Below, in pieces: positions 1 through 64,000 of a stretch of 64,000 nucleotides of DNA. Made by a program: the position numbers and the translations under genes. Under the pieces are notes generated by a model. It saw only the letters and a program-made list of their open reading frames with translations, made no database searches and was not told the origin of the DNA. The DNA is from Gammaproteobacteria bacterium. GTDB lineage: Bacteria > Pseudomonadota > Gammaproteobacteria > Pseudomonadales > Pseudohongiellaceae. The number at the start of each line of letters is the position of its first letter. Within the stretch, counting starts at the first letter, position 1. The DNA lies in contig JAQWQD010000013.1 in assembly GCA_029244985.1 (NCBI GenBank), positions 1 to 64,000 of the forward strand, in the 5' to 3' direction.

Positions 1-153
1 GATATTTTCTTATTGCTGGGGTTAAAACCTGAAGGAGAATTTGTCGGCGGTGATATGAATGAAGTAATTGAACATAACACCAGCAAACTTACTGATGAGG
101 ATCGAGATGCATTAGCCGCGTTCTTTACTCGTCATCATGCAGTAGAAGATTAA
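1..153 (+). CDS. C-terminal end of a c-type cytochrome (partial)
   Basis: An open frame runs from the left edge to a TAA, giving about 50 residues; the 5' part lies outside the window. The segment GEFVGGDMNEVIEH followed by SKLTDEDRDALAAF resembles the last helices of class I cytochrome c domains that accompany membrane or periplasmic dehydrogenases, where a Met in this stretch is the usual distal haem ligand. The CxxCH motif would lie upstream and is not visible. It ends about 70 bases before a bidirectional terminator. The family call rests on C-terminal pattern only. Confidence 0.6.
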   Translation, partial: DIFLLLGLKPEGEFVGGDMNEVIEHNTSKLTDEDRDALAAFFTRHHAVED

Positions 154-221
154 CTGGTGTCGCAGAAAAAATTATTTTGAAGTAAGTGGGTGTGGAGATA
201 GAAGGTCATTCATCAGAATAA

Positions 222-252
222 GAAAGGGCAGCTAATACCGCCCTTTCCTTTT
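222..252. terminator. Bidirectional rho-independent terminator
   Basis: Perfect 8-bp stem GAAAGGGC / GCCCTTTC (222-229 with 240-247), 10-base loop, then CCTTTT on the plus strand. It lies between the convergent cytochrome fragment (plus) and cytochrome c' gene (minus), so it probably serves the plus gene and perhaps both. Confidence 0.7.
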
Positions 253-263
253 CAATTTATTTA

Positions 264-749
264 CTAGTCGGTATCAACTCGATAAGTATCGTGGCAGTTG
301 CCGCAGGACCCACCAAATGCGCGGAAAGCACCGAGAGTCGCACCCATATCACCAGTTGCTGCGGCTTCGGCAAAGGCATTGGCATTGTCGATCAGTGACT
401 GTGCTTTTGTGGCTATATCCTCTTGATTGTCCCAAATACTGTCTAGTGCCGTAGTTTCAATGTTATCAAATGCGCTGGTATCCACCGCTAACATTTCTGG
501 AATCATTGTTGCCATTGACGCAATTCTTCTTGCATTGCGCTCTGCAACTTCTGCATCGAATGGAGCGCCCTGAGCCATACCGGCAATTGGCCCTATATTA
601 TAGCGAATCGTTTTAAACAGTGATTTGCGCTGATCAACGGCTGCCGCCGCACGTTCTTCTGGTGTTTGATCTTGCGCCGACACCGTAAACAATACACCAG
701 ACACGGCTATGGATGCTGCAGAGAGTAGAAGCACTATTTTTTTCATCAT
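264..749 (-). CDS. Cytochrome c' / c-556 family protein (class II)
   Basis: Seen: a 161-residue protein with an N-terminal signal peptide ending near VSAQD, a helical body, and a C-terminal haem site CGNCH followed by DTYR. A CxxCH close to the C terminus of a roughly 140-residue four-helix protein is the hallmark of class II cytochromes (cytochrome c' and c-556). Known: these are periplasmic mono-haem proteins that bind small gases such as NO or act as electron carriers. The ORF starts with two adjacent Met codons; a GGAG stands just upstream, so either is usable. It is followed by the shared terminator and preceded by its own 220-base upstream region, so it is probably a single-gene unit. 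The partner is unknown. Confidence 0.85.
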   Translation of the reverse strand: MMKKIVLLLSAASIAVSGVLFTVSAQDQTPEERAAAAVDQRKSLFKTIRYNIGPIAGMAQGAPFDAEVAERNARRIASMATMIPEMLAVDTSAFDNIETTALDSIWDNQEDIATKAQSLIDNANAFAEAAATGDMGATLGAFRAFGGSCGNCHDTYRVDTD

Positions 750-860
750 TATTTCTCCAATTCTTTTTTATAAAACCTAAAGCACAAACCCGGAAGCTAT
801 TACAATCATTTCTTTCACGGAACCATTCCAGAACAGACTATAATACAAATAATCGAAGGT

Positions 861-879
861 TGTCACCGCTGCTGTGACA
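861..879. repeat. Inverted repeat TGTCAC-N7-GTGACA
   Basis: Perfect 6-bp arms separated by CGCTGCT, in the 219-base gap between the amidohydrolase end (969) and the cytochrome c' start (749), both on the minus strand. It could be an operator for the cytochrome gene or a weak hairpin after the amidohydrolase; no T-run follows on either strand. Confidence 0.4.
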
Positions 880-968
880 GTTTGGCACAAAGCCGACAGA
901 GGCATGTTTATCCTCATAACAAACCTTCTTGGAATAGAATTTAGAGCATTTAATTAAGATGGATCAAA

Positions 969-2564
969 TTAGGGTGCTCCGATATAACCTGGCCCGGTAA
1001 TGATTCTTCCAGGTCTTGCGCCAGTATGTTGTCCATTCTCGACCACAAGTTTACCGTTTACGAGCACGTATTTCACACCTACTGCATACTGATGTGGGTT
1101 TTCAAATGTTGCTTTGTCGATAATCTCATCGGCGTCGAATATAGCAATGTCCGCGAAGTAGCCCTCTGTAATCAGACCGCGATCGTGTATGCCTAATCGT
1201 CGAGCGGTTTGGCTGCTCATCTTTCGCACGGCTTCTTCGAGAGTAATAATGCCGCGCTCTCGAACGAACACTCCTAACACTCGGGCAAATGTCCCATACT
1301 GACGAGGATGAGGCGTTCCTTCACCAAAGATTCCAATTGGGCCGTCGGAGCCTATTGCAGTTGCCGGGTGTTGCATTATGAGGTCAACATCATCTGGGCC
1401 TATTGCATGATAAACAGCGGTAGCCCCCCCGCCGCGAATTATGTCGAACACCACGTCGGCGGCATTTTCGGGAGTAGGCTGTAATCCTCTTTCGATACTC
1501 AAATCTGCAAGATTTTTACCTGCCATCTCAGGATCCCAGGAATTCCTGGAAATGAATACATTCCGCGGATCGCCACCTCCGCGATCATAGAGAATTTTGA
1601 AAACAACTTCGTCTTTAATAGTTTGCCGCGTCTCACTGCTATTTATTCTTTCTAATAACCGATCACGCCCCCCTTCCTGCGCCCATTGTGGGATAAGTGC
1701 AGTAATACCAGTTTGTGAAGCGGTATAAGGGTACTGGTCGATGGTAATGTCTACACCACGAGCACGAGCTTCATCGACCATTCGTAGGCTTTCCCTGGAC
1801 GCTCCCCAATTTTCGACGCCTATAACTTTATGGTGCGTCATTTGTACGGGAATGCCTGCTTGCTCCCCAATATGAATCGTTTCTTGCACTGAATCTAAGA
1901 GTTGTGCGGCTTCTTCGCGCATGTGTGAGATATAAATACCTTTATGTTCTGCAGCGATTTTGGAAAGCTCGATTACTTCTTCGGTTGGTGTAAAGCTTCC
2001 AGGTACATAGAATAAACCAGTGGAAATGCCCAGTGCACCCTGTTCCATCGCCTGGCGCACCATGTCTTTCATTTCTAGCAGTTCCGGTGGAGATGCCTCT
2101 CGATCTTCAGCGCCGATCACTAGGGACCGGACAGTGCCTTGTCCAACAAATACTCCCCAGTTAGGGCTGATCTGTTTTGCTTTGATTGCAGCAAAGTGTT
2201 CATCAATTGGAAATGGAGAGCTGCCATCGTTACCCTCAGTGAGCGTGGTAACTCCTTGCAGTAACGCACTTTCCGCATTGGGCACATCAAAGATACCGCG
2301 TAATGCATGGGTATGAGGGTCGATAAAGCCTGGTGACACAACAAGTCCACTGGCATCTATAACTTGCTCAGCAATAGCACTGGATAAATCGCCTATATAT
2401 GTGATTCGATCGTCAATTATGCCGATGTCAGCGACGTACCAGGGGTTACCGGAGCCGTCCACGATTCTGCCATCTCTAATAATGGTGTCGAACTCTTGAG
2501 CGTTAGTTGCCGCAGGGACTAAAAGGGTCAGGAAGCACAATAATCGATTTAACCTTTTTTTCAT
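969..2564 (-). CDS. Secreted D-aminoacylase-like amidohydrolase
   Basis: A 531-residue protein with a signal peptide (MKKRLNRLLCFL...TNAQ) and a full amidohydrolase fold: the N-terminal beta piece (IIRDGRIVDGSG), the metal-binding DPHTH at about residue 84, later histidines in ISHMREE and MTHHKV, and the late Asp in IGSDGP. Overall layout matches the N-acyl-D-amino-acid deacylase branch, which hydrolyses N-acyl-D-amino acids. Odd: the GNCG motif of classical D-aminoacylase, whose Cys binds zinc, reads GNDG here, so the metal site differs and the substrate is uncertain. It lies 42 bases behind the M13 peptidase gene and is probably co-transcribed, which suggests work on peptide or D-amino-acid derivatives in the periplasm. 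Confidence 0.85.
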   Translation of the reverse strand: MKKRLNRLLCFLTLLVPAATNAQEFDTIIRDGRIVDGSGNPWYVADIGIIDDRITYIGDLSSAIAEQVIDASGLVVSPGFIDPHTHALRGIFDVPNAESALLQGVTTLTEGNDGSSPFPIDEHFAAIKAKQISPNWGVFVGQGTVRSLVIGAEDREASPPELLEMKDMVRQAMEQGALGISTGLFYVPGSFTPTEEVIELSKIAAEHKGIYISHMREEAAQLLDSVQETIHIGEQAGIPVQMTHHKVIGVENWGASRESLRMVDEARARGVDITIDQYPYTASQTGITALIPQWAQEGGRDRLLERINSSETRQTIKDEVVFKILYDRGGGDPRNVFISRNSWDPEMAGKNLADLSIERGLQPTPENAADVVFDIIRGGGATAVYHAIGPDDVDLIMQHPATAIGSDGPIGIFGEGTPHPRQYGTFARVLGVFVRERGIITLEEAVRKMSSQTARRLGIHDRGLITEGYFADIAIFDADEIIDKATFENPHQYAVGVKYVLVNGKLVVENGQHTGARPGRIITGPGYIGAP

Positions 2565-2606
2565 TACTGTGCTCCTGTTTTTGCTGATTATATTGAAATG
2601 CTACTG

Positions 2607-4739
2607 TTACCAGATTCGGATGCGTTCTTCTGGCGAAAGGTAGAGTTTATCACCGGGTTGAACATTGAAAGCCTCATACCACTCATCGAAGTTTCTCACT
2701 ACACCGTTTACTCGAAACTCAGATGGAGAATGTGGGTCGGAAGTGAGGCGTTGTATTAGTGCGTCCCGACGATACTTTCTTTGCCATACTTGGGCCCAGG
2801 CTAAGAAAAATCGTTGATCACCCGTGAGCCCATCGATTACTGGTGCTGCTTCACCATTGAGCGACATCTTGTAGGCGCGAAAGGCAAGGGACAGCCCACC
2901 AACATCGCCAATATTTTCGCCAAGGGTAAAGTTGCCATCGATAAAAAAACCCGGCACTGGCTCAAATTGATCATATTGTGCAGCAAGTGCTGTGGTTTGC
3001 ATTTCGAAATTAGCTCGATCTTCCTCAGTCCACCAGTTGCGCTGGACGCCAGCGAAATCCGATTTAGACCCTTGGTCATCGAAACCGTGTCCCATTTCGT
3101 GACCAATAACAGCACCGATACCGCCATAATTTACTGCTGCGTCTGCCAAGGGATCGAAAAACGGGGGCTGCAATATTCCAGCAGGGAAAACGATTTCGTT
3201 AAAGGAAGAATTGTAATAGGCATTCACAGTTTGTGGTGTCATACCCCATTCTTCACGATTCGTTGGCTGACCCAGGCGACCAATTTCATCTTCATAATTA
3301 AATTCTCGAATGTTTTGTGCATTCTCGAAGAGGGAATCCCGACTAATTTCAATCGAAGATAAATCCTTCCATACATCGGGATACGCTATTTTAGGGTGGA
3401 ATGATTCGAGTTTTTTGAGAGCTTCTTGTTTAGTCTCTGCTCCCATCCAGTCAATCTCATCAATACTTTGCGCAACTGCGGCGCGAAGGTTCTCGACCAG
3501 CTCTTCCATTTGTTGCTTGGCAGACTCAGGGAAATGGCGCTCTACATATACCTGGCCAACAGCTTCACCTAGACTGTTTAGGGCGCCAACTCGAGCAACT
3601 CCTCTTTCCCATCGCTCTCGTTGTTCTGGCACACCATTCAGTACTGTTGAGTAGAAATTAAACTGCTCACGATCAATTTCTTCTGACAACACGGCAGCAC
3701 TATCAACAATAAACCGATAGGTCATGAAATTCTTCCAATCGTCCACTGCAACTGTATTTACCAATTCAATAATAGGCGACATGGCACTTGGATAGGAAAC
3801 ATTGAGATCTTCTAGATCAGTGATGCCGGCGGCCGCAAAATAAGTATCCCAATCCAAACCCTGAAATTGGCTCTTAAAATCTTCGTAACTCATCGGATTG
3901 TAAGTCAGGTCGCGGTTACGTCTCTGGTCGCGAGGCCAAGTATGCTGGGCAATCTGTGTTTCCAAATTCAGCACGGCTTCAGCTTTTGCCTGTGTATTCT
4001 CTATGCCCGCAAGATCCAAAACTCTGGCGATATGCGCAACATACTCCGAGCGAACATTCTCATATTGCTCTGTGTCTACTAGATAATAGTCCCGATCTGG
4101 CAAACCAATACCGCCAACGGACAGCACCAACTGATGTTTGTCGGGGTCGCTGCGGTCGGTCCCAACGTAAAATCCAAATGGTGTCGCGGTATTATCGATT
4201 AAAGCACGGCCGAATCCCTGAATAAGCTCTTCAATTGTATCTATTGCATCGAGAGTTGAAAGGCCAGGGAGTAATGGGCTAATACCCAAGTCGTTTAATG
4301 CCTCGGTATTCATGTAACTGAGATAGTAGTCACTAATTTTCTGCTCGATTGAATCGTCCGCAGGTTCAATATTGGTTAGATCATCAATAATCTCCCGAAC
4401 ACGCTGATCGGAGCGATCGCCCAATACTGTGAATGACCCGTAGTTACTGCGTGATGCTGGAAGTTCGAAAGTATCTAGCCATTTACCGTTGGCATAGCGG
4501 AAAAAATCATCGCCAGCCCGTGTATTTGGGTCTTGATGACTTAGATCTATGCCAAATGAGCCAAGCTCTGGTGACTCGGTTTCTAGTGAAGCAGCAGGGG
4601 TTTGTAAACTGGCTATTGCTTCATTACTCGCGCTTGATACAACTGGTTCAACATTGGTTTCTTCTGAGCCACAAGCGCTCAATAAGCCTGCTATGGATAG
4701 ACAAAGTGCATGTGAAAATTTAGTTGTTGAAGATGACAT
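2607..4739 (-). CDS. M13 (neprilysin/PepO-like) metallopeptidase lipoprotein
   Basis: A 710-residue protein with a lipoprotein signal peptide (lipobox LSAC at about residue 22) and the complete M13 peptidase layout: a long N-terminal domain, substrate-binding NAYY, zinc site HEMGH (HExxH) and the third ligand in GENIGDVGG, and a C terminus ending in the family's xxIW pattern. Known: M13 enzymes are zinc endopeptidases or oligopeptidases that cut short peptides; the lipid anchor places this one in the periplasm or outer membrane. The ORF track begins at a TTG (4754), but the ATG at 4739 has a GGGGG Shine-Dalgarno 8 bases upstream and starts exactly at the signal peptide, so I use it. First gene of a likely two-gene unit with the downstream amidohydrolase. 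Confidence 0.92.
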   Translation of the reverse strand: MSSSTTKFSHALCLSIAGLLSACGSEETNVEPVVSSASNEAIASLQTPAASLETESPELGSFGIDLSHQDPNTRAGDDFFRYANGKWLDTFELPASRSNYGSFTVLGDRSDQRVREIIDDLTNIEPADDSIEQKISDYYLSYMNTEALNDLGISPLLPGLSTLDAIDTIEELIQGFGRALIDNTATPFGFYVGTDRSDPDKHQLVLSVGGIGLPDRDYYLVDTEQYENVRSEYVAHIARVLDLAGIENTQAKAEAVLNLETQIAQHTWPRDQRRNRDLTYNPMSYEDFKSQFQGLDWDTYFAAAGITDLEDLNVSYPSAMSPIIELVNTVAVDDWKNFMTYRFIVDSAAVLSEEIDREQFNFYSTVLNGVPEQRERWERGVARVGALNSLGEAVGQVYVERHFPESAKQQMEELVENLRAAVAQSIDEIDWMGAETKQEALKKLESFHPKIAYPDVWKDLSSIEISRDSLFENAQNIREFNYEDEIGRLGQPTNREEWGMTPQTVNAYYNSSFNEIVFPAGILQPPFFDPLADAAVNYGGIGAVIGHEMGHGFDDQGSKSDFAGVQRNWWTEEDRANFEMQTTALAAQYDQFEPVPGFFIDGNFTLGENIGDVGGLSLAFRAYKMSLNGEAAPVIDGLTGDQRFFLAWAQVWQRKYRRDALIQRLTSDPHSPSEFRVNGVVRNFDEWYEAFNVQPGDKLYLSPEERIRIW

Positions 4740-4906
4740 GATAAAAACCCCCAATCATCATTATTGCTTGGCGATTCCGGAGTATACCTGAATTGAACTT
4801 CTGGTTAAGCCATGCCTAAATCCAGAAAAAGTTCCGCTCTTATATTTGCAGAAACTTGGTTGTAAACTGCACCCGACTCGCGAACATTTCTGATGGGGAA
4901 AGACCA

Positions 4907-7882
4907 ATGCACTTTCAAGAACAATCCAACAATATTGGTAAATTCAAAGCAAGAATCAGGAGAAATGGGACAGCTGCATCTGCAGTGATACTGGTTTCGC
5001 TTTCGATGGTGACTGCCCAGTCGCAAGAAACAGCGACGCCAAATGGGGTTGCGGACGACCGTCTGGCTGCATTCGCCTTTACAAACGGTAATTTCTACCA
5101 AGCTGATGGCAGCTATCTAGAAGGTGGCAGTTTGCTTATTCGAGAAGGACGAATTGTAGATTTAGTGCAACAAACCAGCGTTCCTTCTGGTTTTTTTGAA
5201 ATAAATCTGAACGGCAAATATGTTTACCCCGGCTTCATCGATATCAACACAGATTATGGCTTAGCAGAATTACAACGCCGAGACGAGAACGGCGCTGCTG
5301 AAAATCTTTATCCCAGTGAAAGTGCGTTTAATGTTAATGACGCTATTCGTTCAAATTTTCGAGCCAGCACAGGATTCACTCCTGATGAAGATGAGCGTAA
5401 GAAATACAGAGATTTAGGCTTCTCTGCGGTACTTAGCTTAAGACCTGATGGCATTGCCCGCGGCACGTCGGCACTGATCACTCTAGGTGACAAAAATGCT
5501 AATGAATCGATTGTAGTGCCTGATGTGGCAGCTCATTATTCCTTGGACAAGGGCACATCGACACAGAGCATGCCAGTATCGCTAATGGGTGCCTTTGCGT
5601 TGCTTCGTCAAACTTATCTTGACGCCGAGTGGTTTGGAAATCAGCAACCAAGACCGTTCACTGACGACACATTAGAAGCTTGGAATACAATACAAACATT
5701 GCCCCAGATTATGGAAGTGGAAAACTGGCAAGAAGCATTGACAGTTGATCGCGTTGGGGATGAATTCGAAACTCAGTATGTCCTGAAAACCAGTGGAGAC
5801 AGCTTTCGTCAGATCGCACTCATAAAGGCTACAAATGCCAATCTTATTGTTCCCATTAATTTTCCCGAGGCACCAAATGTTGCGGACTCTTTAACTGCCG
5901 ACAGTGTTTCATTCGAAGATCTTAAAGATTGGGAGCTGGCACCATTTAATCCGAGAATTCTTGAAGATAACGAGATTGATTTTGCTATCACCTCTTCAGG
6001 GGGTAGTGACGAGTTCTGGGAGGATCTTGAGAAAGCTGTTGATAGTGGTTTGTCCGAACAAAAAGCGATTTCTGCTATTACACTTTCTGCTGCTCAGATT
6101 CTCGGCTTAGAAAATATAGTGGGACAACTAACGCCAAACGCACTTGCAAATTTTGTTATTACCACTGATCCATTGTTCACAGAAGATGCGCAAATTCTTG
6201 AGAATTGGATAGAAGGCGAGCGCTTTGTTTTGGCGGAAGATTTTGATGATAGGGCCGGCCGCTATAACCTTGAGGTCGATGGAGAACAATATTCAATAGA
6301 ACTAAGCTTTGAAAATAGTTCTGTTTCAGCACAACTCATAGTAAATGAAGATGAAACACGTACAGCAAATATTGACCTTACAGAGGATCTGATAACGCTG
6401 AACTTAGCTATTGATGAAGATGGTAATCGTGTTCGCCTCAGCGGTTGGCCGATAGACGGCACTGCAGGCTGGCGAGGAAATGGACGTTCCCCTGCCGGTG
6501 CACGCATGGCCTGGCGCATGACCAGAAGCGCTGAAAATGATGAGGTCGAGAGTGAATCTAAGCCAACTCGAACAATAGCTGATCTACCCAGTGCGCCCGT
6601 CTACCCTTTTTCTGCTTACGGGCGGACAGAACAACCTGAGCAACAGGATTTATTAATTAGAGGAGCAACTGTTTGGACCAATGAAGAAATCGGGAACCTA
6701 GTAACTGATGTGCGAGTACAAAGCGGCCAAATTGCAGAAGTTGGTGATAACTTATCTGCGAATGGTGCAATGGTGGTTGATGGTTCTGGTAAACACCTAA
6801 CACCTGGAATTATTGACGAACATTCACATATAGCACTTTTTAGTATTAACGAAACAGAGACTAATTCCAGCATGGTAAGAATGAAAGATGTGGTTGACTC
6901 TGAAAATATCAACATTTACCGAAACCTAGCTGGGGGTGTTGTTGCTGCACAACTACTTCACGGTTCTGCTAACCCTATAGGAGGACAGTCAGCGATTATC
7001 AAAATGCGTTGGGGCGCTCCACCGCAGGAACTACTAATTGAAGGGGCAGACGAATATATTAAATTTGCCCTCGGCGAAAATGTTAAACGTTCGCGCAATC
7101 CTTCTTCGGTGCGTTACCCTCAAACCCGTATGGGTGTTGAGCAAGTATTCGTAAATGCATTTTCACAGGCACAGGAGTATGGAAAAATCTGGGATGACTA
7201 CAATAATCTATCTCGCAATCAGCAAAGGGATACTGCCGCTCCTCGACGCGACCTCGTTGATGAAGCCATGCTGGAAATTTTAAATGGTGAAAGATTTGTT
7301 ACCAGCCATTCTTACGTCCAATCAGAAATAAATATGCTGATGCATGTCGCTGACAGTTTTGATTTCAACATCAATACCTTCACTCACATTCTTGAAGGCT
7401 ACAAGGTCGCCGACAAAATGGCATTGCATGGAGCTGGAGGTTCTACTTTCTCTGATTGGTGGGGATACAAATGGGAAGTGCGTTATGCTATTCCCTACAA
7501 TGCTGCATTGATGCAACAAGCAGGTGTGGTAGTTGCCCTTAACTCTGACGATGCAGAAATGTCACGACGTCTCAATCAAGAAGCAGCGAAAGCTGTGAAG
7601 TATGGTGATGTTAGTGAAATTGACGCTCTCAAGATGGTAACCCTAAATCCCGCAATATTGCTGCACCTCGACGATCGTATGGGCAGTATAAGAGCAGGCA
7701 AGGACGCGGACCTGGTACTTTGGAGCGATCACCCCCTCTCGGTTTATGCTGTAGCTGAGACTACTTGGATCGAAGGCATTCCTTATTATGATCGACGAGA
7801 TGATCAACAATTAAGGCGTGAGATTGAAGATGAAAGGGCGCGGATCATCGCTGCTATAACTAACGATGTGGTGGGTAACTAG
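4907..7882 (+). CDS. Two-domain secreted amidohydrolase, first domain degenerate
   Basis: About 991 residues. A long basic N region (RIRR) precedes a hydrophobic export segment. Two imidazolonepropionase-like amidohydrolase domains follow, joined by a beta-rich linker (about residues 450-570). In domain 1 the usual HxH after the PGFID strand is replaced (PGFIDINTDYG), so that half lacks its metal ligands. Domain 2 keeps HSH in PGIIDEHSH, later histidines (SHSY, THILEGY) and Asp in NSDDAE, so it should bind metal. Inferred: domain 2 is catalytic, domain 1 structural or regulatory. The track start is a TTG; the ATG at 4907 has GGGGA 7 bases upstream and is preferred. It ends 10 bases before the next gene, which encodes another degenerate amidohydrolase. 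Substrate unknown; cyclic amide or dipeptide derivatives are likely for the family. Confidence 0.85.
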   Translation: MHFQEQSNNIGKFKARIRRNGTAASAVILVSLSMVTAQSQETATPNGVADDRLAAFAFTNGNFYQADGSYLEGGSLLIREGRIVDLVQQTSVPSGFFEINLNGKYVYPGFIDINTDYGLAELQRRDENGAAENLYPSESAFNVNDAIRSNFRASTGFTPDEDERKKYRDLGFSAVLSLRPDGIARGTSALITLGDKNANESIVVPDVAAHYSLDKGTSTQSMPVSLMGAFALLRQTYLDAEWFGNQQPRPFTDDTLEAWNTIQTLPQIMEVENWQEALTVDRVGDEFETQYVLKTSGDSFRQIALIKATNANLIVPINFPEAPNVADSLTADSVSFEDLKDWELAPFNPRILEDNEIDFAITSSGGSDEFWEDLEKAVDSGLSEQKAISAITLSAAQILGLENIVGQLTPNALANFVITTDPLFTEDAQILENWIEGERFVLAEDFDDRAGRYNLEVDGEQYSIELSFENSSVSAQLIVNEDETRTANIDLTEDLITLNLAIDEDGNRVRLSGWPIDGTAGWRGNGRSPAGARMAWRMTRSAENDEVESESKPTRTIADLPSAPVYPFSAYGRTEQPEQQDLLIRGATVWTNEEIGNLVTDVRVQSGQIAEVGDNLSANGAMVVDGSGKHLTPGIIDEHSHIALFSINETETNSSMVRMKDVVDSENINIYRNLAGGVVAAQLLHGSANPIGGQSAIIKMRWGAPPQELLIEGADEYIKFALGENVKRSRNPSSVRYPQTRMGVEQVFVNAFSQAQEYGKIWDDYNNLSRNQQRDTAAPRRDLVDEAMLEILNGERFVTSHSYVQSEINMLMHVADSFDFNINTFTHILEGYKVADKMALHGAGGSTFSDWWGYKWEVRYAIPYNAALMQQAGVVVALNSDDAEMSRRLNQEAAKAVKYGDVSEIDALKMVTLNPAILLHLDDRMGSIRAGKDADLVLWSDHPLSVYAVAETTWIEGIPYYDRRDDQQLRREIEDERARIIAAITNDVVGN

Positions 7883-7892
7883 GAGGGTGGAC

Positions 7893-9218
7893 ATGAAAAA
7901 AATACTGAGAAGAATTTCCGCGTCAGCTCCCCTTTTCCTTTTGCTATTGCTGAACTTAAATTTACATAACGTAAACGCAATTGTTCCAACTCCTGCACCG
8001 GACCAGATTCAACCCATCGCAATCACAGGTGCAATTATTCATATAGGTAATGGTCGAGTCATTGGCGATGGCGTTATTACCTTCAATGAAGGAATTATCA
8101 CTGCGGTGGGTTCAGTATCCGATGGCATCAACATGCAGGGCCACATTGTCCTAAATTTACAAGGTCAGCATATTTATCCAGGTTTCGTTTTACCGAATAC
8201 TGTATTAGGTTTGGAGGAGGTTGGATCAATCCGTGCCACTCAGGATGTTCTGGAAGAAGGATATATAAATGCCAGTGTGCGTTCGGCTATTGCCTACAAC
8301 ACCGATTCAGAAATGATTCCTACTCAACGCTTTAATGGCATTCTTACAGCTCAATCAACACCGCAAGGCGGGTTGATCTCAGGTTCTTCTTCAGTCTTTA
8401 AACTGGATGGATGGAATTGGGAAGACTCAATGTTAGTTGAAGATGTCGGCATGCATATGCATTGGCCTGCACTAAGAATTCGGCGCCGTAGCCCTGAAAC
8501 TGGTTTATTTGAAACTACAGATAACGAAGATTACGAGGCTCAGACTCAACTACTTCATTCTTTATTCCAAGCAGCACAAACCTATACCGGTGAACCGCTC
8601 AATCTTAATCTGGTTGCCATGCAACCAGTAATCAATGGTTCTGGGAAATTATTTGTCCATGTTGACCAAGCAAAGGAAATTATCAGTGCAATACGGTTTG
8701 CTCGAAGTTATGGTGTTGAAGAAATAGTTTTAGTTGGTGGCGCGGAGGCAATGCAAGTTGTCGATTTTCTAACTACGCAAGATATTCCCATAATTTATGA
8801 ACGAATCCATGAACTTCCAATGCAAGCCTGGCATGATGTTGATGCACCATTCAAAACTCCTTTTTTACTCCACGATGCAGGATTGAAAGTTGGCATCGGA
8901 GGTGGCGCAACATCATTAGATAGACAGCGTAATCTACCCTTCTTTGCCGGTACTGCAGCAGCCTATGGCTTAGATCGGGAAACGGCTCTTTCTTTAGTTA
9001 CTTTAAACAGCGCAGAAATATTAGGTGTTGCCGACAGGGTTGGCAGTCTCGAAGTTGGGAAAGATGCGACGCTATTTATTTCGGAGGGTGATGCCCTAGA
9101 TATGCGCACTAGTCAAGTTCTCGGTGCCTATATTCAAGGAAGAGATATTGATCTTTATGGCACTCAGCAAGAACTCTATGAACGCTTCCGAGAGAAGTAT
9201 GCGAACCAAATTGAGTAA
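7893..9218 (+). CDS. Amidohydrolase-like protein lacking metal ligands
   Basis: 441 residues with a signal peptide (KILRRISASAPLFLLLLL). The N- and C-terminal composite beta domain (IAITGAIIHIG; VGSLEVGKDATLFI) and barrel order are those of the imidazolonepropionase-like amidohydrolases. Where the HxH should be, the sequence reads YPGFVLPNTVLG, and the late catalytic Asp region reads GIGGGATS, so it is very likely not a metal-dependent hydrolase. The start is fixed by AGGAGGG 6 bases before ATG 7893, which begins 10 bases after the stop of the two-domain amidohydrolase; the track start (7866) lies inside the upstream gene. The two proteins probably form a complex, the metal-binding half being supplied by domain 2 of the upstream protein. 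That is inference. Confidence 0.85.
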   Translation: MKKILRRISASAPLFLLLLLNLNLHNVNAIVPTPAPDQIQPIAITGAIIHIGNGRVIGDGVITFNEGIITAVGSVSDGINMQGHIVLNLQGQHIYPGFVLPNTVLGLEEVGSIRATQDVLEEGYINASVRSAIAYNTDSEMIPTQRFNGILTAQSTPQGGLISGSSSVFKLDGWNWEDSMLVEDVGMHMHWPALRIRRRSPETGLFETTDNEDYEAQTQLLHSLFQAAQTYTGEPLNLNLVAMQPVINGSGKLFVHVDQAKEIISAIRFARSYGVEEIVLVGGAEAMQVVDFLTTQDIPIIYERIHELPMQAWHDVDAPFKTPFLLHDAGLKVGIGGGATSLDRQRNLPFFAGTAAAYGLDRETALSLVTLNSAEILGVADRVGSLEVGKDATLFISEGDALDMRTSQVLGAYIQGRDIDLYGTQQELYERFREKYANQIE

Positions 9219-9238
9219 GCAGAAATCTTAATCCAGCA

Positions 9239-9784
9239 ATGACAGTGCAACAGGGAAATGGAATCAATCCGAAATGGTTGGGCATAATCGCAGTGCTATT
9301 CGGCATTTTGCTGGTTGCTAATCATGGCAACGAATTACTGAAACAATCTGTACTAACTCCTGGATCTGCTGCGGAACTGTTTGTACCTGCGAACTGTCGT
9401 GCAGATGAATTAGAAGAGGAAGGCCTTAGCCAGCAGGAATGTGAGTTAATGGTAAGTAATGTGCAAATCGCACTAGTATCATCTCCACAATGGTTTCGTC
9501 CAGCAATGTTGTGGTTGTCGGCGCTGGGTATATTTTTTGGTATTTTCTCAATTGTTACTGGGATTGCCTTTGTGGGCGGAAGAAAAATGAATCTAACAAT
9601 GGCGAAATTTTGTTTCGCTGCCTTACTCACCGTTGATCTTTGCACTTTCATTGCTGTCGTGAATACAGGCCCATTGCTCCGCGCACAGTATCTATGGCCG
9701 ACACTACTCTGGTTTTTCATACACTTGACAATTTTTGCAGTGGTGATGAGTTACTCAACTCCCATTGAACAGGAAAACAGCTAA
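9239..9784 (+). CDS. Four-helix inner-membrane protein, unknown function
   Basis: 181 residues with four predicted membrane segments (about 14-32, 85-107, 118-138 and 148-168). Between the first and second lies a loop of about 50 residues containing two Cys (NCRADELEE...QECELM) that could form a disulfide if periplasmic. I do not recognise the family. It begins 20 bases after the degenerate amidohydrolase and its TAA overlaps the ATG of the cytochrome b561 gene (TAATG), so translation of the two is coupled. Context suggests a partner of the cytochrome. Confidence 0.75.
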   Translation: MTVQQGNGINPKWLGIIAVLFGILLVANHGNELLKQSVLTPGSAAELFVPANCRADELEEEGLSQQECELMVSNVQIALVSSPQWFRPAMLWLSALGIFFGIFSIVTGIAFVGGRKMNLTMAKFCFAALLTVDLCTFIAVVNTGPLLRAQYLWPTLLWFFIHLTIFAVVMSYSTPIEQENS

Positions 9785-10317
9785 TGGAAGGAGCATTACC
9801 AAAGTCCAAAGTTGTTTTGCATTGGTTGACTGCTGCAGCGGTATTTTTTCTTTTCGTTTCAAGTTGGTGGATGTTAGCGCTGCCTCTGCCCTCTGAGAAC
9901 TTTACCTACCGAGAGTTGCCATTTCAATTGCATAAGAATATTGGAATTACGGTATTGATTGTGGTCATTGTGATGATCACAATGCGGATAAAATCTAAAA
10001 TGAATAAACCACAAATGGCTAGAACAAGATTAGGAAAACTTGCTGATCTTGATCATATGCTTACCTATTTTCTTATTACTGCTTGTTGTCTCAGCGGCTA
10101 TCTTTCTTCTTCTTTCAGCGGTTGGGAGACCACTTGGTGGTGGCTAATCAATTTCCCGACATGGTCCGAAGAGAATGATGTATTGAATATTCTTTTTTCT
10201 GACATACACATGTGGACATGTTGGGCCTTGTTAGCAGCTATTGCCTTACACATTGGCGCAGCCCTATATCATATTTTTCGAAACGACGAAGCTATTATCA
10301 AAATGTTTCGTTTGTAG
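9784..10317 (+). CDS. Cytochrome b561 family protein
   Basis: 177 residues with four membrane helices and the histidines expected for two b haems: VVLHWLTA in helix 1, QLHKNIG in helix 2, DIHMW and ALHIGAALYH near helix 4. This is the bacterial cytochrome b561 pattern (PF01292), a membrane electron carrier often accepting electrons from quinol or a periplasmic donor. Its ATG overlaps the stop of the upstream membrane protein. It sits between amidohydrolases and threonine synthase, neither of which needs a cytochrome, so the physiological donor is not evident. Confidence 0.88.
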   Translation: MEGALPKSKVVLHWLTAAAVFFLFVSSWWMLALPLPSENFTYRELPFQLHKNIGITVLIVVIVMITMRIKSKMNKPQMARTRLGKLADLDHMLTYFLITACCLSGYLSSSFSGWETTWWWLINFPTWSEENDVLNILFSDIHMWTCWALLAAIALHIGAALYHIFRNDEAIIKMFRL

Positions 10318-10351
10318 TCGCGCACTTATAAGGTTTTAGGATTAATAACTA

Positions 10352-11581
10352 ATGCAAGAATTTTCAACATTTGTCACACACCTTGAATGTAGTTACACCG
10401 GAAAGCTGTACCCTGCTGATCAATTGCATGGCCTTTCAGAAGCAGGTAAGCCTTTGTTAGTGCGCTATGACCTGGAAGGCATAGCGAAAGCGGTGTCCAA
10501 GAACGATTTACAACAAAGGCGGCCAGAGTTTTGGCGTTACCGCGAGCTTTTGCCTGTTCGTAAATCTGAAAATGTAGTTCGTCTTGGTGAATTGATGACC
10601 CCTATTCTTCCCGCTACGAAGCTTCAGCAGGAACTAGGATGTGGCGAAATACTGATAAAGGACGAAGGCCGATTACCAACAGGCTCATTCAAAGCCAGGG
10701 GGCTCGCTCTAGCAGTTGCAATGGCGAAAGAATTAGGTGTAACGCGCATGGCCATGCCTACCAATGGCAATGCAGGTGCTGCACTTGCCGCCTACTGCTC
10801 TCGAGCAGGCATTGAGACTTTTGTTTTCTGCCCAGAGGACACTCCTAGAGTAAATATTGAAGAAATCGCATTTCAAGGGGCAAAGACTTTTCTCGCCAAC
10901 GGCTACATTAATGATTGCGGGAAGATCGTCGGAGAAGGTAAGGAAGCGATGAATTGGTTCGACACCTCTACCCTGAAGGAGCCTTATAGAATTGAAGGCA
11001 AAAAGACAATGGGACTGGAGTTAGCAGAACAAATGCATTGGACTGTTCCCGATGTCATCCTTTACCCAACGGGGGGAGGAACGGGGCTAATTGGAATGTG
11101 GAAAGCCTTTGATGAGTTAGAAGCAATTGGTTGGATTGGGCCAAAGCGTCCGCGCATGGTTGCTGTTCAAGCAGAAGGCTGCGCGCCTATTGTTCACGCT
11201 TATGATGCAGGAGAACGGCATGCTGAACCTTGGCAAAACGCAGTGACTATTGCTTCTGGAATTAGAGTGCCAGCGGCAGTTGGCGATTTTCTTATTCTTG
11301 ATGCGGTCAGAGAGAGTAATGGCTTTGCGGTTGCTGTAAGTGATGATGCGATAAACGAAGCCCATAAAGAATGTGCTCTTAAAGAGGGGATTTTGCTGTG
11401 CCCCGAAGGTGCCGCAACATTGGCAGCTCTAAAACAAGAATTAGTAACTGGACGCATTAATCCGAATGAACAAGTCATGTTGTTCAATTGTGCGACGGGA
11501 TTGAAATACCCGATGGAATCAGAACATAAGACCATCGACCTTAGTAAGCCAATAGACTATGACTTTATAAGAGAGTCTTAG
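10352..11581 (+). CDS. thrC: Threonine synthase
   Basis: 409 residues, fold-type II PLP enzyme. A short N-terminal domain (LECSYTGKLYPADQL) resembles the degenerate zinc-ribbon start of plant/archaeal-type threonine synthases. The PLP lysine is in PTGSFKARG at about residue 113, the phosphate loop is in YPTGGGTGLIG. The reaction is O-phospho-L-homoserine to L-threonine plus phosphate, in the cytoplasm. The other thr genes are not in the window. It starts 34 bases after the cytochrome b561 gene with no visible terminator between, so it may be read from the same transcript. A related fold-II enzyme (for example a dehydratase) is a less likely alternative. Confidence 0.87.
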   Translation: MQEFSTFVTHLECSYTGKLYPADQLHGLSEAGKPLLVRYDLEGIAKAVSKNDLQQRRPEFWRYRELLPVRKSENVVRLGELMTPILPATKLQQELGCGEILIKDEGRLPTGSFKARGLALAVAMAKELGVTRMAMPTNGNAGAALAAYCSRAGIETFVFCPEDTPRVNIEEIAFQGAKTFLANGYINDCGKIVGEGKEAMNWFDTSTLKEPYRIEGKKTMGLELAEQMHWTVPDVILYPTGGGTGLIGMWKAFDELEAIGWIGPKRPRMVAVQAEGCAPIVHAYDAGERHAEPWQNAVTIASGIRVPAAVGDFLILDAVRESNGFAVAVSDDAINEAHKECALKEGILLCPEGAATLAALKQELVTGRINPNEQVMLFNCATGLKYPMESEHKTIDLSKPIDYDFIRES

Positions 11582-11712
11582 TCACGCGGGTATAAATGAT
11601 TCCTTGTGAATTTTGGCCTGCATTAGTAGTAATACATTTTTTGAATTCGACTCGGTCTACCTATCAAACCCGCGAGTTATCAGCAATCTATCGAGGATTG
11701 GAAGCGAGAATA

Positions 11713-12369
11713 ATGACAAATCAACAAGAAGAATTTAATGGAATAGATCTCTATACCTGGGCAACGCCAAATGGGCGTAAAGTTTCGATTATGTTAGAAG
11801 AGCTGGAACTACCCTACCGGGTATTTCCCGTTGACATTACTCAAGGTGATCAACACCGCCCCGAATTCTTGGCGTTTAGTCCCAATAATAAAATCCCGGC
11901 CATAATTGACCACGAGACTGGCGCAGGGATGATGGAGTCAGGTGCAATACTTATGTATTTGGCACAGAAGACCGGCAAACTTATGCAGTCTTCCGGCGAC
12001 AAGTATTGGCAGCAAATGCAATGGTTGATGTTTCAAACAGGGCATGTAGGTCCTATGTTGGGGCAGACGCACCATTTTGTGAAATTCAATCCAGGGAAAG
12101 CTCCTTACGCAGAAGAAAGGTATAGCAAAGAGAATGCCCGCCTCTATGAAGTGCTTGAAAATCGCTTACAGGAACGAGATTTTATTTGCGATGACTACTC
12201 TATTGTAGATATCGCGACGTGGCCCTGGATTTCCCGATACGAATTTCAGCAAATGAATTTGAGCGATTACCCTCGCCTCAAAACTTGGTATTTACGAATT
12301 GCAGAAAGGCCCGCGGTGAAAAGGGGATACGCCGTGCCTAGAAAATTATCGGTCCCTATTCCAGGCTAA
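11713..12369 (+). CDS. Glutathione S-transferase, YfcG/YghU-like
   Basis: 218 residues. N-terminal thioredoxin-like domain starting DLYTWATPNGRKVSIMLEEL, with cis-Pro in NNKIPAIID and GAMMESGAIL-type glutathione contacts, followed by an all-helical C-terminal domain. The TPNGRK stretch is typical of the Nu-class YfcG/YghU proteins, which act as glutathione-dependent disulfide-bond reductases or peroxidases. The track ORF has 39 extra residues of unlikely sequence; the ATG at 11713 begins the recognisable protein. It lies about 130 bases after thrC and ends before a hairpin. Confidence 0.88.
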   Translation: MTNQQEEFNGIDLYTWATPNGRKVSIMLEELELPYRVFPVDITQGDQHRPEFLAFSPNNKIPAIIDHETGAGMMESGAILMYLAQKTGKLMQSSGDKYWQQMQWLMFQTGHVGPMLGQTHHFVKFNPGKAPYAEERYSKENARLYEVLENRLQERDFICDDYSIVDIATWPWISRYEFQQMNLSDYPRLKTWYLRIAERPAVKRGYAVPRKLSVPIPG

Positions 12370-12410
12370 TGGTGCGATTCGTAAGCAGGGCGGAATGATA
12401 CTGGGAGACA

Positions 12411-12433
12411 ACTAGATGCGTTATGCATCTAGT
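12411..12433. terminator. Hairpin between convergent genes, possible terminator
   Basis: Perfect 9-bp stem ACTAGATGC / GCATCTAGT with a 5-base loop, 42 bases after the GST stop and 20 bases before the convergent serine hydrolase stop. No T-run follows, so termination is uncertain. Confidence 0.4.
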
Positions 12434-12452
12434 CATTCCCTAGAATGAATCG

Positions 12453-13766
12453 TTAGAAACTGTCGTAGATAATATCGTTTGCGACAGCACGCATATTGGC
12501 TGCTCCAGGTCGGCGTGCACCTTGAGCCTGGATCATTCCCAGCCAGAACATATCCTGACTTGGGTCTATCCAAAACCAAGTTCCTGCCGCACCAGACCAA
12601 TAATAAGTTCCTGGACCTTGCGGTGAATTCGCTAGTTCTGGATCGTAGATAACAGCAAAGTCTACGCCGAAACCAATACCAGGCTGACCTGGCCTATCGG
12701 GTCCGCCTCGAATATCTAGCTCATCTCGCAAACTATTAGTGCGCATTATGCGAACGGATTCTGGCGAAAGAATTTTAGCGCCGTCGAGTTCCCCTTCGTT
12801 AACCAGCATTTGTAAAAATCTGGCGTAGTTGTGAGTCGAGGAAACCAGTCCGCCGCCGCCAGATTCGATTCTATTTGGATCTAAATAACTTGCGCGATCA
12901 GTACGATGAGGACGCTGAACCAGTCGATTGCGCTCTGAATCCCAGTTATGAACTTCAGCGAATCTATGCTGGTCTTCCTCGCGGACATAGAATGTAGTAT
13001 CTCCCATTCCAAGCGGTTCGAATATTTGTTGCTGTAAGAAATCCCCAAATTGCATTCCAGAGATTTGCTGTACGATGTAACCTTGGAGGTCAACTGCCAC
13101 AGAGTAATACCACTGCTCACCAGGTTGGGACAGTAAAGGAATTGCTGCTACCTTATCGACGAGTTGCTCTAAGTCGTCTGAAGCGAGTACTCCAGAATCG
13201 CGGAAAGCATTATTGACCGGATCACTGCCACCCAAGCCATAGCCAAAGCCTGCTGAATGATTTAATAGCTCTCTCATTGTGGGTTGGCGATTTACTGGAA
13301 CCAATTCCATATTCCCGTCAGAGTCATAAGTTGTCATCACCTGAAGGTTTTCAAACTCAGGAATGAATTTGCTAATCGGATCATCAAAATCCCACAGACC
13401 TTGCTCGTGAAGCATCATGAGTGCGACACCGGTAACTGGTTTTGTCATGGAATAAATTCGGAAAAGTGTGTCTTTTGTCATAGGGGCTTGATCGTTGACA
13501 CGAGCAAGTCCTGCAGTTTCGAAAGTAGCCACTTCACCGTCTTTTGCCAGCATCCAAATCATGCCGGCCACATCTTGATCCGCGACGATTTTTTCCATTG
13601 CTGCATCTAAAGATGCAATACCCGTCTCACTAAAACCTGCTGTACCAGCTCCAACCGCAGTTTGCGGCCACGAAGTATCAGCAAAAACATTGGCGTTTAG
13701 AAAGATAAAAGTGGCGAGTATGCTTGTGGCTAACTTGCCAAAGTAAGTTGGTTTCTCTGAATGCAT
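12453..13766 (-). CDS. Secreted serine hydrolase, class C beta-lactamase family
   Basis: 437 residues with a signal peptide ending near NVFADT. The SxxK nucleophile motif is SMTK in RIYSMTKPVTG, the second motif is YYSVAVD (YSV in the YxN position), and HSAGFGYGL follows the first domain. These are the marks of the beta-lactamase/esterase PF00144 family, which covers penicillin-binding-like carboxylesterases, D-aminopeptidases and esterases; true AmpC activity is unlikely given YSV. The ORF-track start is 50 codons too early; ATG 13766 has GGAGG 8 bases upstream and begins the signal peptide. It is a single-gene unit, convergent with the GST. Confidence 0.87.
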   Translation of the reverse strand: MHSEKPTYFGKLATSILATFIFLNANVFADTSWPQTAVGAGTAGFSETGIASLDAAMEKIVADQDVAGMIWMLAKDGEVATFETAGLARVNDQAPMTKDTLFRIYSMTKPVTGVALMMLHEQGLWDFDDPISKFIPEFENLQVMTTYDSDGNMELVPVNRQPTMRELLNHSAGFGYGLGGSDPVNNAFRDSGVLASDDLEQLVDKVAAIPLLSQPGEQWYYSVAVDLQGYIVQQISGMQFGDFLQQQIFEPLGMGDTTFYVREEDQHRFAEVHNWDSERNRLVQRPHRTDRASYLDPNRIESGGGGLVSSTHNYARFLQMLVNEGELDGAKILSPESVRIMRTNSLRDELDIRGGPDRPGQPGIGFGVDFAVIYDPELANSPQGPGTYYWSGAAGTWFWIDPSQDMFWLGMIQAQGARRPGAANMRAVANDIIYDSF

Positions 13767-13898
13767 AAAAATCCTCCGCGCTTGAATTTTGATTCTCCCC
13801 AATCTCGCTAGAACAAAAGAGGTCGAGAGTGAGGAGTAGGCTTGTGTAGATAGTATCGTTGGCTTAAGGCCAATTGTACAGCACCCTTGGGCGAACCG

Positions 13899-13955
13899 TG
13901 CCTCTTTATGGTGCACCCTTTTAGTGCGGTCTTCTTAAGGCACCATTTTGTAGCA
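13899..13955 (+). promoter_or_regulatory. Cluster of NtrC-like binding sites (TGCACC-N5-GGTGCA)
   Basis: Three matches to the NtrC-type dyad: TGCCTC-TTTAT-GGTGCA (13899-13915), TGCACC-CTTTT-AGTGCG (13912-13928) and GGCACC-ATTTT-GTAGCA (13939-13955). Each has one half-site with at least five of six matches and the other with four. They lie about 65-120 bases upstream of a perfect sigma-54 promoter, the position expected of an enhancer. Confidence 0.55.
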
Positions 13956-14018
13956 ATAAAATCAGCTAATTTCAGTTCTGTTCCTCTATAAACCAATGAA
14001 TACGGGCTTTCACGATTG

Positions 14019-14034
14019 TGGCACGACCTTTGCA
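14019..14034 (+). promoter_or_regulatory. Sigma-54 promoter of the TorF-type porin gene
   Basis: TGGCAC-N5-TTGCA matches the sigma-54 -24/-12 consensus fully, including GG at -24 and GC at -12. Transcription would start near 14046, giving a leader of about 57 bases before ATG 14103. Confidence 0.75.
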
Positions 14035-14102
14035 AAACTAGAGAAACATTTACTTTTACGGGCAGGCTTGTCTTGCCAAATCACGTACTTTTGGAGGAAG
14101 AA

Positions 14103-14750
14103 ATGAAAAAACTAACTCATCTGGCTGCGGGTCTCGTTTTAGCATCGAGCGCATTGATTGCCACATCAGCATCTGCAGAAGTGTCCTACAACATCGGGTG
14201 GGCATCTGAATATTACTACCGTGGAATCTTTCAAAACGATTCTTCAGGTTCGGCAGGTATTGATTGGAGTGAGGGTGGCTTTTACGCAGGCAGCTGGGCT
14301 GCCGATGTGGGTGATGGTACGGAAGTGGATGGCTACTTCGGTTACAACTTTGAATTCGATTCAGGATTTACAGCAGGAGTAGGGTTTACTGGTTACTATT
14401 ATACGGGTGAGTTTGACGACACCTATGAAGAAGTAAACTTTAACTTAGGTTATGGACCACTAAGTCTTGGTTATTCTGTAGGTGAATGGGAAGGTTTCGG
14501 AGCGGCACAGGATTATGATTTTCTAGAACTCACCTTTACTGCTGAGAACGGTATTTATGGTACATACGGTACTTTCGGCGATGAGTTCGACGGTGACTAT
14601 ATTCAAATTGGCTGGGGGACTACAATTTCTGAAATCGATATTAGTATTGCTGGTATCTTTAGTAGTGATGAGCTTTCAGATCAGTTGAATTCAGCTGGTC
14701 AGGCAACTGAAAGTGAAGCTATTGTTTTTACTATCGGTAAATCTTTCTAA
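14103..14750 (+). CDS. TorF-family putative outer-membrane porin (TIGR02001)
   Basis: 215 residues: signal peptide ending SASAEVSYN, then a beta-barrel with aromatic-rich strands. The opening NIGWASEYYYRGI and the ending IVFTIGKSF are the conserved ends of the TIGR02001 family, small porin-like barrels of proteobacteria. The start is set by GGAGGAAG 6 bases before ATG 14103; the track ORF runs 29 codons further upstream through the promoter. The upstream region has a sigma-54 promoter and NtrC-like sites, and a strong terminator follows, so this is a separately controlled single gene. Inferred role: uptake of a nitrogenous solute under nitrogen limitation; the solute is unknown. Confidence 0.85.
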   Translation: MKKLTHLAAGLVLASSALIATSASAEVSYNIGWASEYYYRGIFQNDSSGSAGIDWSEGGFYAGSWAADVGDGTEVDGYFGYNFEFDSGFTAGVGFTGYYYTGEFDDTYEEVNFNLGYGPLSLGYSVGEWEGFGAAQDYDFLELTFTAENGIYGTYGTFGDEFDGDYIQIGWGTTISEIDISIAGIFSSDELSDQLNSAGQATESEAIVFTIGKSF

Positions 14751-14786
14751 GTTAAGCTTTTTGTTTATCCATGATGCCTTCCTAGA

Positions 14787-14812
14787 AAGGGCTCCTACGG
14801 AGCCCTTTTTTG
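14787..14812 (+). terminator. Rho-independent terminator after the porin gene
   Basis: Perfect 9-bp stem AAGGGCTCC / GGAGCCCTT with a 3-base loop TAC, followed by six T. Confidence 0.9.
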
Positions 14813-14920
14813 TTGCTTCTATATTTCTGTGTTTACTTTTTTGCTAGCTGCTTTTCTTTCTCAAGGGCTTTTACCTTTCTCTAATTTAAATTGGTAGTTG
14901 ATATTTAGGGGTAATAAATA

Positions 14921-14940
14921 TACTGTATAAATATACAGTA
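14921..14940 (+). promoter_or_regulatory. LexA box (SOS operator) of dnaE2
   Basis: TACTGT-ATAAATAT-ACAGTA: CTGT-N8-ACAG complete, one base different from the 20-base consensus seen in enterobacteria. It ends 15 bases before the dnaE2 ATG, where it would cover the promoter. Confidence 0.92.
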
Positions 14941-14955
14941 TATTAGATCATTATT

Positions 14956-17900
14956 ATGACCCCAAAGCCCCCAGGGGAAACAGAGCTCTCCTCTCAGCTA
15001 GAGCCACTGCCTGCCTATGCAGAGTTGCACTGTATTTCAAATTTTAGTTTTTTACGTGGCGCCTCCTTTCCAGAAGAGCTAGTGAAACGTGCTGACGATC
15101 TCGGTTACTGCGCTATCGCAATTACTGATGAGTGTTCTCTTAGTGGTGTGGTGCGTGCCCACATGGCTGCCAAAGAAAGAGATATTAAACTCATTATTGG
15201 TAGCGAGTTTGTCATGGATAAGGGTTGCCACATAGTTTTGCTTGCGTGCAACCGAACAGGCTATGGAGCCTTAAGTCATTTAATAAGTTGTGCTCGTCGT
15301 GAAACAGAGAAGGGAAGTTATTTTATAGATCGTTCTATGGTGGAAGACAATCTGCCCAAGGACTGTTTGGCATTATGGATTCCCAATTTACAGCAAGAGC
15401 CAGAATTATTGGCTTGCCAGTCTGTTTGGTTAAAACGCCAGTTTTCTAACAAACTTTGGATTGCTACTGAGTTGCTGCTGCGTGGCGATGACCGTTTAAA
15501 ACTAGAGTTTTTACAACAACTAGGAGCACAGTTCGGACTTCCTCTATGCGCAGCTGGTGGTGTCTATATGCATGATCCGGGCCGGCGCATTATGCAGGAT
15601 ACGCTAACTGCAATCCGCCTGATTACACCTATCGAAGACTTGGGTTTCAACGCAGAGAGTAATGGTCAACGTCATTTACGTAATCGAGAACAATTGGCAA
15701 AACTATTCCCCCCTGAGCTTATGGAGGCTAGTGCCGAGATTGCCAGTCGCTGTGATTTTCGATTGGATGAATTACGCTATGAATACCCCCAGGAGCTAGT
15801 CCCTCCTGATTACACTCCACATGGATGGTTACGAGAATTAACTGAAGCTGGTGTCCGCCATCGTTGGCCAAAAGGCGCGACACCGAAAGTGCGCAACCTT
15901 ATCGAGCATGAGTTGGAGTTAATCAAAGAGCTTAATTATGAGCACTACTTCCTAACAGTGCATGACATTGTTGCTTTTGCCCATAGCCAACACATTCTTT
16001 GCCAGGGCCGGGGTTCCGCCGCCAACTCTGCGGTTTGTTATTGTCTGGGTATTACCGAGGTGGATCCGGCCAGAGTTGAAGTGTTATTTGAGCGTTTTAT
16101 TTCCAAAGAGCGGGACGAACCACCAGATATTGATGTTGATTTTGAAAATGCTCGACGAGAAGAAATTATTCAGTACATCTATAAAAAATATGGCCGCAGT
16201 CGCGCCGCTATTGCGGCGACGGTTATTACTTATCGTTCCCGTAGTGCTCTTCGAGATGTGGGTAGGGCGTTAGGTTTGGATAGAGAACTTCTCGACCATT
16301 TAGCAAAGTCTATTTATTCGGGGGATTCGAATCTGAAAGAACAACTAGTGGACGCAAATGTTGATTATGCTGACCCGATTATTCAGCGCCTATTGTTTCT
16401 GGCGCAGTCATTAATAGGGTTTCCCCGTCATTTATCTCAGCATGTAGGTGGATTCATTGTCAGCCAGGGCTTGCTCTCTCATCTGGTTCCCATCGAAAAT
16501 GCCAGCATGGCTGATCGTACAGTTATTCAGTGGGAAAAAGATGATCTTGAATCACTAGGTCTGTTAAAGATCGATGTGTTGGCTCTAGGCATGTTAACCG
16601 CAGTACAGAAGTGCCTGGATATAATTAGTGATTACAGTCGCAAGATCTTAAGCATTCAAAACATTCCATCAGAAGACCCTAAGGTTTACGACATGATGAG
16701 TGATGCTGACACTGTCGGTGTATTCCAGATTGAGTCTCGAGCCCAAATGAGCATGTTGCCTCGATTGCAGCCACGCAGTTATTACGATTTAGTCATTCAG
16801 ATAGCAATAGTGAGGCCTGGCCCTATTCAAGGAGACATGGTGCATCCTTATCTGAATCGGCGAAATGGCAAGGAAGAAGTTATCTATCCTAGTGATGCGG
16901 TCAAAGATGTCTTAGAGCGCACTTTGGGTGTACCGATTTTTCAAGAGCAGGTCATGCAACTTGCCATGGTGGCAGCAGGATTTTCCGGTGGCGAAGCGGA
17001 TCAATTAAGGCGCGCCATGGCTGCCTGGAAACGTAAAGCTGGCTTAGAGTCCTATAGAGAAAAATTGGTTAAGGGTATGCTCAAAAAAGGATATGAAGAA
17101 GAGTTTGCCGAACAATTGTTTAAGCAAATTAAGGGTTTTAGTGATTACGGTTTTCCTGAATCCCATGCTGCCAGCTTTGCCCTGATCGCTTATGTATCTT
17201 CCTGGCTTAAGCTTTATCACCCTGCCGCCTTTTGCTGCGCCCTACTCAATAGCCAGCCCATGGGGTTTTACCCTCCTGCACAACTAATTAATGATGCAAG
17301 ATATCATGGAGTGAACATACTCCCTGTTGATATCAATAAAAGTTTTTATGAAAGCACTCTGGAATTTGATAGTGGCTTCGAAAGACTCTACTCCCCTTGT
17401 GAACAGACAATGGACCCTATGCTTCGTATTGGGTTCAGGCAAGTGAAAGGTATCTCCGATGTCGGAGCATTGGCGATTGTTGAAGCAAGACAGGCAGGTA
17501 AATTTCAAACTATTCAAGAACTGGTGTTTCGTAGCGGTATTAATAAGAAAGACTTGGAGTCATTGGCTGCCGCCGATGCCTTGCAAGAGCTGAGTGGAGA
17601 TCGGCATCGCGCTTTCTGGCAGGCATCTGGCGTTGAAGCAAGATGTCAGGATAGAAATATTAGTCAAGAAAACACTGGGCTAACTACACAAATGAATTTT
17701 TACTCTGATCTCCATTTCGCCGATATCGATTTCGGTGTTGATGTATTGTTACCCGTTGTGAATGAGGGCCAGAACATTGTTGCTGATTATGGTTCGACTG
17801 GCTTTACCCTGCGCCGACATCCAATAGCTCTCTTCCGCAACCATTTGAATTCATATCAGGTTTCTCCAGCCAGCTACTTAACTGCTATAGATAACGATGC

Positions 17901-18180
17901 CCATGTCAAGGTAATAGGCTTAGTAACCTGCCGACAAAGTCCAATGACAGCAGCAGGTGTAACATTTATAACTTTGGAAGACGAAAGCGGGTTTGTCAAT
18001 GTTGTAGTTTGGCCAAAAATTGAGGAGCGCCTTAGGTCTATTGTACGAAAAGCAATGTTAATGGGTGTGGTAGGTAAAGTGCAAAAAAGCGATGGAGTTA
18101 TTCATCTGATTGCACAAGAACTAGTAGATCTAAGTCACTGGTTAGGCTCTATGGAGCTTTCATCACGAAACTTTACCTAA
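14956..18180 (+). CDS. dnaE2: Error-prone DNA polymerase DnaE2 (ImuC)
   Basis: 1074 residues, the usual length for DnaE2. PHP domain at the N terminus (YAELHCISNFSFLRGAS), polymerase core with the catalytic pair in PDIDVDFE at about residue 390, helix-hairpin-helix near residues 830-880, and a C-terminal OB fold (VKVIGLVTCRQ). Known: DnaE2 is the C-family polymerase of the ImuA-ImuB-DnaE2 mutasome, which carries out translesion synthesis after SOS induction. A LexA box lies directly upstream. Its partners imuA and imuB are on the opposite strand, facing it, with only 55 bases between the stops. The common arrangement is a single imuA-imuB-dnaE2 operon, so this layout is notable. Confidence 0.95.
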   Translation: MTPKPPGETELSSQLEPLPAYAELHCISNFSFLRGASFPEELVKRADDLGYCAIAITDECSLSGVVRAHMAAKERDIKLIIGSEFVMDKGCHIVLLACNRTGYGALSHLISCARRETEKGSYFIDRSMVEDNLPKDCLALWIPNLQQEPELLACQSVWLKRQFSNKLWIATELLLRGDDRLKLEFLQQLGAQFGLPLCAAGGVYMHDPGRRIMQDTLTAIRLITPIEDLGFNAESNGQRHLRNREQLAKLFPPELMEASAEIASRCDFRLDELRYEYPQELVPPDYTPHGWLRELTEAGVRHRWPKGATPKVRNLIEHELELIKELNYEHYFLTVHDIVAFAHSQHILCQGRGSAANSAVCYCLGITEVDPARVEVLFERFISKERDEPPDIDVDFENARREEIIQYIYKKYGRSRAAIAATVITYRSRSALRDVGRALGLDRELLDHLAKSIYSGDSNLKEQLVDANVDYADPIIQRLLFLAQSLIGFPRHLSQHVGGFIVSQGLLSHLVPIENASMADRTVIQWEKDDLESLGLLKIDVLALGMLTAVQKCLDIISDYSRKILSIQNIPSEDPKVYDMMSDADTVGVFQIESRAQMSMLPRLQPRSYYDLVIQIAIVRPGPIQGDMVHPYLNRRNGKEEVIYPSDAVKDVLERTLGVPIFQEQVMQLAMVAAGFSGGEADQLRRAMAAWKRKAGLESYREKLVKGMLKKGYEEEFAEQLFKQIKGFSDYGFPESHAASFALIAYVSSWLKLYHPAAFCCALLNSQPMGFYPPAQLINDARYHGVNILPVDINKSFYESTLEFDSGFERLYSPCEQTMDPMLRIGFRQVKGISDVGALAIVEARQAGKFQTIQELVFRSGINKKDLESLAAADALQELSGDRHRAFWQASGVEARCQDRNISQENTGLTTQMNFYSDLHFADIDFGVDVLLPVVNEGQNIVADYGSTGFTLRRHPIALFRNHLNSYQVSPASYLTAIDNDAHVKVIGLVTCRQSPMTAAGVTFITLEDESGFVNVVVWPKIEERLRSIVRKAMLMGVVGKVQKSDGVIHLIAQELVDLSHWLGSMELSSRNFT

Positions 18181-18235
18181 TGATATTAATTTGTGTGTCT
18201 TTACTGCTGCATTTTCTAGAATCGATAACATTTTT

Positions 18236-19756
18236 TCACGCGAAGTATCCATGTAAATACCAATTATTTTCTCCACTGCGTTCTCGATAAATCCACAGAC
18301 GACTGCCGTTCTGCTCCAAGGCCACATAATAATCACGACGCACATCGGTGCCGGACCACCAATAAGTTTCGATCCGCTCTGGTCCGCTAATAATCTCTAT
18401 AGATTTGCGATGATAAAGTTTGCCATTTCTAAGAACGAGTTGCTCCGGTTTTTCCAATAAAAAAAGTGGGCGTGGCGAAATTGGATTTTTTTTTAGCTCT
18501 TGCCCTACCCCATATGGTTTTTCAATTTTCTCCATTTTTTCATAAGTCATTTGTTGTGTAGCATATTCTGGACAATGTTCTGCAATAGTTTTGATGCTGT
18601 TAACGAAATGCCCACCTAATTTCGCCTTCAGCTGTTCCATAAACTGATTGAGATTATTGTCACTATATTGTTTTTTGGTAGACTTATCTTCAGATAACAA
18701 TGATTCACTGTTGGTTATGAAGGCATCAAATTTTTTCACCTTTATCTTCGCCGCAATTACTGGCGCTGGAATTGTAAGATTGCTGAAGTGAGTTCCTAAT
18801 AGCATTAATAAATGTTTACTAGAGCGACTGGGTTGACGCAAGCTCATATTAATAACAGTACTACTGCGCTTCTCATGTTTTAGTAAGAATAATAAGTGGC
18901 TCGTGCATAAGTCGCGACGCTGTAAAAACTCAGAAAGCTGCTCTAACATTTCGTCCGCGACGGGTAAAAGGCGATCAAGACTATCGATTTCATAGGGTAA
19001 ATCATATGTAGTAGAGAAGGCAGGCGGGGGCACGTAGTTCCGCGTTGGTTCTGGTGCTAAATTTAAGGCTCTGTGGAGTAAGTTTATAAAGTCACTGCCG
19101 AACCTCTTGTATAAATCACTAGTTGGAAGGCGCCAAATATCCCTTAAATGACGTATACCCATATTATAGAGACGTCGGTTTTGTTCCTTATTTAAATTTA
19201 AAACATCCGTAGACAATTGTCCCAAGGCTGATCGTAAATTATCTTGTTGATAAATCAATCCATTGTGTCCTGACCGAGCAAGTAACAAACTGCCGGTAAC
19301 CGTAGGGCATGCGGCATATAAAAAATATTCTGGTAGTGCTAACTGTTTGAGTTGCTCAGCAAGGGGTCCTTTGAGTTTGTTATGAATGGCTTCGATGCCA
19401 CCAAAGTATTTCAAGCTGCTACGAATTTCGCAGATTAATGCCTGGGGATGAAAGCTGACCGTGGCACTAATATTTTCTAGTAGTGCGGCTAGAACATTGA
19501 GCTGTTCATCCTGTTGCGACTCACTGAGTTCTGCTAATTGTGGGAAGTAAACTGCATACCATAGGCTTGTTGGCTTCTTGCTTTGGGCTCTTCCGACTTT
19601 ATTTTTGAGTGCAAGGCTAGGTCTGTCTCGTAGAGGCAGTTTAACCACCTCAGCTTTGCCACTTAACGGAGGCGGAAGAGGGAGCTGTGATGTGCTGTTT
19701 GGATCTTCCAATCTGGCCTCAGGCTGTGTGTTGCGAATGGTGTCGGTACAGCTCAA
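18236..19756 (-). CDS. imuB: ImuB, catalytically inactive Y-family polymerase homologue
   Basis: 506 residues. The body follows the Y-family layout, but the palm acidic residues are missing: the first motif reads WYAVYFPQL with no Asp, and the second reads CEIRSSLKYFGG instead of the SxDE type. That is the known state of ImuB, which acts as a scaffold binding the beta clamp, ImuA and DnaE2. The track start is a TTG at 19756 that overlaps the imuA end by 38 bases, which suggests coupled translation; the first about 60 residues are proline-rich and poorly conserved in look, and a GTG near 19651 is an alternative start. Transcribed with imuA from the LexA-controlled promoter. Confidence 0.9.
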   Translation of the reverse strand: MSCTDTIRNTQPEARLEDPNSTSQLPLPPPLSGKAEVVKLPLRDRPSLALKNKVGRAQSKKPTSLWYAVYFPQLAELSESQQDEQLNVLAALLENISATVSFHPQALICEIRSSLKYFGGIEAIHNKLKGPLAEQLKQLALPEYFLYAACPTVTGSLLLARSGHNGLIYQQDNLRSALGQLSTDVLNLNKEQNRRLYNMGIRHLRDIWRLPTSDLYKRFGSDFINLLHRALNLAPEPTRNYVPPPAFSTTYDLPYEIDSLDRLLPVADEMLEQLSEFLQRRDLCTSHLLFLLKHEKRSSTVINMSLRQPSRSSKHLLMLLGTHFSNLTIPAPVIAAKIKVKKFDAFITNSESLLSEDKSTKKQYSDNNLNQFMEQLKAKLGGHFVNSIKTIAEHCPEYATQQMTYEKMEKIEKPYGVGQELKKNPISPRPLFLLEKPEQLVLRNGKLYHRKSIEIISGPERIETYWWSGTDVRRDYYVALEQNGSRLWIYRERSGENNWYLHGYFA

Positions 19757-20474
19757 GTTGGGTGGTGAGGGGCTGGAAATTACCTCGAGCCTTGATAATG
19801 GTGACCTCTGCTTTATTAAAGCTACCAGCTTGAGGTGGAAAGCCCTTTATTTGTAAGCGCATCTTTGATTGTGAGTACTTACTATCGCGATGCTTAAAAA
19901 GAACACCGAGGGTTCCGCCAGTTTCCGCGGCGAGTTGTAAACGACGCAACACTTTACCAGGAAGCCAGGTTTGCCAAGCCAATACCAGGCCGCAGTTATT
20001 AGTTTGTAGGGCTTTTTCTATACTCCATAGAGCGTCTTTACACGAAGTTTCCAGATTCACCACTAATACCTGATCGGTACTGATGCCTGCCTGTACCAGT
20101 GCCGGAGCATAAAGAAGATGAGGGGGGGAGACCCATAGAATCCAATGCCCTTGTTCAATAACTGAACGCATTAAGGGAATCAATAGCTGGAGTTCGCCCA
20201 TACCCCACTGAGGGCTTATGATTTCAATCAAGCCTTTTTGCGGCCAGCCTCTACCAGGCAGAATGCTATCTAATTGAGGATAACCAGTACTGCGGCCGTG
20301 GATGCCTTGACCGGCCATATCACATCCACGCCAGAGATTGGCATTGTGATTAAGTAATTCATCAATGCTGGGAGAGCCAGCTATATTATCCTGATTACCC
20401 ACATCCGCATGGCTGTATGCCCTATTAAACAAGGGTTCTGGGGCCTTCGCTGAACTTTCCGAATAAGATTTCAC
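19719..20474 (-). CDS. imuA: ImuA, RecA/SulA-like mutasome protein
   Basis: About 251 residues. The region TGYPQLDSILPGRGWPQKGLIE is the conserved opening of ImuA; the Walker A position (ISPQWGMGELQL) is degenerate, as in ImuA and SulA-like proteins. Known: it binds ImuB, DnaE2 and RecA and is needed for SOS mutagenesis. The track ORF begins at 20567, but that would place the LexA box inside the coding region and add a spurious hydrophobic helix; the GTG at 20474 is 27 bases after the box and is the likely start (no strong Shine-Dalgarno, so moderately sure). First gene of the imuA-imuB unit. Confidence 0.88.
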   Translation of the reverse strand: MKSYSESSAKAPEPLFNRAYSHADVGNQDNIAGSPSIDELLNHNANLWRGCDMAGQGIHGRSTGYPQLDSILPGRGWPQKGLIEIISPQWGMGELQLLIPLMRSVIEQGHWILWVSPPHLLYAPALVQAGISTDQVLVVNLETSCKDALWSIEKALQTNNCGLVLAWQTWLPGKVLRRLQLAAETGGTLGVLFKHRDSKYSQSKMRLQIKGFPPQAGSFNKAEVTIIKARGNFQPLTTQLELYRHHSQHTA

Positions 20475-20501
20475 TGTTCTTTTTTTAAAGTATAGAAAAA
20501 A

Positions 20502-20521
20502 TACTGTATTTATATACAGTA
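20502..20521 (-). promoter_or_regulatory. LexA box (SOS operator) of imuA-imuB
   Basis: TACTGT-ATTTATAT-ACAGTA: complete CTGT-N8-ACAG, one base from the 20-base consensus. It lies just upstream of the imuA start, so imuAB and dnaE2 should be induced together although they are separate transcripts. Confidence 0.92.
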
Positions 20522-20614
20522 TTATAGAGAGCAAAATTCGGAAAGCAATAGTTAATGCTAAAACCAATCACATTAAGTACACATTAACTAGTTGCACTAG
20601 CCTGTTGTTTTTTA

Positions 20615-20860
20615 TTGAAAATTAAATCTAAAGCTTTGAAAAATTGGGCCGCTAAGGCACTTGAACATTGGATCAGCACCGGAGAAGCAGATGAGAAGGA
20701 AGCCGGATATGGTTATGGTGGTGATTACATTATTTGTGATCAGTGTATTCGCCAGCAGCGTCGCTCAAAGCGCCCTAATGTAAGCAAGGGAAGAATTAAG
20801 GAACCTTTATTGGTTGAGTTCCAAGATAATGACAAAGGAAAGCTTTACCAAGGATGGTAG
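20615..20860 (+). CDS. Small hypothetical protein with a CxxC pair
   Basis: 81 residues, TTG start, no internal Met and no convincing Shine-Dalgarno. The sequence looks protein-like (GYGYGGDYIICDQCIRQQRR; basic middle, ordered C terminus EPLLVEFQD). One CxxC could bind metal. I do not recognise it. It lies between the imuA promoter and the fau end, on the opposite strand to both. A stop lies 28 bases upstream of the TTG, so no longer form is possible. Confidence 0.5.
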   Translation: MKIKSKALKNWAAKALEHWISTGEADEKEAGYGYGGDYIICDQCIRQQRRSKRPNVSKGRIKEPLLVEFQDNDKGKLYQGW

Positions 20861-20873
20861 TGAAGTAGCTCTA

Positions 20874-20906
20874 ACCGCCCTATGCAGTATCGGGGCGGTA
20901 TATTTT
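20874..20906. terminator. Hairpin between the 81-residue ORF and fau
   Basis: 7-bp GC-rich stem ACCGCCC / GGGCGGT with a 12-base loop, followed by ATATTTT on the plus strand. It overlaps the fau stop; it could end the small plus gene, fau, or both. Confidence 0.45.
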
Positions 20907-21476
20907 CTCAGCGGTGATCACCGCATCCAGCCTTACATCCCAACTTGCTACTGGAAATGTTTCGGTTAACTGACATTCATGGGCTAATCCTACGAGTAAT
21001 GGCCGGCTATGACGATTAGAGATTTTAAAACTAAAAGTACGATCGTAAAAACCTTTACCCATACCGAGACGAAAGCAATTGGTATTGAATCCTACCAATG
21101 GCACAAAGACTACATCAAAACTTGTTGGTAAAATTAACTCATCCGGTGCCGGTGGTTCGCCTATACCCCATTGGTTCTGAGTGAGCGCAGTGTTGTTGTC
21201 ATAGGGAGCAAAGGACATCTGATCGACATTTTCTATTGAAATAATCGGCAGGTAACAGGATTTGCCTTCCGCTAGCGCTTTACTGAGCAATAGCTCGAGA
21301 TCTATTTCACCATCTATGCTTTTGTAGAAAGCAATATGAGAAGCATCGACAAAAAAATCTTGTCCTACGACCAAATCGTGAAGGCATTGTGCGGCTTCAG
21401 ATTGTTGATCGGCATTAAGGTTTCGGCGGGCATGCCGGAGCGAGCCCCGTAATACTTGACGTTCTTCTTCGTTCAT
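20880..21476 (-). CDS. fau: 5-formyltetrahydrofolate cyclo-ligase
   Basis: 198 residues. The ATP/substrate motif GMGKGFYDRTF and the later LVGLAHECQL are diagnostic of the YgfA/MTHFS family, which converts 5-formyl-THF to 5,10-methenyl-THF with ATP. The track start is a GTG (21500) inside the 3' stem of 6S RNA; ATG 21476 leaves the RNA intact and is preferred, though its Shine-Dalgarno is weak. It follows 6S RNA directly, as ygfA follows ssrS in Escherichia coli, where the two are made on one transcript and the RNA is then processed. The same is likely here. Confidence 0.92.
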   Translation of the reverse strand: MNEEERQVLRGSLRHARRNLNADQQSEAAQCLHDLVVGQDFFVDASHIAFYKSIDGEIDLELLLSKALAEGKSCYLPIISIENVDQMSFAPYDNNTALTQNQWGIGEPPAPDELILPTSFDVVFVPLVGFNTNCFRLGMGKGFYDRTFSFKISNRHSRPLLVGLAHECQLTETFPVASWDVRLDAVITAEKIYRPDTA

Positions 21477-21499
21477 AATAAAAGTTAAAGCAGAGGACA

Positions 21500-21696
21500 C
21501 ACAGAAAGTATCAAGTCCCCCGGAACACCGCTATCAAACTTGCCCTGAACCGAAAGGTTCAGGTGGTGGCTCTCGCGATGCATAAGGCTTTCCGACTTGC
21601 GGACGTGCACACCAACATCTGGCGAGTTGCCTCCGGATATTACAATATCGGCTCAAGAACACTTTTGACTGGCAAATGCTCTAGGGAACTCTGTGA
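21500..21696 (-). ncRNA. ssrS: 6S RNA
   Basis: Read on the minus strand, the region carries blocks shared with E. coli 6S RNA in the same order: TTGAGCCGATATT on the 5' arm, GTGTGCACGTCCG near the loop, AAGCCTTA on the 3' arm, and a GAACC-TTTC-GGTTC hairpin. CACAGA at the 5' end pairs with TCTGTG at the 3' end to close the molecule, giving about 197 nt. The position between zapA and fau is the conserved 6S locus. A TATACT -10-like sequence sits at 21699-21704. Known: 6S RNA mimics an open promoter and holds sigma-70 RNA polymerase in stationary phase. Ends are estimates. The 289 bases from here to zapA hold no ORF I can support. Confidence 0.9.
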
Positions 21697-21985
21697 GTAG
21701 TATATATCGTGCACTGCAAGATAGGAAAGGCTCGGAATCAGTCGCTGGCATTAATGTCACAGCAGGATAAAAAGCTAGATTAAACCACTGACTATGAATA
21801 AACATTATATATCTAGCAACTTATGTTTCCCATATAAGGTGTGATCGAAAGAGGAAGCTAGTAAAGGATCAACGATGACAAAGTAACTGGGGCGAAAAAC
21901 CATGATAGAAGAAATTTATAAGTGAACTAATCGAAGCACGTGAACCGTAGACGCCGTCTCAACTTAGACACTATGGCATCACACA

Positions 21986-22300
21986 CTAGATTTCAAGTTG
22001 GCGGGAGGTAGCAATGGCTAGCTCTATCTTCTCTTCTAATCCCTTCACCTGCTGTGAAGTCACATGACGTGTTTCGTTGATCAGCCTATTCTTTTTTAGC
22101 ATGTCATGGGTGATATTAAGTGCTGCCATAACAGCGATTTTCTCCCCACCATGAATGTTTCCACGACCTTTAATTTCCCTCATGTTTTCGTCAAGATAAC
22201 GCGCGGATTTCATCAAAGCTTCTTGGTCTGAAGGAGGACAGTTTACCTGATACTCTTTGTCCAGGATTTTTACTTGTACTGAAGAAGATTGGTCACTCAT
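21986..22300 (-). CDS. zapA: Cell division protein ZapA
   Basis: 104 residues. N-terminal strand-rich head (VQVKILDKEYQVNCP) and a long C-terminal helix with the motif GGEKIAVMAALNITHD are typical of ZapA, the FtsZ-ring associated protein that cross-links FtsZ filaments. It is 18 bases after a small coiled-coil gene (minus strand) and likely in one unit with it. It lies upstream of 6S RNA, the conserved order. Confidence 0.93.
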   Translation of the reverse strand: MSDQSSSVQVKILDKEYQVNCPPSDQEALMKSARYLDENMREIKGRGNIHGGEKIAVMAALNITHDMLKKNRLINETRHVTSQQVKGLEEKIELAIATSRQLEI

Positions 22301-22318
22301 ATCTTAGTCCATAAATAC

Positions 22319-22534
22319 TTAAGAATTTTCCATGGCCTTCAATCGCGCCAAGATTGATTCCAATTTGGATTTAGCTTCTTGGTTACGGTCCAGAAGTTGT
22401 TTGCGCTCAGCTCGCCAACTACCTTCGTTAGCTTTAAGTGCTTGATTTTCGCGCTTCATTTCTGCACAAAGTTTAATTAAATCATCGACCTTGTCATTCA
22501 AAGTATCGAATCTATCTTCGCTAATTTCGGCCAT
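22319..22534 (-). CDS. TIGR02449-type small coiled-coil protein (ZapB-like)
   Basis: 71 residues, nearly all predicted coiled coil (DTLNDKVDDLIKLC, LLDRNQEAKSKLESI). This matches the short family TIGR02449 found next to zapA in many gammaproteobacteria; some annotators call it ZapB-like. Role in division is inferred from its neighbour. First gene of the zapA unit. Confidence 0.8.
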   Translation of the reverse strand: MAEISEDRFDTLNDKVDDLIKLCAEMKRENQALKANEGSWRAERKQLLDRNQEAKSKLESILARLKAMENS

Positions 22535-22736
22535 TTTTTGTCTTCAATCTACTATCTAAAATGCAATAGCTGCAAAGGACTATTAACATAAGTTTAGGAA
22601 TTACATTAAATGTGTCGTAACTATAGAGCCGAGTTTAAAGTCGGTCAATAATGGAAATCGAAAAATTGGGGCTTGGTTCCTTATCCAGTCCTCTATATGC
22701 TAGTCCATCTAATTTTAAGTCTTATAAAAGCAAAGA

Positions 22737-22764
22737 CTTACAAGCTGCCGGGTGCACTTATAAT
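22737..22764 (+). promoter_or_regulatory. Candidate sigma-70 promoter for pepP
   Basis: CTTACA, 16-base spacer, TATAAT, ending 20 bases before the pepP ATG. The -10 is a perfect match; the -35 is fair. Confidence 0.4.
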
Positions 22765-22784
22765 TTTTTTCCAAGAGGAGCAGT

Positions 22785-24107
22785 ATGCGCATAAGTAATC
22801 GGGAATTTAACAAGCGTAGAAAGGATTTGATGGTGCAAATGGAATCTAACAGCATTGCGCTGCTGTCTTCTGCGCCCCCTAGTGTGCGGAATAACGATGC
22901 TGAATATCAATATCGCCAAAATAGCGACTTTTTTTACCTAACGGGATTTGCTGAACCTAATGCTTTATTGGCGTTAATTCCGAGGCGACGACAGGGTGAG
23001 GTTGTACTTTTTTGCCAGGAAAAAGACAAAGAAAAAGAGTTATGGACTGGGTATATCTTAGGACCTGATGCGGCTATTGAAGAATTGGGTGTCGATGACG
23101 CTTATCCTATAGACGATATAGATGACATCATTACTGGTCTGATCGAAGGCAGGGATCGAGTTTACTATTCGATGGGCAAAGATGATGATTTCGATAATTG
23201 TGTTATGGAATGGGTCAAGGTGATTCGTAGTAAAGCGAAAATAGGACCTCATCCTCCCAGTGAATTTCAGGTTCTTGATCATTTACTTCATGAATTGCGA
23301 TTACACAAAAGCCCTACAGAAATTAAATTAATGGAGAAGGCAGCAAAAATATCTGCTGAGGGCCATAAAGCAGCCATGGCTCACTGCAAGCCTGGAGTAA
23401 TGGAATATGAACTTGAAGCTGAATTACTTTACGCATTTACTCGCAATGGAAGCCGTGCGCCAGCCTATGTTTCTATTGTAGGTTCTGGTGATAATGCATG
23501 TATCCTTCATTACGACAGCAACAATGCCAAAATTAAAGATGGAGACATGGTGCTCATAGATGCAGGATGCGAGTATCAGCATTATGCTTCTGATATTACT
23601 CGCTCATTTCCCGCCAGTGGAAAATTTACTCCGGAGCAGAAAGCAATTTATGAAATCGTCCTGGAATCTCAAAAGGCTGCAATTGCTGAAGTAAAGCCAG
23701 GTGCACAGTGGGATGCACCCCACGATGCATCGGTTAGAGTCATCACAAAGGGGCTAGTTAAGCTAGGTTTGTTGAAAGGTCGGCCTGCACAGTTAATAAA
23801 AAGTGAAGCTTATAAAGAGTTTTATATGCACCGCGTTGGGCATTGGATAGGAATGGATGTTCATGATGTCGGTGACTACAAAATCGATGACCATTGGCGA
23901 TTGCTTGAACCTGGTATGGTAACCACAATTGAGCCAGGAATTTATATCTCACCGAATAATACAAAGGTTGCAAAAAAGTGGCGGGGTATCGGAATTCGTA
24001 TTGAAGATGATGTGTTAGTGACAAAATTAGGTAATAAAATTCTTAGCGCAGGTATCCCCAAGACTATCCAAGAAATAGAATCTTTCATGTCGACCGCCGC
24101 AGTTTAA
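22785..24107 (+). CDS. pepP: Xaa-Pro aminopeptidase
   Basis: 440 residues, family M24B. N-terminal creatinase-like domain, then the pita-bread domain with all five metal ligands: Asp in LIDAGCEY, Asp in ASDITRSF, His in HRVGHWIG, Glu in TIEPGIY and Glu in IRIEDDVL. It removes N-terminal residues that precede proline; cytoplasmic. AGAGGAG sits 6 bases before ATG 22785. It leads the pepP-ubiH pair (10-base gap). In E. coli ygfB lies between zapA and pepP; here that gene is absent. Confidence 0.95.
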   Translation: MRISNREFNKRRKDLMVQMESNSIALLSSAPPSVRNNDAEYQYRQNSDFFYLTGFAEPNALLALIPRRRQGEVVLFCQEKDKEKELWTGYILGPDAAIEELGVDDAYPIDDIDDIITGLIEGRDRVYYSMGKDDDFDNCVMEWVKVIRSKAKIGPHPPSEFQVLDHLLHELRLHKSPTEIKLMEKAAKISAEGHKAAMAHCKPGVMEYELEAELLYAFTRNGSRAPAYVSIVGSGDNACILHYDSNNAKIKDGDMVLIDAGCEYQHYASDITRSFPASGKFTPEQKAIYEIVLESQKAAIAEVKPGAQWDAPHDASVRVITKGLVKLGLLKGRPAQLIKSEAYKEFYMHRVGHWIGMDVHDVGDYKIDDHWRLLEPGMVTTIEPGIYISPNNTKVAKKWRGIGIRIEDDVLVTKLGNKILSAGIPKTIQEIESFMSTAAV

Positions 24108-24117
24108 GTGTTACACC

Positions 24118-25356
24118 ATGAATATCAATTTTCCTGATAACAGCTATGAGATTGTAATAGTTGGAGGTGGCATGGTCGGCGCAAGCTTTGCCTATGCTTT
24201 AAGTCAGTCATTCGGTGTAACCTGTCCATCGATACTTGTTGTAGAGGCTTCGACGCCGTTATCGGACAAATTTCTACAACCGAGTTTCGACGCGAGGTCT
24301 ACTGCACTTTCTTTCGGTTCGCGTCAAATTTTTGAGGCATTGAATCTCTGGAAAATTCTTGAACCTCTAGTTTCAGCAATTCATGAAATCCATGTTTCTG
24401 ATAAGGGCAGGTTTGGTTTAACGCAGCTAACTCGAGAAGAATTGGGTGTGGAGGCCCTGGGATATGTTGTTGAAAATGCAGACCTGGGTGCGGTACTAAA
24501 TGAAAAGCTAAAGGTATCCAATCATATCGATTTCCTAATACCCGCAAGCATTCAGCAGATTTCACCTACACCGAGTGGAATGGACTTATTAATTTCCACC
24601 GAAAGCGAGCGCTTCAATGTGAGTGCAAATTTAGTGGTGCTTGCAGACGGTGGGCGCTCACCGATTTGTAAGCAATTAGGAATTGAGCAGTCCAAAGAAA
24701 GTTACCAACAACATGCAATCATTACCAATATTACATTTGAAGAACCACACAACAACATAGCATTTGAACGCTTTACTGAAAATGGTCCTTTAGCAGTTCT
24801 TCCTTTAAGAGAATTTGAAGGAGAGAATCGTTGCTCTTTGGTATGGACTACAGCAGAAAGGGAAAGCGAAAACCTTATGGGGCTTAATGAAAGCAGGCTA
24901 CTCTCTAAACTACAAGCTAGTTTTGGCAATCGTTTGGGAAAGCTCACTAGTATTGGCGAAAAATTCTGCTTTCCGCTAAGTCTTTCTATAGCAAAAGAAC
25001 AGATAAGACCGGGTCTGGTTTTGTTGGGTAATGTCGCCCACACTTTGCATCCAGTCGCAGGACAGGGCCTGAATCTCGCTTTGCGGGACATTGACGCCTT
25101 GGTCATAACCCTAAAAACTGCGAGCAAAAAGCAGCAGTCTTTTGGTAGCATGCAAACATTGCAGACTTATGTGAATTCCCAAAAATTCGATCAACAAAAG
25201 GTAATCAGTTTTACTGATGCTCTCACCAAATTATTTTCCAGTAAAAAACTTGAAAGAATTGCTACTCGCAAATTCGGATTACTGTCTTTGGAGTTGATCC
25301 CGGCGGTAAGAAAACGCTTTACTGAACAGGCGATGGGCTTAAATAGAAAGTTCTAA
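24118..25356 (+). CDS. ubiH: UbiH-type FAD monooxygenase of ubiquinone synthesis
   Basis: 412 residues. FAD-binding GGGMVGASFAYAL at the N terminus, the second motif VVLADGGRSP at about residue 180, and GNVAHTLHPVAGQGLNLALRD at about 305, whose GN(x)AH(T)LHP form is characteristic of UbiH (2-octaprenyl-6-methoxyphenol hydroxylase). It hydroxylates the ubiquinone ring at the inner membrane. The position behind pepP supports the assignment. Its last 4 bases overlap the end of the convergent DUF1499 gene. Confidence 0.9.
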   Translation: MNINFPDNSYEIVIVGGGMVGASFAYALSQSFGVTCPSILVVEASTPLSDKFLQPSFDARSTALSFGSRQIFEALNLWKILEPLVSAIHEIHVSDKGRFGLTQLTREELGVEALGYVVENADLGAVLNEKLKVSNHIDFLIPASIQQISPTPSGMDLLISTESERFNVSANLVVLADGGRSPICKQLGIEQSKESYQQHAIITNITFEEPHNNIAFERFTENGPLAVLPLREFEGENRCSLVWTTAERESENLMGLNESRLLSKLQASFGNRLGKLTSIGEKFCFPLSLSIAKEQIRPGLVLLGNVAHTLHPVAGQGLNLALRDIDALVITLKTASKKQQSFGSMQTLQTYVNSQKFDQQKVISFTDALTKLFSSKKLERIATRKFGLLSLELIPAVRKRFTEQAMGLNRKF

Positions 25357-25769
25357 CGAACTGATTCGCGGATTTTTTCAATTCGATCTCGGTTTACCCC
25401 AAAGTCACTTTGGCCTATGCGCGACGCAGATCTGACGTGAGTGATTCTAGCCTGCGCGTCGTAGAGAAATTCGACATCGTCAATATAGCGCATTAGACGG
25501 CTAGTGAATTCTGCGTAGAGATAATTTTCTGACTCGCCGACGATGTTCGCTTCTTTTAGCTCAACCAAAACCTGTTCAATCTGATCAAGAGTTGCAGCAA
25601 TTGGCTCTATGCCATGTTCGTCGTTAGTCTCAAAGCTCGATACGCAATTAGGGGAGTCGGGGCATGCTGCAAGTCGGCCTTCTTGTACGCCGATGTTCCT
25701 GGGCCGCTCTCCCATGCAGGCGGTTATTAGGGGAAGAAATGCAAGTAGGGAAAGGAAAATCCGCTTCAT
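25353..25769 (-). CDS. DUF1499 lipoprotein
   Basis: 138 residues starting at ATG 25769, which begins a lipoprotein signal (FLPLITAC, Cys at about residue 18). The mature part opens with CPDSPNCVSS and closes with SRIGQSDFGVNRDRIEKIR, the two conserved ends of DUF1499 proteins. Function is unknown. The track start 16 codons upstream lacks a Shine-Dalgarno, whereas ATG 25769 has AAGG about 8-10 bases upstream. It overlaps ubiH tail to tail by 4 bases and may share a unit with the upstream MaoC gene. Confidence 0.85.
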   Translation of the reverse strand: MKRIFLSLLAFLPLITACMGERPRNIGVQEGRLAACPDSPNCVSSFETNDEHGIEPIAATLDQIEQVLVELKEANIVGESENYLYAEFTSRLMRYIDDVEFLYDAQARITHVRSASRIGQSDFGVNRDRIEKIRESVR

Positions 25770-25838
25770 CAATTGTTGCCTTATCTCTTGGTTTAAACGG
25801 TTACTGTTATTTTTCAATCCGTGACAAAAACATGTGAG

Positions 25839-26303
25839 TTAGGCAACTACACTCATACCCAACCATTCTGCGATTAGTGCAGGCTTATCTTCGCCTTCTA
25901 TTTCAACCGTAACATTGTGCTTAAGCAGATAGTGTTTTGGTTTTTTTTCTTCTGCGCTGACTAATTCAAACCTGGCGCGAATTTTGTTGTTAACCTTAAC
26001 CGGGTTTACAAATCGTACTTTATCCAAGCCGTAATTAATGCCCATCACAGAATCTGCAATTTTTAGTCCGCCGCCCATGGAACTCAACTTGCTTAATAAC
26101 GATAGTGTTAAGAAACCGTGTGCAATTGTGGCACCAAAAGGAGTCTGAGCAGCACGCTCTTCATCAATATGGATGTACTGGAAGTCACCTGTCGCCTCAG
26201 CGAAGTTATTAATGCGTTCTTGGTCCACTTCAAACCAGTCCGTAAGACCTACTTCTTTGCCAATGTAATCATTCAATTGATCTGTGCTGACAACATTGCT
26301 CAT
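25839..26303 (-). CDS. MaoC-family (R)-enoyl-CoA hydratase
   Basis: 154 residues, single hot-dog fold. The hydratase-2 signature is clear: FAEATGDFQYIHID, with the Asp and His of the catalytic pair, followed by FGATIAHGFLTLSLL. Known members hydrate trans-2-enoyl-CoA to (R)-3-hydroxyacyl-CoA. ATG 26303 is the start (GGAGA upstream); the track's extra 25 residues are not MaoC-like. It is set between ubiH and the ubiI-like gene on the opposite strand. Confidence 0.9.
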   Translation of the reverse strand: MSNVVSTDQLNDYIGKEVGLTDWFEVDQERINNFAEATGDFQYIHIDEERAAQTPFGATIAHGFLTLSLLSKLSSMGGGLKIADSVMGINYGLDKVRFVNPVKVNNKIRARFELVSAEEKKPKHYLLKHNVTVEIEGEDKPALIAEWLGMSVVA

Positions 26304-26423
26304 AATACATCTTCTCCAGGAGTTGGTTGTTTCAACTGAGCGCACCAGTCTACCAACAATTCTGCCACCGTGAAACAATTTGAAGTTAGGGACTTCGAGC
26401 TCTGACGCTTATAATAAGGGCCT

Positions 26424-27656
26424 ATGACATCTGATCAAAATCTTGAGTTTGACATCGTAATAGTAGGCGGCGGTATGGTCGGTGCCACCATGGCATCCCT
26501 GCTGCGCAACATGTCTTTGCGCATAGCGTTGATAGACCGAATTAAATTTGATGAAGATCAGTTTAGCCTACAACTGGAGACTTCAAAATTCGATCCTCGG
26601 GTAAGCGCGCTTACTTCGGCTACTAAAAGAATTTTTGAAGAATTAGATTTGTGGAAGGATATCCAAGCAGTTCGGTGTTGTGATTATCAAAATATGCATG
26701 TTTGGGATGCAGATGGAACTGGCAGTATCAGTTTTTCATCTGATGCGCTCGACCAAGCAGAATTGGGAACAATTGTAGAAAATTCCATTTTAATGGCTGC
26801 ACTTTATAAAAAAATAGTTCACCAGGAAAATCTTACCGTGCTAGCGCCATTCAGTATTGATAAATTAGAAATTAATGATAACGGCTCTACTTTAACTACT
26901 GAGTGTGGAACCACTATTGTAACAAGGCTGATAATCGCAGCAGATGGAGCAAACTCAAAGGTCCGCGAACTCAGTGAATTTGATACACGGGAATGGAATT
27001 ACGATCATCACGCGATTGTTACTACTGTAAAAACTGAAAAAAGACATCAACTAACTGCTCTGCAAAGGTTTATCGAGACCGGCCCATTAGCTTTTCTACC
27101 ACTGGGCATAAACGCAAATGATAGTAAACAAAATTATTGTTCTATCGTTTGGTCTTCAATTCCAGATCGAACAGAAGAACTCATTTCTCTTAACGATGAA
27201 GCATTCTGTCTCGAGTTAGGTCGCTCTATAGAGTCTCGTTTAGGGGCAATAGAATGGTGTGATAAGCGTTTTGCATTCCCCTTAAGGCAGCGCCATGCTG
27301 TCGATTATGTAAAGCCCAATGTCGTTCTAATTGGTGATGCTGCCCATAGCATTCACCCTTTGGCAGGGCAGGGGGTAAACCTTGGCTTCATGGATGCTGC
27401 CGCACTTGCTAACGAACTTTTACATGGCAGTGAGGTCGGCAGAGAGTTAAACGATTTAACGGTATTGAAACGATATCAACGCAAACGAATCGGCCAAAAT
27501 TTAGGCACGATGTGGATGATGGAAGGGTTTAAACATTTGTTTGCAGAACAGGGATTGCCAGTTCGGTGGCTACGCAACATTGGTATGACCGGTGTGGACA
27601 ATCTATCTGTAGTGAAAAACCCCCTGGCAAGAAGAGCCATGGGGCTGGATTGGTAG
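26424..27656 (+). CDS. ubiI: UbiI/VisC-type FAD monooxygenase
   Basis: 410 residues, paralogue of the UbiH protein. FAD motif GGGMVGATMASLL, middle motif IAADGANSKVR, and GDAAHSIHPLAGQGVNLGFMD, the form found in UbiI/VisC. It should hydroxylate the ubiquinone ring at C5. In E. coli it directly follows ubiH; here the MaoC and DUF1499 genes on the other strand separate them. UbiF or another UbiH-family member cannot be ruled out. Its stop abuts the tetR stop on the other strand with no gap. Confidence 0.75.
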   Translation: MTSDQNLEFDIVIVGGGMVGATMASLLRNMSLRIALIDRIKFDEDQFSLQLETSKFDPRVSALTSATKRIFEELDLWKDIQAVRCCDYQNMHVWDADGTGSISFSSDALDQAELGTIVENSILMAALYKKIVHQENLTVLAPFSIDKLEINDNGSTLTTECGTTIVTRLIIAADGANSKVRELSEFDTREWNYDHHAIVTTVKTEKRHQLTALQRFIETGPLAFLPLGINANDSKQNYCSIVWSSIPDRTEELISLNDEAFCLELGRSIESRLGAIEWCDKRFAFPLRQRHAVDYVKPNVVLIGDAAHSIHPLAGQGVNLGFMDAAALANELLHGSEVGRELNDLTVLKRYQRKRIGQNLGTMWMMEGFKHLFAEQGLPVRWLRNIGMTGVDNLSVVKNPLARRAMGLDW

Positions 27657-28343
27657 TTAGTGGTGGTCCTCACCGTGCACCGTTTTCAATATTGCGTTTA
27701 CGGTCATCCTCAAGTGGTTACGAATTAGTCCCTCCGCCTGTTCATGTTTAACTAGTGAGCAGGCCTCCGGCCAGTCCTGGAAGGCAATAGCGGCTTTAAT
27801 GGAGCCAGAGTTTTTTAGGGCAACCAATCCATGCAATTGGGCCCAAACCAACAAAGAAGTGTTAACTACTTTCTCATCAGAAACAGGCACTTTGTACTTG
27901 TCACAAATTTCTAGGATGAGCTTTCTTGTTCGCACTAGGGTGCGACAAGAAAGCTCTACCATTTTAGGATTCGACCATTCCATGGGAAAGATGCAACTAA
28001 ATAGGAACTGGAAGCGCGAGGGATAATCCTGAGAGAAATAATAATAAACTATACAAACCTCTAACAAATCTTGTTCTGGGTCATTAGTATGGTTATATCT
28101 GCTTTCGAAAAACTTATTGAATTCATCATAGAGACGAATCTTAATTTCCAACATCAAAGCATTTTTATTTGGGAAATGGTTGTATACCGCTGAAGGAGTT
28201 ACACCCACTTCTTTGGCTAAGCTTCTCAGCGAAAGCAATTCAACTTCATTAGAATCGATGAGTTTCATTGCTACATCGATGAGCGATTCTTTCACATTTC
28301 CGTGGTGGTAGTGCTGTTGAGGCTTATCTTCGTCTGGCTGCAT
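27657..28343 (-). CDS. TetR-family transcriptional regulator
   Basis: 228 residues. N-terminal helix-turn-helix LAKEVGVTPSAVYNHFPNKNAL at about residues 45-66; the preceding HHGNVKESLID is typical of the TetR subgroup with a WHG-type C-terminal ligand domain. The ligand and targets are unknown. It is transcribed away from a 62-residue ORF (286 bases between the starts); with such layout the divergent gene is a plausible target. The intergenic DNA is very AT-rich. Confidence 0.9.
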   Translation of the reverse strand: MQPDEDKPQQHYHHGNVKESLIDVAMKLIDSNEVELLSLRSLAKEVGVTPSAVYNHFPNKNALMLEIKIRLYDEFNKFFESRYNHTNDPEQDLLEVCIVYYYFSQDYPSRFQFLFSCIFPMEWSNPKMVELSCRTLVRTRKLILEICDKYKVPVSDEKVVNTSLLVWAQLHGLVALKNSGSIKAAIAFQDWPEACSLVKHEQAEGLIRNHLRMTVNAILKTVHGEDHH

Positions 28344-28587
28344 TGTTATTTTGCTCTTTCTTTTTGTTGTAAGTTGCTCAGTGGGAATTTTTTGGTGTCT
28401 TAGAACTAATCATCTAATCAGGTTTCACTAAATTTTTGGGATAGCGTAAATCTGTATATTAACCGCATAAAGTTTACGATGTTCATATAAATTATTGAGT
28501 TATAAATATATAAAAAACCCTTATTTTATAATTTCTTATGGAGATTTCTTAAAGTCAGTCGATACTATTCCTTGCAAACGTTGACTA

Positions 28588-28600
28588 CCCTAAATTAGGG
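28588..28600. repeat. Palindrome CCCTAA-A-TTAGGG
   Basis: Perfect 6-bp arms around one base, 30 bases before the ATG of the 62-residue ORF and in the gap that faces tetR. A possible operator. Confidence 0.4.
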
Positions 28601-28629
28601 CTTTCCAGCAGTATGGAGCGGTATTTGGC

Positions 28630-28818
28630 ATGACCAAGGAAACAAAATTCCCTTTCGATCTGGATCTAAGTACTCTGGACACAGGAAGTATTACAAATAT
28701 CCTCAACGATATTGAACAGCACATGCCACTAATGGAGAGCGAGAAAGACAAAACTCAGCTCCTTCAGGTGAAGGAATTTTTCGAGGAAGAACTTAAGCTA
28801 GTCAAGCGCCTCCACTAA
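28630..28818 (+). CDS. Small acidic hypothetical protein
   Basis: 62 residues, ATG start with GGAG 11 bases upstream, followed by a strong terminator about 100 bases downstream. The sequence is helical and charged (SEKDKTQLLQVKEFFEEEL), no signal peptide or membrane segment. Not recognised. Reading frame, ribosome site and terminator make it a credible gene, divergent from tetR. Confidence 0.65.
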   Translation: MTKETKFPFDLDLSTLDTGSITNILNDIEQHMPLMESEKDKTQLLQVKEFFEEELKLVKRLH

Positions 28819-28915
28819 ATTTTCATAACACCCCCTTCATTTCCTAAAACAACTTTGCTTGATTTTAGTAGCTACTGAGGTGCCGCTTGTCGGAGTCTGA
28901 ATTAGCTAAAATACT

Positions 28916-28947
28916 AAAACCCGGCCATTCACATGGTCGGGTTTTTT
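28916..28947 (+). terminator. Rho-independent terminator
   Basis: 12-bp stem (AAAACCCG... / ...CGGGTTTT, one G-T pair) with a 6-base loop, followed by T. Ends the 62-residue ORF transcript. Confidence 0.88.
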
Positions 28948-29046
28948 GTTGTGTTAGACTTCCCTCCTCTTTTTTTATGAAGTACTCAGTATATTTTTGT
29001 CTTTACTTTGCTTCTGTCTTTATGACAACTAACTAATGAGAACGCA

Positions 29047-30888
29047 TTGATCGATCAAGTTAACAATCAACAGCCACCAAGCTCGGTACGAAAGTTTTTG
29101 TCTGTTTTTCAATACAGCCGTGTTGCACTTGAAATTGTTTGGAGCACTAGCGCCGCACTTACTCTAGCGATGGCTTTCTCTACGCTTGTTGCTGGAGTTC
29201 TACCAGCTGCCATCGCGTCGGTGGGTGGACTATTCGTCGACGCAGTGGCTTCCGCATTTCAGCAAGATAGTGCAGCCGCTGAACAAGCCCGCGATGATGT
29301 TTTATTCTATGTATTTCTAGAATTGGGACTAGTTGTTCTCATGACAGGAGCTCAACGCCTGAATACTATTTGCCAATCAATTCTTCGGGTGTTGCTCGGA
29401 AATAAGATTAACGTAATGATTTTAGAAAAGGCTTTAACGTTGGAGTTAGCACATTTTGAAGATGCCGAGTACTATGACAAGCTAGTGCGCGCGAGAAGAG
29501 AAGCATCAAGCCGTCCACTTTCTCTGGTGATTAAAACCTTTGATCTTCTCAGGGACTTAATTGCATTAATTACTATTGGTATTTTTCTTTTTCAATTTTC
29601 AGTTTGGGCGGTTGCTCTGCTCGCTGTTGCAGGGATCCCTGCGTTTCTTGCCGAAGCAAAATTTTCAGGTGAAGCCTTTCGGATTCACCGACGCCGATCT
29701 GCAGAAAGGCGGATGCAGATTTATTTGGAAATGGTGTTAACCAGAGAAGATGGTGTTAAAGAAGTAAAACTCTTACAGCTGGGCAAGCTTTTCCTAAAAC
29801 GCTATGTGGATATTTTTCGGAGTATGTATAAAGAAGATAGAAACCTTGTGCTCCGAAGAGGATTCTGGGGTTACGTGCTAGGGCTGCTCGCTAGTTCTGC
29901 TTTCTACTTTGCTTATGGTTGGGTTGGTTTCGCTACGATTGCGGGTGCTATTACTATTGGACAAATGACGATGTACATCGCGCAATTCCGACTGGGGCAG
30001 AATGCAGTCACCAACAGTCTTACTGCGATTAATGGCATGTATGAAGATAATCTTTATTTATCAAACCTTACTGAGTATTTAGAACACAAAGTTCCGGAAC
30101 AAACTGGTACTGAAACTTTAGGATTTGATCGAGATGATGGTATTCGATTTGAAGATGTGAGTTTCTCTTACCCAGGAAGTGAGATACCTGCATTAAATAA
30201 AGTCTCATTACATATTAAGCCTGGGGAATCATTGGCTATTGTTGGAGAAAACGGAAGTGGTAAAACTACTCTTATAAAGTTGTTAACTCGTCTTTACTCG
30301 CCTAGCAAAGGGAGAATATTTCTGGAAGGGCTAGAGCTCAAAGAATGGGACATAGAAACATTAAGACAAAAGATCGGCGTGATATTTCAGGACTTTGCGC
30401 GTTATCAGTTAATTGTGGGTGAAAATATAGGCATAGGCGATGTCGATGAAATTGAAAAAGAACCTTTAATAGAAGAGGCAGCAAAGAAGGGGATGGCTGA
30501 CGTTTTTGTTAGAGATTTGCCAAGATCTTATAAAACTCAGTTGGGTACATGGTTTAAAGATGGCAAAGAACTTTCAGGCGGACAATGGCAGAAGATAGCT
30601 TTGTCTCGAGCCTTCATGCGCAGTAAAGCCGACATCCTCATATTGGATGAACCAACCGCAGCAATTGATGCTAAAGCAGAGGCTGAGATTTTTAGCCATT
30701 TCGGTGATCTTACTGACAACAAGATTTCAATAATTATCTCTCATCGCTTTTCTACAGTTCGCAGGGCTGATCATATAATCGTTTTAGAAAAAGGTGGGAT
30801 ACAGGAAGAAGGAAGCCATAGTGAGTTACTGGATAAAGAAGGGCACTATGCCACACTTTTCCGTCTCCAAGCTCAAGGCTATCAGTAA
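29047..30888 (+). CDS. ABC transporter, fused permease and ATPase (exporter type)
   Basis: 613 residues. About six membrane helices in the first 340 residues, then the ATPase: Walker A VGENGSGKTT at about 399, signature LSGGQWQK at about 512, Walker B ADILILDEPT at about 534 and the switch His in IISHRFST. This is a half-transporter that should dimerise, exporter class (lipid, peptide or drug). The permease part is divergent, so the substrate is open. The only start available is TTG 29047, since an in-frame stop lies 18 bases upstream; GAG sits 6 bases before it. No adaptor or outer-membrane partner is next to it. Confidence 0.9.
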   Translation: MIDQVNNQQPPSSVRKFLSVFQYSRVALEIVWSTSAALTLAMAFSTLVAGVLPAAIASVGGLFVDAVASAFQQDSAAAEQARDDVLFYVFLELGLVVLMTGAQRLNTICQSILRVLLGNKINVMILEKALTLELAHFEDAEYYDKLVRARREASSRPLSLVIKTFDLLRDLIALITIGIFLFQFSVWAVALLAVAGIPAFLAEAKFSGEAFRIHRRRSAERRMQIYLEMVLTREDGVKEVKLLQLGKLFLKRYVDIFRSMYKEDRNLVLRRGFWGYVLGLLASSAFYFAYGWVGFATIAGAITIGQMTMYIAQFRLGQNAVTNSLTAINGMYEDNLYLSNLTEYLEHKVPEQTGTETLGFDRDDGIRFEDVSFSYPGSEIPALNKVSLHIKPGESLAIVGENGSGKTTLIKLLTRLYSPSKGRIFLEGLELKEWDIETLRQKIGVIFQDFARYQLIVGENIGIGDVDEIEKEPLIEEAAKKGMADVFVRDLPRSYKTQLGTWFKDGKELSGGQWQKIALSRAFMRSKADILILDEPTAAIDAKAEAEIFSHFGDLTDNKISIIISHRFSTVRRADHIIVLEKGGIQEEGSHSELLDKEGHYATLFRLQAQGYQ

Positions 30889-30924
30889 CATAATTGAGCG
30901 ATACCGAGTTTAACGGGAATAAGA

Positions 30925-31032
30925 ATGAAAAGCCCAATTTTGTATTCCGCTGCAGTGCTTATTACATATTTCATTGGTAGAGTTCCATTCGGACCGTTTA
31001 ATACAATCCCCGCAAAAACTACTTTGGATTAG
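30925..31032 (+). CDS. Possible 35-residue membrane peptide
   Basis: ATG preceded by GGGAATAAGA; encodes a hydrophobic N-terminal segment (ILYSAAVLITYFIG) then a polar tail. Below the track's length limit. It starts 37 bases after the ABC transporter. Could be chance. Confidence 0.3.
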   Translation: MKSPILYSAAVLITYFIGRVPFGPFNTIPAKTTLD

Positions 31033-31061
31033 AACTAATCAAGAGAAACCGTCGGTCAATT

Positions 31062-31448
31062 ATGAATTCACAAAAACCGCAGCGAGAAAATGCTGGTGAT
31101 TCTACAATTACCCCAGATCTTGCTAAAAGGCCCAACTTCAGTATTCCTTTGAAAAAAATTTCTAGAGCACGTATTCGGCTCATTGTTTGTCTTTGGACAT
31201 TGCCGGTGTACATATTCACCGTCTGGATTTTACTTAGTAATCGACAACCTGTAGATCTGTTCATGTTTTTCTATTTTAGTTTGTGTGCAGCTTTTTGGTT
31301 GGACATGGCGCGGCGAAAATGTCCGGCGTGCTCGCGGCAGTTTTATGTAAAATCCATATTGTTAAATTTGATGTCGCGAAAATGCCTACACTGTGGCTTA
31401 GATATCCGCACCACAATAAGTAATAGTGAAGAGAAACCGATCATCTAG
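31062..31448 (+). CDS. Membrane protein with C-terminal zinc ribbon
   Basis: 128 residues. Basic N terminus, two membrane helices (about 41-59 and 67-80), then a cytoplasmic-type four-Cys ribbon: CPACSRQFY and, 26 residues on, CLHCGLD. I do not recognise a named family. The Shine-Dalgarno is weak. Same strand as the ABC transporter, 173 bases after it. Confidence 0.6.
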   Translation: MNSQKPQRENAGDSTITPDLAKRPNFSIPLKKISRARIRLIVCLWTLPVYIFTVWILLSNRQPVDLFMFFYFSLCAAFWLDMARRKCPACSRQFYVKSILLNLMSRKCLHCGLDIRTTISNSEEKPII

Positions 31449-31626
31449 TGCTTAGTTGGAATGAGCCGACGCAGCTCCTATTAGTTACCATATATGCCAC
31501 ACTCCCTACTTCAAGTATTTCAAAGTCTCATGCTTCTCGATAGTTGTAATTCTCAGGTAGTTTGTTGCAGCTTTTTTTCGAGGGAGCATCTGATACTCTT
31601 CTTGCATTAAGAATTAGGAGAAACAA

Positions 31627-33549
31627 ATGTCATCAGATAGCAGCGATGCGTTTAACAAAGCCTACGCCTTATCTCTTGAAGATCCCGCTGCCTTTTGGGG
31701 ATCCGCGGCCGAAGAGATTGATTGGACAAAAAAGCCCGGTATTGTTTTAGATACTAGTGAAAGTCCTCACGGGCGCTGGTTCGTCGATGGGGAGTTAAAT
31801 ACTTGCTTTAACGCAGTAGATCGACATGTAAAAGCTGGTCGTGGCGATGCTACAGCACTTATCTATGACAGCCCAGTGACTGGTAATACTGTCAAGAAAG
31901 TATCTTTTTCTGAACTTCAGGATAAAACCGCGAAGTTTGCAGGAGTGCTTAAATCTCTCGATGTAAAGAAAGGCGATCGAGTCATTATTTACATGCCTAT
32001 GATTCCAGAGACTGTAATAGCCATGTTGGCATGTGCTCGGATTGGAGCAATCCATGGTGTTGTTTTCGGAGGATTCGCTTCGAATGAATTAGCAGTGCGC
32101 ATAGATGATGCAAAACCAAAAGTAATCGTAACTGCTTCTTGTGGCATCGAAGTAAATCGCATTATCTCTTATATGCCGCTTTTAAATGGAGCGATAGATC
32201 TCGCAACCCATAAGCCAGCATCGGTAATTGTGGCACAGCGACCAGAAGAAGAAGCTAAACTTATTGAAGGCAGAGATATTAATTGGGAATCGGCGATGGC
32301 AACCGCATTGCCAGTAGGTTGCGTAGCACTCAAATCAACAGACCCTTTGTACATACTCTACACATCAGGTACGACTGGCGTTCCGAAGGGTGTTGTTCGA
32401 GATAATGGGGGCCATGCAGTCGCGCTAAATTGGACAATGAAATCCATTTACAATGTCGAAGCAGGTGACGTGTATTGGGCTGCCTCCGATGTGGGATGGG
32501 TGGTAGGTCACTCCTATATTGTCTATGGACCGCTGCTAAAAGGGTGCACTACGATTTTGTTCGAGGGCAAACCCGTTGGCACTCCGGATGCGGGGGTGTT
32601 CTGGCGAGTTATTGCGGAGCATAAAGTGAAGGCAATGTTTACCGCGCCTACTGCTTTTCGTGCTATCAAGAAAGAAGATCCAGATGCCAAGCTATTGCAG
32701 CAGTATGATTTAAGCAATTTCGAAATTTTGTTTCTTGCGGGTGAACGAACCGATCCTGATACATTGTTCTGGGCTCAGGAAAAATTGAGCAAGCCAGTCA
32801 TAGATCATTGGTGGCAAACAGAGACTGGTTGGTCAATTGCAGCAAACTGCATGGGCTATGGAATGATGCCGATAAAAGCTGGTTCGCCAACGAAGCCTGT
32901 GCCAGGTTGGGAGCTCGATGTTCTAGATGAGCAATGCAATTCGCTTCCTGCAGGCGAAGTTGGGGCACTTTGCGGCAAGTTACCTATGCCTCCAGGCTCT
33001 ATGCTGACTCTTTGGAAGGCGCCAGACCGATTCATTGAAAGTTACTTTGTAGAGTTTCCAGGCTATTACAAAACTGCTGACGCCGGTTTCATTGATGAAG
33101 AGGGTTATGTCTTTGTAATGAGTCGTACCGATGACATTATTAATATTGCAGGCCATCGGTTATCAACAGGAGGAATGGAAGAGGTCTTAACCGGCCACCC
33201 TGACGTAGCTGAGAGTGCGGTGATTGGTGTGGCAGATCAACTCAAAGGTCAATTGCCAGTTGGTTTTCTCGTATTGAAATCAGGTGCACTAAAGGAAGAC
33301 GAAGACGTCGTTGCGGAATGTGTAAAATTAGTGCGGGACCAGATAGGCCCGGTCGCATCTTTTAAGCAAGCTGTCATTGTCGACCGCCTGCCTAAAACTC
33401 GATCTGGAAAAATTTTGCGTGGGACCATGCAGAAAATCGCAGACAATGAGGAATATCGGATGCCAGCAACCATTGAGGATCCATTGATACTCGATGAAAT
33501 TGATAAGGCTCTCCAATCTATGGGGTTATCCAGTGCCAGGATCTGTTAG
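31627..33549 (+). CDS. prpE: Propionyl-CoA synthetase
   Basis: 640 residues, acyl-adenylate synthetase. Motifs in order: YTSGTTGVPKG (about 245, ATP), WWQTETGW (about 398), and SGKILRG (about 594) with the acetylatable catalytic lysine. The N-terminal AAEEIDWTKK and the SYIVYGPLL / GLAGERTDPDT-like region are the PrpE rather than the Acs pattern. It activates propionate (and less well acetate) to the CoA ester. AGGAG 6 bases before ATG 31627. No methylcitrate-cycle gene is adjacent, so it is probably a separate transcript. Confidence 0.88.
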   Translation: MSSDSSDAFNKAYALSLEDPAAFWGSAAEEIDWTKKPGIVLDTSESPHGRWFVDGELNTCFNAVDRHVKAGRGDATALIYDSPVTGNTVKKVSFSELQDKTAKFAGVLKSLDVKKGDRVIIYMPMIPETVIAMLACARIGAIHGVVFGGFASNELAVRIDDAKPKVIVTASCGIEVNRIISYMPLLNGAIDLATHKPASVIVAQRPEEEAKLIEGRDINWESAMATALPVGCVALKSTDPLYILYTSGTTGVPKGVVRDNGGHAVALNWTMKSIYNVEAGDVYWAASDVGWVVGHSYIVYGPLLKGCTTILFEGKPVGTPDAGVFWRVIAEHKVKAMFTAPTAFRAIKKEDPDAKLLQQYDLSNFEILFLAGERTDPDTLFWAQEKLSKPVIDHWWQTETGWSIAANCMGYGMMPIKAGSPTKPVPGWELDVLDEQCNSLPAGEVGALCGKLPMPPGSMLTLWKAPDRFIESYFVEFPGYYKTADAGFIDEEGYVFVMSRTDDIINIAGHRLSTGGMEEVLTGHPDVAESAVIGVADQLKGQLPVGFLVLKSGALKEDEDVVAECVKLVRDQIGPVASFKQAVIVDRLPKTRSGKILRGTMQKIADNEEYRMPATIEDPLILDEIDKALQSMGLSSARIC

Positions 33550-33623
33550 GTTTCAGTACCTACATTCAATGTTGACTTAGCATTAAGATTTTTGGATCAA
33601 TCGCTATCACCCCTATCTCATTG

Positions 33624-33640
33624 GGCTTCCATAGGAAGCC
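33624..33640. repeat. Hairpin between convergent prpE and gltD
   Basis: Perfect 7-bp stem GGCTTCC / GGAAGCC, loop ATA. There is no T-run on either strand, so it is at best a weak terminator or a processing barrier. Confidence 0.4.
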
Positions 33641-33716
33641 ATCTGGCAAAGAGGGAGAGGAAAATGAACAACTGCAGGGAGTGTTTTTGTAAGGCCCAGT
33701 ATTATTTGGTAAGTAT

Positions 33717-35153
33717 TTAGATTTCCAAAAATTTGTTTATATTGTCAGCAACCAATCGACCTTCATCAATGGCACGAACAACTAATGATTGCCCACGACG
33801 GCAGTCGCCAGCAGCGAAAATTTTCTCGTGAGATGTAAGAAAACTCCCATAGTCAGCTTTGTAGTTGGAACGCAGATCTAGCTCCAGGCCAAATGGTTCA
33901 CTTACATAATGCTCTGGGCCAAGGAATCCCATTGAGAGAAATATTAGATCAGCCTCCCAGAATTTTTCTGTTCCTTCGACAGGCTGGAATTCAGAATCAA
34001 CTCCGATTGTGTTAATGCCAAGGAGCTTGCCTGAATCATTCCGAACAAATTCCTTGCCCGAAATCGAATAAACTCTCGGGTCCTGGCCATCTCGTGCGGC
34101 TGCTTCTTCGTGACCATAGTCCACGCGAAAAATTAAAGGCCAGGTAGGCCATGGATTATTATTGCTTCGATCTTCCGGCGGTTTCGGCATGATTTCAAAA
34201 TTCACTAACGACTTGCAACCGTGACGCAAAGATGTGCCTATGCAGTCAGTGCCGGTGTCACCGCCCCCGATAACAATAACTTTTTTGTCTTTGGCATCAA
34301 TATAATCATCATTTTCTAGGTTTGAATCTAAAAGGCTCTTAGTATTCTTAAGCAAAAATTCCATTGCGAAGTGCACACCGTCGCCTTCACGCCCTGGAAT
34401 TGGTAAATCGCGAGGACTAGTGGCGCCGGTCGCAAGTAGAACAGCGTCAAAATCCCTAAGTAGCTGATCAGTCGCAATTGCATTGTCACCATTTCCACCC
34501 ACGTCAGCATTAACGATGAAATTAATGCCTTCATCCTTCAATAGATTAATCCGCCTATCTACTACGCCTTTATCCAATTTCATATTTGGAATGCCGTACA
34601 TCAATAGTCCACCAACGCGATCATCACGCTCATAGACAGTGACTTCATGTCCCGCCAGATTGAGTTGCGCTGCAGCAGCCAGTCCAGCGGGACCCGACCC
34701 CACAACGGCGACTGTTTTTCCCGAGCGGAAATGTGGTGGCTTTGCAACGATCCAACCTTCTTCGAAGCCTTTGTCGGCGATTGCGCACTCGATGTTTTTG
34801 ATAGTGACAGCAGGTTCATGAATCCCTAATACGCAGGCGCCTTCACAAGGAGCTGGACAAACTCGACCTGTAAACTCAGGGAAATTATTAGTTTTGTGTA
34901 AACGATCTAACGCTTCCTGCCAGCGCTTGTTATAAACTAGATCATTCCATTCGGGAATCAGATTATAAACCGGGCAACCTTCTTCAGATTGGCAGAAAGG
35001 AACGCCACAATCCATGCAGCGTGCGCCTTGATTGGCGAGATGTTCTTCATGATGATCTGTGTAGATTTCTTTGAAATCAATCAAACGCTCCATCGCATCG
35101 CGATAAGGCTCAGTCTTGCGTTCAAATTCCTTAAATCCAGTGGGCTTGCCCAT
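33717..35153 (-). CDS. gltD: Glutamate synthase, small (beta) subunit
   Basis: 478 residues. N-terminal iron-sulfur cysteines [10 protein letters not shown] and [19 protein letters not shown], then the FAD fold [13 protein letters not shown] at about residue 152 and the NADPH fold [10 protein letters not shown] at about 287. It passes electrons from NADPH through FAD and FeS clusters to GltB. ATG 35153 has AGGA 7 bases upstream; the track adds 14 residues that are not conserved. It follows gltB by 42 bases (one operon). Confidence 0.96.
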
Positions 35154-35195
35154 CTTTAATCCTACTTTCCCTTGCCTACATCTCGATCGTTGCAA

Positions 35196-38100
35196 TTATG
35201 CAGCTGTATCTGCCGCCTGTTCTTCCAAAACGCGTTTGTAATCCTTAGGCATAACTTTTACAAATTGCCCCAATGCTGACTCCCAGTCATCCAATACTGA
35301 TTTAGCAACTGTTGAACCAGTGTAATCAAGATGATTTTTAATTAACGATTTTAACCGCAATATGTCATTAGCTGCGGAGACAGATTCCAATTCAAAAGTT
35401 TCCTTATTACATTGTTTGGGGAATGCGCCTTCAGGGTCCCATACAAATGCGGTGCCACCACTCATGCCAGCACCAAAGTTACGGCCAGTGTTACCCAAAA
35501 CGACAACAGAGCCACCAGTCATATATTCACATCCGTGATCACCAATACCTTCTATCACTGCACTTGCGCCACTGTTTCGCACAGCAAAACGTTCGGCAGC
35601 GATGCCACGGATATAGGCTTCTCCACTAGTGGCTCCATACAAAATAACATTGCCTGCAATGATGTTCTCTTCTGCCTTAAAAGAACTTTGTTTTGGTGGG
35701 TAGATTATAATTTTTCCGCCGGATAAGCCTTTGCCCACATAATCATTGGCGTCGCCTTCGACAGTGAGGCTTATGCCCTTAGCTAGCCAGGCGCCTAATG
35801 ATTGGCCAGCGGATCCAGTGAATTTAATATTGATTGTGTCATCCGGCAGCATTTCTGCCTTCCATTTCTTCGCTACTTCATTAGAGAGCATGGTGCCCAC
35901 CACACGATTAGTGTTAATAATTTCATGCTCAATGAAAACTTTTTCGCCGGATTCCAATGCAGGTTGTGCTAATCGAATTAATTCATTATCCAATGCTTTG
36001 TCTAAACCATGGTCTTGCGCCTTACTGCAAAAAAAACCTGTATCATTAAAAATTACTTGTGCGGGTTCTAGCATCGAACTTAAATCTAAGCCACTAGCTT
36101 TCCAGTGCTCTATCGCATCATTGGTATCCAATAAATCAACACGACCTATCATCTCATTGACTGTCTTTAGCCCTAGTTCCGCCATGATGTTGCGCATTTC
36201 TTCGGCCACCATGAATAAATAGTTGACTACATGCTCAGGCTTGCCTTTAAACTTCTTGCGCAATTCTGGATCTTGTGTGGCGATGCCTACCGGGCAAGTA
36301 TTCAAATGACACTTACGCATCATTATGCAGCCGAGCGTAATTAAAGGGGCGGTTGCAAAACCATATTCTTCAGCACCTAACAACGTTGCTATGGCAATAT
36401 CGCGGCCAGTTTTCAATTGGCCATCAGTTTGCAACACAACTCGTGATCTTAAGTTATTCATTACTAAAGTCTGGTGAGTTTCTGCGATACCAAGCTCCCA
36501 TGGCAGTCCTGCGTGTTTTATTGATGTCAACGGTGAGGCGCCGGTGCCGCCATCATGACCAGAAATCACCAAGTGGTCTGTTTTCGCTTTGGTTACACCT
36601 GCAGCAATAGTTCCAACACCAATCTCAGAAACAAGTTTCACGCTTATGCGTGCTTCGCGATTTGCATTCTTTAGATCATGGATAAGTTGGGCAATATCTT
36701 CGATGGAGTAAATATCATGGTGTGGAGGTGGACTAATAAGTCCTACGCCAGGAGTAGAATGGCGAATGCGTGCAATGTTTTTGTCTACCTTTCCACCCGG
36801 AAGCTCGCCGCCTTCACCAGGCTTCGCGCCTTGTGCAATCTTAATCTGTAACTCGTCAGCATTGGTTAGATACCAAGCCGTAACTCCAAATCTACCTGAC
36901 GCCACTTGTTTAATCGCAGAGCGCTTAGAATCGCCATTGGGCAACGGATCAAATCGTGCAGGATCTTCACCGCCTTCTCCAGTGTTTGATTTCCCACCGA
37001 GCCGGTTCATTGCGATCGCCAGAGATTCGTGACTTTCCTCGGAGATTGACCCAAAGCTCATAGCACCTGTTGCAAAGCGTTTTACAATTTCGCTTGCAGG
37101 CTCTACGTCATCAATAGAGATGGCTTTATTAATATCAGTACGAAAATTCAGCAACCCTCGAAAGGCGCAGTGACGGGTTGCCTCTTCATTAGTATGCTTA
37201 GCAAAGGCGTCATAGGCTTCGACATTGTTGTTACGCGCTGCTATCTGCAAGTTGAAAATACTGTTCGGATTCCACATATGCATGTCGCCGCCGATGCGCC
37301 AGTGAAAATCGCCGGGGTTATTCAGAACCGGAATGAGCTCACTTTCTTTGGTAGGGAATCCAATACTATGACGACGATTCGACTCTTCAATTAGCACATC
37401 GAAGTTAATACCTTGAACACGACTAGCGGTCCCCACAAAACACCTATTGATAATCTCATCTGCCAGACCAACCGCTTCGAAAATTTGCGCACCTTTATAT
37501 GACTGCAAAGTAGAGATGCCCATCTTGGCCATAACTTTGAGCATTCCTTTAGATACACCTTTCTTGTAGGCTGCAACTAACATGTCTTCATCAGAGTATT
37601 TATCACCTAACAACCCTTCTTTGTTTGCTTGCCATAGGGCTTCAAAGGCTAGATAAGGATTGATTGCATCTGCACCATAACCAGTTAGCAAACAATGATG
37701 GTGAACTTCTCTTGCCTCGCCGGTTTCTAAAATAATACCAATCTGTGCGCGCTGTTCCTGCTGAACTAAGTGGTGATGAACGGCACCACAAGCAATAAGC
37801 GCACTGAGCGGAATATGGGCTTTAGAAGTAAGGCGATCGGTAAGAACTATAAATGAATAGCCGGCAGCGATCGCTTGAGTCGCTTCAATGCAGATTCGAT
37901 CGATGGCATTGGCATATCCATTGTCTTCCGTTGCAGTATAAGTGATGTCAATTTCTTGGGAACGCATTCCCTGGTAATCCATATATTTTATGTCAGCTAA
38001 TTGTTGGTTAGATAAAATCGGATGTTCTAGGTTTAATCGATGTGCTTGGCCAGGCGTTGATTCTAATAGATTTCCTTCTGGGCCAATAAAACAACGTAGG

Positions 38101-39755
38101 CTCATTACTACTTCTTCGCGAATCGAATCGATCGGAGGATTGGTTACTTGCGCAAAGAGTTGTTTGAAATAGTCGTAGATCATGCGTGGCTTGTCAGACA
38201 AACAAGCTAGCGCAGAATCATTTCCCATGGAGCCCAGCGGATCTCTCGCTTCTGTAACTAGAGGAATTAGCATGAACTGCATAGTTTCAGTGGTGTAGCC
38301 GAACGCTTGCATTCGACGCAAGGTGTTGCTTGAATCTAATGAATGAGCAATATTGCTAGAGCTTATATTATTTAAGGAAACTTTTTGATCACTTATCCAT
38401 TCGCCATAGGGTCGTTTGTTACAAATAATTTGTTTCAGTTCTTCATCAGGAACTAAGCGACCCTGATCGAAATCCAGTAGAAACATTCTGCCCGGTTGTA
38501 GACGACCTTTTTCTTTCACATTAGCGGGGTCGACCCCGATGACCCCTACTTCAGAAGCCATGATGCATTTGTCATCATGAGTAATGTAATAACGACTTGG
38601 TCTAAGCCCATTGCGATCAAGCACGGCTCCAATATATTGACCATCAGAAAAGACAATCGAGGCTGGTCCATCCCAGGGTTCCATTAGTGCAGAGTGGTAT
38701 TCATAAAAATCTTTCTTTCCCTGCGCCATATTGACGTCGGATTGCCAAGCTTCAGGAATCATCATCATGGTTGCTTCCGCGAGAGATCGACCAGAGAGTA
38801 GTAAGAATTCCAAAACTGCATCGAAGCTACCTGAGTCGGAGAGGTCGCCATCAATCACCGGGAAAATATCGCCGAGTTTATCGCCAAAGACATCAGTTGC
38901 AACTTTTCCCTGGCGTGCGACCATGGCGTTAACGTTGCCTCGCAAAGTATTAATTTCACCGTTATGACTCATAAAGCGATTTGGTTGCGCTCGATCCCAG
39001 GATGGGAAAGTGTTAGTGCTAAAACGTGAATGCACCATAGCTAAGTGAGTCGCAAAATCTTTGTTGGTTAGGTCATTATAAAAAGGAAACAACTGCCCTG
39101 GTGTAAGCATGCCTTTATAAACAATTACTTTAGTTGAAAGGCTGCAGGCATAAACTTGTTTTCTCTCCGTCAATGATTCGTCATTGCGTAGAATGTGGGT
39201 AAATCGTTTTCGGATGATATAGATGACTCGTTCAAATTCATCATGAGCGAGGCCATTTGCCGCTGCGATGAATAGCTGAGTGATAAATGGTTGAGCCATA
39301 CGCGCAGCCGGGCCGACATCGGCTGCGTCGGCGTTCGTTGGGACTTCGCGCCAACCCAGCAAGTGCTGTCCCTCTTCCTTAATGATCTTGCTTATGGTTT
39401 CCTGGCATCGATCTCTTTCTCCCTCTATCTGGGGTAGAAAAATATTGCCTACAGCATATTGACCAGGGTTAATTTCAGCATTGAAGGCTTCTTTCGCGGT
39501 CTTCTGAAAAAAGTCGTGGGGTAAGGCCATGAGAATGCCAGCGCCGTCACCGGTATTTGCTTCAAAACCGCAACCACCGCGGTGATCCATTCTAGAATTC
39601 AAGTGGTACGCATCCAGCATGATTTGGTGGCTGGGTTGACCCTTAATATTAGCGACAAAGCCTACACCACAGGAATCTTTTTCCATGGAAGGGTCGTAGA
39701 GTCCGGTCTTTTCGGGAAAACCAAACTTCAACGGCAATTTTTTCATGTCGTTCAT
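35196..39755 (-). CDS. gltB: Glutamate synthase, large (alpha) subunit
   Basis: 1519 residues. A 28-residue propeptide precedes the catalytic Cys in SMEKDSCGVGF (N-terminal nucleophile amidotransferase). Then the central domain, the FMN-binding domain (SVKLVSEIGVGTIAAGV) and the 3Fe-4S cysteines CIMMRKCHLNTC, and the C-terminal beta-helix (GSVVVLGNTGRNFGAGMSGG). With GltD it makes two glutamates from glutamine and 2-oxoglutarate. The ATG lacks a good Shine-Dalgarno but overlaps the stop of a 24-codon ORF with one (TAATG), so it may be translated by coupling. Upstream are a tandem repeat and palindromes that may bind a regulator. Confidence 0.96.
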   Translation of the reverse strand: MNDMKKLPLKFGFPEKTGLYDPSMEKDSCGVGFVANIKGQPSHQIMLDAYHLNSRMDHRGGCGFEANTGDGAGILMALPHDFFQKTAKEAFNAEINPGQYAVGNIFLPQIEGERDRCQETISKIIKEEGQHLLGWREVPTNADAADVGPAARMAQPFITQLFIAAANGLAHDEFERVIYIIRKRFTHILRNDESLTERKQVYACSLSTKVIVYKGMLTPGQLFPFYNDLTNKDFATHLAMVHSRFSTNTFPSWDRAQPNRFMSHNGEINTLRGNVNAMVARQGKVATDVFGDKLGDIFPVIDGDLSDSGSFDAVLEFLLLSGRSLAEATMMMIPEAWQSDVNMAQGKKDFYEYHSALMEPWDGPASIVFSDGQYIGAVLDRNGLRPSRYYITHDDKCIMASEVGVIGVDPANVKEKGRLQPGRMFLLDFDQGRLVPDEELKQIICNKRPYGEWISDQKVSLNNISSSNIAHSLDSSNTLRRMQAFGYTTETMQFMLIPLVTEARDPLGSMGNDSALACLSDKPRMIYDYFKQLFAQVTNPPIDSIREEVVMSLRCFIGPEGNLLESTPGQAHRLNLEHPILSNQQLADIKYMDYQGMRSQEIDITYTATEDNGYANAIDRICIEATQAIAAGYSFIVLTDRLTSKAHIPLSALIACGAVHHHLVQQEQRAQIGIILETGEAREVHHHCLLTGYGADAINPYLAFEALWQANKEGLLGDKYSDEDMLVAAYKKGVSKGMLKVMAKMGISTLQSYKGAQIFEAVGLADEIINRCFVGTASRVQGINFDVLIEESNRRHSIGFPTKESELIPVLNNPGDFHWRIGGDMHMWNPNSIFNLQIAARNNNVEAYDAFAKHTNEEATRHCAFRGLLNFRTDINKAISIDDVEPASEIVKRFATGAMSFGSISEESHESLAIAMNRLGGKSNTGEGGEDPARFDPLPNGDSKRSAIKQVASGRFGVTAWYLTNADELQIKIAQGAKPGEGGELPGGKVDKNIARIRHSTPGVGLISPPPHHDIYSIEDIAQLIHDLKNANREARISVKLVSEIGVGTIAAGVTKAKTDHLVISGHDGGTGASPLTSIKHAGLPWELGIAETHQTLVMNNLRSRVVLQTDGQLKTGRDIAIATLLGAEEYGFATAPLITLGCIMMRKCHLNTCPVGIATQDPELRKKFKGKPEHVVNYLFMVAEEMRNIMAELGLKTVNEMIGRVDLLDTNDAIEHWKASGLDLSSMLEPAQVIFNDTGFFCSKAQDHGLDKALDNELIRLAQPALESGEKVFIEHEIINTNRVVGTMLSNEVAKKWKAEMLPDDTINIKFTGSAGQSLGAWLAKGISLTVEGDANDYVGKGLSGGKIIIYPPKQSSFKAEENIIAGNVILYGATSGEAYIRGIAAERFAVRNSGASAVIEGIGDHGCEYMTGGSVVVLGNTGRNFGAGMSGGTAFVWDPEGAFPKQCNKETFELESVSAANDILRLKSLIKNHLDYTGSTVAKSVLDDWESALGQFVKVMPKDYKRVLEEQAADTAA

Positions 39756-39829
39756 TATGATAAGAGTCTCACACTTGTTTCGTGATTCAGTTCTTCCTGT
39801 TTAGCCATGCTGCAAACTCGAATTTTCAT
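39755..39829 (-). CDS. Candidate leader ORF upstream of gltB
   Basis: 24 codons from ATG 39829 (MKIRVCSMAK...), with GGGGAGG about 10 bases upstream, and a TAA that overlaps the gltB ATG (TAATG). No known family; the sequence is not rich in one amino acid, so classical attenuation is not indicated. It may act to load ribosomes onto gltB. The larger track ORF (to 39958) starts at a TTG with no ribosome site. Confidence 0.4.
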   Translation of the reverse strand: MKIRVCSMAKQEELNHETSVRLLS

Positions 39830-39934
39830 CCGGTATTTCCCTCCCCGGTAATGGCATTGCCCCTCGGGTTGGTAGGCGTAACGCTGCTGAATCTTACCTG
39901 ATAGGACTTGGCGAATAACTTGTTTCTCACTCCG

Positions 39935-39980
39935 AATTTTGTGCTTAGTTGAGCTCAAATTTTGTGCTTAGTTGAGCTCA
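39935..39980. repeat. Perfect 23-bp tandem duplication with TTGAGCTCAA palindromes
   Basis: AATTTTGTGCTTAGTTGAGCTCA twice, without a mismatch. Each unit carries the 10-base palindrome TTGAGCTCAA (39949-39958 and 39972-39981), so two sites lie 23 bases apart, close to two helical turns. About 180-225 bases upstream of gltB. Confidence 0.85.
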
Positions 39981-40256
39981 AAATGGGGAGCCCGACAAAA
40001 TAACATTACGACAGGATATGTCAAGGTTTACGCGGCTTTCCGCACAACTCTTGACTAACTAAGTAGCTGATTTTTGGTCGCTTATAGATTAATTGGGACT
40101 AAAGAAATTGAAAACAAACTGTCATTTTTAAATTTCATTAGATGAGAATTTTAAGATGCAGCGGGCGACCATTTTGTTCATTAAATATTATAAATTCAGC
40201 AATTTTCTAATCAGAATCTGGAAAGATTTTTACTATTGAATTTGTCCGTAAAAATT

Positions 40257-40307
40257 GCGCAATCGTAAGTGGATTTAGCGGTCTTTTTTGTGTTCCCGCG
40301 ATTGCGC
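40257..40307. repeat. 9-bp inverted repeat GCGCAATCG ... CGATTGCGC
   Basis: Perfect arms at 40257-40265 and 40299-40307 with a 33-base loop containing a short T-run. The left arm also forms part of the palindrome ATTGCGCAAT. Function unknown. Confidence 0.5.
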
Positions 40308-40417
40308 TGAAACGGCCCAAACATGAGCCATCCGCGCAAGTTGCTTGCTTGATTAAAAAGGATAGGTGATTTAATCTACACACAGACAGACTCGCCTTAA
40401 CAGACAAAAAGGCTAAT

Positions 40418-40432
40418 TGCAAACGATTCTCA
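40418..40432. promoter_or_regulatory. Fur-box-like sequence
   Basis: Read on the minus strand, TGAGAAT-C-GTTTGCA matches about 10 of 14 positions of the 7-1-7 Fur pattern. About 105 bases before the FeS-subunit start. Confidence 0.3.
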
Positions 40433-40536
40433 TTTTGATTTGTAGCGAGTAATATTAATAAAAAAGAATTAACAGTCTTTCGAATACTTTTTACAAAAAC
40501 CGATTTAAAAAGCCTATTAAAGGAGGCGACGAACCC

Positions 40537-41124
40537 GTGAATCAAAAACTAACCCGTAGACGCTTCATCAAAGGGGTAATTGCCTCTGGTGCGGCTGCCA
40601 CGAGTACTGCAGCTTGGTACTCGGCAACTGGCCAAGAACGCCCTTCAGGATTTGTTGAACGTCTGGTCCGAATCAATGTAAATGGTCAAGTTCGCAGCGT
40701 TGACGTTGAGCCACAGGAAACTTTGGCATCAACGTTACGTTATAAGCTTGGCTTAACAGGAACTAAACTCGGATGTAACCGCGGTGAGTGCGGTGCCTGC
40801 ACAGTGTTAGTTGATGACGTAACAACTTACGCTTGTTCAGTGCTCACTCACTCTATGAAGAATGGGCGCATTGAAACCGTGGAAGGTCTTGAAAGTGCTA
40901 ACGGCGATTTGCATCCAGTGCAGCAGGCTTTTGTGGAAGAACTTTCCCCACAGTGCGGTTACTGCACACCAGGACAAGTAATGTCAGCAGTAGGTTTGTT
41001 GCGCGCTAATCCTAATCCAAGCCGAGAAGAAGCACGACACGCCATGTCTGGCAATATATGTCGCTGTGGATCTTATGACTCTTACCTCGACGGCGTTATG
41101 CGCGCTACCGAATTAATAGGATAA
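40537..41124 (+). CDS. Mo-hydroxylase [2Fe-2S] subunit with Tat signal
   Basis: 195 residues. Tat signal with twin arginine (TRRRFIKG) and a hydrophobic stretch to about residue 30. Then the plant-type ferredoxin site (GCNRGECGACTVL and a later Cys) and the second cluster (CGYCTPG, NICRCG), the standard two-[2Fe-2S] layout of xanthine-oxidase family small subunits. It should be exported folded, carrying its partners with it. GTG start, fixed by a perfect AAAGGAGG about 9 bases upstream. First of five genes; 5 bases before the Mo subunit. The substrate is not predictable: aldehydes or N-heterocycles are typical for the family. Confidence 0.92.
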   Translation: MNQKLTRRRFIKGVIASGAAATSTAAWYSATGQERPSGFVERLVRINVNGQVRSVDVEPQETLASTLRYKLGLTGTKLGCNRGECGACTVLVDDVTTYACSVLTHSMKNGRIETVEGLESANGDLHPVQQAFVEELSPQCGYCTPGQVMSAVGLLRANPNPSREEARHAMSGNICRCGSYDSYLDGVMRATELIG

Positions 41125-41129
41125 TTATC

Positions 41130-43553
41130 ATGGCATATATGCATATTGGCAAAGATTTTACTCCACCAGATGTGCCGGGTAAGGTCACTGGTAGGATTAA
41201 GTATGCAGAAGATTACACTCGCGAGGGTATGGTCTATGCACGCTTACTAACAAGTCCAATTCCTCATGCACGGGTATTGGACATAGATGCGTCAGCGGCG
41301 CTGGCGATGGATGGTGTAATTGGCATACTCACAGCGGATGATGTTTATCCAGATGGAGAGCCGCAAAGCACTGGCTTGAAAATTCTCACTAACGAACCCA
41401 CTTTGGTCGGTGAGCCAATTCTTGCACTAGCGGCAGTGGACGAGAAAACTGCAGAGTCGGCCATCGCGCAGATTTCTGTTACTTTCGAAAGACTCCCTTT
41501 CGTTCTTGACCCCTTAGACAGCTTACAGCCAGGTGGTGCCGACGCTTATAATGGCGGCAACACGTTCGTTTTCCGTCAGGGATTTGTTGAAGAGAAGTGG
41601 ACTGCTGACCAAGTAGCGAGTTTTCGTGCTGGTAACGAACCAACAGCGGAACCGCAGCAGACTGTTGAATATGGTGATCTTGATGCGGCTTTTGGTGAAT
41701 CATCTTATGTTTATGAAGGAACCTTCACCAACGCAGGTTATCCGCACCATTCGATGGAACCACGCAGTGCATTAGCTTACTGGGAAGACGGCAAGCTATA
41801 CCTGCACGGTGGGTCGCAAAGCCTAACTGCTTTTGCTGATGGTATTGCCGGTATTATAGGTGTACCAAAAGAAGACTTAGTCTTCGTTAACGCAGCAACC
41901 GGTGGTGGTTTTGGTCAACGCGCCCGAGCAGGGTCGATCCCTGTTTATGCTGTTCCAGCGAAACTTTCCCAAAAAATTAATCGTCCAGTGATGATGCGTG
42001 CAACCCGCGAAGAAGAATTTACCTTTGGCGGTGCACGTCAGGGTCTTACTGGTTGGATTAAAGTTGGATTCAAGCCTGATGGCGTTATGGCAGCTTGCGA
42101 TCTTTGGATCGTGTCTGACAATGGCGGCAAAGGCGGGGGTGCAGACGCTTACTCAGCAGCAGATTGTATAAGTGTACTTTATCAAGCTGATGCAGTTCGT
42201 TTCCGTGGCACCGCTATTGGAACAAATACTGCACATCGTGGAGCCCAGCGTGGACCTGGTCAGAATCAGATCGCACCAATCATCTCTCCAATCTTGGATG
42301 TTGCGGCAGACGAACTTGGTGTTAGCCGGCTCGATATTCGCAAAATTAATGCGGCAATGACTGGTGATGTTGGCGGCCCACAGCGCACGCCATTTACTTC
42401 TGCCTATATGCCAGAGGCACTGGAGCAAGCTGCAGCTGAATTTGATTGGGAAGGTCGCCAATCGCGGCGTCGCCAGACGAACGGCAGCAAAGTAATAGGA
42501 CTCGGTATAGGTCAGGGCTATCACAATGCCGGTCGTTCAGGCATGGACGGAATTGTCATGATGGGTGCTGATGGACGACTTAAAATCCATAACGGAGTCG
42601 GAAATCTGGGTACTTATTCCTACGCATCAACTTCCCGAGCAGCTGCAGAAGTTCTGCAAATGCCTTGGGAGAGTTGCGATATCATCACTGGACGTACAGA
42701 TTTGCACTTACCTATTACCTCGCCACAGGATGGCAGCAACTCAATCTTCACGAACACCCGAACCTGCTATGGGGCAGCTCAGGATATGTTAACGAAGATG
42801 AAAGAGATTGCTGCGACAGACTTAGGTGGCGATCCTACTGACTACGACGTCTCTAATGAGCGCGTACATCAGATTGCTGATGAGTCAGTTGGCTACAGCT
42901 ACGCAGAAGTTGCGCAGCGAGCAATTGAACTAGGCGGTAAATATACTGGGAGCGCAGAGCTCCCTGAAGAACTAGCTGAGTGGACACAGATAGCAGTTTC
43001 CCGTTTGGAAGGCACTGGTTTTATGGGGATCTTCCACGACCCCCGCCACGAAGGTAACCCTCCAGGGTTCACCGTTACGGCTTGTGAAATCGAACTGGAT
43101 AAGGAAACCGGTAAGATAGATATCCTTGAGATGATCAGTATCGGTGAAGCCGGAACTATCATGCATCCTAAAGGCATGGATAACCAACTGGTCGGTGGTG
43201 CTGTTTGGGGTATTGGTTTGTCGGCGTACGAGCGTCATTTATACGATCCTCAAAATGGATTACCAGCAAGCACTGGTTACTGGCAGAGCAAGGTGCCAAC
43301 CTATCTCGATACACCGGTAAAAATAGAAACTGGCTGGGTGGATTTACCTGATCCTGAGAACCCAGTTGGTGCACGTGGTATTGGTGAGCCTTCTATGGGC
43401 TCAGTTTCCGCCGCTCTTACCGCAGCAATCACCGATGCACTAGATGGACACATCTTTGGTGCTTCGCCAATTACTGCAGACATGATCATTAACCACGTAG
43501 CAGGAACATCCGAAGAAGCGGTACCTCTTGCTCAGAACAATTTCCGAGGTTGA
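41130..43553 (+). CDS. Mo-hydroxylase molybdopterin-binding subunit
   Basis: 807 residues, full-length xanthine-dehydrogenase/aldehyde-oxidase large subunit. N-terminal GKVTGRIKYAEDY domain, the cofactor motif GGGFGQRA at about residue 253, and near the C terminus GARGIGEPSM, whose Glu is the catalytic base. No signal peptide of its own, so export would depend on the Tat signal of the FeS subunit. It is between the FeS and FAD genes, 1 base before the latter. The whole set is a three-subunit enzyme, as in PaoABC-type aldehyde oxidoreductases, but with a different gene order and with a cytochrome instead of a maturation factor. Confidence 0.93.
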   Translation: MAYMHIGKDFTPPDVPGKVTGRIKYAEDYTREGMVYARLLTSPIPHARVLDIDASAALAMDGVIGILTADDVYPDGEPQSTGLKILTNEPTLVGEPILALAAVDEKTAESAIAQISVTFERLPFVLDPLDSLQPGGADAYNGGNTFVFRQGFVEEKWTADQVASFRAGNEPTAEPQQTVEYGDLDAAFGESSYVYEGTFTNAGYPHHSMEPRSALAYWEDGKLYLHGGSQSLTAFADGIAGIIGVPKEDLVFVNAATGGGFGQRARAGSIPVYAVPAKLSQKINRPVMMRATREEEFTFGGARQGLTGWIKVGFKPDGVMAACDLWIVSDNGGKGGGADAYSAADCISVLYQADAVRFRGTAIGTNTAHRGAQRGPGQNQIAPIISPILDVAADELGVSRLDIRKINAAMTGDVGGPQRTPFTSAYMPEALEQAAAEFDWEGRQSRRRQTNGSKVIGLGIGQGYHNAGRSGMDGIVMMGADGRLKIHNGVGNLGTYSYASTSRAAAEVLQMPWESCDIITGRTDLHLPITSPQDGSNSIFTNTRTCYGAAQDMLTKMKEIAATDLGGDPTDYDVSNERVHQIADESVGYSYAEVAQRAIELGGKYTGSAELPEELAEWTQIAVSRLEGTGFMGIFHDPRHEGNPPGFTVTACEIELDKETGKIDILEMISIGEAGTIMHPKGMDNQLVGGAVWGIGLSAYERHLYDPQNGLPASTGYWQSKVPTYLDTPVKIETGWVDLPDPENPVGARGIGEPSMGSVSAALTAAITDALDGHIFGASPITADMIINHVAGTSEEAVPLAQNNFRG

Positions 43554-43554
43554 T

Positions 43555-44550
43555 ATGGTAGCCACATCACATGACGTAATGCCTGATATTGAGCTTTATC
43601 AGCCAGCTGATGAAGCCACAGCGCTGGACCTTGCGTCCAGGCTAGGTAACGAAGGTTGGCTACTAGGTGGTGGTCAGGACACTTATGGCTGGTTGAAAGA
43701 CCGGAATAAGACACCTGCAGCCATGATCGAGCTGACACAAATTGATGCTTGGAAAGGCATCAAGGAAATCAGCGATGGAATTGAAATCGGTGCAGTCACA
43801 ACCTTGACTGAAATCGCTAACAATCCCCTCGTCCAGTCCCGCTATGGTGTTTTAGCAAAAGCAGCGAGCGTGGTAGCAAGCCCTCAAATTCGTAACGTAG
43901 GTACGCTCGGCGGCAACCTTAATCAGGACGCTCGTTGTTGGTACTACCGTCGCGGACTAGATTGTTATCGAGCCGGCGGAAATATTTGCTATGCCGATTC
44001 ACCTGAAGGTCTTAATCGTGAGCATGCTTTATTTGGAGCAAGTCGCTGCGTTGCAGTTAGCCCTTCCGATACAGCGCCAGCCCTGGTCGCACTTGATGCA
44101 ACAATGGTTGTTTCAAGTTCCAGTGGCGAACGATTGATTCCAGCACAAGATTTTTTTGTTGGACCTGATCGTGATATTTTAAACATGACTGTGCTTAACG
44201 ACGATGAAATACTGACAGCGGTTAGAATTCCCAGCACTTGGGCGAATGCAGAGTTCTACTGGGAAAAAGTTGCCGATAGAAACGTTTGGGATTTTGCTCT
44301 TGTTAATATCGCTGCAGTTTTCAAAGTGTCCGGTGGAACAATTGAAGATTCGCGTTTTGCTTGTGGAGCCGTTGAGTGCACGCCGCGTCGGTTGGAAACA
44401 GTTGAAAGCGAAGTTCGCGGGCAACAGCGTTCTGAAGAGCTTGCGGTTCGCGCCGGTGAAATAGCAACAGATGGCGCACGTGCACTGAACTACAACAACT
44501 TCAAAATACCATTAATGCAAAACCTAGTTAAAAGAGCGATCCGAGGGTAA
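43555..44550 (+). CDS. Mo-hydroxylase FAD-binding subunit
   Basis: 331 residues. The N-terminal FAD/PCMH fold (LLGGGQDTYGWLKDR) and ASPQIRNVGTLGGNL are the standard FAD contacts. After these is an insertion with four cysteines (RCWYY, LDCYR, NICYA, SRCVAV), comparable in place with the loop that carries a [4Fe-4S] cluster in 4-hydroxybenzoyl-CoA reductase beta subunits. ATG 43555, one base after the Mo-subunit stop, is the start (GAGG upstream); the track's earlier start overlaps that gene. Electrons should pass from Mo over FeS to FAD and, in this operon, to the membrane cytochrome. Confidence 0.92.
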   Translation: MVATSHDVMPDIELYQPADEATALDLASRLGNEGWLLGGGQDTYGWLKDRNKTPAAMIELTQIDAWKGIKEISDGIEIGAVTTLTEIANNPLVQSRYGVLAKAASVVASPQIRNVGTLGGNLNQDARCWYYRRGLDCYRAGGNICYADSPEGLNREHALFGASRCVAVSPSDTAPALVALDATMVVSSSSGERLIPAQDFFVGPDRDILNMTVLNDDEILTAVRIPSTWANAEFYWEKVADRNVWDFALVNIAAVFKVSGGTIEDSRFACGAVECTPRRLETVESEVRGQQRSEELAVRAGEIATDGARALNYNNFKIPLMQNLVKRAIRG

Positions 44551-44605
44551 ACCTCGGTTCGTCTCCGCTAGCTGAAAAAACTAATTAGAATAAGAGGGTA
44601 GTACA

Positions 44606-45373
44606 GTGGGAGAAATAGTCCGCTATAAACGAGATGTTTGGGGTGAAGAAGTTATCCTCGGTGTTTCTTGGGATTTGCTCTACGTCGTTTTCATGGCCAT
44701 TGTCATTCTATTGATTGCACACGCAATTATTATGGCAGCACTGGCCAAGAAAAATTTAGACAGACCGACTGGGGACGGTCGACGCGTCGTGAGGCATGAG
44801 TCAATTGATCGCTTGTTTCACTGGTTAATGGCAGCGAGTATTCTGGTGCTGATTTTCACGGGTGTAGCACCTATTCTTGGGCTACGCGTCGCCTGGTTAG
44901 ATATTCACTGGATCAGTGGTCTGTTACTCACCTTTCTCGTTGTTGCGCATATAATTCGTGCATCATTCTGGCAAGACTTTAAATCCATGTTACTAATGCC
45001 GAAAGATTTTGCTGAACCATTCGATTCGTCTAGAAAGCCTGGTAAGTATTACTTTGAGCAGAAAGGTATGCATTGGGCAGTCACAGTTGTTGCCCTTGCA
45101 GTCATCGTGACTGGCGTTTTAATGTTCATGCAGATCGATTCGCCATTTTGGGATCGCACTAACAGCATGGCGGAAGATCAATTAGGGCTAGTTTTTTTGT
45201 TGCACGGTCTATCGACCCTAGCATTGGTAGCTCTGGCGGCAACGCACATCTATTTTGCGCTTCGTCCTGAAAAGATTTTTTACACCCGCTCTATGATTTC
45301 CGGATGGATGTCAGAAGACGAGATGGCAGCTAATCACGATACTGCAAAGTGGTCGCCGAAAGAAGCCGAGTAG
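44606..45373 (+). CDS. Membrane cytochrome b, FdnI/b561-like, of the Mo-hydroxylase operon
   Basis: 255 residues with five predicted membrane helices. Histidines sit as in formate-dehydrogenase-gamma/Ni-Fe hydrogenase cytochromes b: LFHWLMA, LDIHWIS, VVAHIIRA, GMHWAVT, LLHGLS and ATHIYF. It would carry electrons to the quinone pool. GTG start with AGAGGG 7 bases upstream. It is 55 bases behind the FAD subunit and has no other obvious donor, so an anchor and quinone link for the periplasmic hydroxylase is the simplest reading (inference). Confidence 0.87.
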   Translation: MGEIVRYKRDVWGEEVILGVSWDLLYVVFMAIVILLIAHAIIMAALAKKNLDRPTGDGRRVVRHESIDRLFHWLMAASILVLIFTGVAPILGLRVAWLDIHWISGLLLTFLVVAHIIRASFWQDFKSMLLMPKDFAEPFDSSRKPGKYYFEQKGMHWAVTVVALAVIVTGVLMFMQIDSPFWDRTNSMAEDQLGLVFLLHGLSTLALVALAATHIYFALRPEKIFYTRSMISGWMSEDEMAANHDTAKWSPKEAE

Positions 45374-45428
45374 TTGATTAATTATCAGAGCGCTTTTTTA
45401 TAAAGCTGCAGTATTTGGATAGTAGTAT

Positions 45429-45836
45429 ATGGATATAGAAGAAAGCATTGAGGCTATTGAGTCTGGTTATGAGTTTTTGTTAGCTTATGCGGCGCAGGGA
45501 AGGCCAGCTTCTGATGAGACAGGTGGACCCGGTCCTCATGCGAGACCCACTATCGAAGGTATGGCCTCTGCAATGAAACATGTTACAGAGGTTTTTGCCG
45601 ACAGTAATGATGATTTCGAACAACTTATTGCGCAGGACTGCAAGAAAGCCGGGGCGGCAATGGGCTTTATGTTGTCTCAGGAGAAGCTCGGTTCTGAAGT
45701 CGTCGATAATCTAAACGCATCGATTCATTTACGTGCTGTTCTTACCGATCTCTTTTTATACAGTGAAGCGCTAAGACCATTGGCTACTGAAGAAGAGAGT
45801 GGAGTCATGGCACATGATGCGATGAAGAAGCAGTAA
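45429..45836 (+). CDS. Hypothetical protein, fifth gene of the Mo-hydroxylase operon
   Basis: 135 residues, no signal peptide or membrane helix. Mostly helical, with MASAMKHVTEVF and LNASIHLRAVLTDLF segments and a Gly-Pro rich piece (TGGPGPHARPT) near residue 35. I do not recognise it; it is not XdhC/PaoD-like, whose members are larger and have a Rossmann region. It ends 35 bases before a strong terminator, which closes the operon. Possible accessory or maturation protein. Confidence 0.7.
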   Translation: MDIEESIEAIESGYEFLLAYAAQGRPASDETGGPGPHARPTIEGMASAMKHVTEVFADSNDDFEQLIAQDCKKAGAAMGFMLSQEKLGSEVVDNLNASIHLRAVLTDLFLYSEALRPLATEEESGVMAHDAMKKQ

Positions 45837-45870
45837 CGTCTCAGTAAAAATTCACTCTAGACAGATTGAT

Positions 45871-45898
45871 AAAAAGGAGTTTGAGCTCCTTTTTTTTT
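45871..45898 (+). terminator. Rho-independent terminator of the Mo-hydroxylase operon
   Basis: AAAAAGGAG / CTCCTTTTT, 9-bp stem with loop TTTGAG, and a long T-run. Confidence 0.88.
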
Positions 45899-45914
45899 AC
45901 GCCGGTATTAATAA

Positions 45915-46913
45915 ATGATTGAGTATCCACCTAGGCTGACACTAGCCAATCTTCCTACTCCATTAAGCGAATTAAAACGATTCGAGATTGCTGGATTCAA
46001 CGGTAAAATCTGGGTAAAGCGCGATGAGCTCACTGGTACTGAAGTGTCGGGTAATAAAATTCGTAAGCTCGAGTTTTCTATCGCGCATGCCATGGAAGCA
46101 GGCTGCAACGCACTCATAACTTGTGGCGGTGTGCAATCCAATCACTGCCGAGCCACCGCTATTCTGGGCGCTCGCCTGGGATTAAAGGTTCATTTGATAT
46201 TGCGCGGTGAAAAACCCGAACACCCTGACGGTAATTTGCTACTGGATCATTTAAGCGGCGCAAAGATTTCCTATCTATCAGAAAAAGAATGGCGAACTCA
46301 TGAAGCTGTTGCTAGTGAACTACAGGGTCAATATCTCGCTACTGGTGATAAAGCACTATTTATTCCAACCGGAGCATCTGATGAAATCGGGCTCTGGGGA
46401 TATATTGCGGCCTGCGAGGAATTGAAAAATGATTTTAAACTACATGGGATAGAACCGGATTACATTGTTACCGCGACCGGCTCAGGTGGCACTCAGGGCG
46501 GCTTGATTGTGGGATCACAATTATTTGATCTGCCAGTTAAAATAAGGGCTTTTAACGTTTGTGACGACGCGGCCTACTTTGAGGAGAAAATCAGAGACGA
46601 TGTGACTCTCTGGAAACAACGATATGATCAGCGGCTTAATGAGGGTCAGCTAGAAATAGCCACTATTGAAGGTTATGTCGGACCAGGCTATGGAGTCGCG
46701 GGCCAAGAAGTTTTTGATATAATCGCGGAATTGGCGCAGAGCGAAGGCCTATTCCTTGACCCGGTATATACAGGAAAAGCCTTTCATGGCATGGTGAGTG
46801 AAATTCAGAAAGGTGACGTAGGTCAACTGTCAGGGGCACGCAATGTGGTATTTATTCACACTGGGGGTCTGTTTGGAGTGTTTCCTCAGCAACAAAATTT
46901 TAGTTTTGATTAA
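45915..46913 (+). CDS. D-cysteine desulfhydrase / ACC deaminase family PLP enzyme
   Basis: 332 residues, fold-type II PLP enzyme. PLP lysine in SGNKIRKLE at about residue 50, then CGGVQSNHCRATA, and the phosphate loop ATGSGGTQGG. These are shared by D-cysteine desulfhydrase (DcyD, D-cysteine to pyruvate, H2S and NH3) and ACC deaminase. For most bacteria the former is right, but the two are not separable by eye here. It begins 17 bases after the operon terminator and is 35 bases before the TolB-like gene. Confidence 0.85.
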   Translation: MIEYPPRLTLANLPTPLSELKRFEIAGFNGKIWVKRDELTGTEVSGNKIRKLEFSIAHAMEAGCNALITCGGVQSNHCRATAILGARLGLKVHLILRGEKPEHPDGNLLLDHLSGAKISYLSEKEWRTHEAVASELQGQYLATGDKALFIPTGASDEIGLWGYIAACEELKNDFKLHGIEPDYIVTATGSGGTQGGLIVGSQLFDLPVKIRAFNVCDDAAYFEEKIRDDVTLWKQRYDQRLNEGQLEIATIEGYVGPGYGVAGQEVFDIIAELAQSEGLFLDPVYTGKAFHGMVSEIQKGDVGQLSGARNVVFIHTGGLFGVFPQQQNFSFD

Positions 46914-46948
46914 GTTTTCTCAAATTTGGAATGTAGTGGGTGGAAGCA

Positions 46949-48139
46949 ATGAGAGCCTTTGTATTGAACAGTATTTTTTATACCAGTATTTTTCTACCAA
47001 TGCTGATTCATCTGTCAGCGTCGGCACAACCTGATGATGCAGCTGGAGCATATTCGGCGGCTGACGGCGCTGCCGGCGCTAGTAGCTACGACGAGCCAAT
47101 CGGTACTGGTCTTTATGACACCAAATATGAGTCGCAGTTACTTAGTGGCACTTATCAATTAATCACTGACAGTTTGCGTTCGGGTGAAGGCTATTTCTCA
47201 GCTAACGGTGATCGTTTTATTTTTCAAAGCGAAGTGCCAAGTGATAATCCTTTCTATCAAATTTTTGTCCGAGACTTGGAGACTGGAGAAACAAATCGAG
47301 TATCCCCTGGCATAGGATTAACTACTTGCGCCTGGATACACCCCACAATGGATCGAGTGATGTTCTCATCGACACACGAAGATCCTGATGCTCTCGGGAA
47401 ACAAGCGGAAGAAATACAGATTCGAGGAAGTGGAATCGAGAGGGAATATGGTTGGGACTACGATCAGCACTATGATATCTACCAAGCCAATAGTGATGGC
47501 AGCGATATCGTTAATCTAACGCGTGCAGATGGTTATGATGCAGAAGGTTCGTATTCCGCCGATGGATCAAAGATCCTTTTCGCATCAAATCGCAATGCTT
47601 ATAATCGGACTCTTAGCCAAGCAGAGCAGCAGCTGTTTGACGACGACAGCTCCTACTTTATGGACTTGTACATGATGGATGCTGATGGTTCTAATGTTAA
47701 ACAACTAACCCATTCTCCAGGCTACGATGGTGGACCGTTCTTTAGTCCCGATAACACCAAAGTAGTCTGGCGCCGCTTTAATCCTGATGGTAATAGCGCA
47801 GAAATATGGACAATGGACATAGACGGTAGTAATCAGCGCCAACTCACCGCTGATGTGATGGTATCGTGGGGGCCTTATTTTCATCCTAGCGGTGATTACA
47901 TTATTTACTCCAGCAACATACTTGGCCATGCAAATTTCGAATTGTTTATGATTGATCCTGAAGGAGCCAATCCACCAGTAAGGGTAACTAATACTGAAGG
48001 CACTGATATTCTTCCGGTATTCTCTCCCGCTGGAGACAAATTAGCTTGGAGCACGACTCGCACTCCAGACGGCACTTCCCAGATTCATATGTCAGACTGG
48101 AACCATAGCCGTGCCTTGGAGATCCTTGGCCTCGATTAA
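46949..48139 (+). CDS. Secreted TolB-like beta-propeller protein
   Basis: 396 residues. Signal peptide ending near SASAQPDD; then a low-complexity Ala/Gly/Ser stretch and repeated PD40/WD40-type blades (YSADGSKILFASN, FSPDNTKVVWRR, FHPSGDYIIYSSN, FSPAGDKLAWSTT). No catalytic domain follows, so this is a lone propeller, likely a binding protein. ATG 46949 follows GGGTGGA; the track start (GTG 46940) is less well placed. 15 bases before the M1-M28 fusion gene, so the two are probably co-expressed. Confidence 0.82.
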   Translation: MRAFVLNSIFYTSIFLPMLIHLSASAQPDDAAGAYSAADGAAGASSYDEPIGTGLYDTKYESQLLSGTYQLITDSLRSGEGYFSANGDRFIFQSEVPSDNPFYQIFVRDLETGETNRVSPGIGLTTCAWIHPTMDRVMFSSTHEDPDALGKQAEEIQIRGSGIEREYGWDYDQHYDIYQANSDGSDIVNLTRADGYDAEGSYSADGSKILFASNRNAYNRTLSQAEQQLFDDDSSYFMDLYMMDADGSNVKQLTHSPGYDGGPFFSPDNTKVVWRRFNPDGNSAEIWTMDIDGSNQRQLTADVMVSWGPYFHPSGDYIIYSSNILGHANFELFMIDPEGANPPVRVTNTEGTDILPVFSPAGDKLAWSTTRTPDGTSQIHMSDWNHSRALEILGLD

Positions 48140-48154
48140 GTTGACTGAGCCTCG

Positions 48155-51100
48155 ATGAAGCGACTTTCTTTCTTCTTTTTTCTAATTATTAGTTTGCCAT
48201 CGATTGGATTCGGGCAGCCTCAGCCTCAGTTTGCCCAAACTGTCGAACTAGAATCAATACCCCCCATTCATCACAGCCTGAAGATATTGCTCGACCCGAT
48301 AGCGCGACAGATTACAGTTGAAGACACCATTAGATTCCCGGAAGAGTTTCAAGCTTCTTCAAGAACCTTTGAATTGAACAACAATCTAATCATTAGTGAA
48401 AATTCCGGTTCACTGCAGAAACTCTCCAACAATGTAACCGATGAAAGCATTGAGATTAATGCGACTGGTGGGCTTGCTGCGGCTACAGATGAATATTCTC
48501 TAACTTTATCTGCGAACAATAATGGCCAGGTCTTTTTTGCCTATAGTGGTTCTATCTATGACTTGGCAGAACAATCCAGTCCTGAATATGCTCAAAGCTT
48601 TTCTGAAACTTCAGGAATTATAGGAGAGCAAGGGGTTTATCTTAACCACGGTAGTGCTTGGGTGCCTATATTTGACAATGGGTTGGTCACGTTCGATTTA
48701 GAAGTTGAGTTTGCTAATACGGCATCCACTTGGAAAGTCGTAAGTCAAGGTGATCGAAATGGCGACAACGCTTGGGTAAATCATGACCCAATGGAAGAGA
48801 TCTATCTGATTGCCGCGAATTTCACTGAATATTCAGCCCAAGCGGATGATGTTGAAGTGCTAGCCTATCTGCGAACGCCGGATCCCAATTTGGCGACTAA
48901 ATATATGGATGCCACTGAAAGATATTTGAAACTTTATGAGCCTTTATTGGGTGCTTATCCCTATAGCAAGTTTGCATTGGTAGAAAATTTTTGGGAAACC
49001 GGCTATGGCATGCCGTCATTTACTTTACTTGGAGAACAAGTAATTCGTTTTCCATTTATTCTTGAGTCTTCTTACCCTCATGAGATTTTACATAATTGGT
49101 GGGGTAACGGCGTTTACCCCGATTATGAATCCGGTAACTGGAGTGAAGGCCTTACCGCCTATCTTGCCGATCACCTATTTCAAGAAATGAATGGAGTAGG
49201 CCACGAGTACCGAAAAGAAATGTTAGCGCGTTATAAAAACTATGCTGCCGAAAGATCAGATTTCGCCTTATCGCAGTTCACTTCCCGTAACTCAGCGGCA
49301 TCACAGGCAGTAGGCTATGGGAAAACGCTTATGCTTTGGCATATGCTGCGGGTCGAGTTGGGCGATGAGTTGTTTCTTAAAGGTCTGCGTAAGCTGTATT
49401 CTGATTACAAATATCAGCGTGCTTCTTTCTCTGATATTGAAGCGTTGTTTACCGAAATCAGCAGTATCGATCTATCAGATTTTTTTGATCAGTGGGTTAA
49501 TAGAATTGGTGCGCCAGAACTTTCATTGTCTGTTGAAGAAGCGACGGGAAATCGAGCACGCATTATGTTCGCACAGACTCAGTTCGGAGATCCTTACCAG
49601 TTAAGAGTACCAATTGCGCTTTATTACGAAGGTGAACCTGAACCAGAGATCTATGAAATTGCTTTATCACAAAAGCTCGAAGGTTTTTTTGCTGATGACT
49701 TCGAACGCTTGGAGGCAGTATTAGTTGATCCATATTTCGATGTGTTCCGTCAGTTAGATAGAGAAGAGACACCGCCTACAATCGGTGAATTGTTTGGTGC
49801 AAGTGAGATTACTTTTGTTCTACCAAGTTCAGAAAGGCAGCATTGGGTACAAATGACAGAAGCCTTTGGTTACGGTGTTGACGCGAATATTGTTTACGCT
49901 GATGATATCGAATCGATTCCTTCTGACCGTTCCGTCTGGATACTCGGCCGGGATAACCCGTTTATTGAAGTAGCGTACTCTACTACTGCACTTTATGGAG
50001 TATCCAGCTCTCCAGCCGGAGTAGTGATAGCTGGTAGTGAAGTTGAGTTTGAGAACCGAAGCACTGTTGTCATTGGGCGTCATCCGCAAGATCAGGAGTT
50101 AGCCGTCGGTTGGATTCTTGTAGAAGACATGATTGCCATGCCCGGCATGATCGAAAAATTACCCCATTATGGGAAATATTCTTATTTGAGTTTCATTGGC
50201 AGTGAGCCTACGAATGATGTGAAAGGCATATGGACTAGCCCTAATTCTCCTTTGCGATGGGAAAAACCAGGCCTATTAGCTGAGATAAATTGGGAATCTG
50301 TTCCTTCCATAACGCCATTGACCAAGTTGCCACCAAAATATTTACCTGGACAATTACTTCGTCATGCTAATGAACTTACTAGCAAAGCCATGGAAGGGAG
50401 AGCTATAAGCAGTAAAGGTATTGACAGAGCTGCTCTCTATATTGCTGATCAGTTTCGAATAGCCGGTTTGCAGACCACAAACGGCACTTATATTCAGCGC
50501 TGGCGGGATTCAATTTCTGGTTATCTTAATTCAGAATTAGCGAACGTGGTGGGCATTATACCAGGTACGAATCGTGAATTGAGTGCTAAGCCTATTGTTA
50601 TCGGAGCGCACTATGATCATCTTGGCGTTAATGATGAAGGCGAGTTTTATCCGGGAGCGGATGATAATGCTTCAGGCGTTAGTGTGCTTATAGAAGTTGC
50701 TGCGAAATTGGCCAGGGCCTTCACCCCTCAGCGCCCGATACTTTTTGTTGCCTTCAGCGGAGAAGAGCAGGGACTCTTGGGATCTCAACATTTCGTTGAG
50801 AATCCGCCTGGCGGATTTGTCACAGAAGATTTATTTGCCATGATTAATCTCGATGCAGTCGGCAGGTTGAATGGTCGTACTTTACAAGTGTTTGGAACCG
50901 AATCGGCTTACGAGTGGCCCTTCATGGCTCAAGGTATAGGCTTCACTATTGGTGTTGAGTCTGAGTTTCCTGAGGAAACAATAGCGAGCAGTGACCATGT
51001 AAGTTTTCTTAATGCTGGTGTGCCTGCAATTCATTTATTCAGTGGTACCCATTTAGACTATCATCAACCGACAGATACCCCGGAAAAGCTCGATTCAACT

Positions 51101-51487
51101 GGAATGTCTAGTATTGCACTGTGGTTAGAAGAAGCTGCTATTTATTTGGGGAATCGTGCCGATCCACTACGGGTGAATCTTGCAGGTGCTGAGACTATTG
51201 AAATAGCAAGTCCTCAAGGCGAGCGCGCTGCCAGCTTGGGCACCGTGCCCGACTTTGTCTATAGTGGCGAAGGCGTTCGCATCTCGGGGGTGACCCCAGA
51301 CGGTGCCGCTGAGGAAGCAGGCCTTCTGGCGGGAGATGTCTTACTTAATTACAACGGCGAACCTATTGCTGATATGCAATCCTATTCGAATTTTCTAAGG
51401 CAATCCGCACCAGGGGATAAAGTAAGTATTGAAGTATTTCGGGTCGACGAACAATTCTCTATCGACGTTACTTTAAAGGCTCGCTAG
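48155..51487 (+). CDS. Secreted fusion of M1-like and M28 peptidase domains with a PDZ domain
   Basis: 1110 residues with a signal peptide (to about residue 21). Domain 1 (to about 450) is M1-like: zinc site HEILHNWWGN at about 309 and Glu in WSEGLTAYL, matching HExxHxWxGN...EG; the GAMEN motif is replaced by GYGMPSF. A middle region (about 450-720) is not recognised. Domain 2 is a complete M28 zinc aminopeptidase: GAHYDHLG, GADDNASG, FSGEEQG, NLDAVGR and HLDYHQPTD hold all ligands. A C-terminal PDZ domain (about 1030-1105, ISGVTPDGAAEEAGLLAGD) follows. Each part is known, the combination looks unusual. Likely periplasmic or secreted peptide degradation. Confidence 0.9.
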   Translation: MKRLSFFFFLIISLPSIGFGQPQPQFAQTVELESIPPIHHSLKILLDPIARQITVEDTIRFPEEFQASSRTFELNNNLIISENSGSLQKLSNNVTDESIEINATGGLAAATDEYSLTLSANNNGQVFFAYSGSIYDLAEQSSPEYAQSFSETSGIIGEQGVYLNHGSAWVPIFDNGLVTFDLEVEFANTASTWKVVSQGDRNGDNAWVNHDPMEEIYLIAANFTEYSAQADDVEVLAYLRTPDPNLATKYMDATERYLKLYEPLLGAYPYSKFALVENFWETGYGMPSFTLLGEQVIRFPFILESSYPHEILHNWWGNGVYPDYESGNWSEGLTAYLADHLFQEMNGVGHEYRKEMLARYKNYAAERSDFALSQFTSRNSAASQAVGYGKTLMLWHMLRVELGDELFLKGLRKLYSDYKYQRASFSDIEALFTEISSIDLSDFFDQWVNRIGAPELSLSVEEATGNRARIMFAQTQFGDPYQLRVPIALYYEGEPEPEIYEIALSQKLEGFFADDFERLEAVLVDPYFDVFRQLDREETPPTIGELFGASEITFVLPSSERQHWVQMTEAFGYGVDANIVYADDIESIPSDRSVWILGRDNPFIEVAYSTTALYGVSSSPAGVVIAGSEVEFENRSTVVIGRHPQDQELAVGWILVEDMIAMPGMIEKLPHYGKYSYLSFIGSEPTNDVKGIWTSPNSPLRWEKPGLLAEINWESVPSITPLTKLPPKYLPGQLLRHANELTSKAMEGRAISSKGIDRAALYIADQFRIAGLQTTNGTYIQRWRDSISGYLNSELANVVGIIPGTNRELSAKPIVIGAHYDHLGVNDEGEFYPGADDNASGVSVLIEVAAKLARAFTPQRPILFVAFSGEEQGLLGSQHFVENPPGGFVTEDLFAMINLDAVGRLNGRTLQVFGTESAYEWPFMAQGIGFTIGVESEFPEETIASSDHVSFLNAGVPAIHLFSGTHLDYHQPTDTPEKLDSTGMSSIALWLEEAAIYLGNRADPLRVNLAGAETIEIASPQGERAASLGTVPDFVYSGEGVRISGVTPDGAAEEAGLLAGDVLLNYNGEPIADMQSYSNFLRQSAPGDKVSIEVFRVDEQFSIDVTLKAR

Positions 51488-51514
51488 CCTAGTAATAGGA
51501 TTGAGTAGAATAGA

Positions 51515-51667
51515 TCATCGTAGCGCACTAAATAATACTGCCACTATCATAAAAAGAATCGACATATAAACTAGGCGCCGGTTTACACTCGTTCTAGCGG
51601 AAGCCCAATTATAGTTTTGTTCATCTTCAATAAATAAAACATTCTGAGACTTCTTATTCCACTTCAC
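51515..51667 (-). CDS. 50-residue membrane protein missed by the ORF track
   Basis: GTG start at 51667 with AGAGGAGG 6 bases upstream, an excellent ribosome site, and a 50-codon frame. The product has a polar N-terminal half (MKWNKKSQNVLFIEDEQNY) and one C-terminal membrane helix (LVYMSILFMIVAVLFSALR). Not recognised. Its stop lies 28 bases past the convergent M1-M28 stop. It may be a tail-anchored small protein. Confidence 0.7.
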   Translation of the reverse strand: MKWNKKSQNVLFIEDEQNYNWASARTSVNRRLVYMSILFMIVAVLFSALR

Positions 51668-51912
51668 ATCCGGCCTCCTCTGACCTTGATTCTTAACATT
51701 AATTACAACACATCAATTGGCTATCAATGGGTCATGAAAAAGACAAAATAGAGAAGAATTCTGATGAATCATGGCAATCGTTATCTGATTAGATTTTGCG
51801 CTGACTAGCCTTTAACCAAGAGACAAATGCAACTAATTGTTGCTATTTGAGCAAGACTACGCAGATTCCGTTATATTTCGGCACGTCACAAATTCATGCA
51901 CTGAGGGTACTT

Positions 51913-54324
51913 GTGTCAATCCTTAAAAATGTTTCGCAATTTTGTAATTTAATGGTGATTAGCGTTGTTTCTTTTTCGAGCGTGCAATCTATCGCACAAT
52001 TGCCTCTTCCGCGCATAACTCAAGTCGAAGAGGGTGATATCAATATTTTGCTTGACGGCTTTGTCGACGAACCTGTTTGGCAAAGTCTTCCTGTTATCGA
52101 TGGCATGAAAATTACTGATCCAGACACACTGGAAGACGCGCCATATAGGACTGAAATTCGTTTCTTCTATACGGAGCGAGGTATGTATTTTTCTATGGTG
52201 AACCACCAACCTGCTGACTCTCTTATCGCTCGAATGACAAACCGGGACGCATCCCCACTTTTGCCCGTGAACGATGGGATAGGAGTAGTGATCGATGCTT
52301 CTGGAGATGGCCGCTACGGTTATGGTGTGCGGCTTGGTCTTGGCGACAGCATGACCGATATGTCCTTGCTTCCAGAGCGTCAATTGAATTTGCAGTGGGA
52401 CGGGGCTTGGGATGGCCGAACTCAGATTATCGATGAAGGTTGGAGCGCAGAGATTTTCGTACCTTGGTCGATGATGCCGCTACCGCAAGCAGGAAATACG
52501 CGCAGAATAGGCCTTGCGTTTATCCGGAATATGATGGGGAGAGGGGAACTTTGGGGTACGCCGGCATTACCCCGAACAGAAAATGTCTTCTTGAGCGGTT
52601 TCCAAAAATACGAATTAAGTGAAATTAAGCCGCGTCGGCAACTGACTATCTATCCTTTCATTTCAACAGATTTTGATGGGGTTAGCCATGATGCGGAGAA
52701 TAAAATTGGCACCGATATCTACTGGCGACCGACTACCAACACATTGTTATCTGGTACATTAAATCCAGATTTTGGAACGGTAGAGTCCGATGATGTAGTT
52801 GTTAACTTAACGGCTTTCGAGACTTTCTTTCCAGAAAAAAGGACTTTTTTTCTAGAGGGACAAGATGTGTTTAATACCAGCCCACGGTCGATAGCTCAGA
52901 ATGTCAGAGGGCCAGGTGGCCCAATTACTCTTTTAAATACAAGAAGGATTGGGGGCGCATCGAGATATTCAGTTCCTAATGGATTAGAGGTTAGACCTAC
53001 AGATTTGAGCCAGCCTACGGATTTGCTAGGGGCTGTTAAATTTACCGGCCAAAATGGGAATTTGCGATACGGGACATTAATAGCGTCGGAAGATGATTCT
53101 GAAATTCGCGGTACCTTATCGGATGGTACGAGGGTGAATCTTCAAGCGACTGGAAGCGACTATACAGTGGGAAGATTATTATATGAAGATACTAGTAGTG
53201 GAGGTAGGCGTTCGATTGGATGGATGGGTACAAATGTTTCTCACCCTGATATCGATTCAACGGTAAATGCAATTGATGCACATTATTTTTCGGCTGATCA
53301 GCGCTGGGTAGTGGATGGTCAGTTTATGCACAGCGATGTAAATGGAGAAACTGGTACTGGCTTTTTGGGCGATATTAGTTATATACCTAGGCGTGGGGTG
53401 CAACATATCCTGACTTCTACTTATATCGATGATGAGTTCGATATGAACGATCTTGGTTTTATTTCGAGAAACTCGCAGATGAACCTAGATTATAATTTCG
53501 TCCTCACCGAATCGAACGTGCCTGGTCTGACATCACGGATGACCATGCTTACTTCTGTTAACCAATACAATACTGAAGGGGATTCTGTATTATCAGGCCA
53601 ATTTGTTGGAAGAACTTGGAATTATTTAAACAATGATAGTTTTGATGTGACGCTGACGTACTTTCCCAAGCGGGTCGATGACCGACTTGGCAGAGGTACG
53701 GGTACTTTTCGTATTCCTGAGCGTTTTGGAGTCCGGTCTAATTACAGTACTGATCCGGCTAAAAAAGTTGCTTGGAAACTTAATCTAGAAGCTAGCCAAG
53801 AAGACTTGGGCCCGAAAAAAATAACTAGTGGGTTGGGAATTGTGTGGCGCCCTGATGATCGTTTTTCGTTTGATCTTGCGCTGAATTATACCGACCAAGA
53901 AGCTTTGCTTGTTCACCAGGGGAATGGGAATTACACGAGTTTCGAGGCGCATCAATGGGCTCCAAAACTTCAGTCGAACTTCTTCATCTCTGCGAAGCAA
54001 CAATTTCGAATTAGCATGCAGTGGAATTCTTTGAAAGCATTCGAAGACCGTTTCTGGCAAGTAAATCCGGGGCGCCTAAAGCATCTGAGTTCGGTAGCTA
54101 ATCCTGATAATGAGCCTGATAACTTTGTAATTAGCCGACTGACTTTCCAGGCAAGATATCGCTGGGAAATTGCCCCACTGTCTGACCTTTTTATTGTATA
54201 TACACGGGGGTCTAATTTGCCTAGCAATAATTTTTCCACATTTCAGGACTTGTTCGAGCAATCTTGGAATGACAGTATAGTGGACAGCTTCGCAATTAAA
54301 CTCCGTTATCGCTTTGGCAGTTAG
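51913..54324 (+). CDS. DUF5916 outer-membrane protein with CBM9-like domain
   Basis: 803 residues. Signal peptide ending QSIAQ; N-terminal CBM9-like domain (ILLDGFVDEPVWQSLP, about residues 30-220) followed by a long beta-barrel ending in LRYRFGS. RTFFLEGQDVF is a conserved DUF5916 motif. Members occur in marine bacteria and are taken as outer-membrane proteins of unknown cargo. The track starts at TTG 51847 without a ribosome site; GTG 51913 has GAGGG 6 bases upstream and starts a normal signal peptide, so I prefer it. The upstream 245 bases contain nothing else I can support. Confidence 0.85.
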   Translation: MSILKNVSQFCNLMVISVVSFSSVQSIAQLPLPRITQVEEGDINILLDGFVDEPVWQSLPVIDGMKITDPDTLEDAPYRTEIRFFYTERGMYFSMVNHQPADSLIARMTNRDASPLLPVNDGIGVVIDASGDGRYGYGVRLGLGDSMTDMSLLPERQLNLQWDGAWDGRTQIIDEGWSAEIFVPWSMMPLPQAGNTRRIGLAFIRNMMGRGELWGTPALPRTENVFLSGFQKYELSEIKPRRQLTIYPFISTDFDGVSHDAENKIGTDIYWRPTTNTLLSGTLNPDFGTVESDDVVVNLTAFETFFPEKRTFFLEGQDVFNTSPRSIAQNVRGPGGPITLLNTRRIGGASRYSVPNGLEVRPTDLSQPTDLLGAVKFTGQNGNLRYGTLIASEDDSEIRGTLSDGTRVNLQATGSDYTVGRLLYEDTSSGGRRSIGWMGTNVSHPDIDSTVNAIDAHYFSADQRWVVDGQFMHSDVNGETGTGFLGDISYIPRRGVQHILTSTYIDDEFDMNDLGFISRNSQMNLDYNFVLTESNVPGLTSRMTMLTSVNQYNTEGDSVLSGQFVGRTWNYLNNDSFDVTLTYFPKRVDDRLGRGTGTFRIPERFGVRSNYSTDPAKKVAWKLNLEASQEDLGPKKITSGLGIVWRPDDRFSFDLALNYTDQEALLVHQGNGNYTSFEAHQWAPKLQSNFFISAKQQFRISMQWNSLKAFEDRFWQVNPGRLKHLSSVANPDNEPDNFVISRLTFQARYRWEIAPLSDLFIVYTRGSNLPSNNFSTFQDLFEQSWNDSIVDSFAIKLRYRFGS

Positions 54325-54429
54325 TCGAGGTAGCTCTAGAGTAAATCCTAATCGCTGTGTAAACTATTAGTCATAAATAGCGATAAACACCGACTTCAGG
54401 CATAATTGTTGATAGCTATAGGTGAAAGT

Positions 54430-55446
54430 ATGCGTAGAATATTTCTTGCTAGTCTTATGGTTTCCATATTGATTACTTCTTCTTTATCAGCTGCAGACAA
54501 AATCGTTATTGCTCACCGCGGCGCGAGTGGCTATTTACCTGAACACACCCTAGAAGCTAAAGCCTTGGCCTATGGTATGGGTGCCGACTACATTGAACAA
54601 GATGTAGTCCTGACTAAAGATGACCACCTAATCGTTTTACACGATATCACGCTTGACAGAACCACTGATGTAGCAAGTCAATTTCCAGAACGCGTTCGAG
54701 ATGATGGTCGATTCTATGCGATTGACTTTAGTCTGGAAGAAATTCGTACACTGAATGTCAGCGAAAGTTTTCAAATTCGCGATGGTGAGAAAGTTCAAGG
54801 ATATGAGAATAGATTTCCCATGGGCTCATCTTCCTTTCGTATATCAACCTTTGAAGAAGAAATTCAGCTTATTCAGGGACTCAATAAATCTACTGGCGGT
54901 GATATCGGTATCTATCCTGAAATAAAGCAACCAGAGTTTCATCGAGAAGCCGGCAGAGATATTAGTACGGCAGTTATAAATATGCTGAAGCGTTACGGTT
55001 ATGCTACCAAGCAAGACAAAGTTTTCCTCCAGACGTTTAGTTTTTCTGAACTGGAAATCATCAAGCAAGAAATCTTACCCCAAGCGGGTATTGACATAAA
55101 TCTTGTTCAATTGATTGGCGGCGGGCCTTCTTATGCTTGGATGCTAGAGGCTGACGGCATGAATAAGCTTGCTATTTTCGCTGATGGTATTGGGCCAGAG
55201 AAAACCCTTGTAATCGGTCGCTCTTCGACGCAATCTGAGTTAGAGATTACACCTTTGGTTGAAAGAGCTCATGCTGCAGGCTTGCAAGTACACCCTTATA
55301 CATATCGATTAGATCCTGGCCAAGTGCCTAGCTATGCCAGTGATTTCGGTGATTTATTACAAAAACACTATTTTGAAGCGGGCGTTGATGGATTGTTTAC
55401 AGATTTTCCTGACAGAGCAGTAAAGTTTTTAGAATCTGCCTGGTAA
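54430..55446 (+). CDS. glpQ: Periplasmic glycerophosphodiester phosphodiesterase
   Basis: 338 residues with a signal peptide (RRIFLASLMVS...SLSAAD). Catalytic pattern IAHRGASGYLPEHTLEA, then YIEQDVVLTKDDHLIVLHD, the His-Arg and Glu/Asp sites of GDPD enzymes, with the extended GlpQ-type region between. It cleaves glycerophosphodiesters to glycerol-3-phosphate and an alcohol. ATG 54430 with AGGTGA upstream is the start, not the track's TTG. Single gene. Confidence 0.93.
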   Translation: MRRIFLASLMVSILITSSLSAADKIVIAHRGASGYLPEHTLEAKALAYGMGADYIEQDVVLTKDDHLIVLHDITLDRTTDVASQFPERVRDDGRFYAIDFSLEEIRTLNVSESFQIRDGEKVQGYENRFPMGSSSFRISTFEEEIQLIQGLNKSTGGDIGIYPEIKQPEFHREAGRDISTAVINMLKRYGYATKQDKVFLQTFSFSELEIIKQEILPQAGIDINLVQLIGGGPSYAWMLEADGMNKLAIFADGIGPEKTLVIGRSSTQSELEITPLVERAHAAGLQVHPYTYRLDPGQVPSYASDFGDLLQKHYFEAGVDGLFTDFPDRAVKFLESAW

Positions 55447-55635
55447 ATAGTATTCTCAATTCTAGTTACCCCTTTTATTCGCGTTAATTAGCTTCGCTAA
55501 TGTTCCTTGAACCTTGCTGTCTAGACCTAGGCAAGTAAATCCGATTAGTCTTCTTGAAGTTAGTCATAACAGCTAACCTTCAATCTATCCCGTTCTGTAA
55601 AATCATACCCGAGAGTTTATAAACATTAACAGTGC

Positions 55636-56640
55636 CTAATCCATTCCTGCTTGCAGTCGCACCCATTGAGCTGCCTTTTCATGGGTGCCAAACCAAACAT
55701 CACCTTTCGCTTTGATATGCTTTATTAACCCTTCCAATGCAATCATACGTGAACGATGGCCAATGACATGAGGGTGCATTGTGAGTAAGAACATTGTGCG
55801 CTCCTCCCAGGCCATATTAAATTCATCGATCCAGACTTCCATGACATCGCGAGGGTTCATGTAGCGGGGACCTAAAGGATTAAATAATGGTGCATCGTCT
55901 AGTATCCATTCAACTGGCAATTCAACCATGCCGGTTGCCTCACCATTTTGTAGCAATTCATAGGGTCGATCATCATGCATCAATGAGCTTTCATAGAGAA
56001 AGCCCAATTCTCGCACTATTCGCAAAGTATTAGGGCTATGGTTCCACGACGGCGCTCGATAACCAACTGGTGTTATTCCGGTAATTGCTTGTATCGATTC
56101 CATCGCTTGCCTTAAAAGCCGCTCTTCAGTTTCGCTGTCCAGAACGGTATTTAATTCATGAATCCAGCCATGCACACCTATTTCATGAAGTCCGGAGGAA
56201 AGAATTAGTGCTGCTTGCTCGGGTGCTATCTTTAAACTCCAAGCAGGAAAGAAAAAAGAAGCAGGAATATTTTCCTTATTCATTAAGTTTACTATCCGGG
56301 GAAGGGCAACCCTTGATCCATATTGTCCTTGTGAAAGCGGACCGATATTGATTTCTCCTGTACGCAGCCCCTGTATCGTTTCGTTGTCTACATCAAAGGA
56401 AAGCAAAACAGCAACTCGAGCACCATTAGGCCACGAATCTGGAGTCAGGTCTCTGCCTGCTCGAACCTGATTGACTTGATTAAGCACATATTCTTCAGGC
56501 CAATCCCAAGGTTCATTTGGATTAATTGGATTAATTGGATTAGTGGGCTGGGCCTGAGATAGTTGCATTGAACTCACCAGGTACAATACAGCGACAAAAC
56601 GAATACTGTATCGCTTGATTTGAGAGGAGAGGATGTTCAT
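55636..56640 (-). CDS. Secreted polysaccharide deacetylase-family protein
   Basis: 334 residues, signal peptide ending QLSQAQ. NodB fold: catalytic Asp in LSFDVDNE, metal pair in GVHGWIHE (HxxxH), and YRAPSWNHS. The layout (FDVDNE, short, with HPHVIGHRSRM at the end) resembles the PuuE-like branch of amide deacylases as well as sugar deacetylases, so the substrate is open. Just after the signal peptide is a PINPINPN repeat from a 9-base DNA repeat. Confidence 0.85.
   Translation of the reverse strand: MNILSSQIKRYSIRFVAVLYLVSSMQLSQAQPTNPINPINPNEPWDWPEEYVLNQVNQVRAGRDLTPDSWPNGARVAVLLSFDVDNETIQGLRTGEINIGPLSQGQYGSRVALPRIVNLMNKENIPASFFFPAWSLKIAPEQAALILSSGLHEIGVHGWIHELNTVLDSETEERLLRQAMESIQAITGITPVGYRAPSWNHSPNTLRIVRELGFLYESSLMHDDRPYELLQNGEATGMVELPVEWILDDAPLFNPLGPRYMNPRDVMEVWIDEFNMAWEERTMFLLTMHPHVIGHRSRMIALEGLIKHIKAKGDVWFGTHEKAAQWVRLQAGMD
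56519..56542. repeat. 9-base tandem repeat in the deacetylase gene
   Basis: GGATTAATT about 2.7 times, in frame (9 bases are 3 codons), coding for Asn-Pro-Ile units. Copy number could slip without breaking the gene. Confidence 0.8.
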
Positions 56641-56759
56641 AAAAGCTACCTGAATCGATTGCCAAGATTTGGTCAGTATAATACTGTTAAGCGTGTAATT
56701 TCACAGTCACTTAAAAAACAAGCTGTTCAATTGCGTCACTATCAGCGAGGAATAGGAAT

Positions 56760-57785
56760 TTGTTTTATTCAGTAATCCCTCTTCGACTTGTTATCCCTGT
56801 GGTTATTGGTTGTTGGTTCTCAGCATCAAGCTTTGGACAATCAAGCAGTACTTATAATGTTCCTCTCACAGAGCATGGTCATCCGGACCTTCAAGGCCTG
56901 TGGTCCGATCAAACTCGCACACCTTTCGAAAGACCAACTGCTCTTGGCTCTAAGCGCAATTATACTGAAACGGAAATAACTGAACTAATTAGTGCAGCTC
57001 AACGTGCAGCGGAACGGATACAACAACCATTGGACGCAGGAAGAGGGCCGCCTCCTGCTGGAGTTACTATTACTAATCAACCCGACGTGAATTTTAATGG
57101 TTTCGTAACTAACTATGTGCCTGTCAATGGAGAATATCGTACGTCCATCATTATCGAACCAGAAAATGGCCGGTTACCATATAAAGATGATCCGCCAATG
57201 GATATTTTCGCCAAACGTGTAGCTCAAGGGTTTGGCGAATTCGATGGCCCTGAGAACCGACCGCCTAACGAACGCTGTCTGGGCATTCCCGGTCAGTTAC
57301 CGTTGATAATGCCGCTGCCTATTGATGGACCCTGGCGTAATTTGCAAATTGTTCAAAACGAAGATTATGTTTTGATCTATGGTGAATATCACGTGACGGC
57401 TAGAATCGTTCGCTTGAATGGGAGTCATCAAGAACCTGCTTACCCAAAATTTTACGGCGATTCGATTGGGTACTGGGAGGAGTCGACTTTGGTAGTTCAT
57501 ACTAAGTCCTTTAAACCCGATCAGTCAGACCGCCGCTTACGTTCCAGCAGAGCCTTGGAAGTTATTGAACGATTTACGCCAGTATCTCCAACTGAAATCG
57601 TATTCGAGTATCAGATTATGGACTCTGAGATTTACACTGAGAGAGTTACTGCACAAATGACATTGCAACGTATGCCAGAAGGCCAGAAACTTTATGAATC
57701 TGGTTGCCATGAAGGTAATTACTCACTGCCAAGCATTCTAGCTGGCGCAAGAAGACAAGAAGCTGACGCGCGACTAGTTCAGTAG
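56760..57785 (+). CDS. Secreted hypothetical protein, DLQGLW family
   Basis: 341 residues with a signal peptide (LVIPVVIGCWFSASSFGQ). The opening HPDLQGLWSDQTRTPFERP and later RCLGIPGQLPLIMPL and DSIGYWEESTLVVHTKSF are conserved in a family of secreted proteins found in proteobacteria and acidobacteria whose function I do not know. TTG start with GAGGAATAGGAA upstream; no ATG in frame nearby. Independent gene, divergent from the deacetylase (119 bases). Confidence 0.75.
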   Translation: MFYSVIPLRLVIPVVIGCWFSASSFGQSSSTYNVPLTEHGHPDLQGLWSDQTRTPFERPTALGSKRNYTETEITELISAAQRAAERIQQPLDAGRGPPPAGVTITNQPDVNFNGFVTNYVPVNGEYRTSIIIEPENGRLPYKDDPPMDIFAKRVAQGFGEFDGPENRPPNERCLGIPGQLPLIMPLPIDGPWRNLQIVQNEDYVLIYGEYHVTARIVRLNGSHQEPAYPKFYGDSIGYWEESTLVVHTKSFKPDQSDRRLRSSRALEVIERFTPVSPTEIVFEYQIMDSEIYTERVTAQMTLQRMPEGQKLYESGCHEGNYSLPSILAGARRQEADARLVQ

Positions 57786-57901
57786 GCATTGTATAAAGCA
57801 CTATGAAAACCACTCTATAGTTGCTCATCTCAGGGACTTTCCACGTAGACTTGCCTAATCAGCAGGTTTATTCTTGCTAAAAAACTTGAACAGTTCTCAA
57901 A

Positions 57902-59086
57902 ATGGATCAACAAGCACTCCCCCTTTCTCGTTACACTGTGTTGGACTTGACTATTGCACGAGCTGGCCCAACTGCCGTGCGATTGCTTGCAGACTGGGGT
58001 GCTAACATCATCCGTATTGAAGCTCCGGTTGAAGGAGATATAGCTGGTAGCAGGCAGGGGCCTGATTCACAAAACCTCCATCGCAATAAACGCAGCCTAT
58101 GTCTTAATCTAAAATCTTCGGAAGGAAACAAGGTATTTGCAGATTTAGTCAAAAAATCTGATGTTGTGGTCGAAAATTTTAGAGTCGATGTTAAACATCG
58201 ATTAAAGGTGGATTATGATTCTGTTAAACAGATAAACCCCGCGATAGTCTATGCAAGTATTTCAGGCTTTGGCCAAACTGGTCCCTATTCTAAACGCCCG
58301 GCGGTAGATCAAGTAATTCAAGGTATGAGTGGCCTCATGTCTATAACTGGCGAACCGGGTAAAGGCCCCATGCGTGCTGGTATTGCAGTAAGCGATACTT
58401 CTGCTGGCATGTTTTTGGGCCAGGGTATTTTGTTGGCACTTTTACATCGGGAACACACCGGCGAAGGACAATGGGTTCACACTTCCTTATTAGAAGCGAT
58501 GCTTTGCAAACTAGATTTCCAAGCGGCTCGTTACACCATGAGCGGTGAAATAGCAGGACAGGAAGGTAATAATCATCCGACTCTGTCACCTATGGGTGTT
58601 TTCCATACTAGCGATGGTTTAGTCAATCTCGCGGCTAGCACCGACAAAATGTGGAAAGCATTCTGCGAAGTAATGAATGCAGATGATCTTGCTAACAATG
58701 AAGACTATCAATCAGTTACAGGTAGATTGCAAAAACGGGAACAGCTTTGGCAGCATGTCAACGGCATTACATCTCAGCATTCTACTAGTTACTTAGTAGA
58801 GAAGATGAATTCAGTAGGAATTCCTTGTGGTCCAATTAATTCTATTGGGCAAGCATTCGAAGATGAGCAAGTTAATTCGCTAAATATGACGAAGTCGGTG
58901 AAGCACTTCGACCTAGGTGACATTGATTTACTGCGTTCACCTATTAATCTCTCAAAATTTGATCATTGCTTCGAGTTTGAGAGACCGGGTCCTGAGCTAG
59001 GAGAACATAGCGCGGAAATACTGCAGGAGCTAAATTATAGTGAAGAAAAAATTGCTGAGCTAGCAAAAAATGGAACGATTAAATAG
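57902..59086 (+). CDS. CaiB/BaiF-family (class III) CoA transferase
   Basis: 394 residues. The N-terminal LADWGANIIRIE and the catalytic Asp in RPAVDQVIQGMSG at about residue 139 define the family, which moves CoA between acyl groups. The last part (GPINSIGQAFEDEQV) fits too. The acyl substrate is unknown. It is 37 bases before a crotonase-family gene and probably co-transcribed with it. Confidence 0.9.
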   Translation: MDQQALPLSRYTVLDLTIARAGPTAVRLLADWGANIIRIEAPVEGDIAGSRQGPDSQNLHRNKRSLCLNLKSSEGNKVFADLVKKSDVVVENFRVDVKHRLKVDYDSVKQINPAIVYASISGFGQTGPYSKRPAVDQVIQGMSGLMSITGEPGKGPMRAGIAVSDTSAGMFLGQGILLALLHREHTGEGQWVHTSLLEAMLCKLDFQAARYTMSGEIAGQEGNNHPTLSPMGVFHTSDGLVNLAASTDKMWKAFCEVMNADDLANNEDYQSVTGRLQKREQLWQHVNGITSQHSTSYLVEKMNSVGIPCGPINSIGQAFEDEQVNSLNMTKSVKHFDLGDIDLLRSPINLSKFDHCFEFERPGPELGEHSAEILQELNYSEEKIAELAKNGTIK

Positions 59087-59123
59087 TTAAGCAATTAATT
59101 GCAATCGAAGTTCAAGGAAAATC

Positions 59124-59936
59124 ATGGTATCTAAAATCTCAGTCGAATCATCCACACCCAAAATGCTAGTGGAAGTTGGAAATGGAATAGGGTGGATAAC
59201 TTTTAATTCGCCAGCAAGACGCAACGCCATGTCTCTCGATATGTGGCAAGGTCTGGCTGACATCCTTCGACAAATGAGCCTTGACGATTCCTTGCGCGTA
59301 GTAGTGTTAAAAGGAGCTGGAGACAAGGCTTTTGTTTCTGGTGCAGACATTTCTGAATTTGAAGAGAAGCGCTCAAGCCAGAAAGATCGAGATGCTTATG
59401 AAGACGCATTTGATGACGCCCTTAATACACTAGCCAATTTTTCACGACCTGTAGTTGCCATGATTCAAGGTTTTTGCATAGGAGGCGGCTTGGCAATAGC
59501 ACTTAATACGGATATCCGTATTGCGACAGAAGATTCTATATTCGGTATACCCGCAGCAAAGTTGGGACTAGGATATGGATTTGAGGCAATTAAAACTTTG
59601 GAATCTCTGGTTGGGCCTTCTAGTGCCAAGGATATTTTGTTTACAGCCAGATTCCTGAATACAGAGGAAGCCCTACGCATTGGGCTTATTAATTCCATTG
59701 TTAGCCGCGCAGAACTGGAGGAGGCAGTACTAGATTATGTAAATTGCATCGCTGCCAATGCGCCCCTCACCATTAAATCAGTCAAAGCTACGGTTGCCGA
59801 AGTGATTAAAGATCCGAGTCAATCTAGTCCTGAACACATTAATAAATTGGTTAATGATTGTTTCCTGAGCGAAGACTACAAAGAAGGGAGAACCGCTTTT
59901 ATGGAAAAGCGCAGACCTCAGTTTAAAGGAACTTAA
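59124..59936 (+). CDS. Crotonase-family protein annotated as enoyl-CoA hydratase
   Basis: 270 residues. Oxyanion-hole segments FVSGADISEF and GFCIGGGLAIALN are present. But the two catalytic Glu of the classical hydratase are missing: the CEL position after GGG is LAI, and the PE(V/I) position is PAAKLGLG. So it is a crotonase of a different chemistry, or a subfamily with another base. AAGGA sits 8 bases before the ATG. Together with the CoA transferase it suggests a short degradation or activation route for an unknown acid. Confidence 0.88.
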   Translation: MVSKISVESSTPKMLVEVGNGIGWITFNSPARRNAMSLDMWQGLADILRQMSLDDSLRVVVLKGAGDKAFVSGADISEFEEKRSSQKDRDAYEDAFDDALNTLANFSRPVVAMIQGFCIGGGLAIALNTDIRIATEDSIFGIPAAKLGLGYGFEAIKTLESLVGPSSAKDILFTARFLNTEEALRIGLINSIVSRAELEEAVLDYVNCIAANAPLTIKSVKATVAEVIKDPSQSSPEHINKLVNDCFLSEDYKEGRTAFMEKRRPQFKGT

Positions 59937-60056
59937 CAAAACATAACCTATTAAATAGGTAGCCAACTCAAAAAGGGTGTTATTTATCTACGCTTGGTAG
60001 ATTGGAAAGCCTGGCCAAATACGAAAGATTCTGTAATTACTAGTGAGAGAAAAGTA

Positions 60057-60656
60057 ATGCGACTAGCAATCTCCAAATTCTTAACTGTGCTTTTTCTATT
60101 ACTAGTTTCTAATACGGCAATAAGTCAAATTCTTACAAAAGAAGAAATCGTTCCATTACTAAAAAACGGCGGCTACCTGATTTTTATGCGCCATGCTCAA
60201 GCACCAACCGAATTGCCGACTACGACAACGGCAAGCCCTGGCAATTTGAACCTGGAAAGACAGCTGGATGGAAAAGGGCGCAGCGATGCAGCTGCCTTTG
60301 GTGAGGCTATTCGCCGGCTAGAAATACCACTCGGGTCTGTCGAAAGTAGCCCCAGCTATAGAACGCGGCAAACTGCGCGCCTTGCGGGTTTTAATAATGT
60401 GATAATTCAGGAATTTCTGCTGCAGGAAGTGCGTGAAATTCCAGATTCTGTGCTAATGACATTGAGGGCTGAACTTGAATTAAAATCAGAATCTGGCAAT
60501 CGTTTACTTATTAGTCATTCAGGGAATATAAGTGCAATCTTTCCTGATCTTGATCCTTATATTTCTGAAGGTGAAGCGATAATAATAGATCCGACTTTAT
60601 CTATTACCGCTCCCTTGGCGCGGGTACTGATTACTGATTGGCAGAACTTTGAGTAA
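60057..60656 (+). CDS. Secreted histidine-phosphatase family protein
   Basis: 199 residues, signal peptide ending NTAISQ. The catalytic motif is FMRHAQAP (RHA instead of the common RHG) and the later His is in LISHSGN; SSPSYRTRQTA follows the classic S-P...T pattern. Substrate unknown; family members are phosphatases acting on various phosphoesters. ATG 60057 begins the signal peptide; the track's extra 21 residues are not expected. Confidence 0.85.
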   Translation: MRLAISKFLTVLFLLLVSNTAISQILTKEEIVPLLKNGGYLIFMRHAQAPTELPTTTTASPGNLNLERQLDGKGRSDAAAFGEAIRRLEIPLGSVESSPSYRTRQTARLAGFNNVIIQEFLLQEVREIPDSVLMTLRAELELKSESGNRLLISHSGNISAIFPDLDPYISEGEAIIIDPTLSITAPLARVLITDWQNFE

Positions 60657-60668
60657 GTTTTTGAAGTA

Positions 60669-61892
60669 TTAGCTTTCAAAATAAATCTTAAGCTTTGCCA
60701 TTCCTTTGTTAATGTCTTCAACACTAATACCCGAATAAGCTAACCGGAGATAGTGCTCTTTTTCACCCTCGACTGCCCGACCGAAGTGGTTTCGGGTACA
60801 AAAAGAAACATCAGTTTCTCGCAAGGCTCCCTCCATTAACTGGTTGACATCGAGGAAGCCTTTGCGCTGAGTTATCTGTGTTACGTTTGGGAATAAATAG
60901 AACGTGCTATTAGGTGCCTGAATCGAAATGCCATCAATAGCATTTAGTCCTTCAACTGACGCATCTCGTCGACGTTTTAGTTCAGCCAGTATTTGAGCTG
61001 GGCCTGCAGTGTCACCTTCAATTGCTTCAAGCATACTGCGCTGAATGAAATGCGTGGTACATGATTCGATATTCGTATTGAATTTGCTAATGATATCGAT
61101 CACAGATTTAGGACCTATGGCAGCGCCTAATCGCCAACCGGTCATCGCGAATCTTTTGGAACAGGTATAAAGAATAATTGAACGCTCTTGCATTCCGGGC
61201 AAGGAAACAATTGATTGCGGCGAGCCGCTGTATTGAATTTCGAAATAGGCCTCGTCGCTTAACACCCAAAGGTCGTGCTTAATACAAAGGGCTGCTAACT
61301 CTGCCATCTCTTCTGGAGAAGACTCTGCGCTATTTGGGTTCTGAAAGTTGTTATAGATTAGAGCACGGGTTTTTGGTGTTATGGCATGTTTAATGGCTTC
61401 CATGTCTAAACTAAAGCCAGTCTTAGTTTCTTTGTAGCCATAAGGTACCGCAATGCCTCCTTGATACTCGATTTGCGACTCATAAATTGGATAGCCAGGA
61501 TTTGGGTAAAGCACCTCATCACCCGGGTTCATGACTGTTGCAATAAATTTGCTGATAACGGGCTTTCCGCCCGGCTGTATGGCCACATTATCGGCGTTAT
61601 AAGAAAGGCCACGTTTTGTACCAACGTCGTGTGCCAATACATCGCGTAGTTCTGGTATGCCGGCCCCAGGGCAGTAGCCAGTGTAACCATCTACGATGGC
61701 TTTTTTCATCGCTTCAACAATATTTCCAGGCGTTGGGAGATTAATATCACCAAGATGGAAAGGATAAACCTTGTTTCCCTTTGCTTGCCATGCAGCCGCT
61801 GCTGCAGAAACAGCAAAAGCGGTTTCAGTGCCGAGGTAATCTAATTGATTAGCTAATTTCAAGAGCTTTTCTCTGATCCATTCATTGTTCAA
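60669..61892 (-). CDS. Class I/II PLP aminotransferase
   Basis: 407 residues, fold-type I. PLP lysine in YTCSKRFAMTGWRLG at about residue 236, PGYPIY in the N half, and NNFQNPN for substrate carboxylate/PLP contacts. It resembles the aspartate aminotransferase and LL-diaminopimelate aminotransferase group. Substrate is not readable by eye. The start is a TTG; no ATG is in frame near, and the ribosome site is weak, so the N terminus is uncertain. Convergent with the phosphatase, 12 bases from its stop, and 49 bases after the TonB receptor. Confidence 0.87.
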   Translation of the reverse strand: MNNEWIREKLLKLANQLDYLGTETAFAVSAAAAAWQAKGNKVYPFHLGDINLPTPGNIVEAMKKAIVDGYTGYCPGAGIPELRDVLAHDVGTKRGLSYNADNVAIQPGGKPVISKFIATVMNPGDEVLYPNPGYPIYESQIEYQGGIAVPYGYKETKTGFSLDMEAIKHAITPKTRALIYNNFQNPNSAESSPEEMAELAALCIKHDLWVLSDEAYFEIQYSGSPQSIVSLPGMQERSIILYTCSKRFAMTGWRLGAAIGPKSVIDIISKFNTNIESCTTHFIQRSMLEAIEGDTAGPAQILAELKRRRDASVEGLNAIDGISIQAPNSTFYLFPNVTQITQRKGFLDVNQLMEGALRETDVSFCTRNHFGRAVEGEKEHYLRLAYSGISVEDINKGMAKLKIYFES

Positions 61893-61941
61893 TAAACTTT
61901 AAAAAATCGCCTTCTAGTTTTTTGTGCTACCTTTTTACGGA

Positions 61942-64000
61942 TTAAAAACTATAACGCACACCAATAAATGCTGCACGTGGCGGCCCCGCACCAAGAAATA
62001 CTGGGATCTCAAAATCTTCGATGATCGGAACTTCCACTTCTCCTGGTTCTTCTCCGAGCAAACCAAAGCTCTCATACTCTTCATCAAACAAATTTAGTAC
62101 GTTAGCGAAAATTTCTAGATTTTCACTAATCTGATAGCGAGCCCGCAAATTGACTACTGAATAGCCATCAATTTCATCCAGTTGATTCGACTCGTCACCT
62201 CTAAGATGCTGTTCTGCATTACTCACGACATCCAAACCAATGTTTAGTCCTTCAAACATTGCATAGTCTGCTGAGAATTTAAACTGATTCTGAGGAATTC
62301 CTGGAATACTGTCACCACGACGGACTAAGATTTCTCCTTCGTCATCGGCAAAATCATGATTTGGGCTGAGCACGCTAAAACTATCTTCAAAAGTTGCAGC
62401 GATATGGCTGTAAGCTAGCAACCAAGTTACCCTTTGGATTCTTCCACTTAATGAGCCTTCAAAACCTTGGCGTCGTGTCTTGTCCACATTGGCAAATAAG
62501 CCAGTTGATCGCCCCGTAGTTTGGAAAAGAATATCATTGTGATTGGTAGTGCTAAACAGTCCAAGGTTGTAACGGATAGCATTTATATAACCCCGGCCAC
62601 CAAGTTCGAAACTTTTTGCGATTACATCATCCAGAGGAGGGTCCGCTAAAAAAGCATTAGGAAGACGACATTCGAAATCGACATCATCAGGATCTTCGCC
62701 GTCTTCTATGGCATATTGTACAGCTAGATCGAAAACTCCTTCGTTACAGGCAAGCTCTATAGGTGTAGGTGCGCGGGATGATTCGGAATACGAACTGTAA
62801 AAATTATGATTTTGATTCATCTGCCAAGTGAGTCCGATGGCAGGGTTAATTCGTGAGAAGCGATGACTGCCATTAAGCTCTGGTCGTTCACCGGATTTAT
62901 CCCTTAGATCAACGTTAGTATAGTTTCCGCGGGCAGATAAAGTTAAAGAAAGGGTTTCTGTTAGGTCTAAGATATTAGAAATATAGAAGCTGGTGGATTC
63001 TGTTTGAGTTGAAATTAGCGTGGCTTGATCATCAACAAAAATACCTGTCCCCAGGCCAGTAGTTAAACGGGTAATAGGATTAAGGCTCGCAAGTTCCACT
63101 ACCGAATCAAATGCCGATTCTCCATTGAAATAAGCACCACCGACTACTAACTGTCCATTGTAACCAAAAAAGTTTCCGAGAAAGGTCCATTGAAAATCAG
63201 CGCCTGTACTTTCTTGATTGCGATTACTTAGGTTATTGATCGCTTCATCAGAAAGGAGGCCCGCTCCCGAAAGGTCATCATCTTCAAAACCTTCGATATT
63301 AAAAGATTCATTCACCCCCATCGCCATCGCTGTGTTGTTCAGAAAATCTTCTAAACCCTCAGCGCTTGCAAATTGAGATTCACAGACATCGTCGTCATCA
63401 AGCCCTAGTTCTTCTAAATCGTCTTCTTCTAGCCCCTCTATTAAGGAACCTATGCCGCCAAACTCACAGATACCGAATTCTGACCCATCGCCATTAAAAG
63501 AAACGGTGTCGTTCTGGCGATAGAATAAATTACCACTGAAGCTAATTGCCGAACTTACTTCATGCGAAAAATCGAAACTAAACATATCCATGTCATTCTC
63601 GGTAATGTCAGGCCCAGTGAAAATAGCCGCGCGATCGAAGTCAAGAAGTTCGACGGGCGAGGAACCAAATCCGATTAGGTCTGATTCACCGTGTTGGTAA
63701 TTTAAATTGATTTGCGTGTAGTCTGAACGATAGCTGAGGCTGCTGTAAAAATTGATTGCTTCAGAGTTAGAGTGATCACGCCAACCATCTTCTTCAAAAT
63801 ATTCAATATTGGTGTAGTAGGCCAGCTTTCCGTTGTTGCCACCAAATTCCAGGTTTGCTGTATGTCTGCCAAATGAGCCCGCACTAATTTCAGCGTTCGC
63901 GCCTTCAAAATCGAACCCATCCTTCATATCAATAACTATCGAGCCACCGAGGCTATTCAGTCCATATAGTGGATTAGCCCCTCCACCTAGGGATAGTTCT
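61942..64000 (-). CDS. TonB-dependent receptor, 5' end outside the window
   Basis: The frame stays open from the ATG marked in the track to the right edge: before it reads ELSLGGGANPLYGLNSLGG, the typical end of the plug domain. So the gene is longer and the start lies beyond 64000. The visible 686 residues hold the plug end, a 22-strand-type barrel and the C-terminal PRAAFIGVRYSF (terminal Phe). One extracellular loop (about 165-230 of the visible part) is very acidic (GLEEDDLEELGLDDDDVC) and holds two Cys. It imports a substrate across the outer membrane with TonB; the ligand is unknown. Confidence 0.92.
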   Translation of the reverse strand, partial: ELSLGGGANPLYGLNSLGGSIVIDMKDGFDFEGANAEISAGSFGRHTANLEFGGNNGKLAYYTNIEYFEEDGWRDHSNSEAINFYSSLSYRSDYTQINLNYQHGESDLIGFGSSPVELLDFDRAAIFTGPDITENDMDMFSFDFSHEVSSAISFSGNLFYRQNDTVSFNGDGSEFGICEFGGIGSLIEGLEEDDLEELGLDDDDVCESQFASAEGLEDFLNNTAMAMGVNESFNIEGFEDDDLSGAGLLSDEAINNLSNRNQESTGADFQWTFLGNFFGYNGQLVVGGAYFNGESAFDSVVELASLNPITRLTTGLGTGIFVDDQATLISTQTESTSFYISNILDLTETLSLTLSARGNYTNVDLRDKSGERPELNGSHRFSRINPAIGLTWQMNQNHNFYSSYSESSRAPTPIELACNEGVFDLAVQYAIEDGEDPDDVDFECRLPNAFLADPPLDDVIAKSFELGGRGYINAIRYNLGLFSTTNHNDILFQTTGRSTGLFANVDKTRRQGFEGSLSGRIQRVTWLLAYSHIAATFEDSFSVLSPNHDFADDEGEILVRRGDSIPGIPQNQFKFSADYAMFEGLNIGLDVVSNAEQHLRGDESNQLDEIDGYSVVNLRARYQISENLEIFANVLNLFDEEYESFGLLGEEPGEVEVPIIEDFEIPVFLGAGPPRAAFIGVRYSF

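Follow-up and report, generated by a model that had tools for sequence, protein, structure and literature searches.

The window, that is, the entire stretch of 64,000 nucleotides analysed here, encodes an exported beta-propeller protein and, immediately downstream on the same strand, a fusion of an M1-like module, an M28 peptidase and a PDZ domain. The key features are listed below.

46940..48139, plus strand: exported beta-propeller protein of 399 aa, the candidate partner of the fusion (four PD40 matches, AF2, Foldseek)
48155..51487, plus strand: fusion gene encoding signal peptide, M1-like module, M28 peptidase and PDZ (a single 1110-aa ORF)
48155..48214, plus strand: predicted Sec-type signal peptide of the fusion, approximately residues 1-20, without a lipobox (sequence; motif scan of 108 aligned relatives)
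48263..50257, plus strand: M1-like module, residues 37-701 (M1 fold by AF2 and Foldseek; solo protein in other genomes)
48983..49033, plus strand: conserved loop ENFWETGYGMPSFTLLG (residues 277-293) replacing GxMEN, with YGMPS at 284-288 (alignment conservation)
49079..49147, plus strand: zinc site HEILH-x17-E (H309, E310, H313, E331), invariant in aligned fusions and solo proteins
49316..49318, plus strand: presumed catalytic tyrosine Y388 (conservation; alignment with the 'YxK' tyrosine of solved M1 enzymes)
49775..50257, plus strand: alpha/beta region, residues 541-701, with the motif KLPHYGKYSYL, part of the M1-like module
50372..51157, plus strand: M28 peptidase domain, approximately residues 740-1001, with ligands H819, D836, E870/E871, D900 and H970 (Pfam, conservation)
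51245..51484, plus strand: C-terminal PDZ of the HtrA type, approximately residues 1031-1110 (domain searches)

The frame of the fusion gene is uninterrupted, and its product matches the Pfam families Peptidase_M1 (residues 309-447, 40.9 bits against a cut-off of 27.7), Peptidase_M28 (797-988, 138.8 bits) and PDZ_6 (1043-1094), the latter two in one chain as in the PDZ-linked Zn-exopeptidases (ZEP). Residues 541-701 have no Pfam match and contain the strongly conserved KLPHYGKYSYL motif. The AF2 model of the fusion has a mean pLDDT of 80.1 and a pTM of 0.68. A lipobox-like motif is present in just 6 of 108 aligned fusion and M1-like relatives, where it looked incidental, and the signal peptide indicates that the product is most likely exported, whether periplasmic or secreted. 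The first-pass annotation of a single exported protein with M1-like, M28 and PDZ domains is thus borne out, as is the placement of the propeller gene, which ends at 48139, 15 bases before the fusion.

The propeller protein consists of a signal peptide, a low-confidence linker extending to about residue 60 and a propeller, read here as six-bladed, with four PD40 matches in Pfam; the AF2 model has a pLDDT of 83.1. In Foldseek, this fold matches the propellers of TolB and of S9 peptidases (DPP IV, acylaminoacyl peptidase). However, the score of the protein against the TolB family TIGR02800 is 104 bits, far under the cut-off of 343, and a Pfam scan found no TolB N-terminal domain. The label "TolB-like" accordingly holds for the fold and fails for family membership. 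Unlike S9 peptidases, the propeller protein carries no S9 catalytic domain, and no S41-like serine catalytic domain was found by Pfam scan in either the propeller protein or the fusion.

Several neighbouring genes are conserved together with the locus in the genus. Upstream, these are xanthine dehydrogenase (XDH)-like genes (41130-44550), a gene for a cytochrome b-like membrane protein (44606-45373) and a small ORF (all within 41130-45836). Downstream, the genes for a DUF5916 protein (51847-54324) and then a glycerophosphodiester phosphodiesterase (GDPD)-like protein (54406-55446) are kept in most genus loci. Two XDH-like genes are also located near the fusion at one locus from a different family (L129).

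The M1-like half matches M1 enzymes in fold (AF2 model, Foldseek E 1.1e-20) and scores above the Pfam cut-off. With M1 aminopeptidases, such as PepN, ERAP1, LTA4H and the Tricorn-interacting factor F3, it also shares the HExxH...E ligands and the catalytic tyrosine, but it differs from them in the x17 rather than x18 spacing of the zinc motif, in having YGMPS instead of the exopeptidase motif GxMEN, and in the alpha/beta region 541-701, which is followed by M28 and PDZ. In an alignment of 18 solo proteins with 70 genus and 20 distant fusions, HExxH retains its two His and its Glu without exception; the third ligand, E331, never varies either, its distance from the second His is x17 in every member, and YGMPS is nearly invariant. 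The missing position appears as a one-residue gap when the zinc motif is aligned with those of solved M1 enzymes. Y388, which aligns with the M1 catalytic tyrosine, is invariant except for one ambiguous residue; the loop 282-287 is modelled by AF2 with low confidence. Canonical M1 enzymes use the Glu of GxMEN at the peptide N-terminus, and the change to YGMPS therefore places Pro in its stead. The M1 consensus is GXMEN-x22-38-HEXXH-x18-E, and some other M1 relatives also lack the full GXMEN (PMC2241622), so that aminopeptidase activity is not excluded by the missing motif alone. By its sequence, the M1-like half falls outside the canonical M1 aminopeptidases.

The M28 domain has all the co-catalytic metal ligands and the EE pair, including the catalytic Glu, of M28 aminopeptidases such as Vibrio leucyl aminopeptidase and YwaD (Pfam, alignment); unlike these enzymes, it sits behind an M1-like module and is followed by PDZ. 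All its ligands are conserved, with isolated exceptions among genus sequences, and it is probably a zinc aminopeptidase. The metal ligands of both modules are conserved across 89 distinct fusions, indicating two conserved metal sites, M1-like and M28, in one polypeptide. The initial description, two zinc aminopeptidase families fused with both metal sites intact, stands with respect to the Pfam matches and the ligands, but has to be qualified for the M1-like half, with its altered spacing and replaced GxMEN.

Homologues of the fusion were detected in nearly all genomes of the same genus that were searched, usually at full length and in a single frame; most of the shorter matches are at contig ends. 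Named records account for 76 loci; they are mainly gammaproteobacterial MAGs, with OM182, Pseudohongiella and Pseudomonadales among their labels. About twenty more fusions, with 38-45% identity, came from 369 evenly sampled genomes of the class and are patchily distributed among some 14 other gammaproteobacterial families; in the sampled families of the same order other than its own, the fusion was not found. Within this genus, the architecture is without doubt widespread, and public protein databases must contain it. The M1-like module without the fusion, in proteins of about 690-820 aa, is encoded in approximately 35 of the 369 genomes, and such solo modules are also present in other classes of the phylum. 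In the tree of this module, which is limited by long branches, fused and solo forms are interleaved and the supported branches force at least 3 label changes, disfavouring a single origin of the fusion. Given this interleaving, the M1-like half can do without the fusion.

The propeller gene is located upstream of the fusion on the same strand, mostly at most 75 bases away, in 83 of the 85 genus loci whose upstream sequence is long enough (since some of the loci L001-L020 are duplicates of later ones, the independent genomes number fewer than 85); the genomes of the two exceptions encode no propeller at E<=1e-10. Next to the distant fusions, the propeller gene is adjacent downstream (L121, L122, L123, L125 and L128), upstream as a partial gene (L135) or divergent (L131 and L136), and in the seven genomes where it scores E<=1e-15, it is the sole such gene genome-wide. 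Thus, the co-occurrence of the two genes, which the first-pass annotation had proposed to check, holds within the genus and beside many distant fusions. There are exceptions to the coupling: at the thresholds used, no propeller was found in the fusion genomes G109, G409, G093 and G235 or in those of L073, L095 and L076, most of which are drafts.

A search of the 369 class genomes with the M28-PDZ part alone detected four proteins that combine M28 and PDZ without the M1-like module. Two of these (G303 and G406) have the order propeller-M28-PDZ in one chain, with a propeller 55% identical to that of the window; the third (G230) has the reverse order, M28-PDZ-propeller; in the fourth (G399), the propeller and M28-PDZ parts sit at the ends of contigs, as expected of a single gene split in two. 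A fifth M28-PDZ match (G268) is cut by a contig end. The fused propeller/M28-PDZ proteins carry a PA-like region that is absent from the window protein. Such natural fusions, in both orders and with the PA-like region, are located as follows.

L216:3662-6946, plus strand: propeller/M28-PDZ fusion
L189:3550-6579, minus strand: propeller/M28-PDZ fusion
L215:3175-6180, minus strand: propeller/M28-PDZ fusion

Two loci from one genus, L136 (genome G257) and L143 (genome G128), have the same flanking genes. L136 encodes the propeller and the fusion, whereas L143 retains a 744-aa M1-like protein and lacks the propeller that sits between the flanking genes in L136; no propeller was found in the genome of L143 at E<=1e-15. 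Immediately after the stop codon of the M1-like gene, L143 contains the following feature.

L143:8187-8356: short remnants of the beginning of M28 and the end of PDZ, in collinear order

Because these matches are short (best E ~1e-3), their interpretation as traces of a deletion draws on collinearity in addition to score. As the remnants indicate, this pair shows a joint loss of M28-PDZ and propeller that spared the M1-like part, and at least one solo M1-like form is a reduced fusion.

M28-PDZ is present in 9 of the 10 genomes with a strong propeller match (E<=1e-40) compared to 27 of 369 overall (Fisher p 1.4e-10, ignoring shared ancestry and counting the fused propeller/M28-PDZ proteins), and 13 solo-M1 genomes without M28-PDZ have no propeller at E<=1e-15. 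Together, the gene fusions in two orders, the joint loss and the co-occurrence identify the M28-PDZ half as the most likely partner of the propeller, and support the view that propeller and M28-PDZ function as a single unit, to which the M1-like module, a unit of its own, was joined. The original suggestion of the propeller as a partner gains good support in this more specific form.

In 15 loci, five of them fusions, the M1-like gene adjoins, often divergently, a gene for a ChaN/Tiki-superfamily protein with a C-terminal PDZ (L141, L144, L145, L150-L154, L156 and L160, and the fusion loci L122, L125, L128, L129 and L135). In the window's genome, a ChaN-like gene is on another contig. No separate M28-PDZ gene was found beside the solo M1-like genes; a ChaN/Tiki-PDZ gene is often there instead. 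The combinations of PDZ with ChaN and of PDZ with M28 (ZEP) are both catalogued as uncharacterised families in the relevant part of PMC6411480. The fusion shares the M28 and PDZ combination with ZEP; the description of ZEP in that part mentions neither an M1-like module nor a propeller partner.

In TolB and S9 peptidases, propellers serve to bind partners or to limit access, and, by analogy, the propeller encoded beside the fusion might have either role. In archaea, the Tricorn protease and its M1 factors F2 and F3 bring propeller, PDZ and M1 peptidases into one peptide-degrading system. The fusion-propeller pair has this combination in common with Tricorn, by analogy only, and differs from it in having one propeller rather than two and no detectable S41-type serine peptidase.

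We propose, with a probability of about 0.6, that the fusion is an exported dual metallopeptidase, with the propeller serving M28-PDZ, and that it carries out a two-step processing of oligopeptides outside the cytoplasm. The propeller would dock on the M28-PDZ half and filter or deliver peptides, much as S9 peptidases use theirs to limit access; the PDZ would bind the C-termini of substrates or partners; and the M1-like site would cut a different set of bonds from the M28 site. All these components would belong to one assembly, plausibly for protein scavenging. Both sites may plausibly act jointly or in sequence on one peptide.

Less probable, but the strongest competitor, is the possibility that the M1-like and M28-PDZ halves are separate activities, combined in one polypeptide for co-expression, such that the propeller serves M28-PDZ only and the M1-like half does another job, for example, acting as an endopeptidase or, with the ChaN/Tiki-PDZ protein, processing one specific substrate. 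The solo M1-like modules without an adjacent M28 in many genomes, the frequent ChaN/Tiki-PDZ neighbour, the replaced GxMEN and altered metal spacing, and the survival of the M1-like part after the loss of M28-PDZ and the propeller in G128 are all compatible with this scenario. However, almost every genus genome and many families maintain an intact fusion, so that the physical link seems to bring an advantage. A more elaborate and less likely version of the two-step assembly would be a bacterial, exported, Tricorn-like complex without the serine peptidase, in which a propeller gate would dock on an M28-PDZ unit linked to an M1-like enzyme from a subfamily of its own (x17, YGMPS), with the sites acting sequentially.

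It appears improbable that the M1-like site has no aminopeptidase function, being a pseudo-enzyme or binding domain, with M28 alone catalytic. The absence of GxMEN, the x17 spacing and the low-confidence active-site loop fit such a role, but the three zinc ligands, the general base and, bar that ambiguous residue, the tyrosine are invariant family-wide, whereas pseudo-enzymes usually lose some catalytic residues; published M1 relatives likewise lack the full GxMEN (PMC2241622). Inherited synteny without functional meaning is a very unlikely cause of the propeller adjacency and is already largely refuted: the entire neighbourhood, including XDH-like, cytochrome b-like, desulfhydrase-like, DUF5916 and GDPD-like genes, is indeed conserved within the genus, but other families differ in arrangement, propeller and M28-PDZ are fused in two orders and are lost jointly, and their co-occurrence has p ~1e-10. 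A frameshift or assembly error joining two separate genes, which the first-pass annotation named as a possible refutation, is practically dismissed, with no support found and the same single full-length frame recurring in many independent assemblies, chromosome-level ones included.

A search of open-access literature turned up no description of the M1+M28+PDZ architecture. Protein scavenging by uncultured marine Gammaproteobacteria (HTCC2089/Pseudohongiellaceae) has been suspected, with genomic context of little help (PMC8371827). Here, gene fusion and joint loss point to one specific peptidase-propeller pair that is open to expression and assay, and the M1-like subfamily poses the question of how an M1 fold might work without GxMEN and with a shortened metal motif. 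The exported peptidase fusion and its propeller are an uncharacterised, directly testable candidate for a peptide-degrading assembly in a marine gammaproteobacterium.
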